Below, one piece after another: positions 1 through 64,000 of a DNA stretch of 64,000 bases. Made by a program: the position numbers and the translations under genes. Origin of the DNA: Aquipluma nitroreducens (GTDB taxonomy: Bacteria > Bacteroidota > Bacteroidia > Bacteroidales > Prolixibacteraceae); assembly GCF_009689585.1 (NCBI RefSeq), contig NZ_AP018694.1, positions 4,269,501 through 4,333,500 of the forward strand, written 5' to 3'. Numbering within the stretch: position 1 is the first letter of the stretch; each line of letters opens with the position of its first letter. The notes beneath the pieces were generated by a model. The model had not been told where the DNA came from and did not search any database. It saw only the letters and a list, made by a program, of their open reading frames with translations.

Positions 1-940
1 TCGATGTTACTGCCAAATGACCTGCAAATGCAGCTCCAATTGTAGTACAGATCCCGGCAATTTCGTCTTCTGCCTGAAATGATTTTACTCCAAGGTCTTT
101 CCGTTCAGCCAACGCTTGCAGAACGTCGGTGGCAGGTGTAATAGGGTAAGAGCCGATAAACAGATTCAATCCGGATTTTTCGGCAGCGGCTAAAAGTCCC
201 CAGGCAGTTGCAAGGTTCCCGTTAATGTTGCGGTAAATTCCTTTTTCGATTGGTGCAGGATGTACTATGAATCGTGGAGTTGCATGCTGCATATTCATGC
301 CGTAGTTATATCCGTCGTGAAGAACCTTCAGGTTAGCTTCAGCAATTAACGGACTTTTTTTGCCAAATTTATTCTGGATAAACCGTTCGATATAATCTAA
401 CGGACGTTCGAACATCCAGCAAATCAATCCAAGGGCAAACATATTTTTACAACGCAAAACGCTCTTGTTGTCGAGCTCCAGATCTTTAAGGCTTTCTTTG
501 GTAAGACTGGTAATTGGTACCGGAATTTTGAAATAATCATCCAGTTTTAATTCAGCAAAAGGATCTAATGTCTGAAATTGTGCCTTGGCAAAATTCTTTT
601 CAGAAAATGAATCTACATCAAAAATTATGGTGCCGCCTGGATTCATGAATGCCGCATTTGCTTTTAGTGCAGCAGGGTTCATGGCAATAAGTACATGAGC
701 CAAATCTCCCGGTGTGGTAATTTTCTTTTTCCCAAATTGTACCTGAAACCCTGATACACCACCAACAGTTCCCTGAGGTGCCCTGATTTCAGAGGGATAA
801 TCCGGAAATGTAGAAATGTCATTTCCGAAAAGTGCTGAAGTGTCTGAAAACAATGTTCCAGTCAACTGCATTCCATCGCCAGAGTCTCCTGAAAACCTTA
901 TGGCTACCTCCTCAAGTTCAATAACCTTTGCATCTTTCAT
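1..940 (-). CDS. korA: 2-oxoacid:acceptor (2-oxoglutarate:ferredoxin) oxidoreductase subunit alpha, partial
   Basis: Cytoplasmic subunit of a thiamine-pyrophosphate 2-oxoacid:ferredoxin oxidoreductase, probably acting on 2-oxoglutarate. The gene begins at the ATG at 940 and runs off the left edge, so 313 codons are visible. The N-terminus carries the gamma-domain motif RFSGDSGDGMQLTG. After about residue 200 the alpha (pyrimidine-binding) domain begins, with GSYPITPATDVLQ and the run AEDEIAGICTTIGAAFAGH. This gamma-alpha fusion is the usual form in Bacteroidota. The beta subunit (korB) would be expected just beyond the left edge. Substrate preference between 2-oxoglutarate and other 2-oxoacids cannot be settled from this fragment. 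Confidence 0.88.
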   Translation of the reverse strand, partial: MKDAKVIELEEVAIRFSGDSGDGMQLTGTLFSDTSALFGNDISTFPDYPSEIRAPQGTVGGVSGFQVQFGKKKITTPGDLAHVLIAMNPAALKANAAFMNPGGTIIFDVDSFSEKNFAKAQFQTLDPFAELKLDDYFKIPVPITSLTKESLKDLELDNKSVLRCKNMFALGLICWMFERPLDYIERFIQNKFGKKSPLIAEANLKVLHDGYNYGMNMQHATPRFIVHPAPIEKGIYRNINGNLATAWGLLAAAEKSGLNLFIGSYPITPATDVLQALAERKDLGVKSFQAEDEIAGICTTIGAAFAGHLAVTS

Positions 941-1407
941 CTGTTTGTAATTTGTTTTTTAATTTGCAAGATGAAACTCGCCATTTTTAATTATCCTCGT
1001 GGGCGAAGAAAATCTTTTTTGTAGCTTGCTTCATTATGATATATTAATTTAATTCAGGTTTTTTTGCTTTGAAATTGTTGTAGTATCGGCTTCGAAATTA
1101 TTAAACAGAAAAATTCCAGCTCATTTTGCTTGAATATTTTATTTTTTTGAAGCAGCAAAAATAACCATTAATTTGAAGCTGAACAGGATAATCTTAATTA
1201 TTTATCTTGACTTTTGTCACCATCTAAATTAACTTTAAGGAGATTGTATTGATGTAAGTTGTTGTGATGTAGTGTTTTGTTGTAGTTCTGTGTGAATTGC
1301 TTTTCTCTTGAGCTTTTTTGATGTCAGAAGGGAGTCTGAATATTTTGACAGAATAGTTCTTCCTTTTGTTTCTATCTTTGTTGTTCAATTTTAAAATGAA
1401 TTTTGAA
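941..1407. other. intergenic region between korA and the carbonic anhydrase gene
   Basis: This AT-rich gap of 467 bases separates two divergent genes. Apart from the -7 box at 1373-1380 no gene, RNA or strong hairpin was recognised. A 98-codon reading frame on the minus strand at 1224-1520 overlaps the carbonic anhydrase gene and has no protein-like features. Confidence 0.6.
1373..1380 (+). promoter_or_regulatory. Bacteroidota -7 promoter box
   Basis: TATCTTTG is an exact match to TAnnTTTG, 27 bases before the ATG at 1408. A convincing -33 TTG at 19-21 bases spacing is missing; the nearest upstream one is about 25 bases away. Its position argues against the in-frame TTG start at 1366, which would lie upstream of the box. 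Confidence 0.5.
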
Positions 1408-1926
1408 ATGGCACTTATAAAAACAATTTTAGGAAAAACTCCGGCATTTGGTGAAAACTGTTTTTTAGCCGAAACGGCAACGATAATTGGTGATGTTGTT
1501 ACAGGCAATGATTGTAGCATTTGGTATGGGGCCGTTTTGCGTGGCGACGTTCATTATATTCGCTTAGGCAACAATACGAATGTACAGGATAATGCTGTAA
1601 TCCATGCCACTTACCAGAAATCGCCCACCAACATTGGTAATAATGTAACAATTGCGCACGGTGCAATTGTACACGGCTGCACTATTCATGACAATGTGAT
1701 GATTGGAATGAATGCCGTTGTTCTTGATGAAGCTGTGATTGAAAGCAACAGCATTGTGGCCGCGGGATCAGTAGTCAGCAAAGGAACCCGAGTCGAAAGT
1801 GGTACGGTTTACGCAGGTATTCCCGCTAAGAAGATAAAAGATATAGGACCAGAATTACTCGAAGGCGAAATTAAACGTATTGCCAAAGCCTATGGAATGT
1901 ATTCGAGTTGGTACAAAGAAGTTTAG
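1408..1926 (+). CDS. gamma carbonic anhydrase family protein
   Basis: Left-handed beta-helix (hexapeptide repeat) protein of the gamma-carbonic anhydrase / YrdA / PaaY family, 172 residues, cytoplasmic. Hexapeptide-like repeats run from about residue 15 to 140. The metal-ligand histidines are visible in NAVIHA, IAHGAIVHGC and neighbouring segments. I start it at 1408 (MALIKTILG...), which matches the usual family N-terminus; the in-frame start at 1366 would overlap the promoter. Its stop codon TAG shares its first two bases with the target duplication of the downstream IS element, yet the reading frame is unchanged. True carbonic anhydrase activity is not certain in this family. Confidence 0.85.
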   Translation: MALIKTILGKTPAFGENCFLAETATIIGDVVTGNDCSIWYGAVLRGDVHYIRLGNNTNVQDNAVIHATYQKSPTNIGNNVTIAHGAIVHGCTIHDNVMIGMNAVVLDEAVIESNSIVAAGSVVSKGTRVESGTVYAGIPAKKIKDIGPELLEGEIKRIAKAYGMYSSWYKEV

Positions 1927-2812
1927 TGACTGTTTAAATTTTAATTTTTGATTCTATTAAGCATTAGTCTTATCATTGCAATCTGAATCATTACCTGGCT
2001 AGTGTTGGTCAGGTATTCGAAGTCTTTACTGAGTCTTCGGTAACTTTCAAACCAGGCAAACGTTCTTTCGACAACCCATCTTTTGGGAATAACGGTAAAT
2101 TTACTGGAATGGTCTGATCTCAAAACGATTTCAAGTATTCAGCCGAATGTGGTTTTGGTCTTCTCTATGAGTTCTCCACGATAACCACCATCAGCAACGA
2201 TCTTGACCAGCCTTTCGAACCTACCTTTCAGTAAGGCAATTACATCACTTGCTCCCTTGCTGTCATGCACATTTGCAGCATGTACAACAACGGCCAGCAG
2301 CAAACCCATTGTATCTGTAACAATATGGCGTTTGCGGCCTTTGATCATTTTGCCTCCATCAAAACCGCGACATTCGCCGCCCAATCTGGTTGTTTTAATA
2401 GACTGGCTATCAATACAAGCCAAACTGGGAGATTCATATTTCCCTGCTTTCTTGCGTATTTTTGTCGCGAAGCAGTTCATGTACTTGTTCTATGACACCG
2501 TTGTTCTTCCATCTAGTGAAATAGTAATAAACTAGTTCCCAATTGGGAAAACAGCCAGGTATCATACGCCATTGACAACCTGTTTTAATCAAATAGAAAA
2601 TGGCATTGAAAATATCCCGTAAAGAATGTTTTCTCTTACGGTTGTCGTTTAAAATGCCACTTAATAGCATCCATTGGCTATCGGTGAGATTGGTTGGATA
2701 GTGTTTCATGTGTTCTTAACAGTTTGGTAACCATTAAGATAGCAAAACAAAACCAATTAATCAACTGATAGTCAGCGTTTTATTTGCAAATATTCTAAAT
2801 TTAAACAGTCTC
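1926..2812 (-). mobile_element. IS5-family insertion sequence, about 887 bp
   Basis: The ends are inverted repeats: GTGACTGTTTAAATTT from 1926 and GAGACTGTTTAAATTT read inward from 2812, differing at one base. The element is flanked by TTA at 1923-1925 and 2813-2815, a 3-bp TNA target duplication as seen in IS427/IS1031-type members of the IS5 family. It carries one transposase gene on the minus strand, split by a frameshift and an in-frame stop. It sits exactly at the end of the carbonic anhydrase gene. Confidence 0.88.
1941..2709 (-). pseudogene. IS5-family DDE transposase, interrupted
   Basis: Three consecutive minus-strand segments make one transposase. The first (2709-2434) begins MKHYPTNLTDSQWMLLSG and carries the N-terminal domain. 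The second (about 2480-2139) carries the first catalytic Asp in CIDSQSIKTT and the second in VADGGYRGE. The third (2123-1941) carries the C-terminal PKRWVVERTFAW block with the Glu. Passing from the first to the second needs a +1 shift at the run AAAAA (complement of 2459-2463), after which DK-IRKKAGKYESPS reads like related transposases. The second and third are in the same frame, separated by one TGA (2139-2141), probably a mutated Cys or Trp codon. The frameshift could be recoding, as in some IS5 groups, but the TGA suggests the copy is dead. Confidence 0.85.
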
Positions 2813-2835
2813 TTAGACTTTTTTTTATTATTGTT

Positions 2836-2880
2836 ATACATAAAGAGAAGAATCTAATTTAGATTCTTCTCTTTATGTAT
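2836..2880. terminator. 45-bp near-perfect palindrome, probable terminator of the GH127 gene
   Basis: Two perfect 22-base arms (2836-2857 and 2859-2880) surround a single T, giving a very long hairpin immediately after the GH127 stop codon. No T-run follows on either strand; the T-run at 2818-2826 lies on the wrong side for the minus-strand gene. A terminator or mRNA-stabilising hairpin is most likely. Confidence 0.6.
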
Positions 2881-2890
2881 AATGTGAATT

Positions 2891-4921
2891 CTATTTTACA
2901 ACTGGGAATGCCACAATTCTGACCTTGGTACAACCAATCGGAACTAAAGTTAATTGCTCTGTTTTTTCCGAGACCTTTCCTTTGTAAATGCCATCGCGGG
3001 CGGTTACTGGCTGGTAAGCAACTCCTTCAATAGCCTTCCATCCGGGAATCTGCTTGCCGGGTACACTTATCTCGATTGGTGCATGACTGAGATTCCAGAC
3101 AAAATCAGAATTTACAGTTTTAACCGCCGAAACGTTTATATGTTCCTTTGGATTCTGAACCGCATCCTGAACTAAACCGTAATTCCAATCCGATTCTGGA
3201 AATACCGAAAAGTAGTCGCCTTCCTTTTCGTCATTGCCTTTTTCCCAGCGCTCTTTAATTTTAAGCGCATAAACCAATGGCCCGCGTTCTATGGCAGTGG
3301 AGTTTCTTCCCCAGTTTGAAGTGGTGACCTCCATGGGGAAATAAACAACCAATTGGTCGAGGTTCGACCATTTACGATTGATTGAGACGATTTGACCATT
3401 GTTTTCAATTGGTAACTTTTTCCCATTTATTTTAATCGAAGGATTTTTACACCATGCTGGAATTCGAATGTCAAACGGAAATTCAACTGAATTCTTCATT
3501 TTCAGATCGAACTGAATTTTTTCGTCAAAAGGATAGGTGGTGTTTTCCACAATTTCAATTTCGGTATTGTCGCTTCCAACGGTTGTTTTGACCGTATTGG
3601 GACTAAAGACCAACGCAGCTAAACCATTTTTCTCATTCTTGTACCACAAATGCTGGGCGAATTTTGGCCAACCCTGATGCATATTGGCCAGGCAGCAGGT
3701 GTAGCCGCTTCGCATCCCAAGCACATTATTCATTTCACGGTCGAAGGGCAGCGAAAAATTAAACACTCCGCGCGAAATCTGAACTTGATTGGCAATCTGA
3801 AAATATTGTTTGTTGTTATAGTCATCGGTTGTTTGCGAGGGAAGCGCATTAAAGGCCATTCGTTCCAATGCATCCATATAGAATGGATCGCCGGTAATTG
3901 AGCCTATCTCTTCCAACGAATACATTGATTCAACAATGGCACAGAGTTCAGTTCCCTGAATCGGATCGTTTCCATGCAAATCTTCATCAGCCGAAAAAAT
4001 CCCCATGGGCAATCCGTGAAGGGTCATCAAATCGGTAAAGCCAGTTTTTAAGGCTTTCAGGTATTTTTGATCACCTGTACGCTGGTAGTTTATTGCGGGA
4101 GATTTGATAGCCATGCCTACATTCACTCCATGCCGGTGCATCCAGCGGTCGCCATTCTGGTAAGCTGCCGCCCAGATTACCCAATCGCGATTACCAAACC
4201 ATTCGCTCCAGCTGAATGATTGCGACTCAATTAAACTGGCCAATTCGAGCAACGATTCATCTTTGGTGACCTGAAACAACCACTGCGCCATCATTACATT
4301 TTCTGTTCCTCTGGAGGTTGCCCATTCAGTCCATTGCCCCAGTGGTGCATTTTTTAGCGCATTAATCTGAAATTGAAAATACTTTTTCATGAACCCGATT
4401 ACCCGAGGATCACCAGTTGCCTGATAATACTGCTTCATCACTTTCAGCATAACCATTTTAGGCCACCAGTCGGCGCCTGCTTCTTTCATGTTTTTAACTG
4501 TTACAGTAGTGTCGTTTTGGAGTTCATAGTTGGTAATTCCACCAAAATAGCCAGAGGACCGTTGGTGTTCAATGGTCCAGTCGATGTATTTTTTTACTTT
4601 TTTCTGAAGGGTCAGATCTTTAAGCAACCATGCCAGCGGTACTGCGCCATCGAGCCAGTAAGGAGTCTCTTCCCAAGCATCGCCGGTCCCACCGAGCCAG
4701 CCATTGTCTTTTCCTATTTTAGCATAAACTTCATCTAAATGGCCTGAAGTTCCATTGCGCATAATTTGCAGCTGATGTTTTAACCATCCATCGGGTTGAA
4801 TAGCTCCAAGCGGTAATTCCTGATAGACTGGCGGTACAAATTTTTCTGCTTCAGAAAGACTTTGTCCAAAAACATGGATTGAAATCAGGCAGACTATCAG
4901 CGATAAAAGAATATGTTTCAT
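2891..4921 (-). CDS. glycoside hydrolase family 127-like protein (beta-L-arabinofuranosidase family, DUF1680)
   Basis: Secreted glycosidase of 676 residues. A signal peptide (MKHILLSLIVCLISIHVFGQ) precedes an (alpha/alpha)6 barrel with the family motifs GWLGGTGDAWEETPYWLDG and RHGVNVGMAIKSPA. GTELCAIVESMYS (about residue 325) carries the Glu, and GYTCCLANMHQGWP (about residue 405) carries the paired Cys. In characterised GH127 enzymes a Cys is the nucleophile and a Zn2+ is held by Glu and Cys residues, which appear conserved here. A beta-sandwich follows from about residue 430. The enzyme probably removes beta-L-arabinofuranose or a related sugar from plant glycans in the periplasm. No SusC/D pair is adjacent, so the substrate is uncertain. 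Confidence 0.85.
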   Translation of the reverse strand: MKHILLSLIVCLISIHVFGQSLSEAEKFVPPVYQELPLGAIQPDGWLKHQLQIMRNGTSGHLDEVYAKIGKDNGWLGGTGDAWEETPYWLDGAVPLAWLLKDLTLQKKVKKYIDWTIEHQRSSGYFGGITNYELQNDTTVTVKNMKEAGADWWPKMVMLKVMKQYYQATGDPRVIGFMKKYFQFQINALKNAPLGQWTEWATSRGTENVMMAQWLFQVTKDESLLELASLIESQSFSWSEWFGNRDWVIWAAAYQNGDRWMHRHGVNVGMAIKSPAINYQRTGDQKYLKALKTGFTDLMTLHGLPMGIFSADEDLHGNDPIQGTELCAIVESMYSLEEIGSITGDPFYMDALERMAFNALPSQTTDDYNNKQYFQIANQVQISRGVFNFSLPFDREMNNVLGMRSGYTCCLANMHQGWPKFAQHLWYKNEKNGLAALVFSPNTVKTTVGSDNTEIEIVENTTYPFDEKIQFDLKMKNSVEFPFDIRIPAWCKNPSIKINGKKLPIENNGQIVSINRKWSNLDQLVVYFPMEVTTSNWGRNSTAIERGPLVYALKIKERWEKGNDEKEGDYFSVFPESDWNYGLVQDAVQNPKEHINVSAVKTVNSDFVWNLSHAPIEISVPGKQIPGWKAIEGVAYQPVTARDGIYKGKVSEKTEQLTLVPIGCTKVRIVAFPVVK

Positions 4922-5131
4922 AGTTGTTTAGTATAGGTTGTGTCTTTGCAAAATCATTTTTTTTTGCGAATATCGTTAATTCATACTAAATACAAGCAAG
5001 GTCCCTAAAATACTCCTTCAACTTTTTTATTTTCGGATGGTTCGTTTAAAATCAACCTATTGTAAGTTTTTTGCTTCTAAAACCTAGATATTTCTATACT
5101 TTTACCCGAACTAATTTCAAAGATTTTAGAT

Positions 5132-7966
5132 ATGCTTTCCGGAAAATATAAAGTTCTTTATCAGCAACTTACATCAGAAATTGATACAAAAAGAATTTTT
5201 CACGACCCACTTCATACCTTGGCTTTTGGAACCGACGCGAGTTTTTACAGGCTCATTCCGAAAATAGTTATCAAAGCGAAAAACGAAGAAGAAGTTTCAT
5301 TTATCCTGAAAGAAAGTTCCAAGCTGGGAATTCCGGTAACTTTCCGTGCTGCCGGAACAAGTCTTTCCGGACAAGCCATTTCCGATTCTGTACTTGTCAT
5401 TGCCGGAAACCATTGGACAAAATTCAAAATCGATTCGGATGGACTAAAAATCAGCTTGCAACCCGGACTGACCGGCGGAAAGGTTAATTCACTTTTAGCT
5501 CGTTACGGAAGAAAAATAGGTCCCGATCCTGCTTCGATTGATGCTGCCATGATTGGTGGGATTGCAGCCAACAATGCCAGTGGTATGTGTTGCGGCACAG
5601 CCGAGAATTCGTACAAAACAATCGCCAGCATGCGTGTTATTTTTGCCGATGGAACTGTGCTTGATACTTCCGATCCTGAAAGCAAGCATCAGTTCAGTCA
5701 AACACATCCGCAATTGATTCAGGATATTACGGAGATGGCCGCATCGGTAAAAGACAATGCCGAATTGGCTGGCCGGATTGCCCGAAAATTTAAAATGAAA
5801 AACACTACCGGTTATAGCCTCAATGCGTTGGTTGATTTTGCTGATCCTTTTGAAATTATTGAGCATTTGATGATTGGTTCGGAAGGAACGCTGGGATTCA
5901 TTGCCGAAATCAGTTATAAAACCGTAGTTGAACATCCGTTTAAGGCCAGTTCGTTGATGGTTTTCCCGGATATAGAAAAAGCCTGTAATGCAGTTTCACT
6001 CCTGAAGTCGGCGCCGGTTTCGGCCGTTGAATTAATGGATAGGGCAGGGTTGCGATCGGTTGAAGATCAGGCAGGCGTTCCCAACTATCTGAAAACACTT
6101 AGTCCGACTGCAAGTGCCATTCTGGTTGAAACCCGCGCCCTTCATCAGGACGAACTTAATCAGAAAATAAAAGTCATTCTGGATACTATAAAGATAATTT
6201 CTTCGGAAATACCCATTGAATTTACTTCAATCCCATCAGAATATGCCTTGCTTTGGAAAATCCGCAAAGGCATGTTTCCATCCATTGGCGCCATTCGAAA
6301 AACGGGAACTACTGTTATTATTGAGGATGTGGCTTTCCCAGTGGCACGTCTGGCTGAGGCAACACTCGATTTACATCGCTTATTCGAAAAATGGGAGTAT
6401 CGCGAAGCCGTAATTTTTGGCCATGCGTTGGAGGGAAACTTACATTTTGTTTTTACTCAGGATTTTGGCTCTCAAAGCGAGGTTGATCGCTACGCCAATT
6501 TTATGTCTGACGTTGCCGATTTGGTAGTTTCGAAATACGATGGTTCGCTGAAGGCTGAACATGGGACTGGACGGAATATGGCGCCGTTTGTTGAAAAGGA
6601 GTGGGGGCACGAAGCTTACCAACTGATGAAGCAGATCAAACAGATTTTTGATCCGCAGAACTTGCTCAATCCCGGAGTTATTCTGAATAATGATCCAAAA
6701 GTACATTTACAAAACCTAAAACCTATTCCGGCGGCCAGCGAAAAAATTGATAAGTGCATTGAATGTGGGTTTTGCGAACCTACCTGTGTTTCGGCTGAAC
6801 TGACTTTAACGCCTCGTCAGCGCATCGTGGTTTATCGTGAGATGGCCAGTTTGGCAAGGAGCGGCCATGAACCGCATATTGCAGCTTCGTTGGCTAAATC
6901 GTACCAATATGCCGGAAATGAGACCTGTGCCACCGATGGCTTGTGCGCCACCGCTTGCCCGGTGAAAATCGACACAGGCAAGTTGATCAAAACCCTGCGA
7001 AAGGAAGAAATCGGGGAACATCAAAACCGGGCGGTTTGGATTGCAGATCATATGAGTGGAGTAACTTCGTCGGTTCGTGGTGCGCTTTCAATTGTTGGAT
7101 TCTTTCATACGGTTTTGGGGACTCCAATCATGAAGGGCATTTCCGGAGGACTACGAACTTTATCAGGGAATCGCATTCCGCTCTGGAATCCATTTATGCC
7201 GCATGGGGCAAAAAAAATAAATACGAGCCAGTTACAGAAAGCCAAAACAGATAAAAAAGTGGTGTATTTTCCATCGTGTATTAACCGGGCGATGGGCGTT
7301 TCAAAAGAAAATCGCAAGGAGAAACAGCTTTCTGAAAAGATGCTTGAATTGCTCAATAAAGGCGGTTTCGAGGTTATCTATCCTGAAAATCTAAACAGTT
7401 TGTGTTGTGGAATGGCTTTTTCGAGCAAAGGTTATACCGAGGCTGGAATCAAGAATTCGAATGAGTTAGAAGTTGCTTTATTGAATGCCAGTGAAAATGG
7501 CAAATATCCGGTGTTGTGCGACATGAGTCCATGCCTGTTTACGATGAAAGAGAACATGAAATCGGGTCTGAAACTTTACGAGCCGGTTGAATTTATTCTC
7601 GATCATCTGCTTTCGAATCTGGAAATTACACCAATGCAGGAAACGATTACTGTATTTCCGGTATGTAGCATGAAGAAGATGGGTCTGGAAAATAAACTGG
7701 TAGAGCTGGCTGAAAAGTGCGCGACGAAAGTGGTTGTTCTTGAAACCAATTGTTGTGGTTTTGCTGGCGACCGTGGGTTCTCATTTCCGGAGTTAAATGA
7801 ACATGGATTACGCAATCTAAAAATTCAATTACCTGAAGGTGTTCGATATGGCTATTCAACAAGCCGAACCTGTGAGATTGGTCTCAGCCTGCATTCCGGA
7901 ATTTCGCATCAATCCATCGTTTATCTGGTTGATGAAGTAAGTCGTGCAAAAGATGTTGTCGGGTAA
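5132..7966 (+). CDS. FAD-binding and Fe-S oxidoreductase (D-lactate dehydrogenase-like)
   Basis: Single-chain enzyme of 944 residues joining a GlcD-like flavoprotein to a GlcF-like iron-sulfur part. Residues about 35-260 form the FAD-binding domain (FRAAGTSLSGQAISD, PDPASIDAAMIGGIAANNASG). Residues about 265-530 are the FAD-oxidase C domain, ending near AEHGTGRNMAPFVE. Two 4Fe-4S motifs follow (CIECGFCEPTC and CATDGLCATACPV). Two CCG domains close the protein (LNSLCCGMAF; ETNCCGFAGDRG). The family oxidises D-lactate or similar D-2-hydroxyacids and passes electrons to quinone or cytochrome. It is transcribed alone. A weak promoter (TTG at 5071, TATACTTT at 5095) precedes it. Confidence 0.82.
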   Translation: MLSGKYKVLYQQLTSEIDTKRIFHDPLHTLAFGTDASFYRLIPKIVIKAKNEEEVSFILKESSKLGIPVTFRAAGTSLSGQAISDSVLVIAGNHWTKFKIDSDGLKISLQPGLTGGKVNSLLARYGRKIGPDPASIDAAMIGGIAANNASGMCCGTAENSYKTIASMRVIFADGTVLDTSDPESKHQFSQTHPQLIQDITEMAASVKDNAELAGRIARKFKMKNTTGYSLNALVDFADPFEIIEHLMIGSEGTLGFIAEISYKTVVEHPFKASSLMVFPDIEKACNAVSLLKSAPVSAVELMDRAGLRSVEDQAGVPNYLKTLSPTASAILVETRALHQDELNQKIKVILDTIKIISSEIPIEFTSIPSEYALLWKIRKGMFPSIGAIRKTGTTVIIEDVAFPVARLAEATLDLHRLFEKWEYREAVIFGHALEGNLHFVFTQDFGSQSEVDRYANFMSDVADLVVSKYDGSLKAEHGTGRNMAPFVEKEWGHEAYQLMKQIKQIFDPQNLLNPGVILNNDPKVHLQNLKPIPAASEKIDKCIECGFCEPTCVSAELTLTPRQRIVVYREMASLARSGHEPHIAASLAKSYQYAGNETCATDGLCATACPVKIDTGKLIKTLRKEEIGEHQNRAVWIADHMSGVTSSVRGALSIVGFFHTVLGTPIMKGISGGLRTLSGNRIPLWNPFMPHGAKKINTSQLQKAKTDKKVVYFPSCINRAMGVSKENRKEKQLSEKMLELLNKGGFEVIYPENLNSLCCGMAFSSKGYTEAGIKNSNELEVALLNASENGKYPVLCDMSPCLFTMKENMKSGLKLYEPVEFILDHLLSNLEITPMQETITVFPVCSMKKMGLENKLVELAEKCATKVVVLETNCCGFAGDRGFSFPELNEHGLRNLKIQLPEGVRYGYSTSRTCEIGLSLHSGISHQSIVYLVDEVSRAKDVVG

Positions 7967-7970
7967 AGAA

Positions 7971-8007
7971 AAAACCCAACTACTTTTGATATAAGTAATT
8001 GGGTTTT
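7971..8007. terminator. bidirectional rho-independent terminator
   Basis: The inverted repeat AACCCAACTAC...GTAATTGGGTT lies between the end of the flavoprotein gene and the 3' end of the convergent tRNA-His gene. It has A-rich and T-rich flanks, so it can stop transcription from both sides. Confidence 0.65.
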
Positions 8008-8012
8008 AGATG

Positions 8013-8087
8013 GGTGGTAGATGGGATTTGAACCCACGACCCCTGGAACCACAATCCAGTGCTCTAACCAACTGAGCTACAACCACC
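8013..8087 (-). tRNA. tRNA-His (anticodon GTG)
   Basis: Read on the minus strand the cloverleaf is complete: acceptor GGTGGTTG with the extra G-1 typical of tRNA-His, D arm TAGCTCAGTTGGTTAGAGC, anticodon arm CTGGATTGTGGTTCCAG with GTG, and T arm GTGGGTTCAAATCCCAT. The 3' strand is CTACCACC, so position 6 and 67 form a T-T mismatch. CCA is not encoded. Confidence 0.95.
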
Positions 8088-8289
8088 GTGTATGATTTTG
8101 CGGTTGCAAATATAGTATTAAATTTTTTAGTTGTGCAATAGGAAAGATACGTTTTTTAGTTTTTTTTGACTGCGATAGAGATGCAAAATATTACTAAGCA
8201 AAGTAAATTATTGATAAATATTTGACGAGAAGAATGTTACAGGCGAGGTTTACACCTGAATATTTTAGTCTGTCAAATAGTGATCATGT

Positions 8290-8688
8290 TTAAAGTTTGT
8301 TTTTTTGAATGAGCCCACCTTTTTCGTTCAAAAGTAAGGAATACCTAATTAGCGCTTCATCGCGAATAATCAGTTCGTAGCCGACAATCTCTTCTTCTAT
8401 TATTTCGATAACGTTCATCAATTCGCCATGCAGGGCAGCTTTTTGTTTAATGTGTTCGGGAGTGGCATGAATAGGAAGATTCTTCTTTAAGTTAATCAGT
8501 TTACCCACAGAATCGAAATGAGCAATGTACTCAATGCCTTCAAGGTAAAAAATAGCTTCATAGAAGTCATCAGAATGAAGCCATTCCACATTAATTGAAT
8601 CTCCAAATTTCTGAAAAAATGAGTCTTTTACTGCTTCAGGAAGTGAAACACTAGAAAACTTAAATATTTTACTTAAAATGTTTTTCAT
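8290..8688 (-). CDS. PepSY-like domain protein
   Basis: A 132-residue protein resembling the PepSY-like / DUF2874 family of Bacteroidota. The segment VKDSFFQKFGDSINVEWLHS, followed by YEAIFYLEGIEYIAHFDSVGKL, is the typical pattern in which a residue sequence is followed by its expected next-step structure. It has no clear signal peptide, unusual because many relatives are periplasmic. It lies 134 bases downstream of the ECF sigma factor gene on the same strand, so the two may be co-transcribed. The molecular role is unknown. Confidence 0.6.
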   Translation of the reverse strand: MKNILSKIFKFSSVSLPEAVKDSFFQKFGDSINVEWLHSDDFYEAIFYLEGIEYIAHFDSVGKLINLKKNLPIHATPEHIKQKAALHGELMNVIEIIEEEIVGYELIIRDEALIRYSLLLNEKGGLIQKNKL

Positions 8689-8822
8689 AATTCAGTAATG
8701 TAATATTGGGTTATTAGTTTATTGGTTTTAGTTTTTACGGTATTCAGAACAATTTGTAAATAAGGGTTATAACTTTCTTACTTATAGACGGAGCATTTAA
8801 TAAATGTAACACTTGCGCAGGA

Positions 8823-9398
8823 TTAATTACCCGAATTAAATTTTTCATTATACATATAGATTACCCGGGATCTGGCTCTTTTAAGTCTCATCTTAACCGC
8901 ATCCTCGCTTATTCGTAGCGTCTTTGCTATTGATTTTATAGGAAGATTGTCCTGATATTTCATCAGAAGCAGTACTTTTTCTTCAGGATGTATTAATTCA
9001 AAAATAGTAAGAAGGTTCTCGTAACTTGCTTCTTCAAAATCGGTCTCCGACTCATCAATGATTTCGGGAATTTCGTTATTGCTATTCCATTCCGGATAGT
9101 GAAGTTTCTTTTTGACTCTTAAATAATCAATGCAATAATTATACGTTATAGAATAGAGCCAGGACGAAAATGAAGAATTGCCTTTAAATCCGTGAATTTT
9201 TTCGTATGCTTTGGTTAAAATGTCATTTGCAAATTCTTCAGATAATTTGGAATCTTTCAAAAAACTGAAGCATTTGTCCCTGACTTTTTTGAAATATCTT
9301 AAATAAATCAATTCAAATAATTCCTGATTTCCGGAATTTATAATTAGAAGAACAATTTCTTCGTCAGACTTCTGTTTATATTTGGTTGTTGATGCCAT
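8823..9398 (-). CDS. RNA polymerase ECF-type sigma-70 factor
   Basis: A 191-residue alternative sigma factor. Region 2 spans about residues 25-95, with FANDILTKAYEKIHGFKGNSSF and SSWLYSITYNYCIDYLR for core binding and -10 recognition. Region 4 spans about 130-185, with the helix-turn-helix LPIKSIAKTLRISEDAVKMRLKRAR for -35 recognition. A short acidic linker (NEIPEIIDESETDFEEAS) joins them. No FecR-like anti-sigma gene is adjacent; the only same-strand neighbour is the PepSY-like protein. Its regulon cannot be read from this window. Confidence 0.92.
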   Translation of the reverse strand: MASTTKYKQKSDEEIVLLIINSGNQELFELIYLRYFKKVRDKCFSFLKDSKLSEEFANDILTKAYEKIHGFKGNSSFSSWLYSITYNYCIDYLRVKKKLHYPEWNSNNEIPEIIDESETDFEEASYENLLTIFELIHPEEKVLLLMKYQDNLPIKSIAKTLRISEDAVKMRLKRARSRVIYMYNEKFNSGN

Positions 9399-9510
9399 TT
9401 ATATGTTATTGGAAATGTGAAATATATAAAAAAATGTGTAAAAAAAGATTTAAAGTTGTGTTACTTATCCTGAAACCTCCGTCACAATGATAAATTTGTC
9501 AGAAAGTCCT

Positions 9511-9540
9511 TTGATAATTCGATGTAAAAATAGAACTTTG
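9511..9540 (+). promoter_or_regulatory. promoter of the envelope lipoprotein gene
   Basis: TTG at 9511-9513, a 19-base spacer and GAACTTTG at 9533-9540 match the Bacteroidota promoter TTG-N19/21-TAnnTTTG with one mismatch. The leader to the ATG at 9605 would be about 55-60 bases. Confidence 0.5.
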
Positions 9541-9604
9541 TAAAAGTTTTTAGTTATATAATAGAGTTAATAGTTTTAGAGAAAAACAAATTTAAAAATT
9601 GAGT

Positions 9605-10198
9605 ATGAAAAGTAAATTAATTATTGCTGTTGCAGCAATGGGTCTTACAGTGTTATTTAGTTCTTGTCAGAAAGTTCCACAAACAGAAATTGATGCAGCA
9701 ACTGCAGCAATTCAGGAAGTAAAAGACGCTGGTGCAGACATGTATGTTCCAGAAGCTTATCAGGCTTTGGTTGATTCAATGAAATCAGCTAACGAAAAAG
9801 TAGAAGTAGCTAAAGCAAAATGGTTCCCAAGCTACACAAAAGCTAAAGCTACTTTAGCTGTTGTTAGCCAGATGGCTGTTGATACTAAAGCTAAATCAGA
9901 AGCTCGTAAAGTTGAATTGAAAGCTGAAACTGAAGCTGCTATTGTTGAAGTAAAAGCTCTTGTTGAAGAAAACAAAGGTTTGATTGCAAAAGCTCCAAGA
10001 GGTAAAGAAGGTAGAGAAGCTTTGGAAGCTATCAAAGCTGACTTAGCTGTTGCTGAAACTACTGTAACTGAAGTAGAAGGTTTGTTAGCTAATGGCGACC
10101 TTTTAGGTTCAAACAGCAAAATTAAAGCTGCTAAAGAAAAAGCTACTTCTATCAAAGCTGAATTGGAAGAAGCTATCGCAAAAAAAGGTAAAAAATAA
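9605..10198 (+). CDS. Ala/Lys/Glu-rich helical lipoprotein with C-terminal lysine
   Basis: A 197-residue exported lipoprotein. The signal peptide ends in the lipobox LFSSC (Cys at about residue 23). The rest is nearly all predicted helix, rich in Ala, Lys and Glu, with no transmembrane segment, resembling DUF4398-type helical domains. It ends in AIAKKGKK. Residues after the Cys (QKVPQTE) lack the acidic surface-export signal of Bacteroidota lipoproteins, so it may face the periplasm. Codon use is strongly biased (GCT, AAA, GTT) and a strong terminator follows, both suggesting high expression. I start at the ATG at 9605 rather than the TTG at 9599. Its helical region resembles the N-terminal region of the next gene's transpeptidase. 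An envelope structural role is inferred. Confidence 0.75.
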   Translation: MKSKLIIAVAAMGLTVLFSSCQKVPQTEIDAATAAIQEVKDAGADMYVPEAYQALVDSMKSANEKVEVAKAKWFPSYTKAKATLAVVSQMAVDTKAKSEARKVELKAETEAAIVEVKALVEENKGLIAKAPRGKEGREALEAIKADLAVAETTVTEVEGLLANGDLLGSNSKIKAAKEKATSIKAELEEAIAKKGKK

Positions 10199-10223
10199 TA
10201 ACTCTTAAGAGTTAGGGATTTTA

Positions 10224-10256
10224 AATACCCGGGGCTTTCCCCCCGGGTATTTTTTT
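10224..10256 (+). terminator. strong rho-independent terminator
   Basis: AAATACCCGGGG pairs with CCCCGGGTAT around a CTTTC-type loop and is followed by a run of T. It separates the lipoprotein transcript from the transpeptidase genes, probably letting the lipoprotein be made in excess. Confidence 0.9.
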
Positions 10257-10268
10257 AATAAAAATGGG

Positions 10269-11396
10269 ATGGCCTTGAATAAGAAGAAAATTAAGTGGAT
10301 AACTGTTATTTTTTTGTCAGTTGTTTTTCTCGTAATTACCGTTTGTGTAATTATTGTTTCGCAAAGGAAACAACCAAACGATGATTTAAGATTTGCACGC
10401 GAAGCTTTATCCGAAGCCAAAGAAGCCGAAGCAGATGTTTATTCTGAAACAAAATATAAACAAGCAACGCAGATATATGAGTCTGCCATGAAGAATTGGT
10501 CGAGGGAAAACGATCGGTTTATTCTAGTCAGGGATTATGGCAGTGTGATAAGTTCAGCTCAGAAGGCAAAAAAGATTGCAGAAGAATCGAGAGAAGAATC
10601 CATTGCAAAAGCAGACGACTTAAGTAAGAACGTAGATGCTGCTTTTGTGAGTATGGAAAAGAAGATTGAATTGTATAATAAGCTATTTAAGAGTCTACCT
10701 ATACCTCGATCTGTTTTTGATGCGCATAATAAATCTAAAATGTTTTTTAGCGAATCAAAAATTGCTCAGGGAAATGGTAAGTTGAAAGATGCAGAAATAC
10801 TTTTTAAAAAGGCCGAAATATATGCCAATCATGCCAATGCGGCAGCTGCAAAAATGTTACGCGATTATTTTAATGATTACGGCAGATGGAAAAGTTTAGC
10901 TAATGATGCAATTGCAGCTTCGCGTGGAGGAAATAAGGTGATTTTAGTTGATAAAGTTGCACATATTTTGTATGTATATCAGTCAGGAAAAATAATACGT
11001 AGTTATGACGTTGAATTTGGTCCTAACTGGATGGCGCATAAAGAGCAAGCTGGCGATAAGGCAACTCCGGAAGGAAATTATCATATAACCAGTAAAAAAG
11101 CTGGCGGTGGCACTGGATATAATAAGGCAATGTTACTTGATTATCCAAATGCAGAAGATCGAGCTCACTTTGCTCAAATGAAGCGTCAGGGACTGATTTC
11201 CAAAAGAGCTGGAATTGGAAACCTGATTGAAATACATGGCAATGGAGGGCGTGGTTTTGACTGGACAAGTGGTTGTGTTGGTATGAGAGACCGGGATATT
11301 GATGATTTGTATCGTGTTGTCGGTTCTGGTACACGTGTAACTATCGTTGGTTCTATTGAGCCTCTATCTACGGTTACTGGTGGTGTAGATTTTTAA
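10269..11396 (+). CDS. L,D-transpeptidase with N-terminal helical domain
   Basis: A 375-residue membrane-anchored periplasmic enzyme. Residues about 9-32 form one transmembrane helix. Residues about 40-215 are a helical region (REALSEAKEAEADVYSETKY...) resembling the neighbouring lipoprotein. Residues about 225-365 are the YkuD catalytic domain, starting at NKVILVDKVAHILYVY. The active-site region reads EIHGNGGRGFDWTSGCVGM, with His and the catalytic Cys336. The family cross-links meso-diaminopimelate residues in peptidoglycan or joins proteins to it. It begins 12 bases after the terminator of the lipoprotein gene and leads a three-gene run. Confidence 0.85.
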   Translation: MALNKKKIKWITVIFLSVVFLVITVCVIIVSQRKQPNDDLRFAREALSEAKEAEADVYSETKYKQATQIYESAMKNWSRENDRFILVRDYGSVISSAQKAKKIAEESREESIAKADDLSKNVDAAFVSMEKKIELYNKLFKSLPIPRSVFDAHNKSKMFFSESKIAQGNGKLKDAEILFKKAEIYANHANAAAAKMLRDYFNDYGRWKSLANDAIAASRGGNKVILVDKVAHILYVYQSGKIIRSYDVEFGPNWMAHKEQAGDKATPEGNYHITSKKAGGGTGYNKAMLLDYPNAEDRAHFAQMKRQGLISKRAGIGNLIEIHGNGGRGFDWTSGCVGMRDRDIDDLYRVVGSGTRVTIVGSIEPLSTVTGGVDF

Positions 11397-11479
11397 TGTG
11401 CTTTGAAACTTTTTTGAGAAATATAAGTTTATGTTATTGATATGGTATATAAAACAGGTTTAATAATAATTCAAATTCT

Positions 11480-12142
11480 ATGATTCGTAATTTTTTTATT
11501 TATCTGGCAGTTTTGATTGTTGGGATTCTGTTTTTTGCATCAATGGTACTTTTTGCTATTCCGGCATTTCAAGAATCAACTCTTGCTTTAACAGGTCTTT
11601 CTTCAAGTTCTTCTGGTTCTGGTGAAGCTGGAACTGATAAGGAATCTATTGAAGCTGATGTTAATAAACTTCAGAAACGCCTTGATTCGTTTACACCTAC
11701 AAATGCATATATGGTTGTAAATACTTCTGATAACCATTTCTTTTTATACAAGGGCAAACAGCTAATTCGAGATGGAGTCTGTTCAACCGGTAAAAATGAA
11801 AAATTGGTTTCGGCTGAAAGAAAATACGAACACGTTTTTTATACTCCATTTGGTGTCCGTAAAGTATTACGTAAAGCAACCAATCCGGTCTGGAAAAAGC
11901 CTGATTGGGCTTTTATTGAAGATGGAATGCCCATTCCTTCTGCAAACGATCCTTCGCGGTGGGAAACGGGAACCCTTGGTGCATATAAAATGGAAATTGG
12001 AGATGGTTATATGATTCATGGTACTATTTATAAACGCCGGATGGGTATGAGTGTTACCCATGGTTGTATCCGTTTACTTGATGACGATCTGGAAGCAGTA
12101 TATAAGGCAATGGAAGTAGGTTCAAAAGTTTATATTTACTAA
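11480..12142 (+). CDS. L,D-transpeptidase (YkuD domain)
   Basis: A 220-residue protein with an N-terminal membrane anchor (about residues 5-30), a short Ser/Gly-rich linker and a YkuD domain from about residue 75. The canonical active site MSVTHGCIRLLDDD includes Cys196, with an upstream MIHG His. It lacks the long helical region of the preceding transpeptidase, so the two may act on different acceptors. The following gene starts 2 bases after its stop, indicating one transcript. Confidence 0.87.
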   Translation: MIRNFFIYLAVLIVGILFFASMVLFAIPAFQESTLALTGLSSSSSGSGEAGTDKESIEADVNKLQKRLDSFTPTNAYMVVNTSDNHFFLYKGKQLIRDGVCSTGKNEKLVSAERKYEHVFYTPFGVRKVLRKATNPVWKKPDWAFIEDGMPIPSANDPSRWETGTLGAYKMEIGDGYMIHGTIYKRRMGMSVTHGCIRLLDDDLEAVYKAMEVGSKVYIY

Positions 12143-12144
12143 GT

Positions 12145-12960
12145 ATGAAAGAAAATTCGGAGGAAGACTTTGATAGTTTGTTTGTTGAAAATAAACGCAG
12201 TGGTGTAAAATACATTGTTATTATTATTGTGTTGTCGGTATTGGCTTTAACTTCCATTTATGCCTATTTATCGGTCAGCTCTGTTCGTGATCGGATGAAA
12301 CTTGCTCAAGTTCAGGCAGAAGGTAGCCCTCAAATCAATTCTTCGTTATTAACACAGTTAAAGGAAAAGGCGTGGCTTGAGTCACGTTTGAAAATGGCAG
12401 CTGGTGATTCTATCGGGTTGTCTATTGATTTGGAACAACATCGTATTCAACTTGAACTAAAGGGGGTAGTCCTGTTATCTTCCAAAATTCGGGACACTTC
12501 AATATCCGGGTTCTTTCGGAAAATGGATGGTAATGTGTACTTTTCAACTTTTGGAACTCCATTGACGATACAACAGTTTAAATCGTCGATTGCAAAAAAT
12601 CCTTTTAAAGTTGTGCAAGCGCCTAAAGACACAATTGCCGCAATGGCTGCCATTGATGCCGCAATGAAAAAGGATTCACTGAAAGATGAAAATGTATTTT
12701 GGACAGTAAAACTCGATCGTGGCTTTGACCTGGATATTCAGGGAATTGATTCAATAGCTGAAGCTCAGAATAAATACAAATTTGGAAAGGGCTTTGAGTT
12801 TGAACGTAATTTGAAGAATATTACCAGCTCGTTTCAACATATTTTGCGATTTTCTAAACCAAGTTATAATCCCGAAATATTAATTAGCATACCCGAGAAT
12901 GAGGCAAAAGCGATACTTCGGGCGCTCCCTAATAAAGCTCTTGTAACTATCCGGATTTAA
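12145..12960 (+). CDS. single-pass membrane protein of unknown function, envelope cluster
   Basis: A 271-residue protein with a short acidic cytoplasmic N-terminus (MKENSEEDFDSLF), one transmembrane helix at about residues 28-50 and a periplasmic remainder. I do not recognise a named domain. It follows the second L,D-transpeptidase after 2 bases and ends before a strong terminator, so it belongs to the same operon. A structural or partner role for the transpeptidases is the simplest inference. Confidence 0.7.
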   Translation: MKENSEEDFDSLFVENKRSGVKYIVIIIVLSVLALTSIYAYLSVSSVRDRMKLAQVQAEGSPQINSSLLTQLKEKAWLESRLKMAAGDSIGLSIDLEQHRIQLELKGVVLLSSKIRDTSISGFFRKMDGNVYFSTFGTPLTIQQFKSSIAKNPFKVVQAPKDTIAAMAAIDAAMKKDSLKDENVFWTVKLDRGFDLDIQGIDSIAEAQNKYKFGKGFEFERNLKNITSSFQHILRFSKPSYNPEILISIPENEAKAILRALPNKALVTIRI

Positions 12961-12986
12961 AAAATTAAGTTTTCGGTTATTCAAGT

Positions 12987-13033
12987 AAGCCTGGAAAAGC
13001 ATTTTTTTTTGAATGTTTTTCCAGGCTTTTTTT
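12987..13033 (+). terminator. rho-independent terminator of the transpeptidase operon
   Basis: AAGCCTGGAAAA pairs with TTTTTCCAGGCTT around an AT-rich loop and is followed by T's. Confidence 0.85.
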
Positions 13034-13080
13034 GAATTCGAAAATTGGTAAGTTTATACTTTCTACGAACATTTGTTAGC

Positions 13081-13653
13081 ATGACTGATAATTTAAATAT
13101 TTCAGGATTTATTTTGGCTGGTGGGAAAAGCAGCCGAATGGGTACGGATAAAGCGTTATTGATGTTTCAGGATAAGCCTTTGCTGCAGCATATGATCAAA
13201 CGAATTGAACCGTTTTGTGATAAGGTTGCTATCAGCGGACAAAATTCGGAATATGCAAATTTTAAGGTTGAAATGATTCCTGATTTATATTCGGGTTGTG
13301 GCCCGATGGCTGGTATATTTTCGGCACTGAAATATAGCGGTTCTGATTGGAATCTATTAGTAAGCGTCGATGTCCCTTTCGTTAATGATGAGTTATTTTT
13401 TTACCTGATTTCAAATATTGGAGAGTATGATTGTATAATTCCGGAACATACTTCCGGAGTTGAACCACTTATTGCACTTTATAACCGACGAATATTACCG
13501 GTGGTAGAAGAAATGATAAAGTCAGGAGATTACCGACTTACAAACCTACTCTCGAAATTAAACACCAGCTATCTTGATTGTAACGAGTTGATCAAAAAGC
13601 ATCCCCGTTTGTTCGCGAATATTAATCGAATGGAAGATTATCAGTCAATTTGA
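13081..13653 (+). CDS. mobA: molybdenum cofactor guanylyltransferase
   Basis: A 190-residue cytoplasmic nucleotidyltransferase that joins GMP to molybdopterin. The signature SGFILAGGKSSRMGTDKALL (about residues 6-25) binds GTP. The metal-binding Asp lies in SVDVPFV (about residue 100). I use the ATG at 13081; an in-frame TTG at 13045 would add 12 residues unlike the family. No other cofactor genes are adjacent. Confidence 0.9.
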   Translation: MTDNLNISGFILAGGKSSRMGTDKALLMFQDKPLLQHMIKRIEPFCDKVAISGQNSEYANFKVEMIPDLYSGCGPMAGIFSALKYSGSDWNLLVSVDVPFVNDELFFYLISNIGEYDCIIPEHTSGVEPLIALYNRRILPVVEEMIKSGDYRLTNLLSKLNTSYLDCNELIKKHPRLFANINRMEDYQSI

Positions 13654-13711
13654 ATTTTTTTTTCTGGAGAGAGAAGAAAGCTTTTACTACTTTTGAATTA
13701 AATTAAATAGC

Positions 13712-14947
13712 ATGTCACAACTCTTATTTTATATCATTATTGGCCTTTTGGTGGCTGATTTTATTCTTGAGCGTTTTCTCGAATTCCTGAATTCAACGAA
13801 ATGGAGTGATAAACTTCCTGAGGAAGTGAAAGATCTATACGATGAACAGGAGTATCAAAAGCAGCAGACTTATGAAAAAGCGAATTTTCGCTTTTCAATG
13901 CTAAGTTCATCATTCAGTTTTATATTGATGTTGCTTATGGTGCTTTTTGCAGGATTTGCTCTGCTAAATAATTGGGCATTGTCCATTTCGGTGAACCCGA
14001 TTTTAACTGCATTGCTGTTTTTTGGCATCCTGATGTTGGCTTCCGATATACTCACAACACCTTTTTCGATTTACGATACTTTTGTTATTGAGGAAAAATT
14101 CGGCTTTAATAAGACTACACCTAAAACTTTTGTTCTCGATAAATTGAAAGGCTATTTACTTGGGGCGATTATCGGAGGTGGACTCTTGGCGCTGATTATC
14201 TACATTTATCTGCTTACAACTACAGATTTTTGGATCTATACCTGGATCGTAATCACTGGATTCTCCATATTTATGGTGCTGTTTTATTCCAACCTGATAG
14301 TTCCGTTATTTAATAAGCAAACTCCGCTTCCTGAAGGTGAATTGAAATCAGCTATCGAAACATTTTCAGCTAAAGCGGGATTTAAACTCGATAATATTTA
14401 TGTCATCGACGGATCAAAACGTTCGACAAAAGCCAATGCCTATTTTACCGGATTTGGTGCCAAAAAGCGAATAGTTTTGTTTGACACACTGATTAACGAT
14501 ATGACCACTAATGAGCTGGTTGCTGTTTTGGCGCACGAAATCGGACATTACAAAAAACATCACGTCATCTGGAGCTTGCTGTTAGGAATTTTACAAACCG
14601 GAGTGATGTTATTTATATTCTCTCTTTTTGTTGGAAACCCTGATCTTTCGGCAGCTTTGGGAGTTGAAATGCCCAGTTTCCATATTGGCCTGATCGCTTT
14701 TGGAATTTTGTATTCGCCCATTTCAATGATTACCGGAATAATTATGAATGTTTTCTCCAGAAAGAATGAATACGAAGCGGATGCCTTTGCTGCAAAATAT
14801 TTCGATGCCAGAGAATTGGCCGCTGCGCTGAAAAAGCTGTCTATAAAAAATCTCAGCAATTTACGCCCACATCCGGTTTACGTGTTTTTTCATTATTCAC
14901 ATCCAACATTATTACAACGGTTGCAGGCATTAAAAATATTAGAGTAG
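13712..14947 (+). CDS. M48 family zinc metalloprotease (Ste24/CAAX protease-like)
   Basis: A 411-residue integral membrane protease with transmembrane helices at about 1-20, 60-85, 90-115, 140-170, 175-205, 290-315 and 325-350. The zinc motif is HEIGHYKKHH (about residue 276), and the third ligand Glu lies in NEYEADAFAAKYF (about residue 355). The layout matches Ste24-type enzymes. The bacterial substrate is unknown; no CAAX system is evident here. An exact TAnnTTTG box (TACTTTTG, 13688-13695) lies 16 bases before the start. Confidence 0.9.
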   Translation: MSQLLFYIIIGLLVADFILERFLEFLNSTKWSDKLPEEVKDLYDEQEYQKQQTYEKANFRFSMLSSSFSFILMLLMVLFAGFALLNNWALSISVNPILTALLFFGILMLASDILTTPFSIYDTFVIEEKFGFNKTTPKTFVLDKLKGYLLGAIIGGGLLALIIYIYLLTTTDFWIYTWIVITGFSIFMVLFYSNLIVPLFNKQTPLPEGELKSAIETFSAKAGFKLDNIYVIDGSKRSTKANAYFTGFGAKKRIVLFDTLINDMTTNELVAVLAHEIGHYKKHHVIWSLLLGILQTGVMLFIFSLFVGNPDLSAALGVEMPSFHIGLIAFGILYSPISMITGIIMNVFSRKNEYEADAFAAKYFDARELAAALKKLSIKNLSNLRPHPVYVFFHYSHPTLLQRLQALKILE

Positions 14948-14970
14948 AGACGCAATGCATTGCGTCTCTA
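14945..14970. repeat. 26-bp perfect palindrome
   Basis: TAGAGACGCAATG is followed directly by its exact reverse complement. The first three bases are the stop codon of the protease gene, and the palindrome ends 14 bases before the cinA start, followed by a run of A. It looks like a dispersed palindromic repeat and may also act as a weak terminator. Confidence 0.7.
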
Positions 14971-14984
14971 AAAAAAACAAATCC

Positions 14985-16241
14985 ATGAAAGCAGAAATAA
15001 TTACCATAGGCGACGAAATTTTAATCGGGCAGATTGTTGATACCAATTCGGCCTGGATGGGTCAACAGTTGAATTTTTTAGGAATCGAAGTGTATCAGGT
15101 CACTTCGGTTCACGACAATCATGAACACATACTGAAAGCATTTGCCGAAGCCGAGCAAAATGCCGATTTGGTGCTGATAACAGGTGGATTGGGACCTACA
15201 AAAGACGATATTACAAAGAAATGCCTATGCGAGTATTTCGATACCGAACTGGTTTTTCATCCTGAAGTACTTGAGCATGTGCGCTCACTTTTGTCCTCCC
15301 GAAATGTTACCATCAATCAATTAAATCAGGATCAGGCGCTGTTACCGGCCAGTTGTACCGTACTTCATAATTCAGCAGGAACAGCTTCAGGAATGTGGTT
15401 CGAACGGAACAATACCATATTCGTGTCGATGCCTGGCGTACCTTTCGAAATGGAAGCCATTATGTCTGAGGAAGTTTTCCCACGGCTCGTTAAGTTGGGA
15501 ATAACTCAGTCAATCGTGCACAAAACGGTTTTAACCATTGGTCTGCCCGAGTCGATGCTGGCCGAAAAGATTGAAAGGTGGGAAGACGCATTACCCGATT
15601 TTATCAAGCTGGCTTATCTGCCAAGTCCGATGATGGTTCGTTTACGGCTTAGCGCCTATGGCACCGATCAGTCTGCACTTGAAGCTGAGGTTGATCGGCA
15701 AGTGAAAGAGTTACTGACAATTATTCCTGAATTTGTATTTGGGTTTGACGACGACAATCTTGGCATTGCTTTAGGTCGGATGCTGGTTGAATCAGGAAAA
15801 ACTTTGGCTCTGGCTGAAAGTTGTACAGGTGGCAATATCGCTCATTTTATAACTTCCAATGCCGGAAGTTCTGCCTATTTCAAAGGAGGGGTGGTTGCGT
15901 ATTCAAACGAAATCAAAAACAGATTGCTAGAGGTTCCGGTGGAGACACTTAATTCATTTGGAGCCGTAAGTCAGGAAGTTGCCGAAGCGATGGCTATAGG
16001 CGCTCAAAAAGCATTAAAAACTGATTATTCGGTGGCAACAACTGGAATCGCTGGACCGGATGGCGGATCGGACGAAAAACCGGTTGGTACGGTTTGGATT
16101 GCGGTGGCCGGACCTTCAGGAGTGATAAGCAAAAAATATATATTTAAGCATAACCGCGAGCGGAATATAATACGTACAACCCATACTGCGTTAAATCTAT
16201 TACGTATCTTTATCTTAAACCAAAATTCAGCGCTCATATGA
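14985..16241 (+). CDS. cinA: CinA family protein (nicotinamide-nucleotide amidase / competence-damage inducible)
   Basis: A 418-residue two-domain protein. Residues 1 to about 170 are the molybdopterin-binding-like domain (AEIITIGDEILIGQIVDTNS; LITGGLGPTKDDIT). Residues about 255-415 are the CinA C-terminal domain (LALAESCTGGNIAHFITSNAG; TGIAGPDGGSDEKPVGTVW), which deamidates nicotinamide mononucleotide. I start at 14985; the upstream in-frame ATG at 14955 lies in the palindrome. Its stop overlaps the next gene's start by 4 bases (ATGA), so they are translationally coupled. Confidence 0.93.
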   Translation: MKAEIITIGDEILIGQIVDTNSAWMGQQLNFLGIEVYQVTSVHDNHEHILKAFAEAEQNADLVLITGGLGPTKDDITKKCLCEYFDTELVFHPEVLEHVRSLLSSRNVTINQLNQDQALLPASCTVLHNSAGTASGMWFERNNTIFVSMPGVPFEMEAIMSEEVFPRLVKLGITQSIVHKTVLTIGLPESMLAEKIERWEDALPDFIKLAYLPSPMMVRLRLSAYGTDQSALEAEVDRQVKELLTIIPEFVFGFDDDNLGIALGRMLVESGKTLALAESCTGGNIAHFITSNAGSSAYFKGGVVAYSNEIKNRLLEVPVETLNSFGAVSQEVAEAMAIGAQKALKTDYSVATTGIAGPDGGSDEKPVGTVWIAVAGPSGVISKKYIFKHNRERNIIRTTHTALNLLRIFILNQNSALI

Positions 16242-18748
16242 AACGTAAAATATTAATTGTCGCCGGAATTGTAGTTTTGATTTTTGGAATATTGGCGGCT
16301 TTGCCATTTTTGTACAAAGACAAGTTGCTTGCCAAGGTAAAAACTACCCTGAATAATCAGGTGAATGCAAAAATCGATTTCACCGATTTTAAGCTTTCGT
16401 TGTTTTCTCAATTCCCGAAAGTTGAAATGGAAATCAGGAATTTGAGTTTGGTTGGGATCGACGAATTTGCCAGCGATACTATTTTTTCGGCAGGTTCCAT
16501 CTCAACCAATATTTCACTGATGGAAATGATCAGCGGCAAGGGTTTGGAATTGAATAGTCTGACCATTGAAAATCCACGGATTTCATTGATCTCGGATAAG
16601 GCCGGAAAAGTAAACTGGGACATTGCTAAAACTTCAGTATCAGCTAAACCTGAAGCAGCCAGCACTGAAGCATCAACTGAGGCATTTAAAATGAAACTAA
16701 GTGATATTCGGGTAAATAACCTGAATCTACTTTACAATGATTTGGCCATGCCAATGAAGGTTTGGGTTAAAAATACTAACATAACTTCGTCGGGTGATGT
16801 TGCCGGAACTGTTACCAGTTTTAACCTGAAGGGTGATGTTGGTGAATTTATTTTCGAATACGACTCGGTAAAATACATCTCGAAAACCAAACTAAAAGCC
16901 GAAACTTTGCTGAAGGTTGATTACGAGAAAATGAATTTTGGGTTCGATCAGGGTAAATTGTGGATCAATAATTTGCCGCTGGAAGTGAACGGTTCGTTTG
17001 CCATGCCAAACGACAGTATGCAATTTGATTTGGCTTTCCAGAGCGAAAAAAGCGATTTTGCTACTATTTTATCGTTGGTTCCGGCTGATTATCAGAAATA
17101 CCTTGAAAAGGCCGACATTAAAGGTTCTGCTGAGTTCAAAGGTTCTGTAAAAGGACTGTTTTACAACGAGATTTATCCGGCAATCGATATTTTGCTTTCG
17201 GCTAGTAATGCCAGTTTTAAATATCAGGATCTGCCTGAAAGCGTTCAGGATATTCAGGTTTTGGCTCAAATTACCAAGCCCGAAGGCGATTTAAATTTGC
17301 TGAAAGTGAATGTTGAAAAGGCTCACGCTTCGATAAAAAATAATCCGATGGATTTGCGTTTGCTGGTGACTGAGCCGATGACCGATCCAAATATTGACGC
17401 TTCATTTTCAGGTACCATTGATTTTGCTTCGCTGAAACAGGCAATCCCGATCGACAGCCTCGATATTACCGGTATCCTGAAGGCAAAAATGCAAATGGCT
17501 GGTCGGATGTCTTCGATCGAAAAGCAGGAATACGAAAAGTTCCAGTCAAATGGGGAGGCTTCTGTTCAAAATTTCAGGATACAGAGTAATCAGTTGACCA
17601 AACCAATTGAGATCAGTCAGGGACAAGTAAAAGCAAATACAAAACAGATTAATATTGAACGTTTTGATGCGAAAGTAGGACAGAGCGATTTTTCGCTTCA
17701 TGGTAATGTGAGTAACTATCTGGCTTATATGTTTAAAAATGGTGTGCTGAAAGGTGATTTTAACCTGAAATCTTCGTTTCTGAATTTCTCCGAATTGTCG
17801 AATATTCAGAAACCAGTGGCGAAATCGGCAGCTACAGATGCAAAAGCGGCGCCAGTCGCACCAGCCGATTCGGTGACTGCGTTTCAGGTTCCTAAAAATC
17901 TGGATCTGAGTTTTCAATCTTCGATTCAAAAAGCCGTTTACGACAAGATGCCAATCAACAACATCAACGGATTGGTGAAAATTAAAGATCAGAAAATGGA
18001 TCTCACCAACCTGACCATGGAAATGCTTCAGGGAAAACTGGCAGTTAACGGTTCTTATACCAGTAATAAAGAAAATAAGCCACTTTTCGATTTCAAACTC
18101 GACATGCAAAATATCGACTTGCCAACAGCTTATCAATCGCTAAGTACGATGCGGCATTATTTGCCAATTGCAGCCAGAAGTCAGGGTAAAATCTCAACAC
18201 AATTTGGTCTTTCAGGAACGATGAACGAAAAGATGAACATTGTGCCAACCAGTCTGAATGGATTGGGGATTTTTAATACACAAAACCTGATGATCATTGA
18301 TTCTCCAGTGTTTGATCAGATTCGTGGAATCATTAAAAAGGAGAAGCTTAAAAATGTGAAAGTGGATGATTTTACGGCAAAGTTTCAGTTCGAAAATGGC
18401 GAGTTGAAAATGAATCCATTTAAAACCAACATTGCCGATCAGCAGGCAACTATCTACGGAAGTCTTTCTGCCGCCCGCGAAATAAACCTGAATATGGATT
18501 TTGTGGTCAATCGCGAGGATTTGGGTGCTGACATCAATAAGGGACTTGATATTTTGCCGGGTTCGCAGAATATTAAGATGATCGATGCATCGGTTATCCT
18601 GAATGGCTCATTGACTAAACCTGAAGTTTCGCTCGATTTAAGCAAAGCCCGCGCCCAGATTGAGCAGCAGGTGAAAAAGGCTTCGGTTGATGAATTGAAA
18701 GGCTCGGTTAAGAAAATTGGTGATGAACTGAAGAAGTTGTTTAAATAG
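16238..18748 (+). CDS. AsmA-like family protein
   Basis: An 836-residue envelope protein. A transmembrane or uncleaved signal helix covers residues about 5-27, and the N-terminus has the AsmA pattern KVKTTLNNQVNAKIDFTDFKLSLFSQFPKVEMEIRNLSL. The rest is long beta-rich repeat, with a low-complexity Ala/Pro stretch near residue 530 and a C-terminal AsmA_2-type region (QATIYGSLSAAREINLNMD). AsmA-like proteins are thought to bridge the periplasm and move phospholipid to the outer membrane. It is coupled to cinA. Confidence 0.85.
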   Translation: MKRKILIVAGIVVLIFGILAALPFLYKDKLLAKVKTTLNNQVNAKIDFTDFKLSLFSQFPKVEMEIRNLSLVGIDEFASDTIFSAGSISTNISLMEMISGKGLELNSLTIENPRISLISDKAGKVNWDIAKTSVSAKPEAASTEASTEAFKMKLSDIRVNNLNLLYNDLAMPMKVWVKNTNITSSGDVAGTVTSFNLKGDVGEFIFEYDSVKYISKTKLKAETLLKVDYEKMNFGFDQGKLWINNLPLEVNGSFAMPNDSMQFDLAFQSEKSDFATILSLVPADYQKYLEKADIKGSAEFKGSVKGLFYNEIYPAIDILLSASNASFKYQDLPESVQDIQVLAQITKPEGDLNLLKVNVEKAHASIKNNPMDLRLLVTEPMTDPNIDASFSGTIDFASLKQAIPIDSLDITGILKAKMQMAGRMSSIEKQEYEKFQSNGEASVQNFRIQSNQLTKPIEISQGQVKANTKQINIERFDAKVGQSDFSLHGNVSNYLAYMFKNGVLKGDFNLKSSFLNFSELSNIQKPVAKSAATDAKAAPVAPADSVTAFQVPKNLDLSFQSSIQKAVYDKMPINNINGLVKIKDQKMDLTNLTMEMLQGKLAVNGSYTSNKENKPLFDFKLDMQNIDLPTAYQSLSTMRHYLPIAARSQGKISTQFGLSGTMNEKMNIVPTSLNGLGIFNTQNLMIIDSPVFDQIRGIIKKEKLKNVKVDDFTAKFQFENGELKMNPFKTNIADQQATIYGSLSAAREINLNMDFVVNREDLGADINKGLDILPGSQNIKMIDASVILNGSLTKPEVSLDLSKARAQIEQQVKKASVDELKGSVKKIGDELKKLFK

Positions 18749-18757
18749 AGCCACTCT

Positions 18758-18808
18758 AAATCTCCCCCAAAGAGGCAATGTCATATAGTTAATCATTATA
18801 TAGCTCTT
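18758..18808. repeat. left copy of an inverted repeat flanking the GH2 gene
   Basis: This 51-base segment recurs in inverted form at 22936-22985. The CATATAGTTAA(t/g)CATTATATAGCTCTT end has one mismatch over 27 bases. The outer end contains a CTCCCC block like the GC-rich repeat family elsewhere in the window. Confidence 0.7.
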
Positions 18809-22917
<4,109 letters not shown>

Positions 22918-22935
22918 GCCTGTTTTTAGAATAAT

Positions 22936-22985
22936 AAGAGCTATATAATGCTTAACTATATGGTATTGCCCCAAAGGGGAGATTT
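22936..22985. repeat. right copy of the inverted repeat flanking the GH2 gene
   Basis: Read on the minus strand it matches 18758-18808, best over the AT-rich 27 bases. Its own GCCCCAAAGGGG forms a small hairpin that may help terminate the GH2 transcript. Confidence 0.7.
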
Positions 22986-23070
22986 TTTGGTATTGATGGT
23001 TCTGAACATTTTAGTTTTTTTAGACCGTGTATTTCAATGACAAAGAATAATTATTTCGAACTTCGGTTCT

Positions 23071-24261
23071 TTAAGCCCCCTCTCTCGGAGGGGGTTTGGG
23101 GGAGGCCTCTAAGAAGGGCATAATACTCATCATGCCCGCAACAAAATAAATAATTCCGGTAACCATTAATGCTGTACTTAAGCTGAATGTATCGGTTAAG
23201 TAACCCAATGCAGGGCCAATGGCAGCAAAAATGATGCGTATTTCCAGATTCCGAACTGATAAAATGGTTGCCCGAACTTTCGAGTCGGTGTATTGATTAA
23301 TCTGGTCTTTCAACACTGGAGTAGCAATTCCGCGAACCATGTAAAAGCCAAACAAAATGGCAATTCCGGCCAAACTTATTTGCAATGAGGTAAGTACGAA
23401 TCCAAGCGAGATAAAGATTACAATAAATAGTAATGTCTTTTTATTTCCGAGGAATCGCTCTATTTTATACGAAAACATGGAGAAAACCCCGGCTGACAGG
23501 TTGAGCAGAGTCCATAAAATTCCGAACACTGAAACTGGTACGCCAGCTTTCTGAAAATAGGGTTGAACAAACCAGGCATAAGTTAAAGTTGCAGCTCCGG
23601 TGAATGACGAAATCATAATGGCGCTGCGCATCTCCTTTTGCTGATAAGTAAGTTTAACAATCGACAGAATTTCATTCATCGTTGACTTAATCCTTTCCTG
23701 AATGTGTTGGGGCTCTTTCAGGAAATAGGCGGCGGGAATAGCAATTGCTGCAACAAAAACCTGAAAATAATACGGAGTCCGAAGGCTAAACGTGGCCAAT
23801 AATCCACCGGCGACGCCTGCAAGAGCTTCTGCAAAGTTTCCGGCCGAGGTTATTCTCCCTTCGTATTTGATGTACTCTTCTTCACGGTTTTCTGCTTTAA
23901 GCGAATCATAAAGCAGGGCAGAGTCGGCTCCTGAAATGAAACTAAACCCTACGCCCAAAATGATTTCAGCAACGGCAAAGCTGGCAAAGTCGGCAGAGAT
24001 GCAGTAAATTCCAATTCCAATCGTTCCTAATATTGCTCCTAAAAGCAATGTTCTTCGGCATCCCCACACATCAGCCAGATAACCTGAAGGCAATTCGGTG
24101 GCAACCATTGCGATGGAGTAGATGGATTTGAGGATGAAAATCTGCGACATGGTTAATCCGTTCTCCTGATAAAACAGAACAACGATTGGCATGATCAGAT
24201 TGAACCATTTGGCAATCTTGATCAGGTACAACTGGATCGTATTTTCGGGAAATCTTTTCAA
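23071..24261 (-). CDS. MFS transporter
   Basis: A 396-residue major facilitator with about 12 transmembrane helices. The loop between helices 2 and 3 reads GYLADVWGCRRTLLLG, the usual MFS motif A position. Substrate is not recognisable. The last residues (ASPKPPPREGA) and the TAA stop are encoded by a GC-rich intergenic repeat, so the original C-terminus was probably shorter or different. It converges on the GH2 gene and has no operon partner. Confidence 0.85.
   Translation of the reverse strand: MKRFPENTIQLYLIKIAKWFNLIMPIVVLFYQENGLTMSQIFILKSIYSIAMVATELPSGYLADVWGCRRTLLLGAILGTIGIGIYCISADFASFAVAEIILGVGFSFISGADSALLYDSLKAENREEEYIKYEGRITSAGNFAEALAGVAGGLLATFSLRTPYYFQVFVAAIAIPAAYFLKEPQHIQERIKSTMNEILSIVKLTYQQKEMRSAIMISSFTGAATLTYAWFVQPYFQKAGVPVSVFGILWTLLNLSAGVFSMFSYKIERFLGNKKTLLFIVIFISLGFVLTSLQISLAGIAILFGFYMVRGIATPVLKDQINQYTDSKVRATILSVRNLEIRIIFAAIGPALGYLTDTFSLSTALMVTGIIYFVAGMMSIMPFLEASPKPPPREGA
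23073..23110. repeat. GC-rich palindromic repeat (GCCTCCCCC...GGGGGC family)
   Basis: On the minus strand GGCCTCCCCCAAACCCCCTC is followed by GAGAGAGGGGGCTTA, forming a hairpin. The repeat overlaps the 3' end of the MFS gene and supplies its stop codon. The same unit recurs at 27376, 27476, 40066, 40139, 46345, 46441, 47522 and 47690. Confidence 0.75.
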
Positions 24262-24554
24262 TTGGAGTTTTGTGCGAAAATAAAGATTCTAATTCTACTT
24301 TCAGATGGTTTTACCGTAAAACCCGGTTCCGAAGAGTTAAATGCCGGATGTAGCTTTCTAAAAGCTGAAATTATTTTGTTATTGATAAATTGAATATTTC
24401 TAATAATTCTTTGCAAAAAGTTATAAAAAATGATTGAATTCGTGCAAAAATGATCTAAAAGGCTTCGGAATGATTAATCCATTGCTATTTTTGTGAGGAA
24501 AATTTGAATGATTTGATAATTCGGAATTAGTAACTAAAATAATAAATTGAATTA

Positions 24555-25589
24555 ATGAAACTATTTATCCCCCAAAATTACCAGCCTTTACTTGATGTCA
24601 ATCAGACCGAAAAGGCCATTAAATTAGTGAAAGACAGTTTTCAGCAGGACTTGGCTTCGGAGTTGCGTTTGCGTCGCGTTACGGCACCATTGTTTGTCAT
24701 GAAAGGTACCGGAATCAATGACGATCTCAACGGAATTGAACGGCCAGTTACATTTCCGGTAAAAGAGTTAGGTGATAATCCTGCTGAAGTAGTGCATTCG
24801 CTTGCCAAGTGGAAAAGAATGACTTTGGCTGATTTGAATATCGGCAAAGGTTATGGCTTGTACACTGACATGAATGCTATTCGTCCTGATGAAGAACTTT
24901 CAAATATTCACTCGCTTTATGTTGATCAGTGGGATTGGGAAAGAGTTATCTCAGAAGATGAACGAAATTTGGATTTTCTGAAAAAGATTGTTCGGAAAAT
25001 TTATTCGACTTTTTTGCGTACCGAATTTATCGTGTCCGAGAATTTTCCTCAAATACAACCCATACTTCCTGAGGAAATAACGTTCATCCATTCAGAAGAA
25101 TTGGAAGAACAATATCCAGACCTGACGCCAAAAGAACGAGAGCATGAAGCTGCGAAAATGTATGGAGCAGTGTTTATTATTGGAATTGGAGGACTACTTC
25201 CGGGAGGAGAAAAGCACGATGGACGTGCTCCGGATTATGACGACTGGACTACGCCAACTGTAGGTAATCGCAAAGGGATAAATGGCGATATTCTGGTTTG
25301 GAATCCTGTAATGGAAACATCACTTGAATTGTCGTCGATGGGAATTCGTGTTGATAAAGATGCGCTCTTAAAACAATTGGAAATTACAGGAACCGAAGAA
25401 CGTAAAAATTTATACTGGCATGCCCGATTGCTCAATGGCGAACTTCCACTTTCAATTGGAGGAGGTATTGGTCAATCGCGTTTATGCATGTATTTTTTGC
25501 GAAAAGCTCATATTGGTGAGATCCAATCGAGTATTTGGCCCGACGAAATGAAAGTTATCTGTAAAGAAAATAACATTGCATTGATCTGA
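24555..25589 (+). CDS. asnA: aspartate--ammonia ligase
   Basis: A 344-residue cytoplasmic enzyme making asparagine from aspartate, ammonia and ATP. The whole length matches AsnA, a class II tRNA-synthetase-like fold: LRLRRVTAPLFV near the N-terminus, TDMNAIRPDEE, YVDQWDWE, and the C-terminal GGGIGQSRLCMYFL. It is transcribed alone. A TAnnTTTG box (TATTTTTG, 24486-24493) lies about 60 bases before the ATG. Confidence 0.96.
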   Translation: MKLFIPQNYQPLLDVNQTEKAIKLVKDSFQQDLASELRLRRVTAPLFVMKGTGINDDLNGIERPVTFPVKELGDNPAEVVHSLAKWKRMTLADLNIGKGYGLYTDMNAIRPDEELSNIHSLYVDQWDWERVISEDERNLDFLKKIVRKIYSTFLRTEFIVSENFPQIQPILPEEITFIHSEELEEQYPDLTPKEREHEAAKMYGAVFIIGIGGLLPGGEKHDGRAPDYDDWTTPTVGNRKGINGDILVWNPVMETSLELSSMGIRVDKDALLKQLEITGTEERKNLYWHARLLNGELPLSIGGGIGQSRLCMYFLRKAHIGEIQSSIWPDEMKVICKENNIALI

Positions 25590-25713
25590 AAAATACAATG
25601 AAACCGCCAATTTCAGAACTCCTTACAGCGAATGCAGGTTTCTGTAAGTTTTTGTTATAAATCATGGCGAAAGGTTAACAAAAATTGATATATTTGCAGC
25701 CGCTAAAAAGGAT

Positions 25714-25787
25714 GTCTCGGTAGCTCAGCTGGATAGAGCAACGGCCTTCTAAGCCGTAGGTCTTGGGTTCGAATCCCAACCGGGATA
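25714..25787 (+). tRNA. tRNA-Arg (anticodon TCT)
   Basis: The acceptor GTCTCGG pairs with CCGGGAT. The D arm TAGCTCAGCTGGATAGAGC, anticodon arm CGGCCTTCTAAGCCG with TCT, and T arm TTGGGTTCGAATCCCAA are all intact. CCA is not encoded. An exact TAnnTTTG box (TATATTTG, 25689-25696) lies 17 bases upstream. Confidence 0.96.
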
Positions 25788-25803
25788 CAGATTAGAAATT
25801 AAC

Positions 25804-25841
25804 AAAAAGCGTTTAAGTCATTAGATTTAAACGCTTTTTTT
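25804..25841 (+). terminator. rho-independent terminator after tRNA-Arg
   Basis: AAAAAGCGTTTAA pairs with TTTAAACGCTTTTTT and ends in T's. The following 280 bases up to hutI hold no recognised gene or strong signal. Confidence 0.85.
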
Positions 25842-26123
25842 ATGCTCGTGAATTTCTTTCCGGACGCATTTCCAACAGTCATTAATCGAATAAAAACTAC
25901 AGACTAATTGTTTAATTCGATAGATCATCGTAACTTGTTCGTTAATAATGGCCTGAAAATAGACAGAAATTTGCCCCATTTATGATCTATTGCATGAAAA
26001 ACCTGCAATGACTTTCTTTAATTGTATTCGAAAAATGAAGACATACCACAGGAAAGTAACTTGTGTTTCGTAGTCCGGAGCAAATGGAAAATTGAAATAA
26101 AAATTGCATTAAACCCCTAAAAG

Positions 26124-27371
26124 ATGAGACTGATTCTTGAAAATATTAAGGAACTTGTTCAGGTTGATCCCCAAAGTAGGTTATGGGTCGCCGGAAAGTC
26201 GATGGCTGAAGTTCAGACCATTAAAAATGCATTTCTTTTGATTAAAGGGGAGCAGATTATTGATTTTGGTCCGATGGAAGAACTTAGCCGCTCTGACTTT
26301 GAAGCCGACGACTTGATCATGGAAATTGATTGCTCAGGCAAAATGGTTTTTCCGAGTTATTGCGATTCGCATACTCATTTGGTTTTTGCGGCCACCCGCG
26401 AACTTGAATTCGTTGACCGCATTAAAGGTCTTACATACGAGGAAATCGCTAAAAATGGCGGCGGAATCCTGAATTCTGCCAAACGTCTTCAGGAAATGCC
26501 GGAGGATGAATTATACGAGCAGGCCATGCTGAGGCTCGAAGAAATTGCTTTAACCGGAACTGGTGCTGTCGAAATAAAAAGTGGTTACGGACTAACAACC
26601 GAATCGGAATTGAAAATGCTGAGGGTGATTCTCCGCATGAAACAACATTCACCCTTGATGATCAAATCTACCTTTCTGGCTCATGCTTTTCCTCTTGAAT
26701 TTAAGGGGAGACATGAAGATTATATGAATTTGCTGATCAATGAAATGATGCCTTTGATAGCTGCCGAAGAACTGGCCGATTATGTAGATGTTTTTTGTGA
26801 TCGTGGATTTTTTACCATGGAAGAAAGCGAACGAATTCTGATGGCTGGCATCAAACTGGGTATGCAGGGAAAAATCCATGCCAATGAACTGGCCAATTCG
26901 GGAGGAGTGCAGGTTGGTGTAAAATACAATGCTGTTTCGGCCGATCATCTTGAATTTGTTGGTGACGAAGAAATTTCGTCATTACTTGGTAGTGAAACCA
27001 TGCCCACAGTTTTGCCTGGTGCAGCTTTTTTCCTGAATCTGAAGTTGGCTCCTGTCCGTAAAATGATCGATTCAGGTTTGCCGGTTGCTTTGGCTTCCGA
27101 TTACAATCCGGGAACTTCGCCTTCAGGAAATATGAATTTTATTCAATCTTTAGGCTGTCTTCGCTATGGAATGACACCTGAAGAAACCATTCATGCCACC
27201 ACCATTAATTCGGCATATGCAATGGGGATTAGCGAAAGCTATGGAAGTATAGCCAAAGGGAAAGTAGCCAATTTGTTTATTACTAAAGAGATTTCGTCGT
27301 ATGCGGCAATTCCTTATTCTTTTGGCTCCAACCTGATTGAAACCGTGATTTTAAATGGGGAAATACAATAG
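26124..27371 (+). CDS. hutI: imidazolonepropionase
   Basis: A 415-residue cytoplasmic amidohydrolase that opens imidazolone-5-propionate to N-formimino-glutamate in histidine degradation. Metal and substrate motifs are present: DSHTHLVFAATRELEF (about 80), EIKSGYGL (about 153), HANELANSGG (about 253), SADHLE and ASDYNPGTSPSGN (about 330). The next gene (ftcD) consumes its product, so the two form a partial hut pathway; hutH and hutU are not in the window. Confidence 0.95.
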   Translation: MRLILENIKELVQVDPQSRLWVAGKSMAEVQTIKNAFLLIKGEQIIDFGPMEELSRSDFEADDLIMEIDCSGKMVFPSYCDSHTHLVFAATRELEFVDRIKGLTYEEIAKNGGGILNSAKRLQEMPEDELYEQAMLRLEEIALTGTGAVEIKSGYGLTTESELKMLRVILRMKQHSPLMIKSTFLAHAFPLEFKGRHEDYMNLLINEMMPLIAAEELADYVDVFCDRGFFTMEESERILMAGIKLGMQGKIHANELANSGGVQVGVKYNAVSADHLEFVGDEEISSLLGSETMPTVLPGAAFFLNLKLAPVRKMIDSGLPVALASDYNPGTSPSGNMNFIQSLGCLRYGMTPEETIHATTINSAYAMGISESYGSIAKGKVANLFITKEISSYAAIPYSFGSNLIETVILNGEIQ

Positions 27372-27375
27372 AGGG

Positions 27376-27414
27376 AAGCCTCCCCCAAACCCCCTCCAAC
27401 AGAGGGGGCTTAAA
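27376..27414. repeat. GC-rich palindromic repeat after hutI
   Basis: AAGCCTCCCCCAAACCCC is followed by a CTCCAAC-type loop and AGAGGGGGCTT. It begins a few bases after the hutI stop codon. Confidence 0.75.
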
Positions 27415-27475
27415 AGGCAAGGGTTCAAAGTCATTGCAAAAAGAGAAAATATTCTGAATATGTACCGTCTCAAAG

Positions 27476-27507
27476 TTCCCCTTCGGGGGATTTAGGGGGC
27501 TTAAATT
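27476..27507. repeat. GC-rich palindromic repeat before ftcD
   Basis: TTCCCCTTCGGGGGA is followed by TTTAGGGGGCTTA. Its GGGGGC ends about 13 bases before the ftcD ATG. Confidence 0.75.
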
Positions 27508-27513
27508 TTAAAT

Positions 27514-29193
27514 ATGAAACAACTGATCGAATGTGTTCCGAATTTTTCAGAAGGGAGAGATGAAAAAATAGTAAAGCAGATAACTGACGCTATTCAAAGC
27601 GTTGATGGCATTAAATTATTGAATGTTGATCCGGGGAAAGCCACTAATCGCACTGTAGTGACTTTTGTTGGTGAGCCTGAGCAGGTAATTGAAGCAGCTT
27701 TTCGAGGCGCTAAAATGGCAGCACAATTGATCGACATGAGCAAGCACAAAGGCGAGCATCCTCGCTTTGGCGCAACCGATGTTTGTCCGTTGATTCCAAT
27801 TGCAAATATTTCGATGGACGAAACCGTCTTTTATGCCCGGAAACTGGCTAAACGGATAGGAGCGGAATTGGGTATTTCAGTTTATTGCTACGAGTTTGCA
27901 GCTTCGACCGAAGAACGTCAAAGTTTGGCTAATTGCCGTGCAGGCGAATACGAGGGATTGAAGGAAAAACTTCAGAACCCACAATGGAAACCTGATTTTG
28001 GCCCAGATACGTTAAATATACATTCGGGAGCAACGGCCGTTGGCGCCCGTAATTTCCTGATTGCATACAATGTCAACCTGAATACGACTTCGGTACGTCG
28101 CGCTAATTCCATCGCGTTTGATGTTCGCGAAGCTGGCCGGGTTGTTCGCGAAGGAGATCCGGTTACAGGTAAAATCGTGAATGACGCAAACGGCGAACCA
28201 TTGCGCATTCCGGGAACATTGAAAAAAGTTCGGGCTATCGGCTGGTTTATTCAGGAATATGGAATCGCCCAAATTTCGATGAACCTGACTGACATAACCG
28301 TAACTTCGATGCACCAGGCTTTCGATGAGGTTTCGGAACGTGCCCGCGATCGGGGAATCCGCGTGACAGGATCTGAACTTATCGGGGTTATTCCATTGCA
28401 GGCTATGCTCGATGCCGGTAAATATTTTCTCCGGAAACAGGAACGTTCAGTCGGGATTCCGGATGCCGAAATCATTAAAATAGCTGTCAAATCGCTCGGG
28501 TTGGACGAACTGTCACCTTTCGATCCAAAAAAACGAATCATTGAATACCTGATTGATGATCAGCAAAGTAAATTGGTTGATCTGAGTCTGTCAGGCTTTT
28601 CAAACGAGACTTTATCGGAATCGCCGGCTCCGGGTGGAGGCTCGGTGGCTGCTTATGTTGGTGCTTTGGGCGCAGCTCTGGGTTCGATGGTTGCCAACCT
28701 TTCGGCACATAAGCGTGGTTGGGACGACCGATGGGACGAATTTTCCGATTGGGCTGAAAAAGGCAAACAAATTCACGATCGACTTTTGAAATTGGTTGAC
28801 GAAGATACTGCCGCTTTCAATGCCATTATGGATGCGTTTGGGTTGCCTAAGAATACCGATGAGGAGAAAAAAAATCGCTCGGCAGCCATTCAGGCCGCAA
28901 CCAAACATGCCATTGAAGTTCCGTTTGAGGTTATGGAAACTGCTTATCGTTCACTGGAAGTTCTTCAGGCAATGGCAACTACCGGCAACCCAAATTCGCT
29001 CTCCGATGCCGGAGTTGGCGCGCTGTGTGCCCGAACTGCGGTTTATGGCGCTTACCTGAATGTGCGGATCAATGCCAGCGGTCTGGCCGACAAGACTTAT
29101 TCGAATGAAATTATTCTTCGGGCAAAGGGAATTCTTGAAAAAGCGATAAACAAGGAATCAGAAGTACTGTTGAAGATTGAGGGAAAGATATAG
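27514..29193 (+). CDS. ftcD: bifunctional glutamate formimidoyltransferase / formimidoyltetrahydrofolate cyclodeaminase
   Basis: A 559-residue cytoplasmic enzyme finishing histidine degradation. Residues 1 to about 325 are the formiminotransferase (ECVPNFSEGRDEK; KHKGEHPRFGATDVCPL; GVIPLQAMLDAGKYFL). Residues about 345-555 are the cyclodeaminase (SPAPGGGSVAAYVGALGAAL; TGNPNSLSDAGVGALCA). It moves the formimino group from N-formimino-glutamate to tetrahydrofolate and releases ammonia. The pair hutI-ftcD is split only by repeats. Confidence 0.95.
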   Translation: MKQLIECVPNFSEGRDEKIVKQITDAIQSVDGIKLLNVDPGKATNRTVVTFVGEPEQVIEAAFRGAKMAAQLIDMSKHKGEHPRFGATDVCPLIPIANISMDETVFYARKLAKRIGAELGISVYCYEFAASTEERQSLANCRAGEYEGLKEKLQNPQWKPDFGPDTLNIHSGATAVGARNFLIAYNVNLNTTSVRRANSIAFDVREAGRVVREGDPVTGKIVNDANGEPLRIPGTLKKVRAIGWFIQEYGIAQISMNLTDITVTSMHQAFDEVSERARDRGIRVTGSELIGVIPLQAMLDAGKYFLRKQERSVGIPDAEIIKIAVKSLGLDELSPFDPKKRIIEYLIDDQQSKLVDLSLSGFSNETLSESPAPGGGSVAAYVGALGAALGSMVANLSAHKRGWDDRWDEFSDWAEKGKQIHDRLLKLVDEDTAAFNAIMDAFGLPKNTDEEKKNRSAAIQAATKHAIEVPFEVMETAYRSLEVLQAMATTGNPNSLSDAGVGALCARTAVYGAYLNVRINASGLADKTYSNEIILRAKGILEKAINKESEVLLKIEGKI

Positions 29194-29335
29194 AGCATAT
29201 TGGTGTTGTTGAAAAGGTAATTTCGAAATAATTGATTTGTGAGATTCAGATCAGTTCGCGAAATATATTCATTTCACCCAGAATACCAATGAAAGCCTGG
29301 TCTTAAGATCGAATTTTAAACTTTAATTTTTGCAT

Positions 29336-30235
29336 ATGAAACATTTTACTTTGTTCCTGTTGATTATGATTTCAGGTCATTTAATCGCTCAGAATCCGGC
29401 AGACACGATTAAATATTGGAAAAAAGGGGGTGATTTATCTCTCAGTTTTAGTGAGGTTTCATTTTCGAACTGGGCAGCTGGCGGTAAAAATTCGATTTCC
29501 GGAGTTGGTTTGTTGAATTGCTTTGCCAATTATGCCAATGACAGGATGAGTTGGGATAATACCTTAAGTTTGGGATATGGATTGATGAAGGAGCAGCAAC
29601 GTAGCTTAATCAAATCGGAAGATAAATTTGAGCTTAATTCGAAAGTAGGATATAAAATGACCGAATCGGGGAAGTGGTTTTTTTCGGGGCTAATGAACTT
29701 CAGGACTCAATTTGCCGATGGATTTAATTATTCAAATATAGATCAACCTGTGCGCATTTCAAGTTTGTTATCTCCTGCCTATCTCACTATTGCAACTGGT
29801 TTCGACTACAAACCAAACGACCGGTTTTCGATGTTTGCATCACCTTTAAGTGGTAAATTTACTTTTGTTGCTGATGATGCATTGTCGGCCATTGGTGCAT
29901 TTGGTGTCGATCCGGGAAAAGAGTTCAGGGCCGAATTGGGGGCAACTGTTAAATCGGAGCTTAAAATGAAGGTGGCTAAAAATGTTGACGCTGTTACCAA
30001 TTTAACTTTGTTTTCCAATTATTTAAAAAATCCTCAGAACGTTGATGTAAACTGGGACTTCAGACTGAATATGAAGGTGAATGAATACTTATCAGCCAAT
30101 TTGGTGACCAACCTGATTTACGATGATGATATTTTAATTCCACTTGATCGTAATGACGATGGAATTATTGATGGCAAAGGTCGCCGGGTTCAGTTTAAAC
30201 AGATGTTTGGTGCCGGATTAAGTGTAAAATTTTAA
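29336..30235 (+). CDS. DUF3078 domain-containing outer-membrane-type protein
   Basis: A 299-residue exported protein. A signal peptide (MKHFTLFLLIMISGHLIAQ) is followed by the DUF3078 pattern YWKKGGDLSLSFSEVSFSNW and alternating hydrophobic strands typical of a beta-barrel, ending in an aromatic (LSVKF), as many outer membrane proteins do. The function is unknown. I start at the ATG at 29336, since the reading frame opens 6 bases earlier only with TTG. Confidence 0.8.
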   Translation: MKHFTLFLLIMISGHLIAQNPADTIKYWKKGGDLSLSFSEVSFSNWAAGGKNSISGVGLLNCFANYANDRMSWDNTLSLGYGLMKEQQRSLIKSEDKFELNSKVGYKMTESGKWFFSGLMNFRTQFADGFNYSNIDQPVRISSLLSPAYLTIATGFDYKPNDRFSMFASPLSGKFTFVADDALSAIGAFGVDPGKEFRAELGATVKSELKMKVAKNVDAVTNLTLFSNYLKNPQNVDVNWDFRLNMKVNEYLSANLVTNLIYDDDILIPLDRNDDGIIDGKGRRVQFKQMFGAGLSVKF

Positions 30236-30252
30236 ACGTATTTAAACTTCAA

Positions 30253-30294
30253 TATAAAAAAGAGTTTCATCGTTATGGAACTCTTTTTTATATA
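30253..30294 (+). terminator. rho-independent terminator
   Basis: TATAAAAAAGAGTT pairs with AACTCTTTTTTATA around ATCGTTAT. It is T-rich at the 3' end and follows the DUF3078 gene. Confidence 0.85.
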
Positions 30295-30304
30295 ATCATT
30301 TGCT

Positions 30305-30621
30305 ATGATTTCACAAGCGCAACACCGCCATACAATGCGGTAATTATTAATTCTGTTCGTACCGAAGGAGATCACGGTTATGTTGAAATAGCCGATCGAA
30401 TGGTCGAATTAGCCAGCGGACGAGAAGGTTTCCTGAGAGTTGAATCTGCCCAAAACAAAATTGGAATTACAGTTTCATATTGGAGCGATCTGGAAGCAAT
30501 CAGGAGGTGAAAGGAGAATTCAGAGCACTAGTTTGCCCGCGAAAAAGGTCGGGAAGAATGGTATCAATCGTTTAAAGTTAGAATTGCCAAAGTAGAAAGT
30601 GATTACGGATTTGTTATCTAA
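30305..30621 (+). pseudogene. antibiotic biosynthesis monooxygenase family (ABM) pseudogene
   Basis: Translating the frame from 30322 gives TPPYNAVIINSVRTEGDHGY, then MVELASGREGF and GITVSYWSDLEAI. Two stops follow, and then FAREKGREEWYQSFKVRIAK up to TAA at 30619. This matches the short ABM family that usually runs ...SYW..L..I..WK...EH..A...G...WY...KVRI..V. The stops replace a Trp (TGA for TGG) and a Gln (TAG for CAG). The likely ATG at 30305 is in a different frame, so there is also a frameshift near the N-terminus. At least three lesions make the gene non-functional. Its 3' end runs into the PhnA gene's leader. Confidence 0.85.
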
Positions 30622-30697
30622 AATCGATCGTTTTATTCTTTTTGGTGCATGTTTCGTTTTATCCACTAGATTTGCGGCCAAACTAAAAATGAGAATG

Positions 30698-31279
30698 ATG
30701 AGTGTAGAAAAGGAAATTCAGGCTCGAAGCGGCTCGAAGTGCGAATTCTGTGGAGCAACCGATGACCTGAAAGTTTATGAGGTTCCGCCAACCTCGAATG
30801 GAAAAGTGGACGAATGCGTATTGGTTTGCAATACATGCTTGGAACAGATTGAAAATCCGGAGAAAATGGACGCTAATCACTGGCGCTGTTTGAATGATAG
30901 CATGTGGAGCCCGGTGCCTGCGGTTCAGGTGATGGCCTGGCGATTGTTACACCGGTTAAGCGCCGAAGGTTGGTCGCACGATTTACTCGACATGCTTTAC
31001 CTCGACGAAGAAACAATGGCCTGGGCACAAGCTACCGGCGAAGGAAATTCGTCAGAAGATGTGGTGAAACACATAGATAGCAACGGTGTTGTACTTCAGA
31101 GTGGCGATACCGTAGTGCTGATTAAAGATTTGGATGTAAAAGGAGGCGGTTTCACGGCTAAACGCGGAACGGCAGTTCGTGGAATTACATTGGTTGCAGA
31201 TAATCCGGAGCAAATTGAAGGTCGCGTAAATGGCCAGCAACTGGTGCTTCTGACCAAGTTTGTGAAGAAATCGAACTAA
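30698..31279 (+). CDS. PhnA/YjdM-like zinc-ribbon protein
   Basis: A 193-residue cytoplasmic protein. The N-terminal zinc ribbon has SGSKCEFCGATDDL and VLVCNTCLEQI (CxxC...CxxC). The C-terminal SH3-like PhnA domain reads LQSGDTVVLIKDLDVKGGGFTAKRG and VRGITLVADNPEQIEGRVNGQ. Despite the name, no phosphonate role is proven. I start at MSVEKEIQARSG (30698). Alternatives at 30689 and a GTG at 30599 are possible, but the latter overlaps the ABM pseudogene. Confidence 0.85.
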   Translation: MSVEKEIQARSGSKCEFCGATDDLKVYEVPPTSNGKVDECVLVCNTCLEQIENPEKMDANHWRCLNDSMWSPVPAVQVMAWRLLHRLSAEGWSHDLLDMLYLDEETMAWAQATGEGNSSEDVVKHIDSNGVVLQSGDTVVLIKDLDVKGGGFTAKRGTAVRGITLVADNPEQIEGRVNGQQLVLLTKFVKKSN

Positions 31280-31300
31280 TGAATTAAGGATAAAATGTTA

Positions 31301-31330
31301 GTCAGGGTTTCACTCAAGTGAAGCCCTGAC
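31301..31330. terminator. hairpin terminator between convergent genes
   Basis: GTCAGGGTTTCACT pairs with AGTGAAGCCCTGAC with one G-U pair. No long T-run follows. The region 31340-31480 contains AATGACTAATGACAATT-like low-complexity sequence and no gene. Confidence 0.6.
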
Positions 31331-31483
31331 TTGGTTTATGAAAAATGATTTTAACTAACTGTAAAAAGTCAGTAGTCAATGGGAAAAAGCTTAAACGTGA
31401 CTTTTCGAATGACTAATGACAATTTCCATTGCCATTGGTCAGCTATCATTTTTAGTTCAGTTGCATATTGATCGAATTCCTGT

Positions 31484-32257
31484 TTAAATCCGCTCCTTTA
31501 TCGTTTTCCAGTTGTGTGTGGTGACAAAACTTTCAGGAAGGAATACAGCCAGTTTTTTCAGGAAGGAATAAGGTAGTGCAAACGACAGCAAATCTGCGGG
31601 CATCCGGGTTCGGGCGGAAATGTCGAAATTTCCAATGATTGCCTTTTCTTCGTTTTTTCGGGCAAGTTTCAACGGCAAAGTTACCAAAGCCATGCACGAC
31701 GATGCAAATGGCGCTAACACACGATCCATGCTTCCTGGCGAGTCGTAATGCGATAAAAATACCAGCGCGCTAAGTTGGTCGGCATTCACAAAAAACAGCA
31801 CCGATTCGGGTTCTTCATCCGACGAAAAATCGATGAGCGGCTTAATGACCAGATACGGTTTGGTGGGTTTTACCGGGTGAATATTGTCGATTAAAGTTTT
31901 AGCCAATCCCGGATTTTGGATAAACCGTTCGCAGGGCCGCCAAAAATCGTCTTTGTTCGATAGAAAATATTCAATTCCTTCGAAAATAGTATCCTGAAAA
32001 CCAAGGTAAAAGGCCGAACATGGCCAGCCGGTTGACTCTTCGGCAAAAACTACAGGAATTCCTGTCGATGCTTTTAGTATGAGCGGAACTACGCAGCCGT
32101 TTCCCTTTTTCTTTAACTCCAGGGCATTATCCGGTTTTTCATTGCTGAAACAGACTCCGCAGAGTTTGTATTTATCGAGTTTTAGTGCTTCGCTGAAGGC
32201 CAGCGCAATTTCATTTGGGTTCATAAAAACGTTTTCAAGTTCGAAACCAAAAGTCAT
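31484..32257 (-). CDS. DUF169 domain-containing protein
   Basis: A 257-residue cytoplasmic protein. It matches the DUF169 family: CGVCFSNEKPDNAL near residue 34, CSAFYLGFQ near 81, and the C-terminal CMALVTLPL and FDISARTRMPADLLSFALP. Family members bear conserved Cys residues and occur in anaerobes, but the function is unknown. A start at MNPNEIALAF (32224) is also possible. It lies 38 bases downstream of the acyltransferase gene on the same strand. Confidence 0.8.
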   Translation of the reverse strand: MTFGFELENVFMNPNEIALAFSEALKLDKYKLCGVCFSNEKPDNALELKKKGNGCVVPLILKASTGIPVVFAEESTGWPCSAFYLGFQDTIFEGIEYFLSNKDDFWRPCERFIQNPGLAKTLIDNIHPVKPTKPYLVIKPLIDFSSDEEPESVLFFVNADQLSALVFLSHYDSPGSMDRVLAPFASSCMALVTLPLKLARKNEEKAIIGNFDISARTRMPADLLSFALPYSFLKKLAVFLPESFVTTHNWKTIKERI

Positions 32258-32295
32258 AAAAAGAAATGAAAAAATCTACACTTGTAGTTTAATTT

Positions 32296-33459
32296 CTAGT
32301 TCATCTCAATTGGCTTTTTACTCATTCCAAAGATGAATCGGGTAATGTTGAATGGCTTAATTACCAGCCGGTAAACGACGGTAATTGTAAATAAGGCACT
32401 TAGTGCGATAAATCCGAACTTGCTCCAATTTTCCCAGTTCCACTGCACAACCACAAAGCCAATAAGCAGCAAAACTGTTTGATGCAATATGTAGAATGGC
32501 AAAACAGCCTCGTTCAAGGGTTGGCGGTATTTTGTGTCTTTGTTCAGGTATTTCATACCAGTTGCCACGATAAATATAATCCAGCACCAGGTTACCAAAG
32601 CTCCCGCCGTTTCCTGAAAGGCATAATAACCATACACCTGATTATTCTGAAACAACTGTCCAAATGTGGTTTCCTTCAAGCTAAACGATACGAAATACAT
32701 CACCGTTAGCACCAATCCAATTCCAAGTGCGATGAAACGCGATTTCAGGAACGATTGTTTTAAACCTTCGTTGGTGGTGCACAAAAATCCAAGGAAAAAA
32801 AACAGCGCATATTTGGCAAAATCGGCCCAGCTGGTGTAGTTCGGGAAATGTTTTTTAAGCAATACTCCGGCAATTGCAACCGGAATGAACAGTAAAACAG
32901 CGCCCCCTGAAAACGAAGTGATTCGATTAATGCCGTTCATTAACTTTTCACCTTTCATGTCAATGTATTTCATCAGGTGGTAAAACAGGATGGAAATGAC
33001 GAACAAATGGCCCAGAAACCACAAATGATAGGAGATTGCACCGATCCAAAGTGGATCGAAACCCATCGGGTAATTAAAAATTCCTCCGGAAAAGTAGGTT
33101 TGCAGAAAATCGAAATACCCGCCAGCGAACGTGTGGTTCGAGAGACCTTCAACATATTTCTGTGGTGGGATGAGGAGCAAAACGCCCATCACATAAGGCA
33201 CCAACAGCCGAAGGGTTTTGCTTTTCAGGAATGATAAAAACGGTTTTCGTGCGCCAAATACACCCGATGCTCCTGAGAGGAAAAAGAAAAGCGGCATGAT
33301 CCAGAGGTTAATGAAACCCAGGAAAAGCAAAACCGATTCGCTTTGCTGCGGGTTTTTTACATGCCAGTACATGGGATCGAAAAAGTGAGAGGTGTGGAAG
33401 AAGAAAACGGTGATGATTGCCAGGATGCGCAACCAGTCGATGTAATAAATTCGTTTCAT
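32296..33459 (-). CDS. acyltransferase 3 family membrane protein
   Basis: A 387-residue integral membrane O-acyltransferase with about 10 transmembrane helices. The N-terminus RIYYIDWLRILAIITVFFFH is the family's opening motif with the catalytic His, and YHLWFLGHLFV follows. Such enzymes acylate sugars or other surface molecules. I start at 33459; the frame is open for 81 more codons but these overlap a palindromic element and the upstream gene. The adjacent AraC-type regulator may control it. Confidence 0.85.
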   Translation of the reverse strand: MKRIYYIDWLRILAIITVFFFHTSHFFDPMYWHVKNPQQSESVLLFLGFINLWIMPLFFFLSGASGVFGARKPFLSFLKSKTLRLLVPYVMGVLLLIPPQKYVEGLSNHTFAGGYFDFLQTYFSGGIFNYPMGFDPLWIGAISYHLWFLGHLFVISILFYHLMKYIDMKGEKLMNGINRITSFSGGAVLLFIPVAIAGVLLKKHFPNYTSWADFAKYALFFFLGFLCTTNEGLKQSFLKSRFIALGIGLVLTVMYFVSFSLKETTFGQLFQNNQVYGYYAFQETAGALVTWCWIIFIVATGMKYLNKDTKYRQPLNEAVLPFYILHQTVLLLIGFVVVQWNWENWSKFGFIALSALFTITVVYRLVIKPFNITRFIFGMSKKPIEMN

Positions 33460-33514
33460 GGCTTTGAGGGTTTTAAATGTTTCCGGCAAAGCTATGTGGC
33501 GGAGAACAGCTTCA

Positions 33515-33570
33515 GCGAATGCGCAGGCAAACTGCGTGTTCGCGCTGGCAAAAACGCAGTGCGCATTCGC
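33515..33570. repeat. nested inverted repeat between the AraC regulator and acyltransferase genes
   Basis: GCGAATGCGCA (33515-33525) pairs with TGCGCATTCGC (33560-33570), and ACTGCGT pairs with ACGCAGT inside. The stem is more GC-rich than its surroundings and is not followed by T's, so a REP-like element or mRNA structure is more likely than a simple terminator. Confidence 0.6.
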
Positions 33571-33583
33571 AAATAAGCACCTA

Positions 33584-34741
33584 TTAATTTTCTGGAGTAC
33601 TGTTTGTTCTGAATTCAGATGGCGTTTGCCCGGTGAACTTTTTAAACGCTTTATTGAAGGCCGATTTAGAGTTGTACCCCACTTCTTCGGCAATTTGTTC
33701 AACGGTGTATTGCCTGGTTTTGGGGTTGGTCAGCAGTTGTTTGGCTTCTTCAACACGGTATTGGGCAATCCAGTCGTAAAATGAGGCTTCCATTTTTTCG
33801 TTGATCACCTGCGATATAATGTACGAGGGTTCGCCAATTAGTTTCGATAATTTACCTACTGAAATCAGGCTGTCGGTGTACAGTTTTTTTTCTTCCATCA
33901 GGGCCAGAAGTTTTTGCTGGATTTCAGTTTTCTTTTCTTCTTTTATTCCTGAAGTTGCAATTTTAGGAAGTTCTTCAATTTCAGAAACTACTTGGTGCAA
34001 GACAGTTGGACGAAGCAATTCGGTAAGTGTGCTGCAATAAATTATTACGGTGAGAAAACTTGCAATAATGTGGTCGCCAAAATCGCGGAAGTAAGTCATT
34101 TTTACAACCAAGGTCACCACGATCAATACCGAAATGATAACACTGAATGCAAACCACCATTTGATTTCAATTTGCCACAATCCCGGTTTCGGGTTCTGGT
34201 AGAAATGCGCTAATTTCTGAAACGACAAAACCAGGTAAATAATCGTTTGGAAATACCAGAAGAACATCTGGAACCGCCTGATATTTCCAAGCACATGAAG
34301 CATTTCGTAATGCCCGGTTGTTTTCCACTCAACCATGTGGTGCACATAGTAATAGTTCTCGAACTTGTATTCGTAGGGCGCCAGGTAAAACGGAAGAAAA
34401 AACAGGGTATAGGCAATGAACGGAATAAAATGGAGTTCCCATTTTCTGATAACAACATCGGGGTCGATGCTTAAAACGAGCAGGTAAATGAGCGGAGGAA
34501 GCGCAAACTGGAATGGTTCAGAGAAATCAACCAGCGGAATAACAAAATACATATACCCGGTGCGATTCATGAAAATTTCGGCAATAATGCCGGTCAGGAA
34601 AAAGAACATTGCCGCTTTAAATTTCTCTTTCCGGCCTTTGCGGAAAAGGCTGGTTATGGTAAGCATAATGCCCTGAACTACGCCAAGCAATATCACAAAA
34701 TCGACAAGGTTAAGGTCAGTATTACCGGGTTCAGGAATCAT
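33584..34741 (-). CDS. membrane-bound AraC-family transcriptional regulator
   Basis: A 385-residue protein with about 6-7 transmembrane helices in residues 10-245 and a C-terminal AraC DNA-binding domain (about 290-385). The second helix-turn-helix reads TVEQIAEEVGYNSKSAFNKAF, then KFTGQTPSEFR. This layout, a membrane sensor with cytoplasmic AraC domain, is common in Bacteroidota. A TAnnTTTG box is present on the minus strand (complement of 34769-34776). The likely target is the acyltransferase 125 bases downstream. Confidence 0.87.
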   Translation of the reverse strand: MIPEPGNTDLNLVDFVILLGVVQGIMLTITSLFRKGRKEKFKAAMFFFLTGIIAEIFMNRTGYMYFVIPLVDFSEPFQFALPPLIYLLVLSIDPDVVIRKWELHFIPFIAYTLFFLPFYLAPYEYKFENYYYVHHMVEWKTTGHYEMLHVLGNIRRFQMFFWYFQTIIYLVLSFQKLAHFYQNPKPGLWQIEIKWWFAFSVIISVLIVVTLVVKMTYFRDFGDHIIASFLTVIIYCSTLTELLRPTVLHQVVSEIEELPKIATSGIKEEKKTEIQQKLLALMEEKKLYTDSLISVGKLSKLIGEPSYIISQVINEKMEASFYDWIAQYRVEEAKQLLTNPKTRQYTVEQIAEEVGYNSKSAFNKAFKKFTGQTPSEFRTNSTPEN

Positions 34742-34832
34742 AAAGAGTTAGTCCGTTGAAGTTTGAACCAAATATAAGTAATATCTTTTTTATTGACTGA
34801 ATACAAATCAAAGACAACATTGTAATTTCAAT

Positions 34833-34869
34833 AAAAAAAGCCGCTCCCTATTTCAGGAAAGCGGCTTTT
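34833..34869 (-). terminator. rho-independent terminator of gnd
   Basis: On the minus strand AAAAGCCGCTTTCCTGAAAT pairs back through AGGGAGCGGCTTTTTTT and ends in T's. Between it and the gnd stop lies GTGCCTGAGCTTGTCGAAGGC, a short palindromic motif often seen as a dispersed repeat. Confidence 0.88.
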
Positions 34870-34906
34870 GGTATTTTAAAGTGACGGTGCCTGAGCTTGT
34901 CGAAGG

Positions 34907-36361
34907 CTAAACCACGTAAGTTCTTGAAGTAGTGTCGCCACCTCTTCCGGTCCAGTTGGTGTGGAAGAATTCGCCGCGAGGTTTGTCGGTGCGTTCGTAA
35001 GTGTGAGCGCCGAAATAGTCGCGCTGAGCCTGTAACAGGTTGGCTGGTAAACGTTCGCTGCGGATTCCGTCGAAATAGCAAAGCGCTGAAGTCAATGCCG
35101 GAACAGGAATTCCGTTAGTCAGAGCCGTTGCGCAAACACGACGCCATCCGGCTTGTGCTTTTTCAACAATTTCTTTGAAGTGAGGAGCAAACAGCAGGTT
35201 TTGCAGGTCAGGATTAACATCGAATGCCTTTTTGATGTCGCCTAAAAATACCGAACGGATGATGCAACCACCACGCCACATCAGGGCAATACCGCCGTAA
35301 TTCAGGTTCCAGCCGTATTCTTTGGCAGCTTCCATCATCAGGTTATAACCCTGAGCATACGAAATAATCTTAGCTCCGAATAAAGCATCTTTCAGGTCTG
35401 AAATCATCTGGACTTTGTCAATGGTTTTGTCTACTACCGGGCCGCTGATTACTTTCGAAGCCTCAACGCGCATGTCTTTTTGAGCCGACAGGCAACGGGC
35501 AAATACCGATTCTCCAATCAATGTCAATGGAATTCCGAGATCAAGGGCAGAAACTGCAGTCCATTTCCCAGTGCCTTTTTGTCCGGCGGTGTCGAGGATT
35601 TTTTCAACCAACGCTTCGCCATTTTCGTCGCGATATCCCAGAATGTCTCGTGTAATTTCAATCAGATACGAATCCAGATCGCCTTCATTGTATTTCTTGA
35701 AAACATCGTGCATTTCGTCGGCGCTCAAGCCCAGCATTTCTTTCATCAGCTGGTAAGCTTCGCAGATAATTTGCATATCGCCATACTCGATACCGTTGTG
35801 AACCATTTTTACGAAATGACCGGCACCGCCTTCGCCAACCCAGTCGCAACAAGGTGAACCGTCTTCCACTTTAGCCGAGACAGCCTGGAAAATCTCTTTC
35901 ACAGCAGGCCATGCGGCAGGTGATCCGCCTGGCATCATTGAAGGTCCTAACAAAGCGCCTTCTTCACCGCCTGAAACGCCGGTTCCTATGAACAGCAAGC
36001 CTTTGCTTTCAACATATTTGGTGCGGCGAATGGTGTCAGGGAAATGCGAGTTTCCACCATCGATAATGATGTCGCCCGGTTCCAGATGAGGAATAATCAG
36101 TTCGATGAAATCATCCACCGGTTGACCAGCTTTTACCAGCATCATCACTTTGCGAGGACGTTCGAGCGAAGCGCACAATTCGGCAATCGAATGAGCCCCG
36201 ATGAAATTTTTGCCTGCACCGCGACCAGCCATAAACTCGTCAACACGAGCAGTTGTACGGTTAAAAACACCAACGGTAAAGCCTTTGCTTTCCATGTTCA
36301 ATACCAGGTTCTCGCCCATTACGGCCAACCCGATCAATCCAATGTCTGCTAATTTTTTCAT
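34907..36361 (-). CDS. gnd: 6-phosphogluconate dehydrogenase (decarboxylating)
   Basis: A 484-residue cytoplasmic enzyme converting 6-phosphogluconate to ribulose 5-phosphate and CO2 with NADP+. The N-terminal Rossmann motif is IGLIGLAVMGENLVLNM. The substrate motif IDGGNSHFPDT lies near residue 103, and GTGVSGGEEGALLGPSMMPGG near 130. Length matches the long form. No zwf or pgl lies beside it; instead it is the last gene of the minus-strand sugar-acid gene run. Confidence 0.97.
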   Translation of the reverse strand: MKKLADIGLIGLAVMGENLVLNMESKGFTVGVFNRTTARVDEFMAGRGAGKNFIGAHSIAELCASLERPRKVMMLVKAGQPVDDFIELIIPHLEPGDIIIDGGNSHFPDTIRRTKYVESKGLLFIGTGVSGGEEGALLGPSMMPGGSPAAWPAVKEIFQAVSAKVEDGSPCCDWVGEGGAGHFVKMVHNGIEYGDMQIICEAYQLMKEMLGLSADEMHDVFKKYNEGDLDSYLIEITRDILGYRDENGEALVEKILDTAGQKGTGKWTAVSALDLGIPLTLIGESVFARCLSAQKDMRVEASKVISGPVVDKTIDKVQMISDLKDALFGAKIISYAQGYNLMMEAAKEYGWNLNYGGIALMWRGGCIIRSVFLGDIKKAFDVNPDLQNLLFAPHFKEIVEKAQAGWRRVCATALTNGIPVPALTSALCYFDGIRSERLPANLLQAQRDYFGAHTYERTDKPRGEFFHTNWTGRGGDTTSRTYVV

Positions 36362-36391
36362 TTTGTATAGTTAATAATTCATATTTTAGTT

Positions 36392-36425
36392 TGAACCAAA
36401 TAGTCACATAGGGCACATAGATTGT
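36392..36425. repeat. partial CACATAG-type repeat
   Basis: GAACCAAATAGTCACATAGGGCACATAG resembles one arm of the inverted repeat at 38700-38767. The rest of the gap to pdxB contains AATGACAATCAATGACT-like short repeats and no gene. Confidence 0.5.
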
Positions 36426-36516
36426 CATTTGTCGTCATTAAATTGTAATTCATGTTCATTTGTAGTCAATCAATTGTTTTTTCAACTAATAACGCGAAGC
36501 TAATGACAATCAATGA

Positions 36517-37644
36517 CTAGCTTTTAATTTGAAATCCTAGTTTTCGTAAAACCTCCAAAGTTTCGTCCTCTACGTTCTTCCGAACGATCGTAAACGCCGG
36601 AAATTCCCTTCTCGTTGGGTAATCTCCTCGTAATTGCTCGAATTGCGCCGTGTTTTTCCTGAAATCCTGATCGTCGTTCCGGATGTCATAGGTGTGCAGA
36701 ATGGCTTTAGCAATAATTTCCTGTTCGCTAAGTCCCGATCCGTCCAATTCAAAAACCGGATTAACGGGTTGCTCCACTCCTGAAGGTTGCCAGTCGTCCA
36801 ATTCAAGTCCGAAGAATTGACTGATGGCATGCACACTCATTCGAGTTCCGGTAGCTTTGCCATCTTTCGAATAACCTGCAATATGAGGCGTTGCGATCTC
36901 AGTCATCGAAAGTAATTCCAGATCAATGTCAGGTTCGTTTTCCCAACAGTCGCAAACAAATCCTGAAATCTGATCGCTTTTCAGTGCCGCTTTTACAGCC
37001 TGGGTTTCCACCACTTCGCCACGACAGGAGTTGATCAAGACAGGTTTGCATTTCAGGCCAGAAAAGAACTCTTCATTTCCTAAATGGAACGTGGCATCTT
37101 CGCCTTTCATGTTCAGCGGAACATGCAGGGTAATGATGTTGGCTTCGTCCATCACCTGTTTTAGGCTGACAAAAGCGGCAGAACCTTCAGCGCGTTCGCG
37201 TGGAGGGTCGTTCAGCAGAACTTTCATGCCCAGCAGATTACAAACTTTTGCAACTTTGCTGCCCACATTTCCAACCCCAACCACTCCGATACAAATATCT
37301 TTCAGGTTCAATTTTCTGGTTTCGGCCAAAACCATGAGCGTTGAGGCAATGTATTGTTCCACCGATTTGCTGTTGCAGCCAGGTGCATTGGTCCATTTGA
37401 TTCCGGCATTATCGCAATAATCGGTGTCAATGTGGTCGTACCCAATGGTTGCTGTCGCGATGAATTTCACAGAAGAACCGGCCAACAACCTTTCGTTGCA
37501 AATGGTACGGGTACGGGTTACAATAGCATCGGCATCCTTCGCTATTTCCGGAGTAGTTTTTGAACCCGGAAGGTAAATGACCTCGGCAACTCCTTCGAAG
37601 GCACTGCGGATATATGGTATTTTATCGTCAATAATAATTTTCAT
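36517..37644 (-). CDS. pdxB: 4-phosphoerythronate dehydrogenase
   Basis: A 375-residue cytoplasmic NAD-dependent enzyme of vitamin B6 synthesis. The 2-hydroxyacid dehydrogenase fold shows ATATIGYDHIDTD, the NAD motif GVVGVGNVGSKVAKV (about 120), NSCRGEVV and TPHIAGYSKDGKATGTRM (about 253) with the catalytic His. The extra C-terminal PdxB dimerisation domain (about 290-375) supports this call over other hydroxyacid dehydrogenases. I start at MKIIIDDKIPY. It begins 5 bases after the preceding gene's stop. Confidence 0.93.
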   Translation of the reverse strand: MKIIIDDKIPYIRSAFEGVAEVIYLPGSKTTPEIAKDADAIVTRTRTICNERLLAGSSVKFIATATIGYDHIDTDYCDNAGIKWTNAPGCNSKSVEQYIASTLMVLAETRKLNLKDICIGVVGVGNVGSKVAKVCNLLGMKVLLNDPPRERAEGSAAFVSLKQVMDEANIITLHVPLNMKGEDATFHLGNEEFFSGLKCKPVLINSCRGEVVETQAVKAALKSDQISGFVCDCWENEPDIDLELLSMTEIATPHIAGYSKDGKATGTRMSVHAISQFFGLELDDWQPSGVEQPVNPVFELDGSGLSEQEIIAKAILHTYDIRNDDQDFRKNTAQFEQLRGDYPTRREFPAFTIVRKNVEDETLEVLRKLGFQIKS

Positions 37645-37649
37645 TCGTC

Positions 37650-38687
37650 TTAAATATTTCGGCAACTGCCTTTTGTTCGTTTGTTATCGTCGTATCCGGA
37701 ATAATAGTGTTTCACCATTTCTTCCAACACAGCGCTGGTTCTGGCGGCTGATTTACCGGTACTCACGCACTCGCTTTCTCCCCGTAATGTTTTTACAACC
37801 TGATCAATTAGATTGTGCTGTATATTTTCAGGATTTTGAGAGCTGAAACTGACTGTTCCTTCCGGAGTTGTCAGTATTACATCGCCATGCTGAAAACTGG
37901 AGAAACTGAGTTTGCCCTTTGTACCGTTAATTTCAATGATATCTTCTTCGTTTCCTTTGGCAACCACAAAACACCAGCTTCCGGTGCCAATCACACCGTT
38001 TCCAAACCGGAAAGTTCCGGTAACAGTATCTTCAGCAGGGTAATGTCCGGCCTGATTTGCCGCTAACCCATAAACTTGAATGACCGGACCAAATACAAAA
38101 TCAAGAAAATCTAACTGATGCGAAGCTAAGTCATAAAAATAACCGGCGCCAGCAATCTCCGGATTCACATGCCAGAATTGAGTTTCAGGTTTTAAATCAC
38201 GTTCGGGAACCGATTTGTGCAGGCGAACATTTACAGTCATTGGTCTCCCGATGATTCCGTCATCAATCAACTCTTTCACTTTTAGGAAAGCAGGAAGAGT
38301 CCGTCGATAATAAGCCACAAATAAGGGTAATCTAGTTTCTTCTGAAACACGAATCATTTCCTGACATTCCTGATAATTACGGGCCATGGGTTTTTCTACG
38401 TAAACCGACTTCCCGGCACGCATTGCAGCAATAGCATAAGAAGCATGCGTGTCAGGTGGGGTGGCAATGTAAACAGCATTCACCTCCGGATCGTTTATAA
38501 GCTGATCGGCGTCTGAATACCATTTGGACACACCATGCCGTTTGGCATAGTCTTCGGCTAATGCTTCATTACGGCGCATCACAGCAACCAATCGGGAATG
38601 CTCCACCTTGCTAAATGCCGGACCACTCTTCAGTTCAGTCACGTTCCCGCAGCCAATAATTCCCCAATGTATTTCGGTTAGCGCCAT
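37650..38687 (-). CDS. Gfo/Idh/MocA family oxidoreductase
   Basis: A 345-residue cytoplasmic NAD(P)-dependent sugar dehydrogenase-like protein. The N-terminal Rossmann domain has WGIIGCGNVTELKSGPA and AVYIATPPDTHASYA. EKPMARNYQECQEM is the family lysine motif near residue 97. The C-terminal domain follows DLASHQLDFLDFVFGP. Substrate is not recognisable; the sugar-acid context suggests a polyol or sugar acid, but housekeeping is equally possible. I start at MALTEIHWG. Confidence 0.87.
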   Translation of the reverse strand: MALTEIHWGIIGCGNVTELKSGPAFSKVEHSRLVAVMRRNEALAEDYAKRHGVSKWYSDADQLINDPEVNAVYIATPPDTHASYAIAAMRAGKSVYVEKPMARNYQECQEMIRVSEETRLPLFVAYYRRTLPAFLKVKELIDDGIIGRPMTVNVRLHKSVPERDLKPETQFWHVNPEIAGAGYFYDLASHQLDFLDFVFGPVIQVYGLAANQAGHYPAEDTVTGTFRFGNGVIGTGSWCFVVAKGNEEDIIEINGTKGKLSFSSFQHGDVILTTPEGTVSFSSQNPENIQHNLIDQVVKTLRGESECVSTGKSAARTSAVLEEMVKHYYSGYDDNKRTKGSCRNI

Positions 38688-38699
38688 ACATTTATTTTT

Positions 38700-38767
38700 A
38701 ACCACATAGACACATAGGGCACAATAGTTTTTTGACTTTCTATGTGTTCTATGTGTCTATTGTGGTT
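38700..38767. repeat. inverted repeat with CACATAG motifs
   Basis: AACCACATAGACACATAGGG at 38700 is mirrored by CTATGTGTCTATTGTGGTT ending at 38767, giving arms of about 28 bases around a T-rich loop. A related arm occurs near 36392. It fills the gap between larA-like and gfo/idh genes. Confidence 0.7.
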
Positions 38768-38773
38768 CATATT

Positions 38774-40063
38774 TTAGTATTTGAATCTGTCTTTAAATGC
38801 CCATAAACCCAATGCAGGATTTGAAATGTAGAAGATTTCTTCTCCATCAGCCATTGTGTTATATCCATCGCGCAATTTGGCTGGATCATATTTGGTAGTC
38901 ACTTCGTCGATATCAGAATATTTGAAACCAACACTTTCTATTTCAGCCTGAGTCAGATTTTCTTTCCCTTTTCCCGGGCAGTATGTAATGCTGAACCGTC
39001 CTTCCGAAGAACCATGAATCAGGTGAGCCGCGGCACTCAGGTTGTTGCGAAGCTCTTCATTTTCGTCGCAGGCTTTCAAGGTCGCCGGAGTCCCGAAATA
39101 ACCGTATTTGCGTATCAACCGGTCGATTTCCTTGTCTTCGCCGAACTCTTTTAATGCAGGAGCTAAAACGATCAGATCGCCGTCATCGTCAATGGCCATG
39201 CGGGTGCGGTAAACCGATTTGTTACCCAGCCATGTGCTTTTAAACTCGGTAGGATCGAGGTAAACCACCACTTTTTTCAGCGGTTTGTCCAACATTTCGA
39301 AGTTGACGAGCAGGGCTAGTTTGGCTGCTTTGTCGAAAACTTCAAAGTCATCGCCAATATACAATCCGCGGGTTTTGATCTTACCGTCAGTTTTATCCAG
39401 TCCAACTACGGTTTGTACATAAACAATCGGCATGTGGTTGGTGAAATTATCCGAAGCATAGTTGAAGATGCGGCGAACCGGAGTGTCGGCATGTCCCATC
39501 ATTCGCTCCATTCCGTAAGCTGCGCCTACAAAATGACTTTTGTTGATACCTTCCACACCGCCTGTTCCGACAAAAATATTTTTGTTGTAATTGGCCATTC
39601 CAACCACTTCGTGAGGAACCACTTGTCCGATAGAAAGAATCAGATCGAAGTTGCCTTCAAGCAAAAGTTTATTGACTTGTGCAGGCCACGGAAATTCAAC
39701 AGCTCCGCCCGAAACTTCTTTGACGAATTCTGCAGGAACAGTGCCAACGGTAACCACGTCATTCCGCCAGTCGTGTTCGCGAATCAATGAAGCTGGCATG
39801 GAACCGAACATATGCGAAATCTGGTGGTCGGTCATTGGCGAATGTGTTCCCAATGCAGGAAGAACATCAGTTAATGCATCGCCATAAAACTGCCAGGTCA
39901 TTTCGGTCAGCTCACCGGCACGACTGGGCAAACGGGTATAATCCGGCGGAATAGCCAGTACTTTCGTTTTTTTGCCAATTTTCTCCAATGCTTCAAACAG
40001 CCCTTTTTTCAGGTCGTCGGCACTTAATTCGTGGTTTACTGAACCTATTTCGTAATGTAACAT
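38774..40063 (-). CDS. LarA-like nickel-pincer nucleotide racemase/epimerase
   Basis: A 429-residue cytoplasmic protein of the lactate racemase (LarA) superfamily. Motifs are PPDYTRLPSRAGE (D41, R44), GTHSPMTDHQ (H74), VVPHEVVG (H151), NYNKNIFVG (K161) and INKSHF (H177). The spacing of H151, K161 and H177 (10 and 16 residues) equals that of H174, K184 and H200 in Lactobacillus LarA, which bind nickel and the pincer cofactor. The family interconverts 2-hydroxyacid epimers; some members epimerise aldonates such as gluconate. Sitting among hexuronate genes, an aldonate 2-epimerase is my inference. Cofactor genes larB, larC and larE are not in the window. I start at MLHYEIG; the upstream frame is repeat sequence. 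Confidence 0.82.
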   Translation of the reverse strand: MLHYEIGSVNHELSADDLKKGLFEALEKIGKKTKVLAIPPDYTRLPSRAGELTEMTWQFYGDALTDVLPALGTHSPMTDHQISHMFGSMPASLIREHDWRNDVVTVGTVPAEFVKEVSGGAVEFPWPAQVNKLLLEGNFDLILSIGQVVPHEVVGMANYNKNIFVGTGGVEGINKSHFVGAAYGMERMMGHADTPVRRIFNYASDNFTNHMPIVYVQTVVGLDKTDGKIKTRGLYIGDDFEVFDKAAKLALLVNFEMLDKPLKKVVVYLDPTEFKSTWLGNKSVYRTRMAIDDDGDLIVLAPALKEFGEDKEIDRLIRKYGYFGTPATLKACDENEELRNNLSAAAHLIHGSSEGRFSITYCPGKGKENLTQAEIESVGFKYSDIDEVTTKYDPAKLRDGYNTMADGEEIFYISNPALGLWAFKDRFKY

Positions 40064-40065
40064 AT

Positions 40066-40105
40066 CAGCCCCTCCTAACCTCCCCAAAGGGGAGGGATTT
40101 TGTCC
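40066..40105. repeat. GC-rich palindromic repeat before the larA-like gene
   Basis: On the minus strand CCCTCCCCTTTGGGGAGG is followed by TTAGGAGGGGCTGAT and then the ATG. The G-block ends 5 bases before the start codon. Confidence 0.75.
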
Positions 40106-40138
40106 GTTATTAATGAGTTTTCATAATTTAATGCTCCT

Positions 40139-40172
40139 TCAAGTCCCCCTTAGGGGGATTCAGGGGGATTCA
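40139..40172. repeat. GC-rich palindromic repeat after the pfkB gene
   Basis: AAGTCCCCCTTAGGGGGATT is followed by CAGGGGGATTC. It ends 1-2 bases from the stop codon of the kinase gene. Confidence 0.7.
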
Positions 40173-40173
40173 T

Positions 40174-41253
40174 TTATCTTTTCACGCGAGCATTTCCGCC
40201 CCAGATGCTCCAAACCATTTCTTCATCAGCAGGTTGTGCATAGTCGGTGAGGAAAGTCGTTGCCAGGGCGCCGGTTGCCCAACCAAATTGCGGCCATTTT
40301 TCAGGTGTCCAACCTTTCAGGATACCATAAAGCAAACCACCCACAAAACCGTCGCCGCCGCCAATACGGTCGAGAACAGTGATCTTACGTGGTTCGATGA
40401 CTTGCCAGTCGTTGCCTTCGAGCATAATGGCGCCCCAAAGATGTTCGTTGGCGCTCATTACCTGACGCAAAGTAGTTGCAAATACCGATGCATTCGGGAA
40501 AGCTTCTTTTACGCGGTTAATCATGCCTTTGAATCCGTCGATTTCGGCTTCAATACCTTTACCGCCAGCTTCCGGACCCTGAATGCCCAAACAAAGTTGA
40601 AAATCTTCTTCGTTTCCAATCAGGATGTCAGCCACTGAAGCAATTTCAGTAAAGCTTTCGCGCAATTCTTTGTCGCGTCCTTTCCAGAACGAAGCGCGGT
40701 AATTCAGGTCGAATGAAATGCGCGTTCCATATTTTTTTGCTGCACGGGCAATTTCCAGACAGAAAGTTGTTGTTTCGTGAGATAAGGCGCCAATCAATCC
40801 TGAAAGGTGAACAATCTGCACGCCTTCCTGACCGAAAATGCGTTCCAGATCAAAATCTTTCACGTTCAATGTGCGGCCAACCTCACCGGCACGGTCGTTT
40901 TGTACGCGAGGGCCGCGGGTTCCGAAACCACTATCGGCAATGTTGAACTGGTGACGATAACCCCAAGGGTCGGCTTGTACCACTTCAGGACCTTCGTAAT
41001 CCATGTTCCGGCTGCGGAGGCTGCTTTTTATGAATTGAGCTATCGGGCTGTCCTTTACAAAAGTGGTAAGCACTTTTACCGGAAGACCGAGTGAAGAAGA
41101 GATATTTGCAACATTGGTTTCGGCGCTGGTGGCCTGCATTTCGAAGAGGTTGCTACAGTGTACCGGCTGTCCGTTTACCGGTGTAATGCGAACACCCATG
41201 CTGGTTGCCACCAACAGGGAATATTTACAGTTTTGTTTTAATTCGATGCTCAT
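40174..41253 (-). CDS. PfkB-family sugar (acid) kinase
   Basis: A 359-residue cytoplasmic kinase. The N-terminal part has NVANISSSLGLPV, the middle FDLNYRASFWKG and LIGNEEDFQLCLG. The C-terminal ribokinase signature is DRIGGGDGFVGGLLYGI with the catalytic Asp. The overall pattern resembles 2-dehydro-3-deoxygluconate kinases, but a separate kdgK-like gene is present on the + strand, so this one may act on a different sugar acid. It lies between uxuB and the larA-like gene. I start at MSIELKQNCK. Confidence 0.85.
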   Translation of the reverse strand: MSIELKQNCKYSLLVATSMGVRITPVNGQPVHCSNLFEMQATSAETNVANISSSLGLPVKVLTTFVKDSPIAQFIKSSLRSRNMDYEGPEVVQADPWGYRHQFNIADSGFGTRGPRVQNDRAGEVGRTLNVKDFDLERIFGQEGVQIVHLSGLIGALSHETTTFCLEIARAAKKYGTRISFDLNYRASFWKGRDKELRESFTEIASVADILIGNEEDFQLCLGIQGPEAGGKGIEAEIDGFKGMINRVKEAFPNASVFATTLRQVMSANEHLWGAIMLEGNDWQVIEPRKITVLDRIGGGDGFVGGLLYGILKGWTPEKWPQFGWATGALATTFLTDYAQPADEEMVWSIWGGNARVKR

Positions 41254-41353
41254 ATTCGAGATATTAGATATTAGACAATAGATTTTAGACACAAGTATCA
41301 AGCTTCAGGTATCAGGAAAACCCACAACCCGAGTCTCGCAACTCGCATCCCGT
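41254..41353. repeat. mosaic of short repeat units between pfkB and uxuB
   Basis: The gap joins three repeat-like pieces: GATATTAGATATTAGACAAT, CAAGTATCAAGCTTCAGGTATC and CCGAGTCTCGCAACTCGC. Each is internally repetitive or palindromic. No gene is seen. Confidence 0.5.
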
Positions 41354-42205
41354 TTAAACTCCTCCAAATGCGCTGTATCCGCCGTCGACCGGGATTACGA
41401 TTCCGGTAACAAAAGAGGAAATGTCGGAAAGAAGGAATAACGTAGTTCCTTGTAAATCTTCCGGCTCACCAAATTTGCCCATTGGCGTGTTGTTTACAAT
41501 TTTCTGGCCGCGTGGAGAAAAACCGCCGGTTTCCTTGTCCAAAACTAAAAAGCGATTCTGATCAGTAATGAAAAAGCCCGGGGCAATTGCATTGACGCGA
41601 ACACCAACTTTTGCCAAATGAACGGAAAGCCATTCAGTAAAATTGTTGATTGACGCTTTTGCAGCCGAATAAGCAGGAATTTTAGTCAACGGTTTGTACG
41701 AGTTCATCGACGAAACGTTCAGAACTACACCTTTTTTATTCTTCAGCATATCGGTTGTAAATACCATCGATGGTAGCAAAGTTCCTTTGAAATTCAAGGC
41801 AAATACTTTATCAAAACCGTCCATCGATAAACCATAGAACGTATCTTCCAGGTGATCGAGGCTGTTTTCGTCCATTTGTTCCACCTTTGTGGTTGCGGTT
41901 GGGTGGTTTCCACCGGCTCCATTAATCAGCATATCAATGTCTCCAAACTTTTCGTTGATTACTGCTTTGGCTTTTATTAACGAATCTTTGTCCAACACAT
42001 TGGCTTCAACGCCAATAACTTCAGCATTATATTCTTTCGAAATTTCGGCTGCAACTCTTTCAGCAACTTCTTTATTGATGTCGGCAATCGCAATTTTTAC
42101 GCCCACAGAGGCCATTGCTTTAACCATTGCTGCACCGATAACGCCAGCACCACCTGTAATTACACATACTTTACCACTAAGGTCGTTAAAACTGATTGGA
42201 TTCAT
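41354..42205 (-). CDS. uxuB: SDR-family oxidoreductase, probable D-mannonate oxidoreductase (fructuronate reductase)
   Basis: A 283-residue cytoplasmic short-chain dehydrogenase. GKVCVITGGAGVIGAAMVKA binds NAD(P), NGAGGNHP replaces NNAG, and the catalytic Ser, Tyr and Lys are in VSSMNS and YSAAKAS. The C-terminal PVDGGYSAFGGV is typical of the SDR group that replaces the classical UxuB in Bacillus and Bacteroidota hexuronate loci. It would reduce D-fructuronate to D-mannonate. It follows the lacI-type gene by 15 bases. Confidence 0.8.
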   Translation of the reverse strand: MNPISFNDLSGKVCVITGGAGVIGAAMVKAMASVGVKIAIADINKEVAERVAAEISKEYNAEVIGVEANVLDKDSLIKAKAVINEKFGDIDMLINGAGGNHPTATTKVEQMDENSLDHLEDTFYGLSMDGFDKVFALNFKGTLLPSMVFTTDMLKNKKGVVLNVSSMNSYKPLTKIPAYSAAKASINNFTEWLSVHLAKVGVRVNAIAPGFFITDQNRFLVLDKETGGFSPRGQKIVNNTPMGKFGEPEDLQGTTLFLLSDISSFVTGIVIPVDGGYSAFGGV

Positions 42206-42220
42206 ATACTTATCGTTTAG

Positions 42221-43285
42221 TTATTTATAATAGTCCACATTTTCTTTGGTAATAATATCGATGGAAGTATAGTTTTCGCTTTTAACCTCTTTCTTCAAAA
42301 TCAGATGTTCAAAAAGAGTGATAATCGCGTTGTAACCTTGTTCTTCCGGTCGCTGGCAGATCAGAAAATCAACAATTCCTTTCTTCAGGAAGCTGATGTT
42401 TTCGTTAATTAAATCGTGACCGATCACCCGAATATTGGTCAGGTTAAGTTCTTCAAGAATGTTGGCCAGGTAATAAACCTGCGAGTTAGTTACAAAAATT
42501 CCCAAAATTTCAGGATTCGTTTGTAACAGAGTTTTAATCACATTTTGTGATTCTTCGCTAGTCGGATCAGCAATTTCCCGGGTAATCAGCTTCCTTTTGG
42601 ATTCAGGCCTGTTTTTGCTGAAATATTCATAAAATCCCTTTTCGCGTTGCACTAAATGGTTCATATTATCCAATTGTTTTGCGAAATGCAAAATCAGGAT
42701 TGAAGCTTCAGCCGGAACAGAATAATCGAGCAATTTGGCTGCTAAAGTGCCAGACTGAAACGAATTCTGACCAATAAAACTTAGTTTGCAACATTCATTG
42801 AGGTTCGAATCTATAAATACATACGGAATGTTCCGTTTCATCAATTCTTCAATGAACTCTTTCGATTCCCGAAGAAAGAATGGCGCAAGCACAACTCCTT
42901 CCGGATTATTTTCAAGGATTAACTTAGTTTCGGTATTAAAAGTTTTTGGATCAGATTGTTTGAAGAGGTGTGTGGAAATATTTACACCATATTGATGAAT
43001 TTCCTCAAAGGCTTTCCTTACACCGATCAAGGGTTTATTCCAGTACGATTCCGAGGAGATGGGTTCAGGCATGAGCAGGGCAAAGGAAAACGTTTTCTTT
43101 GAGGCCAGCGTACTTGCCAGTAGATTGGGTTGATACTCCATCTCATCAATAATCGTAAGGATTTTATCGCGGGTGGCTTTCGAAACTTCTCCGCGGTTGT
43201 GAATTACACGGTCAACTGTTCCGATTGAAACGTTTGCTTTCTGTGCAATATCCTTAATTCGGGTGCGATTAATTGCTTTGATAAT
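42221..43285 (-). CDS. LacI-family transcriptional regulator, non-canonical start
   Basis: The protein joins an N-terminal LacI helix-turn-helix (RIKDIAQKANVSIGTVDRVI then HNRGEVS) to a periplasmic-binding-like ligand domain (about residues 65-350). The DNA-binding part is in frame upstream of the first ATG at 43141, so the gene must start earlier. Going upstream the frame contains only ATT and ATC codons before a TGA at 43289-43291, so I place the start at the ATT at 43285; ATC at 43288 is the alternative. It heads the minus-strand gene run and probably binds the two palindromes in the divergent promoter region, sensing a hexuronate intermediate. Confidence 0.8.
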   Translation of the reverse strand: MIKAINRTRIKDIAQKANVSIGTVDRVIHNRGEVSKATRDKILTIIDEMEYQPNLLASTLASKKTFSFALLMPEPISSESYWNKPLIGVRKAFEEIHQYGVNISTHLFKQSDPKTFNTETKLILENNPEGVVLAPFFLRESKEFIEELMKRNIPYVFIDSNLNECCKLSFIGQNSFQSGTLAAKLLDYSVPAEASILILHFAKQLDNMNHLVQREKGFYEYFSKNRPESKRKLITREIADPTSEESQNVIKTLLQTNPEILGIFVTNSQVYYLANILEELNLTNIRVIGHDLINENISFLKKGIVDFLICQRPEEQGYNAIITLFEHLILKKEVKSENYTSIDIITKENVDYYK

Positions 43286-43320
43286 GATTCAGTTTTAAGG
43301 TTCAATTTGTTGAGCAGGAA

Positions 43321-43328
43321 CAAAGCTA
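43321..43328 (-). promoter_or_regulatory. -7 promoter box of the lacI-type gene
   Basis: The complement reads TAGCTTTG, an exact TAnnTTTG. No good -33 TTG is seen; operator 1 lies about 20 bases upstream where it would be expected. The box is 36 bases before the proposed ATT start. Confidence 0.45.
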
Positions 43329-43347
43329 TATAAATTTTCTTTGATGT

Positions 43348-43361
43348 CGTGTACGAACACG
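43348..43361. promoter_or_regulatory. LacI-type operator 1
   Basis: CGTGTACGAACACG is palindromic except at its centre and is the reverse complement of operator 2 at 43437-43450. It covers the -33 region of the lacI-type gene. Confidence 0.65.
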
Positions 43362-43407
43362 GAAAAACTATTTTAAAACATTTTTTGCTATTTTTAGTTT
43401 GTCACGG

Positions 43408-43438
43408 TTGCAGATTAGAGATATTGTCCATACTTTCG
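43408..43438 (+). promoter_or_regulatory. promoter of the hexuronate operon
   Basis: TTG at 43408-43410, a 20-base spacer and TACTTTCG at 43431-43438 fit the Bacteroidota promoter with one mismatch. Operator 2 begins at the last two bases of the -7 box, so a bound repressor would block it. Confidence 0.6.
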
Positions 43439-43450
43439 TGTTCGTACACG
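43437..43450. promoter_or_regulatory. LacI-type operator 2
   Basis: CGTGTTCGTACACG lies over the expected transcription start of the uxaE operon. Its centre is 89 bases from that of operator 1. Confidence 0.65.
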
Positions 43451-43493
43451 GAATCTTCGTTGTTTTATTTATGTCTCAGTAAATTAATATCAT

Positions 43494-44741
43494 ATGAAAC
43501 TAGGAAAATATAGTTTAGGAATTGGCGACCGCTTCTCTCACCAGGGAGTTGCTCAGCTTCGCGGAATTGTAAAAGCCAATCAGGCAGGTTTGGACATTAG
43601 TCCGGTTTGGAACAAGTCGAACCGCGAGCACATGTATGTGCATTCGCATCCGGCTGATGTTCGGAAAGAAGCTGACGCGGCAGTTGCTGCTTTGGGTTTC
43701 TCCGGAAAATATTTTGTAGATGCAGACCATATTAATATGGGAACGGTTTCTCCGTTTGTTGAAACTGCTGACTTTTTTACCCTCGACGTGGCATCGTTTA
43801 TTGGGAAAGAAAGTCCGGAAGCCGATGTGAAAGCATTTGTTGCTTCGTGTTCGAAATATGTTGGGAAACTGAATATTCCAGGAATTGACCATGCGATTGA
43901 AGTTTCAAAAGAATTGATTGAAAAAATAGCACACAAATTTTTAGCTGCAACCCAACAGGCCAGCGAAATCTATAATTTTTTAGAATCGTCAAAAGGGAAA
44001 GGCAATTTCATTACTGAAGTTTCGATGGACGAAGTTGAAAGCCCACAAACACCGGTTGATTTGTTCTTTATCCTGAAAATGTTGGCCGATAAAGGTGTTC
44101 CGGCACAAACCATTGCCCCTAAATTTACAGGCCGTTTCAATAAGGGAGTTGATTACACCGGAAACGTTGAGCAATTTGCCAAAGAATTTGAAGAAGACGT
44201 TCTGGTAATTGATTATGCGGTGAAAGAATTCGGACTTCCTGAAGAATTAAAACTGAGCGTACACTCCGGAAGCGATAAATTCACGATTTATCCGATCATG
44301 GCCAGCATCATTAAAAAATACGATAAAGGCATTCATGTGAAAACCGCCGGAACAACCTGGCTCGAAGAAGTAATCGGACTTGCAGTCGCTGGTGGCGAAG
44401 CTCTGGAAGCCGCCAAATCGATATACTCCATAGCGCTGGGCCGCAAAGACGAATTGTGCGCTCCTTATGCCGATGTCATTGATATTGATGATTCGAAATT
44501 ACCTTCGGCTGCGGAAGTTGCTGGCTGGTCGAGCGAAAAATTTGCCAATACTTTGCGTCATATTCCGGGTCATCCTGATTACAATCCAAATCTTCGTCAG
44601 TTGATTCATGTAGGCTACAAAGTTGCTTCTGAAATGGGAACAACTTATACCGATCTTCTGAAAAAACATGCTGAAGTGGTTGGCCAGTGCGTTGAAGAAA
44701 ATATTTACGAAAGACATTTAAAGAGACTTTTCAATTTATAG
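43494..44741 (+). CDS. uxaE: tagaturonate/fructuronate epimerase family protein
   Basis: A 415-residue cytoplasmic protein matching the tagaturonate epimerase family over its length (GDRFSHQGVAQLRGIVKANQ; YFVDADHINMGTVSPF; KFTGRFNKGVDYTGN; KLSVHSGSDKFTIYP). Conserved Asp/His/Lys residues in these blocks probably bind a metal and substrate. The enzyme interconverts D-tagaturonate and D-fructuronate so that galacturonate enters the glucuronate branch. It is the first gene after the operator-controlled promoter. Confidence 0.85.
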   Translation: MKLGKYSLGIGDRFSHQGVAQLRGIVKANQAGLDISPVWNKSNREHMYVHSHPADVRKEADAAVAALGFSGKYFVDADHINMGTVSPFVETADFFTLDVASFIGKESPEADVKAFVASCSKYVGKLNIPGIDHAIEVSKELIEKIAHKFLAATQQASEIYNFLESSKGKGNFITEVSMDEVESPQTPVDLFFILKMLADKGVPAQTIAPKFTGRFNKGVDYTGNVEQFAKEFEEDVLVIDYAVKEFGLPEELKLSVHSGSDKFTIYPIMASIIKKYDKGIHVKTAGTTWLEEVIGLAVAGGEALEAAKSIYSIALGRKDELCAPYADVIDIDDSKLPSAAEVAGWSSEKFANTLRHIPGHPDYNPNLRQLIHVGYKVASEMGTTYTDLLKKHAEVVGQCVEENIYERHLKRLFNL

Positions 44742-44747
44742 AAGAAG

Positions 44748-44830
44748 TTCGGAGTGCCTAAAATTCGGAGTGCCTAAAGTTTTAAAACTCCGAACTCTAG
44801 GCACTCTTGTTCACTTTAGGCACTTCTCAT
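44748..44830. repeat. GGAGTGCCTAAA-type direct and inverted repeats
   Basis: TTCGGAGTGCCTAAA occurs twice in tandem at about 44748-44780. Inverted relatives AACTCCGAACTCTAGGCACTC and CTTTAGGCACTTC follow at about 44784-44828. They fill the gap between uxaE and uxaC and can fold into a hairpin. Confidence 0.7.
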
Positions 44831-44859
44831 TAAAAAAAAATATCCAAAATACAAACCAC

Positions 44860-46260
44860 ATGAAACCATTTATGGACGAAAATTTTCTGCTGCATACCGA
44901 AACTGCGCAGAAATTATATCATGAACATGCGGCTAAAATGCCGATTTTCGACTACCACTGTCATATTAATCCAAAAGATATTGCTGACGATCGGATGTTC
45001 AAATCAATTACTGAAATCTGGTTGGCTGGCGACCATTACAAATGGCGCGGAATGCGCACCAATGGCGTTGATGAGCGTTTTTGTACCGGCGATGCTTCCG
45101 ATTGGGAGAAATTTGAAAAATGGGCTGAAACTGTTCCTCAAACTTTGCGCAATCCACTGTATCACTGGACTCACCTTGAGCTGAAGAAATTCTTCGGAAT
45201 CAACGAAGTTTTAAGTCCAAAAAATGCCCGTCAGATTTTTGACGCCTGTAATGAAAAGCTGAATACTCCGGCATACAGTTGCCGCAATATTATCCGGATG
45301 GCCAATGTTCATACGATTTGTACTACTGACGATCCGATTGACAATTTACAGTATCACCAGCAAATTAAGGCTTCAGGATTTGAAGTCGCCGTACTTCCGG
45401 CATGGCGTCCCGATAAAGCCATGATGGTTGACGATCCGACAGTTTATAACGCATACATTTTTCAGTTGGCAGCGGCAGCAGAAATGGATATCAGTTCGTT
45501 TGCCGACTTAATTACTGCACTGGATAAACGTCATCAGTATTTCCACGATAATGGTTGCCGCTTGTCTGATCATGGTTTGGACACTGCTTTCGCTGAAGAT
45601 TATTCGTCCAAAGAAATCCGCGCCATTTTCACCAAAGTTCGTGCCGGGAATCACTTGACTTCCGAAGAAATTTTGAAATTCAAATCATGCATGTTGTATG
45701 AGTTTGGTGTGATGGATCATTCTCGCGGTTGGTCACAGCAATTTCATATTGGAGCGCTTCGTAACAACAATACCCGATTGTTCAATCAGTTAGGTCCTGA
45801 TACTGGTTTCGATTCGATTGGCGATAAACCGGTTGCCGAACCTTTGTCTAAATTACTGAACCGTCTGGATATGGAAGATAAATTGTGCGAAACTATTTTG
45901 TACAACCTCAATCCGGCTGATAATGAATTGTATGCGACCATGATTGGAAATTTTCAGGATGGAAGCGTTCCCGGTAAAATGCAATATGGTTCCGGATGGT
46001 GGTTTTTAGATCAGAAGGACGGAATGGAAAAACAAATAAATGCGTTATCGAATCTCGGTTTATTGAGCCGTTTCGTAGGAATGTTAACCGATTCCAGAAG
46101 TTTTCTGTCTTATACTCGTCACGAGTATTTCCGCCGTACTCTTTGCAATATTTTAGGTAACGACGTGGAGAACGGTGAAATTCCGAATGATATGGAATTA
46201 CTAGGACAGATGGTTGAAAATATCAGTTTCAACAACGCGAAAAACTATTTCAATTTTTAA
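44860..46260 (+). CDS. uxaC: glucuronate (uronate) isomerase
   Basis: A 466-residue cytoplasmic amidohydrolase-fold enzyme. It interconverts D-glucuronate with D-fructuronate and D-galacturonate with D-tagaturonate. The metal motif is IFDYHCHINPKDIADDR near residue 26. TWLAGDHYKWR-like ITEIWLAGDHYKWRGMR, VHTICTTDDPIDNL (about 150), and FLSYTRHEYFRR near the C-terminus are standard. I start at MKPFMDENFLLHTE; an upstream in-frame ATG lies in repeat sequence. Confidence 0.95.
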   Translation: MKPFMDENFLLHTETAQKLYHEHAAKMPIFDYHCHINPKDIADDRMFKSITEIWLAGDHYKWRGMRTNGVDERFCTGDASDWEKFEKWAETVPQTLRNPLYHWTHLELKKFFGINEVLSPKNARQIFDACNEKLNTPAYSCRNIIRMANVHTICTTDDPIDNLQYHQQIKASGFEVAVLPAWRPDKAMMVDDPTVYNAYIFQLAAAAEMDISSFADLITALDKRHQYFHDNGCRLSDHGLDTAFAEDYSSKEIRAIFTKVRAGNHLTSEEILKFKSCMLYEFGVMDHSRGWSQQFHIGALRNNNTRLFNQLGPDTGFDSIGDKPVAEPLSKLLNRLDMEDKLCETILYNLNPADNELYATMIGNFQDGSVPGKMQYGSGWWFLDQKDGMEKQINALSNLGLLSRFVGMLTDSRSFLSYTRHEYFRRTLCNILGNDVENGEIPNDMELLGQMVENISFNNAKNYFNF

Positions 46261-46344
46261 GAATAAGTTGTTTTTCCCGCCTTTTGGTACGAACAGAACT
46301 TGGTGAATTTGATAAAAATAGTAGATTTGCAATCGATTGCATAA

Positions 46345-46387
46345 AGAGCCTCCCCTAAATCCCCTCCTCAGGGAGGGGACTTAAAAA
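46345..46387. repeat. GC-rich palindromic repeat after uxaC
   Basis: AGAGCCTCCCCTAAATCCCC is followed by TCCTCAGGGAGGGGACTTAA. It may also end or pause the upstream transcript. Confidence 0.75.
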
Positions 46388-46440
46388 CGTTCCGAACGGA
46401 GGTTCTGGATAAATAGTAAATGGATATAACTTAGCTTTTT

Positions 46441-46482
46441 TAAGCCTCCCCTTTTGGGGGAGGTTTGGAGGGGGCTTTAAAA
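46441..46482. repeat. GC-rich palindromic repeat before kdgK
   Basis: TAAGCCTCCCCTTTTGGGGG is followed by AGGTTTGGAGGGGGCTTTAA. The GGGGGC block ends 15 bases before the kdgK ATG. Confidence 0.75.
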
Positions 46483-46490
46483 TAATTAAG

Positions 46491-47522
46491 ATGAAAGTAG
46501 TTACATTCGGAGAAATCATGTTGCGACTTGCAACTCCTGGTTATTTGCGTTTTAATCAAACTGATAGTTTAACAGCCACTTTTGGTGGTGGTGAGGCCAA
46601 TGTGGCCGTTTCGCTTGCCAATTTTGGTATTCCGGTCGATTTTGTGACCAGGTTGCCCAAAAATGATATTGCACAGAGTTGTGTAATGGATCTGCGGAAA
46701 TACGGAGTCGGAGTAGATCAGATCGTTTATGGTGGCGATCGTTTGGGTATCTATTTTCTGGAAACAGGCGCTGTAAGCCGCGGTAGTAAAGTGGTTTACG
46801 ACCGTGCACATTCCGCAGTTTCTGAAATAAAATCAGGAATGATTGACTGGAACAAGGTTTTTGAAGGAGTAAACTGGTTTCACTGGACTGGAATTACCCC
46901 GGCAATTTCTCAGGGCGCTGCCGATGTTTGTCTGGAAGCCATTCAGAAAGCCAACGAAAAGGGAATTACCGTTTCATGCGATTTGAATTACCGCAAGAAT
47001 TTATGGAACTACGGCAAAAAAGCTGGCGAAGTGATGCCTGCGCTGGTTGCCGGAACCGATGTGATTTTGGGCAATGAAGAAGATGCCGAAAAAGTATTGG
47101 GTATTAAACCTGAAGGCGTTGATGTAACTGGTGGTCATGTTGAGGCTGTAGCTTATGAATCTGTTTCAAAACAGATTATGGCGAAATTTCCGCGTTGTAA
47201 AAAAGTAATTACTACTTTGCGTGGATCAATTAATGCCAACCATAACAGTTGGTCGGGTGTGCTTTGGGACGGAAAAACTTTGTTTGAAGCTCCGACTTAT
47301 CAGATTACAGATATTGTTGACCGTGTTGGTGGTGGCGATTCATTTATGGGTGGTTTGATTTACGGGTTGCTGACTTATACCGGTGATGATCAGAAAGCCC
47401 TGAACTTTGCAGTTGCAGCATCGTGTCTGAAACATACCATTTACGGCGACTACAACCAGGTAACTGTTGATGAAGTTGAAAAACTCATGGGTGGCGATGC
47501 TTCGGGTCGGGTAGCAAGATAG
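46491..47522 (+). CDS. kdgK: 2-dehydro-3-deoxygluconokinase
   Basis: A 343-residue cytoplasmic PfkB-family kinase phosphorylating 2-dehydro-3-deoxy-D-gluconate to KDPG. The N-terminus KVVTFGEIMLRLATPGYLRF and the block FGGGEANVAVSLANFG are standard for KdgK. FDLNYRK-like CDLNYRKNLWNYG lies near residue 165, and DRVGGGDSFMGGLIYGL with the catalytic Asp near 280. The downstream gene encodes KDPG aldolase, supporting the substrate. Confidence 0.92.
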   Translation: MKVVTFGEIMLRLATPGYLRFNQTDSLTATFGGGEANVAVSLANFGIPVDFVTRLPKNDIAQSCVMDLRKYGVGVDQIVYGGDRLGIYFLETGAVSRGSKVVYDRAHSAVSEIKSGMIDWNKVFEGVNWFHWTGITPAISQGAADVCLEAIQKANEKGITVSCDLNYRKNLWNYGKKAGEVMPALVAGTDVILGNEEDAEKVLGIKPEGVDVTGGHVEAVAYESVSKQIMAKFPRCKKVITTLRGSINANHNSWSGVLWDGKTLFEAPTYQITDIVDRVGGGDSFMGGLIYGLLTYTGDDQKALNFAVAASCLKHTIYGDYNQVTVDEVEKLMGGDASGRVAR

Positions 47523-47556
47523 GAGCCTCCCCCAACCCCTCGAAAGGAGGGAAGTA
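47522..47556. repeat. GC-rich palindromic repeat at the kdgK stop
   Basis: GAGCCTCCCCCAACCCCTCG is followed by AAAGGAGGGAAGT. It begins directly at the kdgK stop codon. Confidence 0.7.
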
Positions 47557-47590
47557 AAAAGTTCTCTGACATGGAATTTGTTTCTTGAAA

Positions 47591-47627
47591 ATTCAATATT
47601 GGAAATTGACAAATATCCAATATTGAA
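47591..47627. repeat. AT-rich inverted repeat before kdgA
   Basis: ATTCAATATTGGA (47591-47603) is mirrored by TCCAATATTGAAT (47615-47627), a perfect 13-base stem with an 11-base loop. Confidence 0.7.
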
Positions 47628-47689
47628 TAAACAATACACAATTACCAAATATAATAAACAAGAGTATAAATTTAAATTCTGGTTGTCCC

Positions 47690-47728
47690 ACCAGTTCTCC
47701 CCCTTCGGGGGAGTTAGAGGGGGCTTTA
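47690..47728. repeat. GC-rich palindromic repeat before kdgA
   Basis: TTCTCCCCCTTCGGGGGAGT is followed by TAGAGGGGGCTTTA. GGGGGC ends 6 bases before the ATG at 47731, so the repeat forms the whole translation-initiation region. Confidence 0.75.
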
Positions 47729-47730
47729 TT

Positions 47731-48402
47731 ATGGCAAGGTTTACAAGAATTGAAGTAACAATAAAAATGCAGGAAACCGGCATGGTTCCGGTATTTTACC
47801 ATAGAGATGCCAATGTTTGCAAGCAGGTTGTCAAAGCTTGTTACGAAGGTGGCGTTCGTGTTTTCGAATTCACTAACCGAGGAGATTTTGCTCACGAGGT
47901 ATTTGCTGAAGTATCGAAATGGGCAGCGAAAGAAACTCCTGAAATGATTCTGGGAGTTGGTTCGGTAATCGATAGTGCAACAGCTGCATTGTATATTCAG
48001 TTGGGCTCTAATTTCATTGTTTCTCCACTGATCGACGAAGATACAGCTCGATTCTGCAATCGTCGTAAAATTGCATGGAGCCCAGGTTGCGGTTCGGTTA
48101 CAGAGATTAACCGTGCACACGAATTGGGTGCCGAAGTGGTAAAAGTATTCCCGGGTTCATCGGTTGGTGGTCCTGATTTTATTTCAGGAGTGAAAGGCCC
48201 GATGCCTTGGGCCAGTATTATGCCAACCGGAGGCGTTTCTCCGGATGAAGCTAACCTGAAAGGCTGGTTCAAAGCCGGAGTTCATTGCGTTGGTATGGGA
48301 TCACAATTGTTCCCGAAAGAAGTGATCGAAGCCGGAGACTACAGCGTTATTGCCGAAAAATGCAGTCAGGCATTAGAGATCATTAAAAAGCTCAGATCAT
48401 AA
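47731..48402 (+). CDS. kdgA: KDPG / 4-hydroxy-2-oxoglutarate aldolase
   Basis: A 223-residue cytoplasmic class I aldolase cleaving 2-dehydro-3-deoxy-6-phosphogluconate to pyruvate and glyceraldehyde 3-phosphate. GGVRVFEFTNRGDFA holds the catalytic Glu, and GAEVVKVFPGSSVGG holds the Schiff-base Lys. Phosphate binding is in MPTGGVSPDE. I start at MARFTRIEVTIK (47731), since the longer frame upstream translates repeat DNA. It completes the kdgK-kdgA branch. Confidence 0.93.
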   Translation: MARFTRIEVTIKMQETGMVPVFYHRDANVCKQVVKACYEGGVRVFEFTNRGDFAHEVFAEVSKWAAKETPEMILGVGSVIDSATAALYIQLGSNFIVSPLIDEDTARFCNRRKIAWSPGCGSVTEINRAHELGAEVVKVFPGSSVGGPDFISGVKGPMPWASIMPTGGVSPDEANLKGWFKAGVHCVGMGSQLFPKEVIEAGDYSVIAEKCSQALEIIKKLRS

Positions 48403-48439
48403 CTAAATATAAACCAATACTAAACTCTAAAACTAAATT

Positions 48440-49885
48440 ATGCAATCGACCAATAGCCTTGCGAAGATGACGAACTACCGATGGACAATAGTTGCCCTCT
48501 TGTTTGTGGCCACAACTATTAATTATCTTGATCGTCAGGTCTTGTCCCTAACCTGGGATGAGTTTATTATGCCCGAATTTCATTGGAATGAAAATCATTA
48601 CGGAACGATTACTTCCATTTTTTCAATTGTTTATGCCGTTTCAATGTTGTTTGCCGGAAGTTTTGTAGACTGGCTGGGAACTAAAAGAGGATTTTTGTGG
48701 GCAATCGGAGTGTGGTCGGTAGGTGCTTGTATGCACGCTCTTTGTGGTGTAGTTACTGAAAGTTGGGTAGGCTTACATTCTGCGGCTGAATTGGCACAGG
48801 CTGTTGGTGATGTTGCAGTACTTATTTCCACAGTCAGTATGTATGCCTTTATTGTTGCACGTATTATTTTGGCTATTGGAGAGGCTGGAAACTTTCCTGC
48901 TGCCATTAAGGTTACTGCTGAATATTTTCCTAAAAAAGACCGTGCTTATGCTACCAGTATTTTCAATGCCGGTGCTTCTGTCGGTGCGCTAATTGCTCCG
49001 CTTTCAATTCCTTTTTTGGCTGCTGCTTATGGTTGGGAAATGTCCTTCGTCGTGATTGGTGCTTTGGGATTTCTTTGGATGGGTTTTTGGGTATTCTTGT
49101 ATAAAAAACCGGAACAAAATAAATTCGTAAACAGTGCCGAGCTAAATTATATTTTATCCGACAGGGAATCGAAAGATGAGTTGGAAATGCAAGCCTCTGC
49201 TGTTCAGGAAAAGAAAGTTTCGTTTATCGATTGTTTCAAGTATAAACAAACCTGGGCATTTGCATTTGGTAAGTTTATGACCGATGGCGTTTGGTGGTTC
49301 TTTCTGTTTTGGACTCCATCGTATCTGAATATGCAGTTTGGAATTAAAACATCTGACGGATTAGGTGCAGCTCTTATTTTCACCTTATACGCCCTTGCCA
49401 CACTTTCAATTTATGGTGGAAAACTACCTTCAATCATTATCAAAAAAACCGGACTGAACCCATATGCCGCTCGCATGAAAGCCATGTTTATTTTTGCATT
49501 TATTCCACTTTTGGTTTTGTTGGCTCAACCTTTAGGAACCTTTTCGCCTTGGTTTCCAATTATCCTGATAGGTTTCGGATGTGCGGCTCATCAGTCGTGG
49601 TCGGCAAATATATTCACAACGGTTGGCGATATGTTCCCAAAACATGCCATTGCAACAATCATCGGAATTGGTGGAATGGCAGGTGGAGTAGGATCTATGA
49701 TTCTGCAAAAATCGGCCGGAGCTCTATTCGTTTATGCCGGCGAAACCAAAATGACTTTCCTTGGATTTGAAGGAAAACCTGCTGGTTATTTCATGGTATT
49801 CATTTTTTGTGCTGTGGCTTACCTGATTGGCTGGACTGTTATGAAATCATTGGTGCCGAAGTATAAACCGATTACAGATTTATAA
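48440..49885 (+). CDS. MFS hexuronate transporter (ExuT-like, ACS family)
   Basis: A 481-residue inner membrane transporter with about 12 helices. NYRWTIVALLFVATTINYLD then RQVLS is the typical opening of anion:cation symporters of the ExuT/glucarate group. SFVDWLGTKRGF matches MFS motif A, and IGEAGNFPAAIKVTAEYFPKK follows in helix 5. At the end of the uxaE-uxaC-kdgK-kdgA run it probably takes up glucuronate and galacturonate. Confidence 0.88.
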   Translation: MQSTNSLAKMTNYRWTIVALLFVATTINYLDRQVLSLTWDEFIMPEFHWNENHYGTITSIFSIVYAVSMLFAGSFVDWLGTKRGFLWAIGVWSVGACMHALCGVVTESWVGLHSAAELAQAVGDVAVLISTVSMYAFIVARIILAIGEAGNFPAAIKVTAEYFPKKDRAYATSIFNAGASVGALIAPLSIPFLAAAYGWEMSFVVIGALGFLWMGFWVFLYKKPEQNKFVNSAELNYILSDRESKDELEMQASAVQEKKVSFIDCFKYKQTWAFAFGKFMTDGVWWFFLFWTPSYLNMQFGIKTSDGLGAALIFTLYALATLSIYGGKLPSIIIKKTGLNPYAARMKAMFIFAFIPLLVLLAQPLGTFSPWFPIILIGFGCAAHQSWSANIFTTVGDMFPKHAIATIIGIGGMAGGVGSMILQKSAGALFVYAGETKMTFLGFEGKPAGYFMVFIFCAVAYLIGWTVMKSLVPKYKPITDL

Positions 49886-49912
49886 TAGAATTTTTTAGAG
49901 ATTCGATTTTTC

Positions 49913-49953
49913 AAGTAAAGAAGCAGGTCATTTGGCCTGCTTCTTTACTTTTA
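49913..49953 (+). terminator. rho-independent terminator of the hexuronate operon
   Basis: AAGTAAAGAAGCAGG (49913-49927) pairs perfectly with CCTGCTTCTTTACTT (49936-49950) around TCATTTGG and is followed by TTAT. Confidence 0.92.
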
Positions 49954-50047
49954 TTAACGTTTGAATCAACAACCTTTACAAGTAATAATTGTTTGAATTG
50001 GCAATAGAAACATAGAGTCCAACGTTTTTTATTATCATTACGTCTGA

Positions 50048-50347
50048 ATGAAGATATTTAAGAAGATAAGTTTATTAATCGTGTTTTTTCTAACATTTTC
50101 TCTGGGATTTGGAGATTCAGTTTCCTTATCAGGAGAGCAGCTTGTTGTGGTCGAAAATCAGGATGAAAGACGGTCTCCCAGCGAAGATTTGGCGCCGGAA
50201 TTTGATGACCAGGAAGACGGGAGTTTTATCGATAATTATGTGTCCTGCAATTGTATTTCAATAACTAAAGAGCGTATTTATACTGAGGTATTTCCTTTTT
50301 ACACTTCATATAACTTCACATTCTGGCAACCGCCCCAGAATTTCTGA
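50048..50347 (+). CDS. small secreted protein of unknown function
   Basis: A 99-residue protein with a signal peptide (MKIFKKISLLIVFFLTFSLGF). A short acidic, charged region (QDERRSPSEDLAPEFDDQEDG) follows, then a tail with two Cys and many aromatics (YVSCNCISITKERIYTEVFP, YTSYNFTFWQPPQNF). I recognise no family. It stands alone between two terminators; the following 160 bases hold nothing recognisable. The start is the only ATG near the signal peptide. Confidence 0.55.
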   Translation: MKIFKKISLLIVFFLTFSLGFGDSVSLSGEQLVVVENQDERRSPSEDLAPEFDDQEDGSFIDNYVSCNCISITKERIYTEVFPFYTSYNFTFWQPPQNF

Positions 50348-50507
50348 TTTTATCTTCAACTAAATTAGAACTGGTAACAAAAGTTTCCTTACCAGTAAAA
50401 AATCTGTTTAAACTTTATTTGCGATTCTTGATAGAGGGCGTTCTGCGCAGGATAATTAAACAGATCACATCAATTTTTTCAAATAGGTAAAACTTAAAAA
50501 TATTAGT

Positions 50508-50945
50508 ATGAATTTTTTAGAACACTTTGACCATCCAAGCCGAAAGCAAGACAAAGAGCATTTTGGCCACCTTATACAGATTGCAATGGCTGACGGGAAA
50601 ATAGAAACTTCGGAATTGGAAATGTTACATCGCTTTGGCAGTAAATTGGGGCTAACTGCTACTGAAGTCGATGATTTGCTTGAGGCCAGCATAAAGTCGG
50701 CATATATTCCGCCATATGAATTAGAAAAGCGATTTGGGCAACTTTTTGATGTTGTTAAAATGGTTTTTGCCGACGGTAAGGTTGACAATAATGAAATGCG
50801 TCTGGCAACAGGAATTGCTTTAAAATCGGGGTTTACAGAACAAGAAATACCTGTTCTTTTGGCTCTGCTGATTAGCGGAATAAAAAATGGGGATGACGAA
50901 GAAGATCTTTTTGAGTTGTATAAAAAGCGAAGGATGGTCAAATAA
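50508..50945 (+). CDS. TerB-like (tellurite resistance TerB family) protein
   Basis: A 145-residue all-helical cytoplasmic protein. GHLIQIAMADGKIETSELEM and VVKMVFADGKVDNNEMRLAT are the paired acidic metal-binding loops of the TerB/DjlA-like fold. No other ter genes are adjacent, so tellurite resistance should not be inferred. It is transcribed alone. Confidence 0.8.
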   Translation: MNFLEHFDHPSRKQDKEHFGHLIQIAMADGKIETSELEMLHRFGSKLGLTATEVDDLLEASIKSAYIPPYELEKRFGQLFDVVKMVFADGKVDNNEMRLATGIALKSGFTEQEIPVLLALLISGIKNGDDEEDLFELYKKRRMVK

Positions 50946-51025
50946 AAGAAACGGATATAATATTTTGTCAGTCAATCAAACAAATGATTAACGTCAATAT
51001 CCTTCTGCGGAAGTTAAAACTCTTG

Positions 51026-51064
51026 CGGTCATCAGATTTATACCTGATGACCGTTCGTTTTTAT
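51026..51064 (+). terminator. hairpin terminator
   Basis: CGGTCATCAG pairs perfectly with CTGATGACCG around ATTTATAC, then TTCGTTTTTAT. Confidence 0.85.
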
Positions 51065-51223
51065 AAAGTGGACTCAGTCTTGACGTTTTAGGTATGCAAC
51101 CAGATATTCTTGTTTTTTTCAAATGCTTTTTGCCAAATGCGAATTGTATTTTTCAATATTTCAGATTGTTTAAAGATCCTTTACATAGTGTGCATTTTTA
51201 AATTCCCACCTAAATGCGGGAAT

Positions 51224-51251
51224 AAAAAAGCGACCTTCTTTCGAAAGTCGC
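51224..51251 (-). terminator. rho-independent terminator of the gpx gene
   Basis: On the minus strand GCGACTTTC pairs with GAAGGTCGC (one G-U pair) and is followed by TTTTTTATT. Confidence 0.82.
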
Positions 51252-51281
51252 CGCAAAATCAATCCACCAATTCAATAAATG

Positions 51282-51818
51282 CTATTTTTTAATCCAGCTT
51301 ACAATTTGCTCATCATCAGGTAATGTTTTCGAGTAATATACATTCACCAGTTTACCATTCTCATCAATCAGATATTTCTGAAAGTTCCATTTTACATCCG
51401 AATCCATCACTCCGTTTTCACTTTTGCTGGTAAGCCATTTGTACAATGGATTCATGTCGGCTCCTTTTACTGAAATCTTCGACATCATTTTGAAAGTTAC
51501 ACCGTAATTTTTTTCACAGAATTCAGCAATTTCCTTGTTGGTTCCGGGTTCCTGACTCATAAAATTGTTAGCCGGAAAACCGATAATCGTGAATTTATCG
51601 CCACCATAAGTTTCGAACAACGATTGGAGTTGCTTGTACTGTGGCGTAAATCCACATTTCGAAGCGGTATTTACAACCAATACTTTTTTACCCTTCAGGC
51701 TCGAAAGATCAAAGTCCTTTCCATCAATATCTTTTACCTTAAAATCGTAGAACGATTGCTGACTGAAAACAACGGTTGTCAATATGATTAAACCAAAAAC
51801 TAAAGTGAGTTTTTTCAT
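51282..51818 (-). CDS. exported glutathione peroxidase family protein
   Basis: A 178-residue thiol peroxidase. A signal peptide (about 1-20, MKKLTLVFGLIILTTVVFSQ) suggests a periplasmic location. The peroxidatic Cys is in NTASKCGFTPQY (about 55), with Gln/Asn/Trp in GFPANNF and DVKWNFQKYLI. It is the cysteine, not selenocysteine, form, which usually uses thioredoxin-like partners. I start at MKKLTLV; 12 more codons upstream lack family similarity. Confidence 0.92.
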   Translation of the reverse strand: MKKLTLVFGLIILTTVVFSQQSFYDFKVKDIDGKDFDLSSLKGKKVLVVNTASKCGFTPQYKQLQSLFETYGGDKFTIIGFPANNFMSQEPGTNKEIAEFCEKNYGVTFKMMSKISVKGADMNPLYKWLTSKSENGVMDSDVKWNFQKYLIDENGKLVNVYYSKTLPDDEQIVSWIKK

Positions 51819-51968
51819 GATTAAATATTTTAATATATACTGAGGATGAAACAATTCAGCCCATCAAAAGTTTGTTACTCTGTATGAATTAATATTTTGA
51901 CCTTGATTCTGACTTTTTATTCCTGATTCTGTTGATAAGTTTTGACTTTGCCGATTGATCAGAATTAG

Positions 51969-51976
51969 TATATTTG
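51969..51976 (+). promoter_or_regulatory. -7 promoter box of dnaX
   Basis: TATATTTG is an exact TAnnTTTG, 22 bases before the ATG. A TTG lies 18 bases upstream (51948-51950). Confidence 0.5.
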
Positions 51977-51998
51977 GTCGTTCAATTCAGTATGTTTT

Positions 51999-53102
51999 AT
52001 GGAGAATTTTATTGTTTCAGCACGAAAATACAGACCCGATACGTTTCAGACAGTTGTAGGGCAGGCCTCGATTACTTCAACCTTGAAGAATGCGATTAAA
52101 AACAGTCAGCTTGCTCATGCCTATTTGTTTTGCGGTCCGCGTGGCGTTGGAAAAACAACTTGTGCACGTATTTTTGCAAAGACAATTAATTGCCAAAACC
52201 TGACTGCTGATATTGAACCTTGCAACGAATGCGAATCATGTCTGGCTTTCAACGGAAGTCGTTCATACAACATTCATGAGTTGGATGCCGCATCGAACAA
52301 CTCGGTTGACGATATTCGTAACCTGACTGATCAGGTTCGCATTCCGCCACAGATTGGGCATTACAGCATTTATATCATCGATGAGGTTCACATGCTGTCG
52401 CAGGCTGCGTTTAATGCGTTCCTGAAGACTCTCGAAGAACCGCCTCGCCATGCCATTTTTATTTTGGCAACCACCGAAAAGCATAAAATTATTCCAACCA
52501 TTTTATCGCGTTGCCAGATTTTCGATTTTAACCGGATCAAAATTGGCGATATATCAAGCCACTTGAAACATGTAGCTACCAGCGAAAGTGTTTCGGTTGA
52601 AAGCGAGGCCTTAAATGTGATTGCTCAAAAGGCTGATGGAGCGATGAGAGATGCCCTGTCGATTTTCGATCAGATCGTAAGTTTTTCGGGACGGAACATT
52701 ACCTATAAAGATGTCATTTCGAACCTGAATGTGCTTGATTACGATTATTATTTCCGGATAGTCGATTTGTTCCTTGCCAATGATATTTCCGGAAGTTTGC
52801 TGCTTTTCAACGAGATTCTCGATCACGGGTTTGATGGTCACCATTTCATTACTGGTCTGAGTTCGCATTTCCGCGACGTGATGGTATCCAAAGATCCGGT
52901 AACCATTCAGTTGCTTGAAGTAGGTGGAGAAATCAGGGAAAAGTATAAAGTTCAGGCAACCCGCTGCGACAACGATTTTTTGATTGGCGCTTTGCAGATT
53001 GCCAACGAATGCGACCTTCAATACAAAGCCAGTCAGAATAAACGGTTGTTGGTTGAACTGGCTACCATAAAAATAGCGCAACTGACCTTAAAAAAAAAAT
53101 AG
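51999..53102 (+). CDS. dnaX: DNA polymerase III clamp loader subunit gamma (short form of dnaX)
   Basis: The zero frame encodes 367 residues of the clamp loader ATPase. The P-loop is CGPRGVGKTTCARIFAKTIN (about 45). A zinc module CNECESC lies near 76, DEVHMLSQAAFNAFLKTLEE (Walker B) near 127, and TILSRCQIFDF near 167. Domain III ends at about residue 365. The frame stops at TAG (53100-53102) directly after a run of ten A (53090-53099). The adjacent -1 frame is open and encodes the expected tau C-terminus, so this product corresponds to gamma, and a frameshifted product of about 580 residues to tau. A one-base sequencing error in the run is the alternative. Confidence 0.9.
   Translation: MENFIVSARKYRPDTFQTVVGQASITSTLKNAIKNSQLAHAYLFCGPRGVGKTTCARIFAKTINCQNLTADIEPCNECESCLAFNGSRSYNIHELDAASNNSVDDIRNLTDQVRIPPQIGHYSIYIIDEVHMLSQAAFNAFLKTLEEPPRHAIFILATTEKHKIIPTILSRCQIFDFNRIKIGDISSHLKHVATSESVSVESEALNVIAQKADGAMRDALSIFDQIVSFSGRNITYKDVISNLNVLDYDYYFRIVDLFLANDISGSLLLFNEILDHGFDGHHFITGLSSHFRDVMVSKDPVTIQLLEVGGEIREKYKVQATRCDNDFLIGALQIANECDLQYKASQNKRLLVELATIKIAQLTLKKK
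53090..53099 (+). promoter_or_regulatory. A10 slippery run in dnaX
   Basis: In the zero frame the codons are TTA AAA AAA AAA TAG. A -1 shift reads LKKK then IADDTDDQSLLPLFSGGEQ. The run could act by ribosomal slippage or by transcription slippage, as described for dnaX in E. coli and Thermus respectively. Confidence 0.7.
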
Positions 53103-53740
53103 CTGACGATACTGACGATCAGTCGCTTCTTCCACTATTTAGCGGGGGAGAACAGTTGGTACAGCAGTCTGCGACAGCAGGCCCATCGCCGCAAACTCAG
53201 GTTTCACCAACGGTTGGCAATCTGGAACCTATAGAAAAACCGTCGGCTGTAAAAACTATTCGCAGGGTGGGTAGTTCATTTACACCTTCAATCAAAGATG
53301 CCCTTGCCGGTAAGGTAACCGAGAAAAGTATTATCGATGAAATTGCGCAGACGGACTACAACGAATATGAAAATTTCAGTGAACAATTCACTTCGGAACA
53401 ACTGACTGCAAAATGGGCCGAATTTCTTGGCCTCATCTCCGATCGTCCAAATTTAGTCTCAACACTTTCGAATGTTCCGGAATTGACTAACGGCAATAAG
53501 CTATTGCTTAAAATCGGGAACTCGGTTCAGGAAGAGGATGTCAGGCAAATTAAACCAGAGTTAATTAATTTTCTACGAAAAGAACTCCGGAATTCAGGAA
53601 TTGAATTGGCGACGAGTATTGAAAAGATTGAATCGGAACGTACTCACTTCAACGATTCGGAGAAGTTACAAATACTCATGCAAAAGAATCCTGAATTATT
53701 TGAATTAAAGCAAAAGTTCAACCTCGATTTTAATGCTTGA
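53099..53740 (+). CDS. dnaX: DNA polymerase III tau C-terminal part, read after -1 shift in dnaX
   Basis: The -1 frame from the A10 run is open for 213 codons to the TAA at 53738. Its first part is acidic and low-complexity (ADDTDDQSLLPLFSGGEQ, then a Gln/Pro/Ser-rich linker). The last about 130 residues (EQLTAKWAEFLGLISDRPNL to the end) resemble the C-terminal domain of Bacteroidota tau, which contacts polymerase. It has no plausible start of its own, so it is expressed only through frameshifting or as a correct in-frame fusion if the run is miscounted. Confidence 0.8.
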   Translation: MADDTDDQSLLPLFSGGEQLVQQSATAGPSPQTQVSPTVGNLEPIEKPSAVKTIRRVGSSFTPSIKDALAGKVTEKSIIDEIAQTDYNEYENFSEQFTSEQLTAKWAEFLGLISDRPNLVSTLSNVPELTNGNKLLLKIGNSVQEEDVRQIKPELINFLRKELRNSGIELATSIEKIESERTHFNDSEKLQILMQKNPELFELKQKFNLDFNA

Positions 53741-53850
53741 TTGTTAACTCTTTCTGAATATTTAACATTTTATTGTATTCGTATTTCAGAATCGGGTGGG
53801 AGAGAATTTAATTTTTTGTACTTTTATTCAAAATTGAAAAACCAAAGGCT

Positions 53851-54363
53851 ATGATTAAGAAGGAAGTTTTAGATGCGCTGAATGAACAGATTAATGCTGA
53901 ATCCTATTCTGCATTTATGTATTTGTCGATGGCTGCTTATTTCGAGAATATGGGGCTTTCAGGTTTTGCCAACTGGATGAAAGTGCAATATCAGGAAGAA
54001 GCTGCGCATGCCTTAAAATTCTTTAACTATGTAACAGACCGCGGAGGAAGAGTTGTTTTGAAAGCAATAGATCAGGTACCGGTTGATTTTGACGGCATTG
54101 TTGATGTTTACGAAAAGACCTTGGCTCACGAAAATCATGTTACTGGTTTAATTAATAATTTGATGAATGTAGCTATTGCGGCCAGCGACCACGCCTCGCA
54201 GAGCTTTTTTAAGTGGTTTGTCGATGAGCAGGTTGAGGAAGAAGCTAATGTGGAAAAAATTCTGGCAACACTAAAGCTCATCAATGGTCAGGGTAATGGT
54301 ATTTTTATGATGGATCGTGAATTAGGACAGCGTGTTTTTGTTGATCCAAATGCGGCAGTTTAA
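53851..54363 (+). CDS. ftnA: ferritin
   Basis: A 170-residue iron-storage protein forming a 24-mer. The ferroxidase ligands are visible in NAESYSAFMYLSMAAYFE (Glu17), QEEAAHALKFF (Glu50, His53), LAHENHV (Glu94) and WFVDEQVEEEANV (Gln127). Length and motifs match bacterial FtnA. It is transcribed alone. Confidence 0.95.
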   Translation: MIKKEVLDALNEQINAESYSAFMYLSMAAYFENMGLSGFANWMKVQYQEEAAHALKFFNYVTDRGGRVVLKAIDQVPVDFDGIVDVYEKTLAHENHVTGLINNLMNVAIAASDHASQSFFKWFVDEQVEEEANVEKILATLKLINGQGNGIFMMDRELGQRVFVDPNAAV

Positions 54364-54385
54364 ATTTTTTCAAAATATATTTGTG

Positions 54386-54414
54386 AAAAGGCTGCCATAC
54401 GGTAGCCTTTTTTG
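54386..54414 (+). terminator. rho-independent terminator of the ferritin gene
   Basis: AAAAGGCTGCC pairs with GGTAGCCTTTT around ATAC (one mismatch) and is followed by T's. Confidence 0.85.
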
Positions 54415-54450
54415 TTCGATATTCGTTACAATTCAAAATGGTAATATAAT

Positions 54451-56619
54451 ATGAAGGAAGCAATTGAAAAAGCATTCGCGGGCTTTATCGAAATATGCAA
54501 GACGAGTATTCCGGAGAAGGAACATGCCAAGATTCAAGATGCCCATTCGATGGTATGTGAGGTGTTTGGCGATCAATGCTGGGATTCGGGTGAGAGTATT
54601 GTTATTCACTCCATTGAGGTAGCCAAAGTGGTGGTTCAGGAGATTGGACTCGGTGTCGACTCAACAATTGCGGCATTACTGCATAATGTTTATTATCAGG
54701 AATCAACAACACAATTGGTTGAACCAAGGTTTGGCCGTTCGGTAACTACAATCCTGGAAGGAATGGCAAAAATCAATGCCATGGGTACCGATACGGTTGA
54801 ATTGCATTCGGAAAACTACCGTAAGCTAATGCTTGCCATGGCTGGTGATGTTCGCGTAATACTCGTTAAAATTGCTGATCGGTTGCAGGTTATGAGGCAT
54901 CTGGATGTTCATCCGGAATCAGTCAGAATAAAAATATCTGTTGAAACTTCATTTTTGTACGCTCCGCTGGCACATCGTCTGGGCTTGTATTACATCAATT
55001 CCGAATTATTGGATTTATGCCTGAAATATCAAAATCCGGAAGCCTACAACGCGGTTTCGCTTCGATTGCAGGAAACCGATCGTGAACGGGCGAACTTCGT
55101 AGCTGAATTTGTAAAGCCGATCGAAGAAAAACTGAATGCACGCGGATTTTCTTTCGATATGAAAGCCCGCACCAAATCAATCAATTCCATTTGGCGCAAA
55201 ATGCAGGTGCAGAAGGTCGAATTCGATGAAGTCATGGATTTATTTGCCATCCGTGTTATTCTGAATGCTGAGTTGGCTAACGAAAAATCGGATTGCTGGC
55301 AGGTTTATTCCATTGTTACCGAAGAATATCAGTCGAACCCGAAACGGATGCGTGATTGGATAACGATTCCAAAATCGAATGGTTACGAGTCGTTACATGC
55401 CACTGTTCTCGGGCCTCACGGTAAATGGGTCGAAATTCAGATCCGTACCCGTAGAATGGACGAAATCGCTGAAAAGGGATTGGCTGCTCACTGGAAATAC
55501 AAAGGAGGTTCCGGAACTTCTGAAATGGAAACTTGGTTAGCGAATGTTCGCGAAATTTTGGAAAATCCGGATCTGAATATGGTTGATTTCATCGACGATT
55601 TCAAGATGAACGTTTATGCTGACGAAATTTTCGTTTTTACACCCAAAGGTGATTTGCGAAAACTTTCGGCGGGAGCCACTTTGCTCGATTTCGCCTATGA
55701 GGTTCATTCCAAGGTTGGCGATCGTTGTATCGGTGGCAAGGTTAACGGAAAGAATGTTACGCTCCGTCATAAGCTGCACAATGGCGACCAGATTTCGGTT
55801 GATACTGCAAACCATCAGCGTCCAAAAATGGATTGGCTTGATTTTGTGGTGACTACGAAAGCCAAAAATCGCATCAAAGCTAGTTTAAACGAGGAAGTTA
55901 AGCGGGAAGCTGAGAATGGGAAGGAAATACTACTGCGGAAAGTAAAAAACTGGAAAATTGAATACAACGATGACAGTATTCGTAAGCTTCTGAAACATTA
56001 TAAGTTTAAGCTTGCTCAGGATTTGTATTACAATGTTTCGATCGGGAAAATCGATACCCTTGAAATAAAAGATATTCTGGTCGATAAGAAGGAAGAATCG
56101 GCCAAACAGTTGATTACTGAAATATTGCCAAAGGATAAGGTTCAGGAGCTTGAATTTTCGGGTGGCGACGATTATTTGATTATTGATAACAACATTAAGA
56201 ATGTAATTTATAAGCTGGCTCCCTGCTGTAATCCAATTTTTGGTGACGATATTTTTGGTTTTGTGACCATTTCAGAAGGAATTAAAATTCACCGCGAAAG
56301 TTGTCCCAATGCGCGTCAAATGATTGAACGGTATCCTTATCGCGTAATCAAGGCGAAATGGCAGGACACCAAAAAGAAAACCTCGTTTCAGGCAACTATT
56401 CGAATTGCCGGAACCGATGAAATTGGAATTGTTGCCCAAATCTCGCACGTTATTTCGAAAGATATTGGTGTGCAGATGCGGTCAATAAATATCGAAAACA
56501 GCAATGGCGATTTCAATGGAACTTTAAGGGTATTTGTCAATGGACTGGAACATCTGGATTTTTTGATGAATAAACTACGCAGCATTAATGGTGTATTTTC
56601 GGTTTCACGTGCCGACTAG
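54451..56619 (+). CDS. RelA/SpoT family (p)ppGpp synthetase with degenerate hydrolase domain
   Basis: A 722-residue cytoplasmic stringent-response enzyme. The N-terminal HD domain has HN instead of HD (LLHNVYYQES, residues 78-79), and the following hydrolase motifs are also altered (ADRLQVMRHL for the usual ADRLHNMR). The synthetase domain is intact: KSINSIWRKMQ, DLFAIRVIL, RMRDWITIPKSNGYESLHAT and EIQIRTRRMDEIAEKGLAAH. TGS (VFTPKGDLRKLSAGAT), a zinc-finger-like CCNPIFGD and an ACT domain close it. It should make but not hydrolyse (p)ppGpp, so a separate SpoT-like hydrolase is expected elsewhere. Confidence 0.9.
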   Translation: MKEAIEKAFAGFIEICKTSIPEKEHAKIQDAHSMVCEVFGDQCWDSGESIVIHSIEVAKVVVQEIGLGVDSTIAALLHNVYYQESTTQLVEPRFGRSVTTILEGMAKINAMGTDTVELHSENYRKLMLAMAGDVRVILVKIADRLQVMRHLDVHPESVRIKISVETSFLYAPLAHRLGLYYINSELLDLCLKYQNPEAYNAVSLRLQETDRERANFVAEFVKPIEEKLNARGFSFDMKARTKSINSIWRKMQVQKVEFDEVMDLFAIRVILNAELANEKSDCWQVYSIVTEEYQSNPKRMRDWITIPKSNGYESLHATVLGPHGKWVEIQIRTRRMDEIAEKGLAAHWKYKGGSGTSEMETWLANVREILENPDLNMVDFIDDFKMNVYADEIFVFTPKGDLRKLSAGATLLDFAYEVHSKVGDRCIGGKVNGKNVTLRHKLHNGDQISVDTANHQRPKMDWLDFVVTTKAKNRIKASLNEEVKREAENGKEILLRKVKNWKIEYNDDSIRKLLKHYKFKLAQDLYYNVSIGKIDTLEIKDILVDKKEESAKQLITEILPKDKVQELEFSGGDDYLIIDNNIKNVIYKLAPCCNPIFGDDIFGFVTISEGIKIHRESCPNARQMIERYPYRVIKAKWQDTKKKTSFQATIRIAGTDEIGIVAQISHVISKDIGVQMRSINIENSNGDFNGTLRVFVNGLEHLDFLMNKLRSINGVFSVSRAD

Positions 56620-56629
56620 CAAATAGAAA

Positions 56630-56914
56630 ATGGGAAAAGGAATGGATATAACGGAATTAAAACAATTGGTTGATCAGAATGAATTGTCTCGATCATTGGA
56701 AATATTAAATGAGCAAATCCGGTTGGATCCGACCGACATTTCTGCACTTCAGCTTCGTGCCCGTGTCCATTATAAAATGCAAAAGTGGGGCGACGCCATG
56801 AATGATTTTTTATCGGTTTTAGAACTTGAACCGAATAATCCGGAGGCAAAATCAGGCTTTCAGATGGCTCAAAATATACTGGGATATTTTACTCCAGATA
56901 TGTTTAATCCATAA
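56630..56914 (+). CDS. small TPR protein
   Basis: A 94-residue cytoplasmic protein with about two tetratricopeptide repeats (RSLEILNEQIRLDPTDISAL and ALQLRARVHYKMQKW..LSVLELEPNNPEA). It starts 10 bases after relA and is probably co-transcribed. A second ATG at 56642 is possible. The partner is unknown. Confidence 0.7.
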   Translation: MGKGMDITELKQLVDQNELSRSLEILNEQIRLDPTDISALQLRARVHYKMQKWGDAMNDFLSVLELEPNNPEAKSGFQMAQNILGYFTPDMFNP

Positions 56915-57008
56915 CTTTCTTATTGATTACATAATGTTTTTATCGCTTTTAATTCGCTTTTAATTCTCTAAAAGTTGTTAAAAAATTAGGTTTATCCGCT
57001 GTAAATAC

Positions 57009-57016
57009 TATTTTTG
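57009..57016 (+). promoter_or_regulatory. -7 promoter box
   Basis: TATTTTTG is an exact TAnnTTTG about 63 bases before the TPR gene at 57079. No -33 element at correct spacing was found. Confidence 0.35.
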
Positions 57017-57078
57017 AATTCTATTAATGATTTACAAGAATTAATTTAACTAAATATAATAACTTAAAAATTTGGATT

Positions 57079-57738
57079 ATGAAGCGTATTTTGTTTGTTT
57101 TTGTTTTGTTTGTTGTCGCGTTGGCTGTAAACGCGCAGGAGGTTGAGAAGTCGTTTGCAGATTTTAAAAACGAGGGTAATGCAGCAATAAGAAGTAAGGA
57201 TTATCCCAAAGCACTAGATGCTTATGAAAAAGCAATGGCAAAATGGGGAGACCAACCAATTGCCGATTCTGCGATGATTATCAACATGGGATATTGTGCA
57301 TTAAAAGCGAAAAATTACGAGAAATCTTTGAAATATTTCGATCAGGCGATTTCGATGAATTACAAAAAATCAACTGCCTATATGTTTAAAGCCGATGTAT
57401 ATACTGCGATGAAGGATATGGAAGGTAATTTGAAATCTCTCGAGTCAGCTTACGAGGTTGATCCGAATAATGCAACATTAAAAGCCAGATTAGCTAATTA
57501 CTATGCCAGAGAAGCATCCGCTGTTTATTCAAAAGGTGGTAAGCTTATCACAAAAGCCAATGCTGACGTAACTGCAGGCAAATTAAAGGCATCTGACGAT
57601 GCTTATAAAACTGCAATTCAAGATGCTAAAGCCGAATTTGAAAAATCGATGCCATTAATTGAAAAAGCATTGAGCTATGATGCGAATAACGGACCAGCCA
57701 AGCAGCTTAAAGCCGCTTGTGAACAAGCTCTTAAATAA
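57079..57738 (+). CDS. exported tetratricopeptide repeat protein
   Basis: A 219-residue periplasmic protein. The signal peptide MKRILFVFVLFVVALAVNAQ is followed by three to four TPR units (DFKNEGNAAIRSKDYPKALD; YCALKAKNYEKSLKYFDQAI; MFKADVYTAMKDMEGNLKSL). The C-terminal helical part contains a Lys/Ala-rich stretch (DAYKTAIQDAKAEFEKSM). Role unknown; such proteins scaffold envelope complexes. Confidence 0.82.
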   Translation: MKRILFVFVLFVVALAVNAQEVEKSFADFKNEGNAAIRSKDYPKALDAYEKAMAKWGDQPIADSAMIINMGYCALKAKNYEKSLKYFDQAISMNYKKSTAYMFKADVYTAMKDMEGNLKSLESAYEVDPNNATLKARLANYYAREASAVYSKGGKLITKANADVTAGKLKASDDAYKTAIQDAKAEFEKSMPLIEKALSYDANNGPAKQLKAACEQALK

Positions 57739-57756
57739 TCTATTCAGGATATTATT

Positions 57757-57795
57757 AAAGCGAGGCTACCTGCAAGGGTAGCCTCGCTTTGTTTA
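57757..57795 (+). terminator. rho-independent terminator
   Basis: AAAGCGAGGCTACC pairs perfectly with GGTAGCCTCGCTTT around TGCAAG and is followed by GTTT. The next 190 bases hold no convincing gene. Confidence 0.92.
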
Positions 57796-57986
57796 TGCCG
57801 ATTAGATTCTAAATTCAATGGATGAGTTAAAGGTTGGAGAACAAATTGAATTCAATTTCGTTTCTTTTAAAGTATCAAACTTATCTCTTTCAGCTCACAT
57901 GCGAGAATCCTGATAGCGCACAGGTGCATTTTATGTTCCTGAATGATATTGGGGAAAACTGAATCAGATCAATAAACAGCGATTAT

Positions 57987-58994
57987 ATGATATTCCGCGA
58001 ACTAATCAGGAATCTTAGAGCTACGAAGCTTTGTCTGCTTTTGATCATCTTTTCAGGAATTATAAGCTCCTGTGTGCAGAATTATGAATACACTAATTTT
58101 CAGGCAAAAAAAGTTGACCGCGACTATCAAACCAAAAATGTAATTGTTGTTGTTGTTGATGGCCTCAGATATTCAGAAGGGTGGGGCGACTTAACTCACC
58201 AATATATTCCTCGGATGGTAAAAATTCTGTCGAAAGACGGTGTTGTCAATACGCATTTTTACAATTTGGGTGATACTTATACTTCGGCCGGACACACCAG
58301 TTTGACAACGGGTATTTATCAAACTATTGATAATAGTGGAAAGGAATTACCCGACAATCCTTCTTTCTTTCAGTATTGGAACCAGATGTATGATAATGAT
58401 CACCGAAAATCGTGGGTAATTGCGAGTAAAGATAAACTTGCTGTATTGGCCGACTGTAAAAAACCATATTGGACGGGTAAATTTACTCCATCTGCAAATT
58501 GTGGCATTGATGGACTTGGCGTTGGAAGTGGTTATCGTGAAGATAGCCTTGCTTTAAAAATTGCGCTTAAAATTTTAAGTGAAGATCATCCTAATCTGGT
58601 ATTAATTAATTTTCGCGATCCTGATTATTCCGCACATACCGGAAATTGGATTAATTATATCAAAGGAATCCGCACAACGGATGAATATGTTTACCGTCTG
58701 TGGCAGTTTCTTCAAACCAATAGCACTTACAAAAACACAACAACTTTGTTTGTAACTAATGATCATGGGAGACATTTAGATGGAGTTGGTGATGGATTTG
58801 CCGGACATGGCGATGGATGTGATGGTTGCAGACATATCAGTTTGTTTGCCTGCGGACCTGATTTTCGAAAGAACATAGTGTTAAATGTTTCAAGAGAACA
58901 AATTGATTTACCGGTAACGGTTTCCAAATTGCTCGGCTTTTCCCTTCCAAATTCTCAAGGTAAAGTGATGACCGAATTGTTTGAACGACGATAG
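57987..58994 (+). CDS. lipoprotein of the alkaline phosphatase superfamily
   Basis: A 335-residue exported lipoprotein (lipobox IISSC near residue 29). NVIVVVVDGLRYSEGWGDL carries the first metal Asp; TYTSAGHTSLTTGI carries the Thr that would be the nucleophile or metal ligand; FRDPDYSAHTGNW and TNDHGRHLDG carry further metal residues. This is the phosphodiesterase/phosphatase/sulfatase fold. Substrate is unknown. It is transcribed alone. Confidence 0.82.
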   Translation: MIFRELIRNLRATKLCLLLIIFSGIISSCVQNYEYTNFQAKKVDRDYQTKNVIVVVVDGLRYSEGWGDLTHQYIPRMVKILSKDGVVNTHFYNLGDTYTSAGHTSLTTGIYQTIDNSGKELPDNPSFFQYWNQMYDNDHRKSWVIASKDKLAVLADCKKPYWTGKFTPSANCGIDGLGVGSGYREDSLALKIALKILSEDHPNLVLINFRDPDYSAHTGNWINYIKGIRTTDEYVYRLWQFLQTNSTYKNTTTLFVTNDHGRHLDGVGDGFAGHGDGCDGCRHISLFACGPDFRKNIVLNVSREQIDLPVTVSKLLGFSLPNSQGKVMTELFERR

Positions 58995-59044
58995 TCTTCA
59001 TGTAAAATTAATATATACAGATAATTGTATGTATTATTTTGTGT

Positions 59045-59052
59045 TACCTTTG
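59045..59052 (+). promoter_or_regulatory. -7 promoter box of the permease operon
   Basis: TACCTTTG is an exact TAnnTTTG. A TTG at 59025-59027 lies 17 bases upstream, slightly short. The leader to the ATG would be about 45 bases. Confidence 0.45.
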
Positions 59053-59104
59053 ACGGTATTTCATTAAGAAATACGGTATGGGGAATTAAAGCGAAAGGAA
59101 CGAC

Positions 59105-60433
59105 ATGATGGATTTTGTAATCAAATATTTTTCAGAATTGGCCTATTTATTTAACGAAATGGCGCCATGGTTGCTTTTTGGATTGGTCTTTGCCGGATTA
59201 CTGAAAGTTTATTTTCCACAGAAACACATCGATAAATATTTGGGCAAACCCGACTTCCGATCAACAGTAAATGCCTCATTGCTTGGTGTCCCACTTCCAT
59301 TGTGCTCTTGTGGAGTAATTCCAACAGCTATTTCATTTTACAAGAATGGAGCTTCCAAAGGTGCTACTAATTCTTTCCTGATTTCAACACCGCAAACAGG
59401 TGTCGATTCTATATTTGCAACCTATTCCATGTTGGGATGGCCATTTGCTATTTTGCGTCCTTTGGTCGCATTCACTACAGGAATTATGGGTGGCGCGTTA
59501 ACAAATTTGCTCATAAAAGAAAAACCCACGCCCAAACCAATTGTCAATCCGATGTTTGCTGGTTTGAAAATGGATATTCCGAATTCAAAGAAAACTTCAG
59601 CAGCATGTGACGATAATTCTTGTGGTTGCCACACGCCTCCTAAAGAGGAGGGTCATTCGTTGATTAAAGCTGCTAATTACGCTTTTGTCGAACTGCTTCA
59701 GGATATTTCAAAATGGTTGATTATCGGTTTCTTGGCTGCAACATTGATTTCGGTTTTATTACCTGACGATTTTTTTAGTATGTTTCAAGGATATGGATTC
59801 ATTGAAATACTGGTAGTTTTGGCTGCTTCGATTCCATTATATGTTTGTGCCACCGGCTCAATTCCAATTGCTGCAGTGCTTTTAATGAAAGGTGTTTCGC
59901 CGGGAGCAGCATTGGTTTTCATGATGGCTGGTCCGGCAACCAATGTGGCTACAATTACTGTTCTTGGTAAAACAATGGGGAAGAAATCTCTTTTTATTTA
60001 TCTGGGATCGATAATGGGAGGCGCTGTTTTCTTTGGTATGTTAACCAACTTGCTTATTCCCGCAGATTTCTTCCTTAGTAAAATGAATCATTTGATGGCG
60101 CATGGTGAAGCTCACCAAATGTTGCCAAAATGGATCGGAATTACATCGTCATTGGTTTTGGTAGTTTCAATTATTGCAGGTTATTTTATCGAACGAATTC
60201 AAAAAAATAAAAAAATGACACTCGAAACATTTAAAACAATTCGTGTTGAAGGTATGACTTGCTCGCATTGCGAAGCCAGTATAAACCGCAACCTTTCGAA
60301 AATGGAAGGTATTGAAGAAGTTGTAGCCGATAAAAATACTTCTCAGGTAAAAATCAGAGGTTCAAAAATTAATTTTCCTGAAATTGAACGAATTGTAACT
60401 GATCTTGGCTATCAGTACAAAGGAGAAGTATAA
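59105..60433 (+). CDS. SO_0444-family Cu/Zn efflux permease with C-terminal HMA domain
   Basis: A 442-residue inner membrane protein with two permease halves (about 15-135 and 195-370). VPLPLCSCGVIPTAISFYKN and STPQTGVDSIFATYS in the first half, and YVCATGSIPIAAVLLMKG and MMAGPATNVATIT in the second, are family hallmarks. A Cys/His-rich linker (CDDNSCGCHTPP) may bind metal. Residues about 375-442 form a heavy-metal-associated domain (RVEGMTCSHCEASINRNL), a metal chaperone module usually found as a separate protein. The product probably exports copper or zinc. The stop overlaps the next start by 1 base (TAATG). Confidence 0.83.
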   Translation: MMDFVIKYFSELAYLFNEMAPWLLFGLVFAGLLKVYFPQKHIDKYLGKPDFRSTVNASLLGVPLPLCSCGVIPTAISFYKNGASKGATNSFLISTPQTGVDSIFATYSMLGWPFAILRPLVAFTTGIMGGALTNLLIKEKPTPKPIVNPMFAGLKMDIPNSKKTSAACDDNSCGCHTPPKEEGHSLIKAANYAFVELLQDISKWLIIGFLAATLISVLLPDDFFSMFQGYGFIEILVVLAASIPLYVCATGSIPIAAVLLMKGVSPGAALVFMMAGPATNVATITVLGKTMGKKSLFIYLGSIMGGAVFFGMLTNLLIPADFFLSKMNHLMAHGEAHQMLPKWIGITSSLVLVVSIIAGYFIERIQKNKKMTLETFKTIRVEGMTCSHCEASINRNLSKMEGIEEVVADKNTSQVKIRGSKINFPEIERIVTDLGYQYKGEV

Positions 60434-61017
60434 TGAATTGGATTGATTACTTATTAGCTATTTTGATTAGTTTACCCATTCTGGCGACGTTTGTGTTGGG
60501 AGCTTTTCTGGCACGAAACGGTAAAAGTGCAATGGGGAAACCTACTATTCAGCCGTTCTTCTTTTATACCGGAAAATTTTTGCTGTTTGCCGTTTGGGCT
60601 TTGTTTGCATTCATTGCAGTTTTTCCTGAATATCGTTCGGCAGTTCCTTTTCTGATTCAGGATTTTACTCCTGAAGTACAAAAGCTGATGGCTTGTGTTC
60701 TTCTTATTCCTGCTAATCTGATCATCGTTCCGGCTTACCTGTCAATGGGACTTGTTACCCATATCGGACTTCCGACCGGAAAACACGAATTGCGTACCGG
60801 AGGTATTTATAGGATTAGCCGAAACCCAATGTATGCCAGCTTTATTTTCCTGAATACGGCGACATTCCTTTTTCTGCCCAGCCTTTTATTGCTTGCGATT
60901 ATGCTTTACGGAATGGTCGTTCATCATTTTATTATTCTGGGAGAAGAAAAATTTCTGGATAGTGAATTTGGCGACGAATACCTGAAATACAAGGTAAAAG
61001 TTCCGAGGTATATGTAG
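60433..61017 (+). CDS. isoprenylcysteine methyltransferase-like / PEMT-family membrane protein
   Basis: A 194-residue membrane protein with about 5 helices. The C-terminal motif YRISRNPMYASFIFLNTA and EEKFLDSEFGDEYLKYKVKV match the ICMT/PEMT-like methyltransferase family, where this region binds S-adenosylmethionine. The true substrate is unknown. It is translationally coupled to the permease by a 1-base overlap. Confidence 0.8.
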   Translation: MNWIDYLLAILISLPILATFVLGAFLARNGKSAMGKPTIQPFFFYTGKFLLFAVWALFAFIAVFPEYRSAVPFLIQDFTPEVQKLMACVLLIPANLIIVPAYLSMGLVTHIGLPTGKHELRTGGIYRISRNPMYASFIFLNTATFLFLPSLLLLAIMLYGMVVHHFIILGEEKFLDSEFGDEYLKYKVKVPRYM

Positions 61018-61064
61018 TCTTTCTTTTTAATTTTATTGAACTTCTCAAATTATCTCATCAGGTT

Positions 61065-61094
61065 TTGATTATAGTTCCTAAAGGTTTACTTTTA
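61065..61094 (+). promoter_or_regulatory. promoter of the ribokinase operon
   Basis: TTG at 61065-61067, a 19-base spacer and TACTTTTA at 61087-61094 match the Bacteroidota promoter with one mismatch. It lies 16 bases before the rbsK ATG. Confidence 0.55.
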
Positions 61095-61110
61095 GTGAAA
61101 ATCTAACCCA

Positions 61111-62019
61111 ATGAAAGCCAATAAAATTCTCGTTGTAGGTAGTTCGAATACCGATATGGTAATCAAAACTCTTCATTTCCCTTCTCCGGGAGAAACCATT
61201 TTAGGCGGACGATTTTTAATGAATGCAGGTGGCAAAGGTGCCAATCAGGCTGTTGCTGCTGTGCGTCTTGGTGGATTAGTCACATTTGTTGGCAAGATAG
61301 GCAATGATATTTTTGGTAAACAAGCCGTTCAGCAGTTGGAAGCTGAAGGAATCAACATCAATTTTGTTTCAGTTGATCTGGTGAATCCAAGCGGAGTAGC
61401 CTTGATAACTGTTGATAGTAAAGGAGAAAACTCAATTGTAGTCGCTTCCGGCTCAAACGGAACCTTAAGCCCGGATGACTTTGATAAGGCTAATGACGAA
61501 CTTGATGAATCTGAATTTGTTTTGATGCAACTCGAAATACCTATTCCAACAGTAGAATACATCGCCCGAATCGCGGTTCAGAAACAGAAGAAAGTGATCC
61601 TGAATCCGGCTCCAGCGGCTGCGCTAGCGGATGAGTTGCTTCAGAATCTTTACCTGATTACTCCTAATGAAACGGAAGCAGAAATCTTGACAGGAGTTAA
61701 AGTGACCGATGAAACGTCGGCAATGAAAGCCGCCACCATTCTACACGAAAAAGGAGTTGAAATTGTAATTATTACGATGGGTGCGGCGGGAGCATTTCTC
61801 CTGATAAACGGAAAATCTGAAATAATAAAGGCTCCAAAGGTAGACGCTGTTGATACTACTGCTGCTGGTGATACCTTCAATGGAGCGCTGGTTGTTGCCT
61901 TATCTGAAGGGAGAACAATACAGGAATCCATAGCCTTCGCCAATAAAGCTGCTGCAATTTCAGTGACTCGTATTGGCGCGCAGTCGTCGGTGCCATTTCG
62001 GAAAGAAATAATAAACTAA
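61111..62019 (+). CDS. rbsK: ribokinase
   Basis: A 302-residue cytoplasmic PfkB-family kinase phosphorylating D-ribose. KILVVGSSNTDMVIKTLHFP, GGKGANQAVAAVRLGG (N-terminal signature), LNPAPAAAL, TPNETEAEILTGV and DTTAAGDTFNGALV (catalytic Asp) match RbsK. The next two genes encode exported ribosyl-releasing hydrolases, so it probably uses the ribose they free. No ribose permease is in view. Confidence 0.93.
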   Translation: MKANKILVVGSSNTDMVIKTLHFPSPGETILGGRFLMNAGGKGANQAVAAVRLGGLVTFVGKIGNDIFGKQAVQQLEAEGININFVSVDLVNPSGVALITVDSKGENSIVVASGSNGTLSPDDFDKANDELDESEFVLMQLEIPIPTVEYIARIAVQKQKKVILNPAPAAALADELLQNLYLITPNETEAEILTGVKVTDETSAMKAATILHEKGVEIVIITMGAAGAFLLINGKSEIIKAPKVDAVDTTAAGDTFNGALVVALSEGRTIQESIAFANKAAAISVTRIGAQSSVPFRKEIIN

Positions 62020-62035
62020 TCATAAACGATATCTC

Positions 62036-63661
62036 ATGAAGAAGTATTTCACATTTCTGTTTGTTTCAATTTTTATTATTGTAGTTGCATCATGCTCCAA
62101 TCAAAAATCTGCTGATACGCGAACAATTTCTACTGAAACACTGAAAGATAAAATTGCTGGTGGCTGGGCCGGGAAGATGATAGGTGTAACTTATGGCGCT
62201 CCAACTGAATTTAAAGCTCAGGGAAAAACTTTTGACGATTCGATCAAATGGAAACCTTCGGATGTGAAGGGTTCTATCTGGCAAGACGATATTTACGTGC
62301 AGCTTACTTTTTTTATGACAATGGATCAATATGGCATTGACGCTCCGGCGAAAAAGTTTCAGGAGTTATTTGCGAAAGCAGGATACCAACTATGGCATGC
62401 CAATGTTCAGGCCCGAAAGAATTACTACGACAGTATTTTCCCTCCGCAGTCGGGGCATCCCGATTATAACCTTCATGCCGATGATATTGATTTCCAGATT
62501 GAAGCCGACTACATTGGTTTTATGTGTCCAGGCATGCCTGCAACTGCCAATCAGATTGCGGATAAAATTGGCCATATCATGAATTACGGCGATGGTGTTT
62601 ATGGAGGCGTTTTCGTTGCTGCTCTTTATTCTGAAGCTTATTTCGATAACGATATCAGCAAAATCATCGATAAAGCATTGCTCTCGATTCCGGCAGAAAG
62701 TGATTATGCCAGGATTGTAAACGATGTTATTCTTTTGCATCAACACTATCCAGCTGACTGGCGCGCAGCCTGGGCTGAACTGGAAGCCAAATGGGGAAAA
62801 GTTCAGATTTGTGGCGCCGGAACTTCATTTAATATCGATGCCAAGCTGAATGGAGCCTTTATTGTTATGGGATTGCTTTATGGCGATGGCGATCCGGCAA
62901 AAACCATGGAAATCTCAACCCGTTGCGGACAAGATTCGGATTGCAACCCATCTAACGCTATGGCAGTTTTAGGTGTAATCAAGGGTTTGAGCGGATTACC
63001 TGTTGAGTATCAGAATGCGGTGAAGGCAATTGGCGATTCAACATTTATTAATACCAGTTATTCTTTCAACAAGGCTGTGGATAAAACTTTGGACTATGCA
63101 CAAAAACTGGCAGTTCAAAATGGCGGAGAATCGGCATCCGGAGAATTAAAGATTAAAGTTCAACAACCACAGGCATTTGCACTGGAAGTGGCTTTTCCAA
63201 AACTTGTGTTTGATCGGAAAATAAGCGCATTTGCCACTGAAGGAGTTCAAATTAAAGGACATTGGAGCAATGTTGGTCCTAAAGATCCGACTAAGCTTGA
63301 AGCAAGATCTCAGGCCACATTCAGCGGAAATGCCGGCGATGAGATTAGTTTTACGCTTGAAGGAACCGGTGTTTCGATTTCAGGAAACTGGTTTAAAGAT
63401 GGTGGAAAAGCTGATGTTTTTGTGGATGGTCAGTTTAAACGCAGCATCGACTGCTATTTTAATTATTCGAATCAACAACACGAGAATATGGATCTGTATC
63501 ATATAACCAATCTGGCGCAGGGAAAACATACGATTAAAGTTGTTGTAAAAGGCGAGAAACGACCTGAATCAGCCGGCACAAATGTTTACATTACTGAAGC
63601 ATTGGTGTTTAAAACTGCTGACAAAATCAACGAAAATTATAAGTTCTCATTTCAGAAGTAA
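62036..63661 (+). CDS. exported ADP-ribosylglycohydrolase-family lipoprotein
   Basis: A 541-residue lipoprotein (lipobox VVASC near residue 20). The all-helical ADP-ribosylglycohydrolase domain covers about 35-365: DKIAGGWAGKMIGVTYGAP, SIWQDDIYVQLTFF and RCGQDSDCNPSNAMAVLG, the last being the metal-binding motif. A beta-rich C-terminal domain (about 400-541; FSGNAGDEISFTLEGTGVSI; GKHTIKVVVKGEKRP) may bind carbohydrate. Its target is probably an extracellular ribosyl compound. It follows rbsK by 16 bases. Confidence 0.83.
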   Translation: MKKYFTFLFVSIFIIVVASCSNQKSADTRTISTETLKDKIAGGWAGKMIGVTYGAPTEFKAQGKTFDDSIKWKPSDVKGSIWQDDIYVQLTFFMTMDQYGIDAPAKKFQELFAKAGYQLWHANVQARKNYYDSIFPPQSGHPDYNLHADDIDFQIEADYIGFMCPGMPATANQIADKIGHIMNYGDGVYGGVFVAALYSEAYFDNDISKIIDKALLSIPAESDYARIVNDVILLHQHYPADWRAAWAELEAKWGKVQICGAGTSFNIDAKLNGAFIVMGLLYGDGDPAKTMEISTRCGQDSDCNPSNAMAVLGVIKGLSGLPVEYQNAVKAIGDSTFINTSYSFNKAVDKTLDYAQKLAVQNGGESASGELKIKVQQPQAFALEVAFPKLVFDRKISAFATEGVQIKGHWSNVGPKDPTKLEARSQATFSGNAGDEISFTLEGTGVSISGNWFKDGGKADVFVDGQFKRSIDCYFNYSNQQHENMDLYHITNLAQGKHTIKVVVKGEKRPESAGTNVYITEALVFKTADKINENYKFSFQK

Positions 63662-63691
63662 ATCATAAATAAACCTAAGCCAACTCAACTG

Positions 63692-64000
63692 ATGAAACAA
63701 TTAACCCGATTCGCTTTTGTTTTTGCATTCCTGATGTTTTTTTCTGGCATTATTGGATCCGCACAGCCAGTCAAGATTATTTTCGATTCGGATATGGGAC
63801 CCGATTTTGACGATATTGGTGCCATTACTATTCTTCATGCTTTGGCCGCCAAAGGCGAATGCGAGATTTTGGCAACGATGGCCAGTGACGGATATTCATA
63901 TATTGCGCCAACACTCGAAGTTTTTAACCGCTATTTTCAGAAGCCCGAAATCCCAATTGGCGTTCCCGGGTCGGATGCACCAAACTTTTCATGTCCCAAT
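63692..64000 (+). CDS. exported nucleoside hydrolase, partial
   Basis: The first 103 codons of an inosine-uridine nucleoside hydrolase-like enzyme, cut by the right edge. A signal peptide (MKQLTRFAFVFAFLMFFSGI...GSAQ) precedes the calcium-binding motif IFDSDMGPDFDDIGAITIL and the block CEILATMASDGYSY. It would release ribose from nucleosides in the periplasm. It lies 30 bases downstream of the glycohydrolase gene and probably shares its transcript. Confidence 0.85.
   Translation, partial: MKQLTRFAFVFAFLMFFSGIIGSAQPVKIIFDSDMGPDFDDIGAITILHALAAKGECEILATMASDGYSYIAPTLEVFNRYFQKPEIPIGVPGSDAPNFSCPN

What the first reader, a model, noticed from the sequence alone, without database searches (positions are those of the whole stretch)
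34907..44741. Possible alternative hexuronate route through gluconate to the pentose phosphate pathway
Next to the usual UxaC/UxaE/KdgK/KdgA genes the regulator shares a strand with a fructuronate-reductase-type SDR (making mannonate), a PfkB kinase, a LarA-type hydroxyacid epimerase and 6-phosphogluconate dehydrogenase. Mannonate dehydratase (UxuA) is absent from the window. Mannonate and gluconate are C2 epimers, and gluconate 2-epimerase activity is known in the LarA superfamily. A route mannonate -> gluconate -> 6-phosphogluconate -> ribulose 5-phosphate would be consistent with the gene set. The epimerase and kinase substrates are inferred.
Basis: inference. Interest (0 to 1): 0.7.

Follow-up and report, generated by a model that had tools for sequence, protein, structure and literature searches.

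The report
Nickel-epimerase route for pectin sugar acids
A bacterium of the Bacteroidota appears to send pectin-type sugar acids into the pentose phosphate pathway through a lactate-racemase-like enzyme instead of the usual dehydratase, and many of its relatives keep that enzyme although they lack known genes for making its nickel cofactor.

Summary
The gene set is real: lacI - SDR mannonate oxidoreductase - PfkB kinase - LarA homologue - Gfo/Idh - pdxB - gnd on the minus strand, divergent from uxaE-uxaC-kdgK-kdgA. No UxuA was found in the single-contig genome.

Mannonate -> gluconate -> 6-phosphogluconate -> ribulose-5-P is the best reading but not new: it was proposed for Thermotoga maritima, whose GntE others later assayed. 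New here: an untested LarA group (18), a PfkB-type kinase instead of FGGY GntK, cluster conservation in one family and, more loosely, in other phyla, and a LacI operator upstream of lacI in 33 of 34 family loci. This genome has nikR-larE-larC-larB and no second LarA.

Against: Gfo-PdxB-Gnd is a unit in four LarA-less relatives, so gnd is not dedicated to this route; substrates and step order are unproven.

Unexpected: 71 of 126 LarA-18 genomes show no LarC and no LarB over cut-off, six of them single-contig, yet all 56 ortholog rows checked keep the cofactor and catalytic residues, and LarA is under strong purifying selection. PdxB beside gnd may clear 4-phosphoerythronate, a Gnd inhibitor.

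The parts
42221..43288 (-). LacI-family regulator; HTH part read in frame up to about 43288, without ATG/GTG/TTG start in that stretch (ORF listed as 42221-43141)
   Evidence: 33 of 34 family homologues with operator upstream
41354..42205 (-). SDR D-mannonate oxidoreductase (fructuronate reductase type)
   Evidence: NF006132 over cut-off
40174..41250 (-). PfkB-family kinase, own clade, 27-30% identical to KdgK proteins of these loci; proposed gluconate (or mannonate) kinase
38774..40063 (-). LarA superfamily group 18, putative D-mannonate/D-gluconate 2-epimerase with the NPN-binding and catalytic residues
   Evidence: NF052594 over cut-off; 4nar match; residues
37650..38687 (-). Gfo/Idh/MocA oxidoreductase, function unknown
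36517..37647 (-). PdxB, 4-phosphoerythronate dehydrogenase
   Evidence: NF001309 over cut-off
34907..36361 (-). Gnd, 6-phosphogluconate dehydrogenase, the only copy found in the genome
   Evidence: TIGR00873 over cut-off; single PF00393 match
34836..34869 (-). terminator-like hairpin after gnd
43347..43362 (.). LacI-type operator palindrome, lacI-proximal copy
   Evidence: family conservation
43436..43451 (.). LacI-type operator palindrome, uxaE-proximal copy, 89 bp from the first
   Evidence: family conservation
43494..44741 (+). UxaE tagaturonate epimerase
   Evidence: PF16257
44860..46260 (+). UxaC uronate isomerase
   Evidence: NF002794 over cut-off
46491..47522 (+). KdgK-type PfkB kinase (no NCBIfam KdgK model over cut-off; named by similarity and context)
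47728..48402 (+). KDPG/KHG aldolase (KdgA)
   Evidence: PF01081
48440..49885 (+). MFS transporter, probable hexuronate carrier
   Evidence: PF07690; best NCBIfam model D-galactonate transporter 175 of 395 bits; substrate inferred

Best explanation
A LacI-controlled hexuronate regulon with two divergent arms. UxaC and UxaE turn galacturonate or glucuronate into fructuronate; the SDR reduces it to D-mannonate; the nickel-pincer enzyme LarA-18 inverts C2 to give D-gluconate; the PfkB kinase makes 6-phosphogluconate; Gnd makes ribulose-5-phosphate, CO2 and (expected) NADPH. UxuA was not found in this genome, so this would be the main outlet of mannonate. PdxB next to Gnd would remove 4-phosphoerythronate, a known Gnd inhibitor (and may feed vitamin B6). 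Shown: the genes, their conservation, the shared operator sequence, the conserved active site, the NPN genes. Inferred: substrates of LarA and kinase, step order, flux direction, regulator binding and effector, the PdxB role.
For: LarA is group 18 by NCBIfam, grouped with GntE groups 19/20 by signature (PMC7583248); the only PDB sequence match and best fold match is T. maritima GntE2, 4nar. The ten-residue string D,R,H,H,E,V,K,H,W,K is complete in 56 of 56 ortholog rows (55 genomes, G507 twice) and in 79 of 80 genome-contig loci, the 80th lacking its start. Family loci: Gnd 37, PfkB 36, SDR 35 of 37 (L059 is cut by a contig end). In 42 of 80 genome-contig loci with 4.5 kb on both sides, Gnd lies within 5.5 kb on the same strand in 36: 30 of 30 labelled Bacteroidota, 6 of 12 others. 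The kinase is replaced by other types (PFK in L086, L153, L157; other PfkB in Ignavibacteria and Verrucomicrobiota), as if the step were needed. UxuA sits inside the same operon in some relatives, and in G509 a separate SDR-UxuA pair carries the operator, tying the cluster to mannonate. Operator: 46 matches in 40 family loci against 0-3 in 20 shuffles. UxuA absent; no MR_MLE protein over the ManD cut-off; LarA-18 the only PF09861 match in the genome, with NikR-LarE-LarC-LarB over their cut-offs.
Against: No assay of a group-18 LarA was found in the papers I read. Gfo-PdxB-Gnd is a unit without LarA in L207-L210, so its adjacency within the family is weaker proof of a joint route than it looks; a promoter-like site lies in the pdxB-gnd gap, though such sites are no more frequent than in shuffles. 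Six loci of other phyla have LarA-18 with no gnd in the stretch held (L160, L169, L174, L175, L182, L184). Seven Bacteroidota loci have no PfkB-clade kinase next to LarA (L148, L159, L165, L166, L178, L179, L180). A HAD-type protein sits in the kinase position in L181. KdgK/KdgA are kept without UxuA. Three MR_MLE proteins look like sugar-acid dehydratases of unassigned substrate (L090, L091, L092). More than half of LarA-18 genomes show no LarC.
Confidence: 0.68

Rival explanations
1. Kinase first: the PfkB enzyme phosphorylates mannonate and LarA-18 (or another enzyme) epimerises 6-phosphomannonate to 6-phosphogluconate, as seen in extracts of Lactobacillus suebicus.
For: L. suebicus extracts made 6-phosphomannonate and some 6-phosphogluconate, and no gluconate from mannonate (PMC6978723, passages read). 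Gene order SDR-PfkB-LarA-Gnd fits this order equally.
Against: Tested GntE enzymes act on free mannonate (PMC7583248); LarA-18 shares their loop E and alpha11 W. The L. suebicus epimerase gene is not identified in that paper.
Confidence: 0.2
2. LarA-18 links gluconate and mannonate so that one of them can enter a KDG branch through UxuA or an enolase-superfamily dehydratase, with gnd a neighbour for another reason.
For: UxuA lies in the same operon in several relatives (L067-L073, L110, L111, L120, L130, L158, L164, L166, L181). Gfo-PdxB-Gnd is a unit of its own in LarA-less relatives. KdgK and KdgA are co-located here, and three unassigned sugar-acid dehydratases exist in the genome.
Against: This genome has no UxuA and no ManD over cut-off; two of the three dehydratases (L091, L092) lie beside RraA-like and SDR genes, not hexuronate genes. 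In other families and phyla Gnd adjoins LarA without Gfo or PdxB (L136, L143, L146, L148, L153, L156, L168).
Confidence: 0.06
3. LarA-18 epimerises another hexonate or works outside hexuronate use; the cluster only shares regulation.
For: No group-18 enzyme assayed in the papers seen; a term search for group 18 in the JBC 2024 study gave nothing. Paralogs at 45-47% identity sit in loci without other genes of this cluster except distant SDRs in L060.
Against: Operon with a mannonate oxidoreductase in 35 of 37 family loci, operator in the promoter shared with uxaE.
Confidence: 0.06

Closest known systems
T. maritima UxaR regulon: aldH-pelB-gnd-uxaRED-gntEK plus kdgAK-uxuBA (Rodionova et al. 2012, known here only through passages of PMC3750489 and PMC6978723)
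   Same: UxaE, fructuronate reductase, LarA-type GntE, kinase and Gnd together, co-regulated with galacturonate use
   Different: LacI regulator and palindromic operator instead of GntR-type UxaR; group 18 instead of group 20 LarA; PfkB kinase instead of gntK; UxuA missing; Gfo and PdxB added
D-gluconate 2-epimerases GntE1/GntE2 (LarA groups 19 and 20, PMC7583248)
   Same: NPN-binding and catalytic residues, loop E and alpha11 W, fold (4nar best match)
   Different: 25% identity to 4nar; no group 18 activity reported in the papers seen
L. suebicus galacturonate fermentation (PMC6978723)
   Same: Isomerase route joined to 6-phosphogluconate and Gnd; UxuA, KdgK, KdgA not detected in the proteome
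   Different: Kinase acts first there, genes of kinase and epimerase not identified, phosphoketolase pathway below
4-phosphoerythronate clearance by Pho13/PGP/CpgA (PMC6449344)
   Same: A 4-phosphoerythronate-consuming enzyme protects Gnd when gluconate is used
   Different: Here a dehydrogenase (PdxB), by position only; not tested

Membership tests
LarA superfamily, group 18 (NCBIfam NF052594) | Profile score over curated cut-off | tested here: met
   658 bits, cut-off 500
LarA superfamily, group 18 (NCBIfam NF052594) | NPN-binding R, K, H and catalytic D, H, H, K; loop E-V; alpha11 W | tested here: met
   R44, K161, H177, D41, H74, H151, K282, E152, V153, W278 counted from the ATG at 40063 (the script's own count is two higher); alpha14 not checked
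LarA superfamily, group 18 (NCBIfam NF052594) | NPN biosynthesis genes LarB, LarC, LarE in the genome | tested here: met
   met in this genome; no LarC in 71 of 126 LarA-18 genomes of the family; LarE not searched family-wide
D-gluconate 2-epimerase (GntE) | Interconverts D-mannonate and D-gluconate | not testable with these tools
   needs an enzyme assay
T. maritima-type mannonate-gluconate route | FGGY-type gluconokinase GntK beside GntE (FGGY type recalled) | tested here: not met
   best of four FGGY proteins scores 139 of 649 bits for TIGR01314; PfkB kinase in its place. P-loop type GntK not searched
T. maritima-type mannonate-gluconate route | GntE, reductase and Gnd co-regulated with UxaE | tested here: inconclusive
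   same operator sequence in the shared divergent promoter and upstream of 33 of 34 lacI loci, a single strand run ending in a hairpin; binding and co-transcription not measured
KDG kinase (KdgK) for the PfkB at 40174-41250 | KdgK profile over cut-off and KdgK-like pocket | tested here: inconclusive
   NF052444 30 of 400 bits, NF041332 100 of 440; but the KdgK-type protein at 46491 also misses both (52 and 216), so the profiles do not discriminate. The GG hinge and GIYFLE stretch of the 7 KdgK rows are replaced in all 17 rows of the clade
PdxB | Equivalog profile over cut-off | tested here: met
   NF001309 461 of 434 bits

The most novel reading that the evidence does not exclude
In more than half of the LarA-18 genomes of this family the enzyme works in hexuronate use although no LarB and no LarC is encoded. 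Either these bacteria take up the nickel-pincer cofactor (or a precursor) made by neighbours, or they make it with unknown enzymes, or group 18 reaches the same chemistry without it. In the papers I read I saw no LarA enzyme whose cofactor supply is not explained by LarBCE; this would be one.
Probability: 0.35. Interest if true: 0.8.

Novelty: new variant of a known kind. Interest (0 to 1): 0.52.

Why it matters
If true, it extends the mannonate-gluconate bypass from a hyperthermophile to many Bacteroidota and to some members of other phyla, gives a function to an untested LarA group and to a PfkB clade, and offers a candidate PfkB-type gluconate kinase. The retention of a strongly conserved nickel-pincer enzyme in single-contig genomes without LarB and LarC makes the question of cofactor sharing or salvage directly testable. 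The PdxB-Gnd pairing suggests a bacterial guard of Gnd against 4-phosphoerythronate.

Tried and rejected
UxuA/LarC complementarity: if LarA-18 needs NPN, LarC-less genomes should keep UxuA. Among 96 good-quality LarA-18 genomes: LarC+UxuA+ 16, LarC+UxuA- 26, LarC-UxuA+ 35, LarC-UxuA- 19; Fisher p = 0.013 without correction for relatedness; genus g201 alone gives p = 0.036, the window's own genus no trend. The 19 with neither speak against it. UxuA was counted as present only for strong hits (E below 1e-90; 68 of 140); the tool's own count at E 0.001 is 79 of 140; the 11 weak-only genomes were counted as absent.

UxuA elsewhere under the same operator: I read 20 UxuA loci not seen beside LarA. 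Within one mismatch, one (L187, G509) has the operator, upstream of SDR-UxuA; 19 do not; five of those have a site with two mismatches (L192, L199, L200, L201, L206). One, L188 (G517), is probably the LarA operon itself broken by a contig end. In 17 of the 20 the UxuA is a second type (44-49% to the query). So the operator regulon looks narrow.

ManD as a hidden mannonate dehydratase: seven MR_MLE hits in the genome. In one search I scanned a neighbouring ORF of L090 by mistake; one search scanned the right one and L096 (an enolase). None of the seven is over the ManD cut-off; best 194.5 of 550 bits (L092).

Dedicated gnd: rejected. Relaxed LarA in LarC-less genomes: rejected, median dN/dS 0.025 over the 21 of 55 pairs with dS below 2 (PfkB 0.025 over 29, Gnd 0.037 over 44), and 0.046 in LarC+ genomes over 6 of 10 pairs.

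Full report
What is there. The window lies in a single-contig genome of 5.71 Mb. The minus-strand run from about 43288 to 34907 reads lacI, SDR, PfkB kinase, LarA homologue, Gfo/Idh, pdxB, gnd, and is followed by a terminator-like hairpin. The plus-strand arm reads uxaE, uxaC, kdgK, kdgA, MFS.

Who it is. 

Genome background. UxuA: none. Gnd: one PF00393 match, this one. zwf and a pgl-like gene are elsewhere, side by side (pgl by look). FGGY kinases: four; two reach a cut-off (a rhamnulokinase and a ribulokinase), the others are nearest to xylulokinase and rhamnulokinase, and the gluconokinase model is far below its cut-off. MR_MLE: seven hits, none over the ManD cut-off; three are nearest to galactonate dehydratase, also below its cut-off. 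NikR, LarE, LarC and LarB are in a row, each over its cut-off, followed by a membrane protein with a DsbD_2 match. LarA-18 is the only PF09861 match.

LarA group. NCBIfam places the protein in group 18. Desguin et al. 2020 (PMC7583248; passages and section 8 read) linked group 18 with 19 and 20 by signature, showed mannonate-gluconate epimerisation for 19 and 20, and only hypothesised a hexonate for 18. A 2024 study (PMC11770544, passages and one section) adds a eukaryotic GntE; a term search for 'group 18' and 'LarAH18' in it gave nothing. phmmer finds one PDB relative, 4nar, the T. maritima GntE2, also the best fold match of the model (mean pLDDT 89).

Distribution. In a draw of 395 genomes of the class, only this genome has it; that draw held no other member of its family among the genomes listed. 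In 140 genomes of its family, 126 do (125 over cut-off).

Neighbourhoods. I fetched 40 family loci, 37 of them with the ortholog and 3 with paralogs; seven of the 37 were chosen because UxuA was near, so UxuA counts from them are biased. Gnd is present in 37, PfkB in 36, SDR in 35, PdxB in 35, Gfo in 34; UxaE was in the stretch in 14 and UxaC in 17. Some of these 80 are the same genomes as in the first set. In loci such as L141, L143 and L146 the order is PfkB-Gnd-LarA, in L148 and L155 LarA-Gnd-MFS, in a planctomycete (L153) PFK-SDR-HAD-LarA-Gnd. Four Verrucomicrobiota loci (L160, L169, L175, L182) have another PfkB and no gnd in the stretch.

Operator. A palindrome CGTGTNCGNACACG occurs twice in the divergent promoter (4 strand matches with up to 2 mismatches, 0.38 expected by chance). 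With up to 1 mismatch, 33 of 34 family loci with the lacI homologue have it within 600 bp upstream; of 12 with divergent uxaE close by, 9 have two copies, 88-90 bp apart; none of the others has two within that range. In the 34th (L086, G509) it lies between lacI and PFK-HAD-LarA-Gfo-PdxB-Gnd, and in the same genome another copy precedes a separate SDR-UxuA pair. Forty loci hold 46 matches; 20 shuffled sets hold 0-3. This supports one regulator for both arms; binding is not shown.

Kinase. The PfkB protein is 27-30% identical to the KdgK proteins of these loci; the best PDB matches are KDG kinases and a PfkB of unstated substrate at about 24%. It keeps the GGGD motif and a DLNYR or DLNHR stretch but changes the hinge and the sugar-lid stretch in all 17 clade rows. 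So it is unlikely to be a second KDG kinase; a sugar acid of similar size is likely. Residue roles in KdgK are recalled, not computed. The listing of one search showed no PfkB gluconate kinase that I recognised.

Negative control. Of six LarA-18-less family members, one (G435) had no gnd; I read the gnd region of the other five. Four (L207-L210) have Gfo-PdxB-Gnd as a unit without SDR, PfkB, LarA or operator; in the fifth (L211, G496) gnd stands behind a divergent gene, without PdxB or Gfo in the 7.5 kb held. So the trio is older or independent, and gnd serves the general pathway too. It also shows that PdxB and Gnd go together without LarA. 4-phosphoerythronate, the PdxB substrate, inhibits Gnd, and B. 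subtilis without its clearing enzyme is poisoned by gluconate (PMC6449344, passages). A guard role for PdxB is my reading; vitamin B6 synthesis is the plain alternative.

Cofactor anomaly. LarC is in 61 of 140 family genomes, LarB over cut-off in 59, all of them LarC genomes. Of 126 LarA-18 genomes, 55 have LarC and 71 do not; none of the 71 has LarB over cut-off, though one incomplete genome (G513) has a LarB-like fragment. Among 96 of good quality the split is 42 and 54. Six LarC-less carriers are single-contig genomes: G430, G434, G461, G462, G464, G507. The 56 ortholog rows examined (20 from LarC+ genomes, 36 rows from LarC-less ones, G507 twice) all have the complete residue set. dN/dS of LarA in eleven LarC-less genomes of one genus has a median of 0.025 over 21 of 55 pairs with dS below 2, like PfkB. 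The mBio 2024 paper (PMC11796402, passages) mentions genomes with larBCE but no larA; I saw no mention of the converse in the passages read or in the listings of searches, which is not proof that it is unreported; Desguin et al. 2014 is not held.

Verdict. The route is the best explanation (0.68) and is a new variant of a known route; the more surprising points are the cofactor supply and the PdxB-Gnd unit.

Noticed in passing
family genomes G430, G434, G461, G462, G464, G507 (no LarC) and others: LarA-18 kept intact and under purifying selection in genomes without LarC or LarB over cut-off.
   Followed up: partly
window 36517-37647 with 34907-36361; L207-L210: Gfo-PdxB-Gnd is a conserved unit also without LarA; possible 4-phosphoerythronate guard for Gnd.
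   Followed up: partly
L086:11173-12072, L153:8086-8988, L161:1-954, L181:7964-8917: A HAD_2-like protein (Pfam scores near the cut-off in the three scanned; starts with a DSDG motif) sits just upstream of LarA, in L181 in place of the kinase.
   Followed up: partly
L086:12205-13497, L153:5957-7219, L157:6001-7308: A phosphofructokinase homologue (NF010675 over cut-off in L086 and L153; L157 not scanned) in the LarA-Gnd cluster instead of PfkB.
   Followed up: partly
window 43141-43288: The HTH part of the LacI gene is in frame but has no ATG, GTG or TTG start; some relatives open with TTG, GTG or ATG. Perhaps an ATT/ATC start.
   Followed up: partly
L056:9480-10760, L058:9158-10444, L060:9267-10547: Second LarA-18-like proteins (45-47% identical) without SDR-PfkB-Gnd neighbours of this cluster.
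   Followed up: no
L102, L103 (G461, G430): A second, divergent gnd (44-45%) next to a divergent zwf (40-41%), without operator.
   Followed up: no
17 of the 20 loci L187-L206: A second UxuA type (44-49% to the query), in 15 of the 17 with an SDR of 38-45% identity, in other clusters of the family, without the operator at one mismatch.
   Followed up: partly
L047:7160-8557 and same place in L071, L072, L076, L078, L079: A 463-466 aa Gfo/Idh-like ORF in the operon between SDR and PfkB (before UxuA in L071 and L072); Pfam run on L047 and L078 only.
   Followed up: partly
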